A stretch of DNA of 22,627 nucleotides, taken from assembly GCF_000003605.2 (NCBI RefSeq), contig NW_003108581.1, positions 573,461 to 596,087 on the forward strand, read 5' to 3'. Under the pieces are notes generated by a model. The model did no database searches. It was not told where the DNA came from and saw only the letters and a list, made by a program, of their open reading frames with translations. Shown one piece after another: positions 1 to 22,627 of the stretch. The DNA comes from Saccoglossus kowalevskii. Lineage: Eukaryota; Hemichordata; Enteropneusta; Harrimaniidae. A program made the translations under genes and the position numbers. The first letter of the stretch is position 1, and each line of letters starts with the position of its first letter.

Positions 1-128
1 GAATAATGTAGTTCTCATACATCTTGTCGTTCGACTTTTCTTACCAACTATAACTAGACTTTTGTTGTGGTGATTGTTTTTGTAAAACAATTTTATGCAT
101 AACCAAATTAATTTATTCATTATTTTAG

Positions 129-166
129 CAAGGCCGGTAATTGTTGACAGTGATGGAAGGTTCTGA
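129..166 (+). CDS. Candidate last exon (12 codons) of an unseen upstream gene
   Basis: A T-rich tract ending in TTTTAG is followed by an open stretch that ends PVIVDSDGRF and a stop. An AATAAA lies about 110 bases further on (277-282). The exon would begin with two bases completing a split codon. It is too short to identify, and a chance acceptor plus a short open frame is a real alternative. Nothing else is recognised in the first 365 bases. Confidence 0.18.
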
Positions 167-559
167 CAAACAGTCACGGTGGTAAACACTGGCAATAGTA
201 GTGAACCAGCGACAAACCACAGAAATTAGACAGAAGAGCACTAGTATGGAAAAGATTACATTTCTTAATTTGATAGAATAAAAAAATAATCTCAATATTG
301 TAAATCAACTTATTATAAGTATAGTACCTTGTTAATTTATCTATCTTCGTCCCACTAGAAATGACATTTACTTAGCAAATACATTTGTATGACTAAAATG
401 GCCTCCACTAGACCATCTGGAATTGGAACATGAAGAAAATACATGCGCATATGCGTGACATCATGATGACATACATGAAAGTTATTTTTTGGTGATGAGA
501 CATAATTATAATCATTTTCCATATAGAAAATATCAATTTAGTAGTAAATGCATTTCTTC

Positions 560-1895
560 CACAGATCTCTGGGAATTATATATGCAAATAGGTAAGCGGG
601 TCTGTTTTTTTTCATATCTCCTGTGGACAATGTCAACTTGGTAGTCAATGTATATCTATAATGGCTCTCTGGGAAATTAGACATATGCATAATTAGTGAG
701 ATCACGTGATCAGCTAACAGTTTATCAAAATCTCTTCATCCATGTACACAATATCCAGTTAGTAGTGAATGTCTATCTACAATCGATCTCAGGTAATTAG
801 ATATGTGCATAATTAATGAGATCACATGACCAGCTAACAGTTTATTAAAATCTCTTCATCCATGTACACAATGCCCAGTTAGTAGTGAATGTCTATCTGC
901 AATCGATCTCAGGTAATTAGATATGTGCATAATTAATGAGATCACATGACCAGCTAACAGTTTATTAAAATCTCTTCATCCATGTACACAATGCCCAGTT
1001 AGTAGTGAATGTCTATCTGCAATCGATCTCAGGGAATTAGATATGTGCATAATTAATGAGACCACGTGACCAACTAACAGTTTACCTAAATCTCTTCATC
1101 CATGTACACAATATCCAGTTAGTAGTGAATGTCTATCTGCAATCGATCTCAGGTAATTAGATATGTGCATAATTAATGAGATCACATGACCAGCTAACAG
1201 TTTATTAAAATCTCTTCATCCATGTACACAATGCCCAGTTAGTAGTGAATGTCTATCTGCAATCGATCTCAGGGAATTAGATATGTGCATAATTAATGAG
1301 ACCATGTGACCAACTAACAGTTTACCTAAATCTCTTCATCCATGTACACAATATCCAGTTAGTAGTAAATGTCTATTTACAATCGATCTCAGGGAATTAA
1401 ATATGTGCATAATTAATGAGATCATGTTACCAGCTAACAGTTTATCTAAATCTCTTCATTCATGTACACAATGCCCAGTTAGTAATGAATATCTATCTAC
1501 ATTCGATCTCAGAAAAATAGATATGTGCATCATTAATGACATCACGTGACCATCTAACAGTTTATCAAAATCTCTTCATCCATGTACACATATCCAGTTA
1601 GTAGTGAATGTCTATCTGCAATCGATCTCAGGGAATCAGATATGTGCATAATTAATGAGATCACATGACCAGCTAACAGTTTATTAAAATCTCTTCATCC
1701 ATGTACACAATGCCCAGTTAGTAGTGAATGTCTATCTGCAATCGATCTCAGGGAATTAGATATGTGCATAATTAATGACATCACGTGACCATCTAACAGT
1801 TTATATAAATCTCTTCGTTCATGTACACAATGCCCAGTTAGTAGTGAATATCTATCTACAATCGATCTCAGAAAATTAGATATGTGCATAATTAT
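560..1895. repeat. 120-bp satellite array, about ten clean units
   Basis: From about 664 the sequence repeats with a period of 120 bases. Each unit carries TCTCTTCATCCATGTACACA, then CCAGTTAGTAGTGAATGTCT, then AATCGATCTCAGG, then ATATGTGCATAATTAATGAG and CAGCTAACAG. One unit near 1590 has lost a base. Units before 664 are diverged or shortened, with faint relatives back to about 370. Adjacent units alternate between two variants (ATGCCCAG with TTATTAAAA, and ATATCCAG with TTACCTAAA), which suggests duplication in 240-bp blocks. Several units contain CACGTG within a near-palindrome. Because 120 is divisible by three, a minus-strand ORF of repeated 40-residue blocks appears; this is an artefact of the repeat. 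Confidence 0.95.
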
Positions 1896-2074
1896 TTTAA
1901 AAATCGTTCTTATCGCTTTTCGTTTTTCTTTTTTTTTCTTTTAATTGTCCATTTGTTTTTTATTTACGTTACACTTTTGACATTTATTTTCTTAATTCTA
2001 TTTTTTTTAATTTTCTGACTCGTTTGTGAAATGATTATGTCGTTTGTGGGCAAGCGTTGAAGTCACCGTTGTTG

Positions 2075-2082
2075 TATATAAA
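2075..2082 (+). promoter_or_regulatory. Possible TATA box (TATATAAA)
   Basis: A TATATAAA element lies in a less A+T-rich patch upstream of the candidate Cys-rich exons. An inverted CCAAT (ATTGG) follows at about 2093. The transcription start is not visible from sequence, and in a genome this A+T-rich such elements arise by chance. Confidence 0.2.
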
Positions 2083-2277
2083 TCCTTCTCTGATTGGTCA
2101 TTGAAGTTTGAGAGAGTTGAGCAAGATGTTCTATGAAGGTTTTTCAGATCTTTGAGCTTTTACAATCAGACAATTAAAAAACTAAATAAGAGAAATAATT
2201 GAAAACAAAATAGTAAAATCACACACAAAAAAAGAAACAATTAAAATAAAAACAATTAGGTTTTAATCGGATTATAG

Positions 2278-2325
2278 ATTTCTGGGAATTAGGTCACGCG
2301 ACCAGCTAATAGTTTGCCCAAATTA
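2278..2325. repeat. Detached partial unit of the 120-bp satellite
   Basis: The stretch reads TTTCTGGGAATTAGGTCACG, then CGACCAGCTAATAGTTTGCC. It matches the satellite segment running from TCTCAGGGAATTAG to GACCAGCTAACAGTTTA, with the middle of the unit (ATATGTGCATAATTAATGAG) deleted. It sits about 380 bases beyond the array end, so the array was once longer or a unit was moved. Confidence 0.6.
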
Positions 2326-2376
2326 CTCAATTGGGGTCCATCATTTCTACTGCGTATCCTATTGTGAGACAAGTGA

Positions 2377-2778
2377 TACAGGCTTCAATCATCGTTCTGT
2401 GAGACTTGTATGAACTGCTCTGCGATCTCCTGCTTTCAGCGGTGCCCTCCAGAATACCAGCGTTCCTCTGCAAGCAAGACTCCTATATTTCTTCGTTGTT
2501 GTGTTGCAGAAGCCATTGACTGTCGTCCATTGCTACATCCTGGAACTGTGAGTTATCACCAATGCACACTATTTTAGTGAAATTATTCATTGTATTTTTC
2601 TGTGATTTATTTCTTGTAATTATTTTGAGAGGTATTAAAGCCAGGAACATTAACTTGATATGTTGGTGTATGTGTATTTCATTTCCAGTACTATTGTCTT
2701 GTCTACCCCATACTAGCAGTGAAAGAACCCCCTGTCCAGTGTGAGTTCTGTGGGTATCCTCTCTCCGAATTGCAATAA
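2377..2778 (+). CDS. Candidate two-exon 3' end of an unrecognised Cys-rich protein
   Basis: A frame open from just after a TGA runs 57 codons to a donor at 2548 (ACT|GTGAGT). An internal acceptor TGCTTTCAG at 2439 could start this exon at 2440. The next acceptor, ATTTCATTTCCAG, opens a last exon at 2689 that joins in phase 0 and stops at 2776-2778. The first part is Cys-rich (CETCMNC, CFQRC, RCC), and the last exon ends with EPPVQCEFCGYPLSEL, which contains a CxxC pair like half of a zinc ribbon. An AATAAA lies at 2913-2918. No family is recognised. Codon composition and matching splice phases favour a real gene, but no protein homology was available to confirm it. Confidence 0.35.
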
Positions 2779-3535
2779 GCAGGCCTTACACTGTGGCAGT
2801 TTCTCGTGAAGTGGTGCGTTATCGCGTGACTTCGTAGACATTTTATTTTATCGCGCCCTGTTGTTTATATGATTAAAAGGTTATAGCAAAGGTGAATCCG
2901 AAATACACGTTAAATAAAAAGAAATACCCGCGTTGCCAGTCTGTTTATTGGTGGTCTGATAACAAAGCTACACCGCCAACACTTATGATAGGTGTGAATT
3001 TCACAATGAGAGAAAATCATTATGTCCTCTTTTGTCCATCGCGGATATCAACAATAAAAGTGTCATTTTATTTTTTGCTATATGTTCTGTATTATGAACG
3101 CTATAATGCAGAATATATGTGAACACATTCCTCTACTACCGCATGTCCACAGAACGGTGTTGTTTGGTTCAGTAAGTTATTTAGTGGAGGTTGTGTGCAG
3201 CATGGAACTCCGTGTGTGTAACTAACTGACTCGACAGTGAATGACTTGTTATAACAAACGATAACGTGTTCAAGGACGTCACGGCTCAAGACGATGAAGT
3301 TAAAGTGCTCATGTAATTATCAAATGCCTGATGCCTGACTGGGTCATATTTGACCGTCCATTTATAAAAACTGAACATTTGACAAATAAACACAGGTTAG
3401 TCAGAATGATTGGAACCCAACTCTACTGAATTCTGTTCAGTAACAGTAACACTAATGGGGAACACAGTTTTACAATTATTGCCGAAAATACACGTTATTG
3501 TACTCGGATTGTGGTTATACTATTTTCTGTTTTAG
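2779..3535. other. No gene recognised; possible 3' UTR and intergenic DNA
   Basis: It starts as the possible 3' UTR of the Cys-rich candidate. The remaining short open frames on both strands have no recognisable motif or convincing splice sites. A short direct duplication (GCCTGATGCCTGA) lies near 3326. Confidence 0.4.
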
Positions 3536-3693
3536 AGGGTTGGCCAATGTCCAGAACGAGCATCGCGTCATGGCTTGATTTTGAAAACCAGGAACATGCC
3601 ATAGACCTCTTTATATCTTATCGCGAGAACATGCGTATACCCGCCAGTAGTCTTGTGAAACATGTAGAAGAATGTTTTAAGGTAGAAGCCTAG
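3536..3693 (+). pseudogene. Exon-like ORF interrupted by a TTAA-type transposon
   Basis: The acceptor TATTTTCTGTTTTAG opens a frame with coding-like composition, including IASWLDFENQEHAIDLFISY and IPASSLVKHVEECF. The frame then runs into the inverted repeat of the inserted element, which supplies VEA and a TAG stop. Removing the element and one TTAA copy in thought lets the frame continue for 13 further codons (KKKISDYLALNYP) to a TAA at 4251-4253. This suggests that the element landed in the last coding exon of a gene. The element also provides an AATAAA at 3728-3733, so a shorter transcript could still be made. The protein family is not recognised; it could also be old non-genic DNA. Confidence 0.4.
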
Positions 3694-4213
3694 TCAAATT
3701 AAAAAACCCAGAATTTATTCATTTTGCAATAAATTGTACTCAAAGGCAATACAAGGATATTGACCTGAAAAAAGTTGGGGTTTACCAGCTTTTCCCCCAG
3801 AAATTGATGGTTGTATTTTAGTGGAAAGTCGCCATTTTGACACTAATATTATAACCCTTTTACCACAGGTTCCTATGAAAGAGATATTATGCAATATCTC
3901 AAAATCTAGCTTGGTGACATAATCATATATTGTTAATGATGGAGTACTTTTTGTTCTGAATTATTTAAAAAATCTGGGTTTTAAAAAGTGTCAAAAAATG
4001 CAATTTTTCTTTAACATTGTGTGGAATTCCATTTCATGGAATTGTTCTGAAAATAGCAAATTTTAAGAAATATTAGGGCACGTTTCTCAAAAAGCATAAC
4101 TGTAACACACAAAATAATGCTATTTTATTGTACCATGAGACATTAGCTTCATGATTGTACATGATAAACTAATGAACATTGTCACGCCATTTATGACTAG
4201 GCTTCTACCTTAA
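3677..4213. mobile_element. Non-autonomous TTAA-flanked DNA transposon (MITE), 529 bp plus target duplication
   Basis: Perfect 16-bp terminal inverted repeats, GGTAGAAGCCTAGTCA at the left and its exact complement at the right end, are each bounded outside by TTAA. The interior is A+T-rich and non-coding. TTAA duplications are typical of piggyBac and Kolobok elements. PiggyBac ends usually start with C, whereas Kolobok/T2 ends start with purines, so GG favours a Kolobok-like MITE; that assignment is inference. The identical ends suggest a fairly recent insertion. Confidence 0.85.
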
Positions 4214-5626
4214 GAAAAAAATCTCAGATTACCTTGCCCTAAATTACCCTTAATCTGGAACTAATTTCGAGTTTAATAATTATGTATATAACTTTGCAAA
4301 ATCTTACCAGCATGAATCACTCGATCTAATGTAACGGCAGACACAATGGATGGGCGGCGCTTAATAATGATTTAGTGTTGTATTCAGAGAATTCCGATGT
4401 TACCCTAGAACTGAATTGGTAACATCACGGCGCGTTGACCACATCAAACACTCTAGTGCTGTGTCCCATGAGTGACAACCTTATTTGATTGTGGAAGACT
4501 ACTGGCACCAAGGGCATCGACAAATGCTGCAGAGAGAAGAAAAACAGTCCAGAAGTCGTGAAGTAAGTCGCCAAGCAAACATTTCCGACTGAACTTGTTA
4601 ATTCCCTCAGATAGTTTGTAGGTAAGTGGTGGACCATTAGGAGGGCGATGGCAAATATTTTTGTTCCCTTAACTTAGTTTTGTGCTAATGTTTGTTTTAC
4701 GTGATGAACTTGTAATTTGTTTTCCACTATTATGTTGAAGATTTTCAGTTGTGAGATTTAGGCGTAAAAATGTTGTTTTCTGTTATCGAATTTTTCCCGT
4801 GCATTATTTTAATTCTGCCATCTTCTACACAGTTCCAAATGGACAACAGCTGAACACTAATAATGTTGCTGAAAAAAGTCCGAATAAGAAAAGATTGGTT
4901 GTTTTTATTTCTTGCGTACAAATTCATCTGAAAACAAGATAAAATGGCTTATTATATTATATTGTTTGTTACTCAGCTAACAACCCTTCATTGTTGTTGC
5001 GCGACCAAAGTACACCGTTCACTATCTACCGTACGTGCCGAAACCACTGATATGAATTAGTCAGTTGCAAATTTGGCATAATTTATGACACTTATTTATA
5101 AATACAGGTAGTTCAGTTAAGAAGAACATCATAAAATGTAAGTGGGCATGTTAAAAAAACGTTTATACATTTTACACGAGTTTTGCTTGCAATGGATCAA
5201 TACAAATAAAAAAAATAAAACTTAAATAACAATAAATCTGTGACGCGCACGCTGACCTGCGATTACTTCAAATGAACTTAACCTTCCAAAAAAGTTTTAC
5301 CCTCATAATAGTTCAACGACCCCAAATAAGGCCCTACGAATACTCCCAGAGTGCAACTTTAAGGTCGTTCGAAGGAGGGCATTTGACTAATACAAACAGA
5401 AACAAAATATTACCAAACTATGTTAATTTCAAGCTGTTATATACCAGTAATTGTGCTATTGGACAACAACACACAAACAGACACATTGTTAAAGTCGAGA
5501 AAATTTGATAATTCGTTTTAATGGTATCCTACTACATTAATTAATACAATATTTGACTGTTTGTAGTATCCAAGATACCAAGAATAGAAGATCACGTATA
5601 TTGTTAATGTTCTCATTTATTTTAAA
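4214..5626. other. Intergenic stretch with weak exon candidates only
   Basis: It holds a 9-bp inverted repeat (GATGTTACC/GGTAACATC, 4396-4426, 13-base loop) and an acceptor-like site ATCTTCTACACAG followed by a frame ending NKKRLVVFISCVQIHLKTR (4833-4942, +). On the minus strand there is a pyrimidine-rich acceptor at 5387 opening a 17-codon frame that stops at 5334. None of these has a matching partner exon or a recognised domain. The last hundred bases should include the promoter and 5' UTR of the DED gene, but no clear TATA box is seen. Confidence 0.3.
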
Positions 5627-6266
5627 ATGGCTGCTGCTTGTGGATCATCTACTTCTGATGACAACAATATTGACAATTTCCAATCGTTCATGGTGGAAAT
5701 ATCAGGCGAAATCGGTGAAGGTAGGTTCCTGAAATAATTTAGTAACAAATCCCTATCTATTGCGTTCTTTCTGGTCATCATCGTATATCGTTACGTCATG
5801 CGTACTACACATTAAAAAACATGAAAATTCTTTCATTTGGACAATATTGTTTTCAAGGTATTGTTGCTGTATCATAATGCTTCTTCCCTCTATAGTATGT
5901 GTGTTCTCAAATTCACCTTTCACGTACGCTGCAAACATTGACAACTCGTATTAAAATACATACCCTACTATATGAATGTTTACTATGAATACCGGGATCA
6001 GACCTCCGCGTCAATAGATACATGCATGCTGCACCACTCACCACAAATACATTTATAATATTTCAGAAGATTTAAAGAAAATGGTTGAATACTGTGCCGA
6101 CAAATACCTACAAAAACGCGAGAGGGAAAAAATATTGAAGGAAGACAATGCTTACTTATTACTTCAGAAGTTAAAGGAAGCCGGAAAATTGAGTCTCCGG
6201 GGCTATTGTAGTTTTAAGTTTGGAGATGTAATAAATCCTACGTATTCATATCAGTTCCACGACTGA
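5627..6266 (+). CDS. DED protein, short form (exon 1 + proximal last exon, domain truncated)
   Basis: The acceptor TTATAATATTTCAG at 6066 also joins exon 1 in phase 1 and gives about 97 residues. The proximal exon begins EDLKKMVEYCADKYLQK and continues through KLKEAGKLS. About 23 of 42 residues are identical to the distal exon, with one gap. After GKLS the similarity stops abruptly: the tail LRGYCSFKFGDVINPTYSYQ ends at a TGA, with no helix 5, helix 6 or RxDL motif. No other frame restores these. The product should therefore be an incomplete DED, either a regulatory decoy or a decayed duplicate. A downstream poly(A) signal means both exons can be used as alternative last exons. Confidence 0.55.
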
Positions 6267-7055
6267 AATACTGACTAGAGAACTGAGAAGGGCCGTTTGG
6301 AAAGAGAACAGCATCTCTTACGCTCAACATTTAACTCGTACTTTATATATCGTAATATCACGCGCCAATTACTGATTTTATATAGCTTGTATTGAAATAA
6401 AATATATGCATGTCACGTGACTTGAAGATGTAGTAGAGGTGTTTCGGAAGTACAATTCAACTTTTTCATAGAAATGCTTACTGTTTCGGTACTGACTGAC
6501 GGTATTGGTTACATTGTTTTGGTCACCGAAGACAGCTACAATCGGTACTGTTTGGCAAGTGAGTCTTAGAATGGTCATGTCACAAAGAGCTGAAGAATAC
6601 ATACGAAATTATCACAACAAAGATAAACATTATTAAATAAAAATAGGAAATAAAATTGTATCCGAAAACTACGTTGGGGGAGATTTATTCGCCACTTGGT
6701 AACAGCAATCTGGACTTGCGCGACTTTGTATGGCTACGACTACGACTACGACAATGACTGAGGGTTTGTGCAGTAACAAAGTGTAATGTGTAACTTAATG
6801 TATGCATACTGAACTAATTTTATTTTCGCAGGTGAATTTTTGTCAATGGTAGACTTGTGTGCCGATAAACATATACAGAAAGCACAAAGGGAAAAGATTA
6901 GACGAGATGGTCCTTACAAACTACTGGAAAAACTAAAAGAAACGGGAAAACTGAGTAAAACTGACCCGACACTGTTGATTGTTCTATTAAAGAAAAGCGG
7001 GCGCAGTGATCTAGCAGAGAGTGTAGAGAAAAGATTTAAAGAAGGGTTTGAGTGA
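5627..7055 (+). CDS. DED-only protein, long form (exon 1 + distal last exon)
   Basis: Exon 1 (5627-5720) encodes 31 residues from MAAACGSSTSDDN and ends at GAAG|GTAGGT in phase 1. An in-frame TAG 42 bases upstream supports this start. Splicing to the acceptor TTTTATTTTCGCAG at 6831 joins the frame exactly and gives about 105 residues. Exon 1 supplies helix 1 (NFQSFMVEISGEIGE); the distal exon (6832-7055) supplies the rest, with GEFLSMVDLCADKHIQK (helix 2-3), KLLEKLKETGKLS, TLLIVLLKKSGRSDLAESVE and a short KRFKEGFE tail. GRSDL fits the RxDL motif of DED helix 6, and the helix-2 Glu completes the DED charge triad. DED proteins assemble death-receptor and caspase-8-type complexes through homotypic contacts. 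A single-DED protein of this size resembles PEA-15-type regulators in architecture, not necessarily in descent. CARD or another death-fold domain is the main alternative. Confidence 0.7.
6396..6401 (+). terminator. Poly(A) signal for the short DED transcript
   Basis: An AATAAA lies 130 bases after the stop of the proximal last exon and before the distal exon. Polyadenylation here would give the short form, and skipping it the long form. Confidence 0.5.
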
Positions 7056-7140
7056 AACAGAGAACTGCGTAATCGATACAGTGTATAAGATGATCGGCAA
7101 ACATTTGGGTGGATGTGATTTGGTCTAACCCACCTGACGT

Positions 7141-7146
7141 AATAAA
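7141..7146 (+). terminator. Poly(A) signal for the long DED transcript
   Basis: An AATAAA lies 86 bases after the stop of the distal last exon and would give a compact 3' UTR. Confidence 0.55.
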
Positions 7147-7949
7147 TGGGTATAATATATGCATCATAAGGGATTGATCATATTAGAAAATCTGAAAGAA
7201 AGGCACATGGTAGACAAAACAATGTGCAAATATTGTTTTCTCTCACTTAGTTAAGATTATTTTATAGATTTCTTTGCCATTTCCCAATCAAATGTGTTTT
7301 TATTTTGTAATATTTTTGTTGTCAATGTTCATGAAATGCTGTTAAAACACATGCCATCTCTGGATTTCCCACAGACAGTCTTATGGTCAATCCCTAAACT
7401 GAAATACAATTCATAATTAGGTATTATTCGCAATACTACATCTCCATCGTAATTTGACTAAGGATTTAGGCATACCAAACAACTAACTAAAACACGTGGC
7501 GTATTTAAAACATTCTGAAAGCGGCGGAACATGTATCGTAATCGCTCGCATGTTTTTAATTAATCGTTCATGCTGAAGGAAATCCAAACTGTAAAGTTAC
7601 ATTTATTATTTTAATTCTTGAAATGAATGTAATGACATGTAATCTTGGGTTCACAAAAATGATTGTCCCATGGTGTCTGCCAAGTGTGACATTGTTTTAT
7701 TTCATGGTAATGGTAACATATCAGTTTTGATGAATTTGTTATAGCTAGCACTGTGAAATTCAGTGTGTATTTCTAGTACGATAAATCGCCAGCGGTGATT
7801 GGCTGAAAGTAACTGCTCACCCAATGTACGAAAGTGATATTAATCCGCCAATATAGGGTTTACCGATAGTATGTTATACATCATAAGCTGACTGTTGTCA
7901 TGTTAAATAAAACGAAAAAAATATTTTAATGTAATAGCTGCGGGGATGG
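7147..7949. other. Intergenic, no gene seen
   Basis: No open frame, splice pair or repeat can be supported here. One inverted CCAAT (GATTGGCTG) near 7798 lies in a small G+C-richer patch. Confidence 0.5.
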
Positions 7950-9420
7950 GATTTTGTTTTTTGTTTTCAAAGAAGTTTTATTGGGTACATTTCATAGTGT
8001 CTAACGCGTACATTACAGATTGTCTGAGAAATAACATGTTCTGTATAAAGTTCATCGAGTACAGAAATCAAACAAAACCTGAAAGTACATTCCTGTAGTT
8101 TCCATGTTGAATACAAAGGTTTATCTCGCATATGTTATTATAGGAGCCAATTTTTTAAAGTGCAACCCCAATGTGATATTCTTTTCCGCATTCATATTTT
8201 CACACATATAATAACTGATAAAAAAAACTATTAAATTTGGCTTTCCACCAGTCATCTTTGAGAAGTATACATGTTTCCTGATCAGCTAACAAATGAAGTT
8301 CACCAGCAATTATTCTTCTGGATCAGAAATAACCATACAAATATTGCTGGGGTGTTCACCCCAACAAAATAACAAGTCTTTCTAAAATGCTATTGTATAC
8401 CGACATTCACTAAAGAGATGCTCATACTTCTCTGGTTCACTTTTACAGAAAGTGCAGCACAGTGGAATAAACACTTTATTGGGTTAATTTTATGCAGTGT
8501 TTTTTTTTTTGGGGTGTATAAAAATATTGTGAAGAATTTTAAATTGGAATTCTCTTGTTTTTTATATAAGGCTGTACATTTGTGTAATTTATGTTTATAT
8601 GATGCATGATTAATTTCTCACATAATTTATGTTCACTTACCTGTGTGATGAAAACTTTTTTTTTTATTTTTGGGGGTAATTATGTTTAGTTATGTGGGAA
8701 CGCCTGGTACATGTTGTATTGACCTTGGTTATTTTTTCTTATTTTTTCAATTCATTTATATGTTTTTGAAACAAGGAGATATACATTGTCTTGGCGTATA
8801 GTTTGCCAGGGAATCAGATCATATTCATCCAAAAAGATCTGACACTCTCAATATATATCTTTGCCTGAAGTCTTCAAAATATATCGTATTATTTTCCATC
8901 AATATTTTCTTGTTGTTCTATACCTATTTGATTTGTATTTACTCGGTGAGATTTTGTTTCCCCATTCCCAAGGTTTGACACATTTAGGTCTCCCTGGCCC
9001 ACCCCTCCGATTATTGAATTTCTCGCAATTTTGTCTACCAAATCCCAAAAATGTGTTAATTATTTTATGAACTTCCTGAATTGTCTGCTTTTTAATCATC
9101 ATTGAGTTAAGAATATATGTAAATTGTAAAAAGCGTTTTGATTATTTGTATTTTATCGAATAAAGATAGTATAAAGGTTTAGTATAATTTTCCTGTAATT
9201 TCCTTCTTATTGTATGAGAAATATATTCCCTTGTAAATTCAGTGTTTGACATGAAACTTGTCATATCATCTGCAAATGCAGCCACTTTAATTTCTGTCCC
9301 CAAAACAGTAATACTCGAAATATTTTTGTCATGATTGTTATTTATAGCATTTCTTAGATTAAAACAAATAGTATTGGTGATTTAATTGAAAAAGAAACAT
9401 TAGTCAAAAGGGGCTGTTGA
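7950..9420 (-). mobile_element. Decayed Tx1/L1-like non-LTR retrotransposon (3' half of ORF2)
   Basis: Read on the minus strand, a reverse-transcriptase segment starts near 9405 (SPILFVLI, then LRNAINNN in another frame). It leads to GTEIKVAAFADDMTSFMSN, with the catalytic FADD box at 9265-9276. Next comes a thumb-like part, IQEVHKIINTFLGFGRQ with RRGGPGRP, matching the FLW...GG region of L1/Tx1 proteins. A C-terminal Cys/His motif (CTFCKSEPEKYEHLFSEC, 8403-8456) fits the C-x2-C...H...C end of this group. Beyond it, LIRKHVYFSKMTGGKPNL matches the far C-terminus. The A-rich GAAAACAAAAAACAAAA near 7955-7970 may be the tail. Frameshifts, stops and deletions after FADD make it inactive. Both ends are approximate and the 5' part is missing. 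Confidence 0.75.
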
Positions 9421-9751
9421 CGGTCTACCCACGACCAATGAAGTCATACTAGCTATTATGACAAAAGCGTGATAATTTTCTATGACATACACGAAGTCAC
9501 GCTGGAATTTTTAAAATATTGAAATGTTATTTTGAAAATTAATAAACAACTTTTTAAAATGGTGGGCATGGGACTCACAGGGAGTATACGACACACACAT
9601 CACGTAACTCAAACCATGTTTCAAGCAAATAACTTCAACTTCAAGTTCAAGATGAACCGCAAAAGTAGTATTGTTCTTTTACTAATAAAACAAAAAAATG
9701 CAAAATGAGACCAGGCTCCGAAGTTCGTTCGGTTCACCGTACTTTGAACTT
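9421..9751. other. No gene seen
   Basis: The sequence is A+T-rich with an imperfect inverted pattern AACTTCAACTTCAAGTTCAA near 9630. The upstream limit of the neighbouring LINE may lie inside it. Confidence 0.4.
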
Positions 9752-9940
9752 TTACATGCAAAATATGGCCCGCCACGCCACGACAGCACTATGAGCTTCA
9801 AAGTCCATTTCGGTGGTGGTACGCGCTATGTAGACAAAAAATGATAAACCTGATATTATCAGCAGTACAATTGTAAACATGATATGTATAGCGATGTATG
9901 TGATATCTGGCGGTGCACCGTCATCGGAGTGCGACGTCAT
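9752..9940 (-). CDS. Small ORF with one membrane-spanning segment (62 codons)
   Basis: The ORF starts MTSHSDDGAPPDI, a short acidic head. A strongly hydrophobic stretch of about 27 residues follows at 14-40 (YIAIHIMFTIVLLIISGLSF, then FVYIA). The ORF ends with ARTTTEMDFEAHSAVVAWRA. Codon composition is G+C-richer and more coding-like than the flanks. It could be a small single-pass membrane protein or the first exon of a larger one read on into an intron. A TGACGTCG (CRE-like) sequence overlaps the start. The family is not recognised, and no acceptor or poly(A) signal settles its ends. Confidence 0.3.
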   Translation of the reverse strand: MTSHSDDGAPPDITYIAIHIMFTIVLLIISGLSFFVYIARTTTEMDFEAHSAVVAWRAIFCM

Positions 9941-10347
9941 CGGTGTGATATGGTCGCAAAGAGAGAAACTGTGTAGGCATGCAGTCGTACTTTCGATATC
10001 GGATTTGTCAATTCAAATCGGCCACGAAGGTCATCGTGACTGAATATGTTTATGACTATTATTCCGTTTTTTTCGTAAAATGTAGTCTCTGTTGATAATG
10101 TCAGCATTATATCACCATGAACAGGCCCGTAGCCAGCACTTTTGAATAGGAGTTTCGAAAAAAATAATATAATTGATGTGAAATGTGGGAATTTTTGAAT
10201 AAAAGCGAATTTTATGGTGTCTTAGAGCTTTGACATTTTTATGTTCTCAGTTTTACATTGAAGTGGCTTACTTTGTGCTACATTGTTAAGTTATTACGCA
10301 CCAGGGTTTGAAGATCCATCCTCCTTGGATGCAACTTTGCTAAAGTA
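9941..10347. other. Unassigned DNA with a transposon-end-like motif, up to the gap
   Basis: AACAGGCCCGTAGCCAGCAC near 10120 resembles a motif I have seen repeatedly in invertebrate interspersed repeats. A partner end was not found, and the assembly gap may hide it. No gene is seen. Confidence 0.25.
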
Positions 10348-10881
10348 NNNNNNNNNNNNNNNNNNNNNNNNNNNNNNNNNNNNNNNNNNNNNNNNNNNNN
10401 NNNNNNNNNNNNNNNNNNNNNNNNNNNNNNNNNNNNNNNNNNNNNNNNNNNNNNNNNNNNNNNNNNNNNNNNNNNNNNNNNNNNNNNNNNNNNNNNNNNN
10501 NNNNNNNNNNNNNNNNNNNNNNNNNNNNNNNNNNNNNNNNNNNNNNNNNNNNNNNNNNNNNNNNNNNNNNNNNNNNNNNNNNNNNNNNNNNNNNNNNNNN
10601 NNNNNNNNNNNNNNNNNNNNNNNNNNNNNNNNNNNNNNNNNNNNNNNNNNNNNNNNNNNNNNNNNNNNNNNNNNNNNNNNNNNNNNNNNNNNNNNNNNNN
10701 NNNNNNNNNNNNNNNNNNNNNNNNNNNNNNNNNNNNNNNNNNNNNNNNNNNNNNNNNNNNNNNNNNNNNNNNNNNNNNNNNNNNNNNNNNNNNNNNNNNN
10801 NNNNNNNNNNNNNNNNNNNNNNNNNNNNNNNNNNNNNNNNNNNNNNNNNNNNNNNNNNNNNNNNNNNNNNNNNNNNNNNNN
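10348..10881. other. Assembly gap (534 N)
   Basis: The run of N means that any open frame crossing it is meaningless. Confidence 1.
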
Positions 10882-10974
10882 AATCTCGTATTTACGTCCA
10901 GGGAATTTGCTTGAAATCTGGCATTAGCCCTTCGAATTTTCTAAAGAATCCGTGGAGCGGTTTCAATTTTATTA

Positions 10975-11298
10975 ATGATTTTCTGTTCTACCGAGGGTTT
11001 CGTTATCGCCACGCTAAACATTGCCACGAATTTTTACACCAAAAAACATAACTATACAAAGAAGTTGTATGATAACGCATCGAATGGCGTTATTTTTACT
11101 GTGGCCCGACGACGACATTTTTATATTTCTCCGGTTTATTGGGGTGACGTTTTTCAATTTCAAGATGGCTGCCTACGCAGACCTAGTGTGGTTTCGCTGC
11201 CCGGGTTTTCGCGACATTTTCTAAATGGCGGGTATAAAATCACGGCCGAAGATAACAAAGTGTGTTTGATATTAACATTCAAGGGCGAGTTATTGTGA
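10975..11298 (+). CDS. Unassigned 107-codon ORF, doubtful
   Basis: The frame is open for 324 bases in a G+C-richer patch just after the gap, with a second plus frame open over part of the same stretch. It contains CAAGATGGCTGCC, which is both a good start-codon context and a YY1-type AAGATGGC element (11162-11174), but in a frame that stops after 20 codons. No domain is recognised. The patch may be a promoter or 5' exon rather than this ORF. Between 11299 and 12031 only A+T-rich sequence and an unassigned minus-strand frame (11480-11749) are seen. Confidence 0.15.
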   Translation: MIFCSTEGFVIATLNIATNFYTKKHNYTKKLYDNASNGVIFTVARRRHFYISPVYWGDVFQFQDGCLRRPSVVSLPGFSRHFLNGGYKITAEDNKVCLILTFKGELL

Positions 11299-12031
11299 CA
11301 TAAACAAATTCCGTACTTCACATATAATGAAATAACGCATCTTGTAAAATGTGCGTGTCATTTTAACATGAAATGGATTTCACTCAGTACTAGTCATCTT
11401 TCATTTTCTATCGATTTTAGTGTAAATTGTAATCATTTGATTCACTATATTAAATACAATTATCCGATTGTCATATAAATTAAATACTGGTTACATATTG
11501 AGACTGTTGATTAAATATAATTGTAAACTTTTGTTTTTTTCTAAGGTGTGTGCTTTCTGGGTGACTGGCTGTTATCGTTACTAAAAAAATCTCGTTATAC
11601 AAAATTGGTTCGCGTCTCTCTTTACGAAACTTCGTATTCCCTGAACTGTTATTTTCTATATTAAACATGTACATATACCTTTTGGCTGTCGCAATGTGTT
11701 TGCTTGTCATGGATTTATCCAGGGTCAGGTATTCCTGTTCTTTGAACATGAAAAGTTACATGTGAAACCAAAACAAGTTTTATTCTACTAAATGCATACA
11801 CCGGGAGTCGTTCTTAGCTAAACATGAATGCCCTGCATAGTGCAGTTACCAGAGATGCAGATCTATTTCACATTAGTCAGATGTTATTTATTGCGGTGGA
11901 CGAGACCTTGTTTTACTGGATACGGCAGGACATGTATTGAACATGTGGCATACGTGTATTCCCTACTTGAATTTTGTTTCCCGGAAGCTGCCTCGACTCC
12001 AGAAATGAGATGATTGTTTTTCCCTACACAG

Positions 12032-12124
12032 TTTAGATTACTGGATGAACACAAAACAGGAGATGAGCTTAGACGTTTACTGTCTCTGTACAATAAACGA
12101 TCGATCGACAGCTGCTGTTGTTGA
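12032..12124 (+). CDS. Candidate last exon encoding a charged helix and a C-terminal Cys triplet
   Basis: The strong acceptor TTGTTTTTCCCTACACAG is followed by an open frame reading FRLLDEHKTGDELRRLLSLY and then NKRSIDSCCC before TGA. Composition is coding-like and the segment is a likely amphipathic helix. Three terminal cysteines would suit lipid modification, but that is inference. Upstream exons were not identified; some may lie in the gap. Family not recognised. Confidence 0.4.
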   Translation, partial: FRLLDEHKTGDELRRLLSLYNKRSIDSCCC

Positions 12125-12157
12125 ATAATCAGTCAAATTAGAATACTAAGCTCTGCC

Positions 12158-12173
12158 CTTGCCCGTGGGCAAG
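12158..12173. other. Short hairpin (6-bp stem, 4-base loop)
   Basis: CTTGCC and GGCAAG flank CGTG, 34 bases after the stop of the preceding candidate exon, so it could be a 3' UTR structure. It does not match the histone-mRNA stem-loop. Confidence 0.3.
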
Positions 12174-12831
12174 AAAACTCGGTCTTCTTTTATTATGCTT
12201 CATTTATTTTTGGTACTACCGTACTAAAGAAACGCCAGGTATCATTGTCACATTGACACAGATTTTGGTTTGATGACATTTTACTGGCTCATTGGTATCA
12301 CAACAAACATAATGTAGAATTTTCAAATGTCACAAATTCAGACGATTTACTCAAAACCATTAAAAACTGTACATGTATCATAATCAGATTGAGCTTCATA
12401 AAAAATGTTTTAAATCATCAGAAACACAATGAAAATTAATGGTACAGGTTACAAAAAGGACATTTTTTTGTTTTTACGAGAAATAATGAAAGTTCCGTGT
12501 ACAGTAAAAAATGGGTTTTTACACTTTACAGATAAAGAAAATTCCTAATTTCATTTTCACAATATATTTAATAATTTTGAAAATTGCATAAGAACTACGA
12601 CATTTAATTTGGAAAATACTTTTTATACGCTTATGAAAAATAAGATCTTTGTACAAATTACGGACCAATAAAATAGCTGATTACATTTTACACCTTGCCC
12701 ATGTCTACGAATTTACTTTTTTTATTTAATAAATTACATTATTACGAAGATGAAATCAATTGATTACAGCTTAGGAAAATACCACTTGCCGACCCTCATA
12801 GTAATTTAATATTTTTATATCCTTGCCACAG
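12174..12831. other. A+T-rich stretch, no gene seen
   Basis: It has dense stop codons in all frames and no repeat or element recognised. The acceptor for the next plus-strand candidate exon lies at its right edge. Confidence 0.5.
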
Positions 12832-12926
12832 AGTCCAGGTATAGTTCAAACCATAGACTTACCTGGGTTGCCACTCTTTGTGCCCGTCAGGGTATTGACG
12901 GGGACGAGGGAGGCGTGAACAAATGA
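12832..12926 (+). CDS. Candidate last exon (30 codons), overlaps an opposite-strand candidate
   Basis: The acceptor TTTTTATATCCTTGCCACAG is followed by two bases of a split codon and a frame containing SRYSSNHRLTWVATLCARQG and IDGDEGGVNK before TGA. Composition is G+C-richer than the surroundings. The same bases also look like a minus-strand exon; at most one of the two is likely to be real. No family recognised. Confidence 0.22.
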
Positions 12927-12936
12927 AGTTCAACAT
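12863..12936 (-). CDS. Candidate first coding exon with a consensus donor
   Basis: An ATG opens 24 codons that end at CCCAG|GTAAGTC, a near-perfect donor, in phase 2. The peptide starts MLNFICSRLPRPRQ and ends HKEWQP. It is basic and could suit an organelle-targeting or unstructured N-terminus. A compatible next exon was not found: the acceptor-like site near 11736 gives a stop in this phase. It competes with the plus-strand candidate over the same bases. Confidence 0.3.
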
Positions 12937-13668
12937 TGCCACGTTTGGAGGTTCAGAGTGGTAAAGTCTTAAAATTGTGTACACTAACTCGGGAGTTATG
13001 ATGGAGTGTGTGGTGAAAATAGCAACTTGGCTCATGATCTGTGACCTGTGATATTCTACTGATAATGTGAATAAAACGTGTCCTTGATGTCAGTAAACAT
13101 AAAATAGAAGATCGTTAAATTACCGTTTTCAAAAAAAAGGCTTCATTAACAAATGGAATTTTTGTACAAAACTGCAATGTATGGTTACTAATCTCACGAA
13201 AAGCCAAAAAACATGGGACGTTTGCGACCTTTTGCCGACGCCAATACAGTAATTATATCGCTGCAATGGCCATTAACAGAGTGATTGCGTAGACGAAAAC
13301 GAGTCTCTCCGGCAATATAGCGCCCTCGTAGTTCGAACCCTCGCGTCAGACTGGTTTGTGATGCAAGTGCCTCTTATACAACTCGTGATCGAACAATTGT
13401 GCTGATGATAAATCTCCGACATATGTTTGACATTACAAACCGTGGCTGTACACGTGACTACTAGTATTATCCAATAACACACTGTCAGGAGATACTAATC
13501 CAATAATTGACTACATTTGGCTGATGAACCTGGAAAGAAATACTGTATATTGCGTCATTAACTTGAAGAATGCAAAACCAGTGATCCAAACTAAGAATTT
13601 ATCAGATTTAGAAAAATATTCTACTCTGCATATCCTCAAATCAAATAATATAAGGGCAAATTACTTAC
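12937..13668. other. No gene recognised
   Basis: A plus-strand frame from 13524 runs into this region's right neighbour, but it is the shadow of the hAT remnant there. A B-box-like GGTTCGAAC on the minus strand near 13333 was checked for a tRNA or SINE and not supported. Confidence 0.4.
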
Positions 13669-13900
13669 CTGTGAACTTTTCATTCAGTTCACTGCATAGG
13701 TGGTCAAGAAAAGGAATAGCCTGTAATATTCGTCAGGTGAAATTTCTGGTGTATTTGAGCGTTTTGTTTGACGCCTTGCCACATGCCAGTGGGTTTGTAG
13801 GTGGGACACCAATTTTGTCAGAAATACGGACAGCCTGGTCTAAAATGCAACTCAATATTCTCCCTCATATCGTTGTATGTCTGTTTGACCTCTGTAACCT
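13669..13900 (-). pseudogene. hAT-derived transposase fragment (52-kDa-repressor/ZMYM-like), frameshifted
   Basis: Three minus-strand frames taken in turn give EVKQTYNDMRENIELHFRP, DQAVRISDKIGVPPTNP, RRQTKRSNTPEISPDEYYRL and IPFLDHLCSELNEKF. This order and these motifs match the hAT-derived proteins annotated in animals as 52 kDa repressor of the inhibitor of the protein kinase or ZMYM1-like. At least three frameshifts and a small deletion before IPFLDHL break the frame. The similarity ends exactly at a consensus donor, CACAG|GTAAGT, so the source may have been a gene with introns. Only this segment is recognised. Confidence 0.65.
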
Positions 13901-13915
13901 GTCAGTATAGGACCA

Positions 13916-13975
13916 AAAGTATACATACATAATATTCAAAGTTAGTTTAGCGATTGATAATATATAGTATACTTT
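13916..13975. repeat. 9-bp inverted repeat (possible hairpin)
   Basis: AAAGTATAC and GTATACTTT are separated by 42 A+T-rich bases, directly beside the hAT fragment. It may be a small palindrome left by mobile-element activity or chance. Confidence 0.3.
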
Positions 13976-14249
13976 GTCTGGTGAAAATATGGCGTAAATG
14001 AGGCTCTTTGTCGACTATCTTCCGTCTGTAAGATCATACCCACCACCTATGTGCAGTCTATGAGCAATGACTTCGAAGGCGTACACCATGAACACATACG
14101 AACTATATAACTGTTTTTAGCCATGATGATATTCTGTTTGCCGGCCTGCACAGCCAAATGTTATCAGCATTATATGTTGTTGCACACTTTCCTTTCAATG
14201 TTACTGATTTACTTACTCTATTTCGAATATACCAAATCCCACATGTATA

Positions 14250-14715
14250 TACGCTATGATGATGGTACTCTCACTCTACAATGCTTGGACAATTTTGCCT
14301 TTTTAAATAACATTGATTATAATGAAAGAACAGAATGTCTTCATGCCAAAATTTAGAACAGCTGATCATATCTTTGTACTTAAACAGTTACTGACTAAAT
14401 ATTTAAAAAGTAAAAGCAAATCTTTGCACGATTTATTGACTTTAATAAATGCTTTCTATTCAATTTGGCATCAAGGTTTACTTTACAAACTTTGTGAAAA
14501 CAACATCTCTGGTAAATTCTACAAAAATAGGGCTTACACTAACTTTTGCAGTAAACAGAGGCAGGGAGATAACCTGATCCCACTTTTATTCAATCTATAT
14601 GTTAAAAACATCAAATGAATTCTCACAAAATAACCCATTTAATCAACCAACCAACTATCATGTCTACTGTATGCAAATGATCTATTACTACTTTCAGAAT
14701 CGTGTCGAATATGTT
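14250..14715 (+). mobile_element. CR1/L2-like LINE reverse-transcriptase remnant, catalytically dead
   Basis: The readable frame carries FRTADHIFVLKQLLTKYL, INAFYSIWHQGLLYKL, NNISGKFY and RQGDNLIPLLFNLYVKNI, in the order expected of the jockey/CR1/L2 type of non-LTR reverse transcriptase. Motif A, normally FxDxxxAFD, has lost both aspartates (the second is Tyr). Three stops later, in the same frame, YAND replaces YADD at 14670-14681 in LLYANDLLLLSES. Endonuclease, 5' part and 3' end are missing. Fixed by decay; a fossil. Confidence 0.75.
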
Positions 14716-15110
14716 GTAGTATTAATTCGCCCTTTTCTAGCATTTACTGGTAGTGTGGAATAAAACTTACAACAACACATTTATTATATTATTACCGCGC
14801 TATTCTAAAAGTGAAATTCTATCGAAAATCGAAAAATGCAAATTTACCGTTATTCGGCAACAAATAAGGTGAAACGAAAACAGAAGCAGAAGAAACAGAA
14901 GTAATCAAAAATGGCAGTATTACTTATTTCTAAGGCAGAAAGTATTCTTGTTGGCAGAGAAAACACCAGCGTAGTATTAAAGGTTCGTACAGGGTACCAG
15001 ACACTTGACCCTATTGAACTTTCAATGTTCAAAGAGGGCGAAAATCTAGCAAGTATTACACCAGCAGAATTTTGCCCACGCGTGAAAACACTGACGGGCT
15101 AATGTCCCGC
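14716..15110. other. Unassigned stretch with one doubtful 63-codon ORF
   Basis: A plus ORF at 14911-15102 begins MAVLLISKAESILVGRENTS after a purine-rich leader and ends CPRVKTLTG. Composition is moderately coding-like but no family is recognised. It might belong with the small ORF at 15642. Confidence 0.2.
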
Positions 15111-15120
15111 GGGGGGGGGG
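15111..15120. repeat. G10 homopolymer
   Basis: A run of ten G in an otherwise A+T-rich window follows CCCGC. Base counts in such runs are error-prone in assemblies. Confidence 0.8.
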
Positions 15121-15210
15121 CTCACCCTATATTAAAACCTTACACCATGTGCATTCTTGCTAAAAAAATAATAGGCCCCAGAGTAGGGCTGGCAGCACAT
15201 TGGCAAACCA

Positions 15211-15335
15211 TACCCCCTATTGCGGACGCAATGTAAATTTAGTACCCCTAGAGCAGACATATTGAAGAAAAAACACCCCCTATTGCAGATATATATTGAG
15301 AACATCCTACCCCCTATTGCGAGCATTCTCTGCCG
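15211..15335. repeat. Diverged minisatellite, about 32 bp, four copies
   Basis: TACCCCCTATTGC or close variants recur at 15211, 15243, 15274 and 15308, each followed by a diverged GACAT/ATATTGA tail. A related CCTATTGCAGACATT recurs alone at 15498. It gives repetitive but probably non-coding frames on both strands. Confidence 0.65.
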
Positions 15336-15641
15336 TGTTATCTACTCAAACAAGCTGCTTGTGGTTGCTGTGTATGAAACTCCTGTTGGTGTCATTCGTT
15401 GGTCCGCCAACTCGGGCCTAGGGCGGAGTATGGGAGTAGTTGTTGCAAGAGGGGCCGACAGCGGGTGCAGCAAGCCTGTGAGTTTATTCCCGGGGACCTA
15501 TTGCAGACATTAGCATTTTAAAGGGGCCTATTTACCTTCCGTGCGGGCCCGCTTTAGAAAGTGAAAACACCGCCCTTTCACGCCTTGGAACGCACATGGG
15601 GGTATTAACGGCATATAGAGTGACCCCCACCCCTGGAGCCA

Positions 15642-15809
15642 ATGTTCACGAGAGCTGTTAAAGTTGACTGGGAAAGCGATAGAAATTGGGAACCTACAGA
15701 CACTGGCATACTTGCTGATAATAGAGGCAGGCAAATCATTATTACACATCCAAACACGCAGATGGCGCTGTTACACGATATTCTGAAGAGAGCGAATACT
15801 ATACAATAA
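15642..15809 (+). CDS. Small ORF, 55 codons, unassigned
   Basis: ATG opens MFTRAVKVDWESDRNWEPTD and ends ALLHDILKRANTIQ. Codon use looks coding (mixed third positions, G+C-richer than the flanks). The stop is CAATAAA, so an AATAAA poly(A) signal overlaps the stop codon (15805-15810). It may be an exon of a larger gene rather than a complete small protein. No domain is recognised. Confidence 0.3.
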   Translation: MFTRAVKVDWESDRNWEPTDTGILADNRGRQIIITHPNTQMALLHDILKRANTIQ

Positions 15810-15991
15810 ACTCCGATGTCAATATAATATTATAAAATAGTTGTCCCATCATTATTAAGGTTAATCTTCTTACATACGCTTTTTAAAAAAGTTAATAGAT
15901 TGTCATAATTGAGATCAAGGCCATAGACAGGTGGTAATTGTAGATCTTTATTCAGAAGATGACGGATACAAGAAATGGAATAAACACTTAC

Positions 15992-16085
15992 CGGTACTCT
16001 CTGAGCAACGGCAAGGGCAGCAAGGCCGTCGGACACGACAAAGTAGTTAAATGTTCGCCTAGTTTCATTTATGCGTATCACGTGA
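15992..16085 (-). CDS. Internal exon (94 nt) of an unrecognised minus-strand gene
   Basis: The acceptor TTAATTGCTTTCAG and the donor ACCG|GTAAGT bound a frame with 31 whole codons, entered in phase 2 and left in phase 0. It contains RINETRRTFNYFVVSDGLAA and LAVAQRVP. The G+C-rich third positions contrast with the A+T-rich sequence on both sides, and both splice sites are near consensus. The frame stays open for 54 more codons past the donor with A+T-rich intron-like composition. Neighbouring exons were not found; the Gypsy element just upstream may sit in its intron. Confidence 0.45.
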
Positions 16086-16334
16086 CTGAAAGCAATTAAC
16101 CTGGTATTTAAAAATACACTTTTTTGGTTATTTACTCTATAACTCTACTTGAGTGCATATCAGTTCACACTTATTGTTCTGTTCACAGTTAATATCAGTT
16201 TAAACTTTGTCTAACTACTTTATACTACTTGTTTTTACCTATATTGAAATATGGTAGACTATCCTATTCAATAGACATAAGTAAATTAAAAACAGGTATT
16301 ATTCTGTCCTGTGGTCATGTTTTTGTTCATTCCA

Positions 16335-17440
16335 TCACACAGAGGATTGGTATCTGTCTGGTTTTCTGACAACTCTTCTACTCCTAGTTGTTTTCAGTTC
16401 AGGTACAGTGGCATTACTATGCACTGATACTGCTGTCTTTGTTATGCTCCTTTCATTATTTGGTCTAGTTGGTATGACTTCTGTTTCTTCTTTCATGTCA
16501 CTATCATCTACAAAATAATATTGTTCATTTGTTTTCATTGGATGCTTTCTGTTACGACGTTAGTGCTTCCCTTCTATAGTGTCAATGTCGTATAATCTAG
16601 GTGTTTTTGCATGATCAGTTACATTTGCTATCACCCATCCTTTTCCCTGTTTGTAGGTGCTTAGCATGGCGATCATAAAACATTTTCTGCGATCTTGTCT
16701 GACTTTCTCAGTTTCTCTTTAAGGATGAATGGTTCTATTACTTTTGGTTTTAGGTGCACTTGTGTTGTTGGTAATGTTGATCTCAGTCTCCAGCTCATTC
16801 GAATTTGTGCTGGTGATCCGATGTCGTTAATTGTTGGATTCCTATACTCCAGTTTGCTGGGGTAAGAGTCTTTCCCATCATCTCTTGCTTTCTGGATTAG
16901 ATTTTTAATGGTCTGTACTGTTCGCTCTGCCAAACCGTTTGATTGGCTCATATATGGTCTAGTTGTTACAAGTTGGAAGGCCTATTGTTTAGCAAACTTT
17001 TGATATTCAGTTGCAATGTAATATGTTCCATTGTCGCGTTTAACTTCAAATGGTATTCCGTGTCTTGAAAAGAATGACTTGGTGTAGTTTACAACTGTGC
17101 TACTGTGAGTATTCCCAAGTTTCATAACTTAAAAAAACCTGGAATATTAGTCTAACACGACAAAATAGTTAGTGTTGTCTAGCATAAGTCAGTTGCGAGA
17201 GTTTGCCATGGTCCATTTGGAATTGTTGTTGGTATCATTGGTTCATTCTGCTTTGATTTGCGATATTCCAGACCAGAACAAAATGTCTCTTAGACGTACT
17301 TTGACTTGTCTATCCCCTTATGACCTATATATACTAATTTCAACATTTCTTGTCTTGTGGAATCAATATTCTTTCTCCTTTGAATATTATTCTATTAATG
17401 ATGGTTAGTTCATCTTGATGCTTCTAGTATTCATTAATAC
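16335..17440 (-). pseudogene. Gypsy integrase and pol C-terminus remnant
   Basis: A degraded zinc-binding head (HQDELTIINRIIFKGERILI) is followed by GPWQTLATDL (first catalytic Asp), RHGIPFEVKRDNGTYY (second Asp) and SQSNGLAERTVQTIKNLIQK (catalytic Glu). RLRSTLP comes next, and the very end carries TRSRRVVRKPDRYQS, a typical Gypsy pol tail. Several stops and at least one frameshift are present. Confidence 0.75.
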
Positions 17441-17539
17441 TGACATGGAGTTGTGACTTGTTCTTCCGTCAAATATACATTAGTACAGTGTAAGATGTTT
17501 AAGAGAGACATCTTTTGCTGTTTCTCCTTTAACTACTTG

Positions 17540-17990
17540 CAACTTTTCAACTGACATTGGCAGATTTTACATGAGATGATGCACGACATATAACAATTCT
17601 TCATCCATACGATGCCGTTGTCATTACTTCTCATTGAGTTAGGTAATAAGGAAGCTCTTGACAATGTATCAGATGTGACTAGTTCTTTCCCTGGTTTGTA
17701 TCTCAGTGATGTGTCATATTCGCTGCAGTCTTGCTGGTGCTGCTGCAAGTGGTTTCTTCATGATGGATTCCAACATTTTGTGATCAGACTCAACATGGAT
17801 CGTCTTATCAAAAGTGTACTGGGTTAATATCTCCAAACCAAACATTACGGCCAATATCTTCTTTTCAATATGAGCATATCTGGTCTCACTTTCAGTCATT
17901 GATCAAGATGCATAAGCTACTGGTCTGTTTTCCTATAGAAATACAGCTCCTAGGTCAGATTTTGATGCATCAAAACTAACAGTAACTGGT
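17540..17990 (-). pseudogene. Gypsy RNase H remnant
   Basis: DASKSDLGAVFL, then ENRPVAYAS, TESETRYAHIEKKILAVMFG, DHKMLESIMKKP and YKPGKELVTSDTLSRA follow the usual Gypsy RNase H order, including the E of the catalytic set (HIEKK) and the terminal D of SDTLSRA. Two in-frame stops interrupt it. Confidence 0.75.
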
Positions 17991-18320
17991 TCAGTGACAT
18001 CTTAGTATTTTAACACAGGGCCTGGTTGTTCTGTTGGACTCGTCAAGTGGTATTTGCTAGTATCCATGGTTGGCTTCAGCTTTGAGAAAGCTGCAGACAT
18101 GCGTGTTGTTATGTCTTCAAGTGTAGGCTATTGATAATGCTCTCTTTTGATTGTTTTATTTAAGTCTTTTGGGTCTAGACATATGCGTAGTTTACCAGTC
18201 TTTGGTTTCTCCACAACAACCATGGATTGGCTCATCTACCTTTCTGTTTTTTCCATATCATCCAGTGTTTTGGATGCTGGTATCGTCCTTGGTGGATGTA
18301 CTACTGGTATGGCGGATGTG
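17990..18320 (-). pseudogene. Gypsy reverse transcriptase, N-terminal part; core deleted
   Basis: RTIPASKTLDDMEK, SMVVVEKPKTGKLRICLDPK and DLNKTIKREHY are the classic start of a Gypsy reverse transcriptase. They are followed by PTLEDITTRMSAAFSKL and then DTSKYHL. The next readable block, PVLKY and DVTEPVTVSFDASKSDLGAV, belongs to the connection/RNase H side, so the palm with the YxDD box is missing. About 200 residues are lost, with the junction near 18040. Confidence 0.75.
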
Positions 18321-18413
18321 TCTAACCCGATATGATGTGGTTCAGTTAGACAACCTAATCCACAATTGAACACTTATGGAAATTTGTTCATTATCATGGT
18401 TTTCTTCTTTTCT

Positions 18414-18650
18414 TTAATATTCATGACCTTGATTAAACCCTAAGTCTTGTGAAGCCTTAAATCCCAGTAAAGGTGGTTGGTCACACTCTGTGACGGAGAA
18501 ATCCAAACTCTTTCCATGTAATTTGTCATCACTATAACTTGTCAGTGTAATGCGAGTCTTCTGAATTTGAATGCTTGAGTCACCGATGTTCTTGAATATC
18601 TTCACTGGTATGATGTTTGCTAGAGATCATGTATCTATTTTAAATCTATC
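18414..18650 (-). pseudogene. Gypsy protease remnant with a stop in the active site
   Basis: KID T-stop S L A N I I P stands where an aspartic protease should read DTGxxxNxIP. The Gly codon of D-T-G is TGA (18627-18629), one base from GGA. The frame continues with ITLTSYSDDKL and CDQPPLLGFKAS, which match the flap and the DQPPLLG end of Gypsy proteases. Confidence 0.65.
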
Positions 18651-18903
18651 TCACATCTGTGCCATGAATGTCAGTTGATACATATAACTCATCTTCTTCG
18701 ACCTCGGTGTTGCATTTCTCTTTGATGGCTCCAACATAGAGTGTGCTGGATTCAGTATCTGATTCTTCTTCATTTAATCCATAAATACTGATGTTGGATC
18801 TACAGTACTTTTGGCATTCATTCATGTTGCGGCATTTCAGACCTCTCCTGCCATATGCTGGACAGTTCCACATAATAATAATGGCTTTGTTGTTGGTTCG
18901 TGC

Positions 18904-18954
<51 letters not shown>

Positions 18955-19560
18955 GTAATTCTTCTTCTAACACTATGTACTCTGGTTTCTTCACCAGATC
19001 ATGCCTGTTTTTTATTAGCTCTTCATGAGCTCTGCATATGGTAAGTGTTTTCTCTAGGTTTGGATTTTGTTTCTGCATTAACTTTTCTTTACTTTGATCA
19101 CAATATATACCTTCATTATCAATGAATTCATTTCTTCCGTGATTTCTAGTGTTAAACTTGTGGCGAGAACTACAAACTTTTCTTTAAGACGAATTTTGTT
19201 CAAACTTGTAAATGATGTTTTTTGGTACAGTGTTTGTGTCATCATCTTCAGTTTCGAAGATTTCCCTAGCTTCAGGGGCTATGATGTACTGAATAACTCA
19301 GCTTCAGTTTTGTCTGCCATACTAACATCTAAAGACAACTCTACTGTTTTCCTTCATGATTTCCATCTTCCAGCCTTATTGCCTTCAGTGGTAAAATCCA
19401 TTTTGGTTATTTTGTGCCATAATTTACAATGAATGACTTCTAGGAACACATACTTCTCAGTCGTCTCTGATCTTTTCAAAAGTTTCTTGTTGTGAGTTCC
19501 TTTGTTCTCTGTACTTTTACAGCTTGACCTTGGGTGACTCTGCCTTTGTTCCTTCTCTTC
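18650..19560 (-). pseudogene. Gypsy gag remnant
   Basis: A segment NPNLEKTLTICRAHEELIKN fits the conserved part of Gypsy gag before the nucleocapsid. Then comes a poly-Asn tract made by a microsatellite, and in another frame CPAYGRRGLKCRNMNECQKYC, a degraded version of the CPAxGKxCxKCxxxNHFxxxC zinc-knuckle region. Acidic sequence with little conservation follows. The reading frame changes across the microsatellite. Confidence 0.65.
18906..18953. repeat. (TTG)16 microsatellite inside gag
   Basis: Sixteen uninterrupted TTG units encode 16 Asn on the minus strand in one gag frame. The flanking gag similarity is in different frames on the two sides, so the repeat marks a frame break. Purity suggests recent expansion. 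Confidence 0.95.
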
Positions 19561-19571
19561 AGCTCAATCTG

Positions 19572-19585
19572 CACTTCTGACACCA
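19572..19585 (-). other. Primer-binding site, tRNA-Leu type
   Basis: On the minus strand TGGTGTCAGAAGTG directly follows the LTR. It is complementary to the 3' end of animal tRNA-Leu (CACTTCTGACACCA). Fourteen bases match and the next bases do not. Confidence 0.7.
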
Positions 19586-19753
19586 TGTCATTCTTAGTAA
19601 CTGACAAAGACACTGTCTCTAGCTACTACTACTAAGAACTGATTTATTCAACTCCAAACAACTATAAGTAAACAAGGTCACATAATTTGCATAATGAGGA
19701 CTTCTTGTTAATAATTAATAATTAACATACTTTGTTGATTACATATCATGACA
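19586..19753 (-). repeat. 5' LTR of the Gypsy element, about 168 bp
   Basis: On the plus strand it begins TGTCATTC directly next to the primer site and ends ATCATGACA, so the LTR has short inverted ends TGTCAT/ATGACA with the usual TG...CA. It contains a minus-strand AATAAA (19643-19648). The outer boundary rests on the inverted ends alone. A 5-bp GGTAT lies just outside, and another copy occurs at 16295, which is too short to call a target duplication. Confidence 0.65.
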
Positions 19754-20677
19754 GGTATTTGGCAATTATCGGAAAAGGGGGAGTTAATTATTAATACTAT
19801 TCAGTTAATTTATGTTGTTTTATTTATAATTATTATCAATCTTCAATTATTTTATGTCGTTAATTATTATTATTATTATCATTCAGTTATTGTAAAGTTA
19901 TTGTAAGACGTTTTTATATACCCTGTATATAAAACATTTAGTCCCTCACCCCTTATTATCTAGGCTATTATCGCCTATTTCGTCGCCGGGGTGATTTACA
20001 TCGCAAATTGTCGATTCCAGGGCATAGGTAATAAATAACCTATCCAAACGCTGGACTGAATTAATGATATTATCAAACAATCATAGAGCGAATCGTTTTG
20101 GTTTGACGTTTTTTCGCTCGAAAACGTAAGAGCAATAAGACCTGATTTTTAAAGGCGCAGGTCGTTCGGATCGAACGGTTTCTTTTGTTTCTTTAGCTTG
20201 TTGTGTGCCTAGAAACACAGCAACGTTGTTTTTTTGGTGAATATAAAACATGTTCCGTTCTGATAAAGTATTTTAATATGCCAATCAAACAATTTTAACC
20301 AAGATCGTCTTCCCGTTCAGTGCGTTTTGGATTGTGTAAATATTTATGCCAATATACGAAAATACGCACACTCACGAATAACTTTCATTTAGCATTTTAA
20401 GGATAGTGTGATATTAGATGGAAATACCAGTTACATCACTCATAGAGATTGATGATTCGATTGCTGGCCGGGATAGCTGTAATTAGTGTTCATTTCAATG
20501 TGATGTGACTTTACTTGCAATTCCTAATTTTTATGTGTAAAATCATATCGCTGCTGTGAGCGGCGACGGCTGACAGATTGTAGTGGTTCCGCGGCTCACT
20601 TGGGCAACTGACATTTTTTTTTTACTATTCTGACGTTTTCTTGATCGCATTTTTTATATGCCAGTCAGACACTGACA
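19754..20677. other. A+T-rich intergenic DNA and possible promoter
   Basis: No coding sequence is seen. A perfect 6-bp palindromic stem CGTTCG-GAT-CGAACG lies near 20162. From about 20545 a G+C-richer patch (GAGCGGCGACGGC, GGTTCCGCGGCTC) may be the promoter of the candidate first exon that follows. Confidence 0.4.
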
Positions 20678-20690
20678 ATGAGTAAGGCAG
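20678..20690 (+). CDS. Candidate first coding exon (MSKA) with consensus donor
   Basis: ATGAGTAAGGCAG is followed directly by GTAAGTAA, an ideal donor, in phase 1. A G+C-rich promoter-like patch lies upstream. A compatible next exon was not found: two nearby acceptor-like sites lead to a stop within 2 and 10 codons. If real, the gene continues beyond the window and its intron runs antisense through the sulfotransferase. Confidence 0.3.
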
Positions 20691-20847
20691 GTAAGTAAAC
20701 TGTCTGGGACATAGTCAACATGAGACTAAATTCTATACAGTAGTTCGATGACAGTATATTTTACGGTGAAATTATATGCCAGTGAAAATAAATGATTTTA
20801 CAGTACATTGAGAGGATCAGAAATCCGGCAGAAACTCCAACATTTGA

Positions 20848-20853
20848 TTTATT
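20848..20853 (-). terminator. Poly(A) signal for the sulfotransferase
   Basis: TTTATT on the plus strand is AATAAA in the sense of the gene, about 195 bases after its stop codon. Confidence 0.5.
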
Positions 20854-21046
20854 CCTGAGTTGAGACAGATAATAGTTTCTGTTGCACATATTTGTGAACA
20901 AACAGCTACAAATTGTGCGATTCAAATAGACTTATGTAAAAGTCAAATATGTACAAATTGTTTAGTTGATTTATATAGAGAAAGACAGGTGGCATATCTG
21001 CTCATTGTCACATTCACATGTGCTGTGCGCAGAAGCAACAGGTGCA

Positions 21047-22085
21047 TTAAGACTCGACTGTAGGATCATCTAGATGCTGACTTTCCCAAATTATGTTTAC
21101 CCAGTCTTTGAAAGAATATACGAAACTGTTGCAATATGTGTCAGTATCTTCTTTGGTGTTGTACTCGAAGATTTTGTTGTTATGCTGTTTAGTCGCGTCC
21201 CCGCCAGTACATCGATCGAATACAATCTCATTCATACGTTGGAATTCAATCAAATCACTATTGAAAGACGCGCCATACTCCTGAATTCTTGCCAATAACT
21301 TCTCTTCGAAGTACTTATACAAAATATCGTCTGCCGCATTCCACTTCCGCACTTTCTTAGAAATGTCCTCATTTATGTTAGATCGCGCCAGGCGTTGATT
21401 TTTCTTAATGTACAGAATGTCCTCAAATTCCCAATTCATAAGTTTCTTCAACAGAAGGAGTGACTCATCGAAATGTTCGAGTATCATTACAAGATCAAAT
21501 TCCCGGTCGAGTTCTTCTACGCGTGTCTTTATATACGGTACATCGTTGAAAAACTTGTTCTCCAAGCCCAACATGTGAAATTGGTTGTTACGTAAGTCGA
21601 TGCGGCGTGCTTTGCTCGCCCATCTCATGTGCTTGTCTGGGTTTGTCATAAAAAGCTGAAACGCGTTGGGTTTTTTACGAAGGCTGCGTATTTCCCAAGC
21701 AAGGCCAAAGAAGTCAAATGCAGACTCCAGTTGATAAACTGGATCACGTAACAGAGCAATGTACTTAGTTCCACCCATCATCAACATATCCATAACATTC
21801 CTGTTGTACCGTACGTGTATGTCCATTATATTATACCGATAATTCATCCAATCGTCTCCACCATCCAACGATGGCAGAAGAACATCTTTCGGCGATTCTC
21901 TAGTCAAGGGCAACTCTCGTAAATGACCGTTCCAATTTTTGTTAGAGTTCATTGCAAATGACAGATTTCTCTTGTAGCCAAACCTATTTAGTATCGACGA
22001 TACGGTAGTCCCTCCCGTCTTATGCGATTTGATATAAACTATATTCAGTTTTTCACGATTGTCTCCATGATCGGGTTCAAGGAAT
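21047..22085 (-). CDS. Galactose 3-O-sulfotransferase (Gal3ST family), large last exon
   Basis: This family, which includes galactosylceramide sulfotransferase, moves sulfate from PAPS to the 3-hydroxyl of galactose on glycolipids or glycoproteins in the Golgi lumen. The exon encodes about 345 residues. The PAPS 5'-phosphosulfate loop IVYIKSHKTGGTTVSSIL is at about 16-33, the MDIHVRYN segment follows, and the 3'-phosphate site LLRDPVYQLESAFDFFG is at about 112-128. The C-terminal half has conserved acidic and aromatic blocks (LVMILEHFDESLLLLKKLM) and a Cys-containing tail. The frame is open upstream to an ATG at 22138, but TTTTATATTACAG at 22086 is a good acceptor (phase 2) just before FLEPDHG. 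The N-terminal cytoplasmic tail and membrane anchor, present in family members of about 400 residues, should therefore lie on an upstream exon outside the window. The exact substrate cannot be told. Confidence 0.92.
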
Positions 22086-22380
22086 CTGTAATATAAAATC
22101 ATTGACACAGTAAGATCATACACAAATTCTACTTTCAACAGGCTACAATTGGTTGTTCATCTAACATAATTTTGCGATTTATTGATAATGATTATTTGTT
22201 ATCTAACCTATTGATGATTGAAGTCTGCACAGGCGGCCCACTTGATATATTTGAATGAATGAACATACTGCCTTCAATTGAACTGTGGTTCATGGATTCT
22301 TCATTTAAGAATATATTCACATGTCTACAATAGAAAAAGAAGTAAAAAAGTGAATTTATTTGACTTTGATATTATACACA
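22086..22380 (-). other. Intron upstream of the sulfotransferase last exon
   Basis: It is A+T-rich, with no second exon or consensus minus-strand donor seen before the window ends. It continues into the 30-bp repeat. Confidence 0.5.
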
Positions 22381-22627
22381 CATTAGATGAGATCATACTG
22401 AACGAGATCACATTGGTTTAAATCGAAATGGACGAGATCACATTGGATGAGATCGAAATGAACGAGATCACATTGGATGGGCTCAAACTGAACGAGATCA
22501 CATTGGTTAAAATCGAAATGAACGAGATCACATTCGATGAGATCAAACTGAACGAGATCACATTGGTTGAAATCGAAATGAACGAGATCACATTGGATGA
22601 GATCAAACTTAACGAAATAACATTGGA
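22381..22627. repeat. 30-bp tandem repeat, at least eight copies, cut by the window end
   Basis: The unit is AACGAGATCACATTGGATGA followed by GATCGAAATG, with exact 30-base spacing. Alternate units carry GAAATG or AAACTG, giving a 60-bp higher-order pattern. Within a unit the two halves (ACGAGATCACATTG, ATGAGATCGAAATG) resemble each other, so it may have grown from a 15-bp unit. The plus strand is open from an ATG at 22428 to the window end and would encode pentapeptides such as NEITL DEIEM; the minus strand is also open over about 190 bases. It lies in the presumed intron of the sulfotransferase. Confidence 0.92.

Follow-up and report, generated by a model that had tools for sequence, protein, structure and literature searches.

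The window analysed here is the whole stretch of 22,627 nucleotides of the Saccoglossus kowalevskii genome (contig NW_003108581.1, 573461-596087, reaching the contig end), and the coordinates below are window positions unless a contig is named. On its + strand lies a small DED gene with one first exon and two homologous copies of a second exon, referred to as proximal and distal, with the following features, where the helix numbering of the exons is presumed to follow the FADD structure.

5627-5720, + strand: exon 1, ending in phase 1 and coding for the start Met, a leader containing Ser, Asp and Asn, and DED helix 1
5721-5726, + strand: 5' splice site GTAGGT, ranking above 99.7% of the 1388 GT sites in the window
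6067-6266, + strand: proximal copy of exon 2, with its DED part homologous with the distal copy up to 6194; stop at 6264-6266
6195-6263, + strand: proximal tail of 23 residues, unrelated to the distal copy by DNA and profile comparison
6396-6401, + strand: AATAAA 3' of the proximal copy (weak evidence)
6427-6629, + strand: old dispersed repeat in the interval between the exon-2 copies, segments of which recur at 5 other places (70-76% identity)
6832-7055, + strand: distal copy of exon 2, with the remainder of the DED and a GFE end; stop at 7053-7055
6834-6836, + strand: Glu aligned with FADD E19 (charge triad), from alignment
7002-7013, + strand: RSDL, the RxDL motif of helix 6, from alignment
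7141-7146, + strand: AATAAA 3' of the distal copy (weak evidence)

Elsewhere in the window, a tandem array with a period of 120 (10.6 copies, 90% matches) occupies 627-1894, and another with a 30-base unit (8.3 copies) runs from 22379 to 22627, up to the contig end. On the - strand, a 369-residue open frame at 21047-22156 matches galactose-3-O-sulfotransferase (Pfam PF06990, 164.4 bits). Moreover two retrotransposon remnants are seen, one with RT RNase H (17714-17902, - strand, E 3.1e-10) and one with a weak reverse transcriptase match below the cut-off (14307-14618, + strand), while a run of N lies at about 10345-10880, with 534 N in the window overall.

Exon 1 comprises 94 bases from the ATG at 5627 to 5720, and since a TAG lies in frame upstream at 5585, its Met is a plausible start. 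The donor reads AAG followed by GTAGGT, with the site at 5721, and both acceptors downstream are in phase 1: the distal one (TTTTCGCAG followed by GTG, at 6832) ranks above 99.3% of the 1022 AG sites in the window, and the proximal one (TTTCAG followed by AAG, at 6067) is weaker and ranks above 88.6% of them, all ranks being taken among the GT or AG sites of the window with splice-site frequency tables. The sequence-only reading had called each acceptor good; its description of one phase-1 exon followed by two homologous in-phase exons, each with its own stop, agrees with what we find at 6067 and 6832. Phase 1 is kept in both joins, which would yield 97 residues from exon 1 and the proximal copy and 105 residues from exon 1 and the distal copy. 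As the best donor score in the proximal exon is -1.63 versus 5.90 for the donor of exon 1, the proximal exon has no usable donor and therefore would be terminal if included. One shared exon followed by two homologous exons of the same phase, each with a stop of its own, is in fact the arrangement of tandem duplicated terminal exons.

The poly(A) signals are another matter. Each copy had been credited with its own AATAAA, and the hexamers are indeed present at 6396 and 7141, but the proximal ORF also contains one at 6230 and the interval between the exons two more, at 6636 and 6649, and with 30 copies on the + strand of the window (about 1.4 per kb) AATAAA stands at background frequency, so that the copies at 6396 and 7141 carry little weight. 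The exon pair and the DED call are not products of chance, while these signals may be.

The DED call itself, already made in the sequence-only reading, is upheld by two profile tests. Against Pfam DED (PF01335), the 105-residue product scores 41.2 bits with a curated cut-off of 35.9, a margin of about 5 bits only. In the second test, exon 1 was joined to the distal exon and scored with a profile built from 18 DEDs of its own genome that were assumed to be complete, and this join (45.1 bits) ranks first of 1118 phase-1 joins; the 1117 decoys, built from GT sites on both strands with any donor score, at least 15 open codons before the site and no N, have a mean of 32.9, an SD of 1.2 and a maximum of 40.5 bits, and the distal exon alone has 32.8. 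On the proximal exon the gain from exon 1 is a similar 13.0 bits (14.8 to 27.8) with the same profile. The product of exon 1 and the proximal exon stays below the Pfam cut-off with 22.3 bits and covers positions 1-53 of the 82 of the model; the earlier claim that only the distal exon completes the domain is supported by this score and by the charge triad described below. Alone, without helix 1, the distal exon reaches 28.4 bits (E 8.8e-4) in a Pfam DED scan of its own genome, and is the weakest of the 67 matches there.

A direct search of the PDB with the 105-residue product gave no DED, its one match being at chance level (E 0.41). When 16 exon-2 sequences, 15 of them from relatives, were combined into a profile, the PDB chains matched included DEDs of FADD (with the best E, 5.7e-11), of PEA-15, of caspase-8 and of c-FLIP; the profile also matches some PPR and troponin chains, one PPR chain with E 1.3e-10 through short repeated matches. 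From these matches to solved DEDs, the distal product would be expected to adopt a six-helix death fold. The E/D-RxDL charge triad is present in it, with the Glu at 6834-6836 aligned to FADD E19 and RSDL at 7002-7013. According to the passages of PMC4558505 cited here, F25 belongs to the patch through which FADD self-associates; the distal exon carries Asp at the aligned position, so that the FADD-like hydrophobic patch is absent as judged at F25 alone; as the consensus of the exon-2 profile at this position is Arg, Phe is not the norm in the Saccoglossus DED family either. The assembly surface of the distal product may thus differ from that of FADD.

The two copies of exon 2 are homologous beyond doubt of chance. 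In 41 aligned residues 24 are identical, where about 23 of 42 had been noted from the letters, and the BLOSUM score of 117 lies far above 2000 shuffles (mean 27, SD 5, maximum 61). At the DNA level, homology extends over 6080-6194 versus 6845-6956, ending directly past the GKLS codons, and none of 500 shuffles reaches the score; in five comparisons covering the introns, the 3' flanks and exon 1, no alignment rises above shuffles (P 0.34-0.93). Since the exons are alignable but their surroundings are not, the duplication is old. In a tree of 48 exon-2 peptides, the proximal and distal copies are sisters (support 96), C1570b joins them next (support 75), and five sequences group together at 100; the protein branch of the proximal copy is 0.50 versus 0.14 for the distal one. 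In agreement with the sequence-only reading, the two copies are the product of a tandem exon duplication.

The locus belongs to a large family. A Pfam DED scan of the Saccoglossus genome (572 Mb, 4830 contigs) gave 67 matches, while 14 control genomes gave 0. A survey of gene structure, covering loci L001-L043 and the window, that is 48 of the 67 DED places by hand count with 19 left out, gave 55 distinct DED stretches: 27 are split, 20 have helix 1 in frame, 6 are partial and 2 are neither. In each of the 27 split stretches exon 2 opens behind a phase-1 AG; two of these stretches are those of the window and 25 lie elsewhere, and 17 of the 27 reach the end of the model with a stop within 15 residues beyond it. 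Outside the window, 17 of the 25 split exons have an exon-1 candidate scoring at least 7 with no exon 2 in between (hand count); the other 8 have none, some owing to a short flank or weak scores. Several of these candidates resemble exon 1 here in having a Met and a brief Ser/acidic leader ahead of helix 1. Thus DED genes of two exons are common in the Saccoglossus genome, and a single exon 1 followed by two copies of exon 2 is an unusual layout in its surveyed DED loci.

The 105-residue product itself matches 9 places of the genome, 3 in the window (exon 1 and both copies of exon 2) and the others on contigs C1570, C1737 (two), C601, C359 and C4071; C1570b, C1737a, C1737b and C359 were compared by sequence, with C601 and C4071 left out. 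C1570b, C1737a and C1737b retain an exon with a similar end, RxDL..V..(R/K)(F/Y)..GFD, followed in two of the three by a stop within 19 residues past the GFD end; the third continues beyond it, with a good donor. The position of FADD F25 holds Asp in C1570b and C1737a and Gly in C1737b. A subfamily of the distal exon with L044, L045 and L046 has Asp or Gly at this position and a GFD or GFE end after the DED. Among viral contigs, 48 pattern matches were found, with no relative among them.

Two further loci of the survey deserve mention. At C9 360909/363612 (L017, C9:357500-366800, 3410-3604 and 6113-6295) two DED exon-2 copies occur with only one good exon-1 candidate (donor 360230) upstream of both, possibly another instance of a shared first exon; the case is not clean because donor-like sites, seen by eye and unscored, follow the DED in both copies. 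On C129 (184000-212000, L030-L032) there is a cluster of DED stretches mostly with helix 1 in frame, one of which (196127/196061) is interrupted by a stop.

Past position 6194 the proximal copy departs from the distal one. Between 6195 and 6831, no helices 5-6 were detected in the three + frames above chance: the tail at 6195-6294 compared with the distal tail gives P of 0.62 and 0.88 under two scorings and the whole 6195-6831 gives 0.66, and a profile of four C-terminal peptides run over the three + frames found nothing significant (best E 0.48). Frameshifted helices 5-6 in the proximal tail were considered and rejected, the DNA being at shuffle level against the distal tail, and so was an origin of this tail from the repeat, whose matches at about 6427-6629 fall outside it. 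As the earlier part of the domain is still well preserved, the remainder, helices 5-6, was probably lost in a single event and not by slow decay. A normal DED fold of the proximal product without helices 5-6 and RxDL seems unlikely.

Has the proximal exon nevertheless been a protein-coding exon? Over 41 codons, proximal and distal copies differ with pS 0.77 and pN 0.24. In a branch model without a clock, a neutral proximal branch is not rejected (lnL -1044.83 versus -1044.32, 2dlnL about 1). On the assumption that both exons belong to one gene and are equally old, the same neutral time was imposed on them; this clock-constrained model, based on 41 codons whose synonymous sites are saturated, gives a w_prox of 0.23 and rejects w = 1 with 2dlnL 9.4 (lnL -1049.00 versus -1044.32). 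The likelihood profile of the clock model allows w_prox from below 0.1 to about 0.6, and therefore a recent loss of constraint over up to about half of the branch is possible. The open frame alone is little proof, as in neutral simulation it stays free of stops in 7 to 42% of runs. Given the clock assumption, these estimates indicate that protein-level selection acted on the proximal exon during much of its history.

How should the locus then be understood? The reading we prefer, to which we give about an even chance, takes the distal exon as the source of the working DED protein and the proximal exon as an old, once-constrained and shortened copy that is now mostly bypassed. Exon 1, with the leader and helix 1, would be spliced in phase 1 to the distal exon with helices 2-6, giving the 105-residue DED protein, which by its likeness to DED families would most likely bind other DEDs homotypically, as an adaptor or a decoy of FADD/caspase-8-type assemblies. 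The proximal exon would be an old tandem copy of exon 2, constrained for much of its life, that then lost helices 5-6; its weaker acceptor suggests that it is mostly bypassed today, and if it were used, the transcript would end early and give a truncated, probably non-assembling product. Against such a bypassed relic speak a passable proximal acceptor and a frame open over the 41 aligned codons, and continued selection explains these as well as a recent loss does.

Regulated alternative terminal exons are a serious rival, which we regard as quite possible though less likely. The sequence-only reading had favoured this view, with poly(A) choice deciding which DED would be made; its anatomy of the locus is borne out, and its regulatory part stands as a hypothesis. 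Here the choice of acceptor and poly(A) site would switch between the full DED from the distal exon and helices 1-4 with the 23-residue tail from the proximal one, and the proximal form would be null or dominant-negative, lowering the amount of the active form. Two copies of matching phase after a single exon 1, the protein-level constraint under the clock, the terminal character of the proximal exon for want of a donor, the 13.0 bits that exon 1 lends to it too, the AATAAA at 6396, and the precedents of mutually exclusive tandem terminal exons in pip and of 3' variable regions in PGRP-LC, as given in the cited passages of PMC9013439, are all in its favour, but the proximal copy has a truncated domain, a faster protein branch and a weaker acceptor, and AATAAA is at background frequency. 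A more definite form of it, namely a self-regulating DED-only gene of immunity or cell death, whose distal product would assemble and whose proximal product would be a decoy of helices 1-4 sharing helix 1, the splice or poly(A) choice being a built-in off switch, is in our judgement doubtful.

That two tandem genes are present, each with its own exon 1, that of the distal gene being missed or located elsewhere, is improbable, even though exon 2 frequently has its own exon 1 elsewhere (the 17 of 25 above, for example C3952 31565 and 32781). At the thresholds applied, the search for helix-1 exons gave no candidate on the + strand of 6267-6831 and a weak one on the - strand, and exon 1 has no DNA similarity to the interval between the exon-2 copies. 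An ATG frame of 28 codons at 6474-6558 does end at a phase-1 donor of good quality (6559, score 5.2), but it lies inside the dispersed repeat, the helix-1 scan passed it over and the 12 best joins of the join test do not include it; we take it to be chance. It is very improbable that both exon-2 copies enter one transcript with the proximal copy as an internal poison or cassette exon, as both have phase-1 acceptors but the proximal one carries an in-frame stop and has no good donor. A chance resemblance with no gene, which the shortness of both exons might suggest, is scarcely credible, being contradicted by the Pfam score over the cut-off, the shuffles, the join control and the gene structure of the family.

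Should both exons be used, the choice of 3' end in one small gene would control the assembly of a death fold, which makes a simple and testable switch. If they are not both used, the locus would illustrate how a domain exon was copied, kept under selection and then shortened in a DED-rich genome.

Finally, the gene can be set beside known systems. DED-only genes and tandem terminal exons are both known kinds and it is their combination that is unusual; among the literature matches listed, in their titles and abstract openings, no DED gene with alternative terminal exons was found. According to the cited passages of PMC9013439, Drosophila pip has eight tandemly repeated homologous terminal exon clusters in UTRs with mutually exclusive use, and 3' variable regions are reported for PGRP-LC, so that the likeness is in groups of alternative 3' exons within one gene. 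Unlike these genes with their reported mutually exclusive use, the Saccoglossus gene has two exons that may be used in this way, one of them truncated.

With the DEDs of FADD, PEA-15 and caspase-8 (PF01335), the likeness is in the match of the exon-2 profile and in the aligned Glu and RxDL. On the side of differences, a phase-1 intron interrupts the Saccoglossus DED behind helix 1, the 105-residue product has no caspase or death domain, and unlike in FADD, the F25 position is Asp or Gly in the distal exon and its three relatives given above. Another comparison is with the short c-FLIP isoforms and viral FLIPs, which are likewise small DED proteins without caspase activity. The short forms of c-FLIP arise from alternative 3' ends, and both they and the viral FLIPs carry two DEDs, whereas the Saccoglossus product has a single DED and its alternative exon would cut the domain itself.
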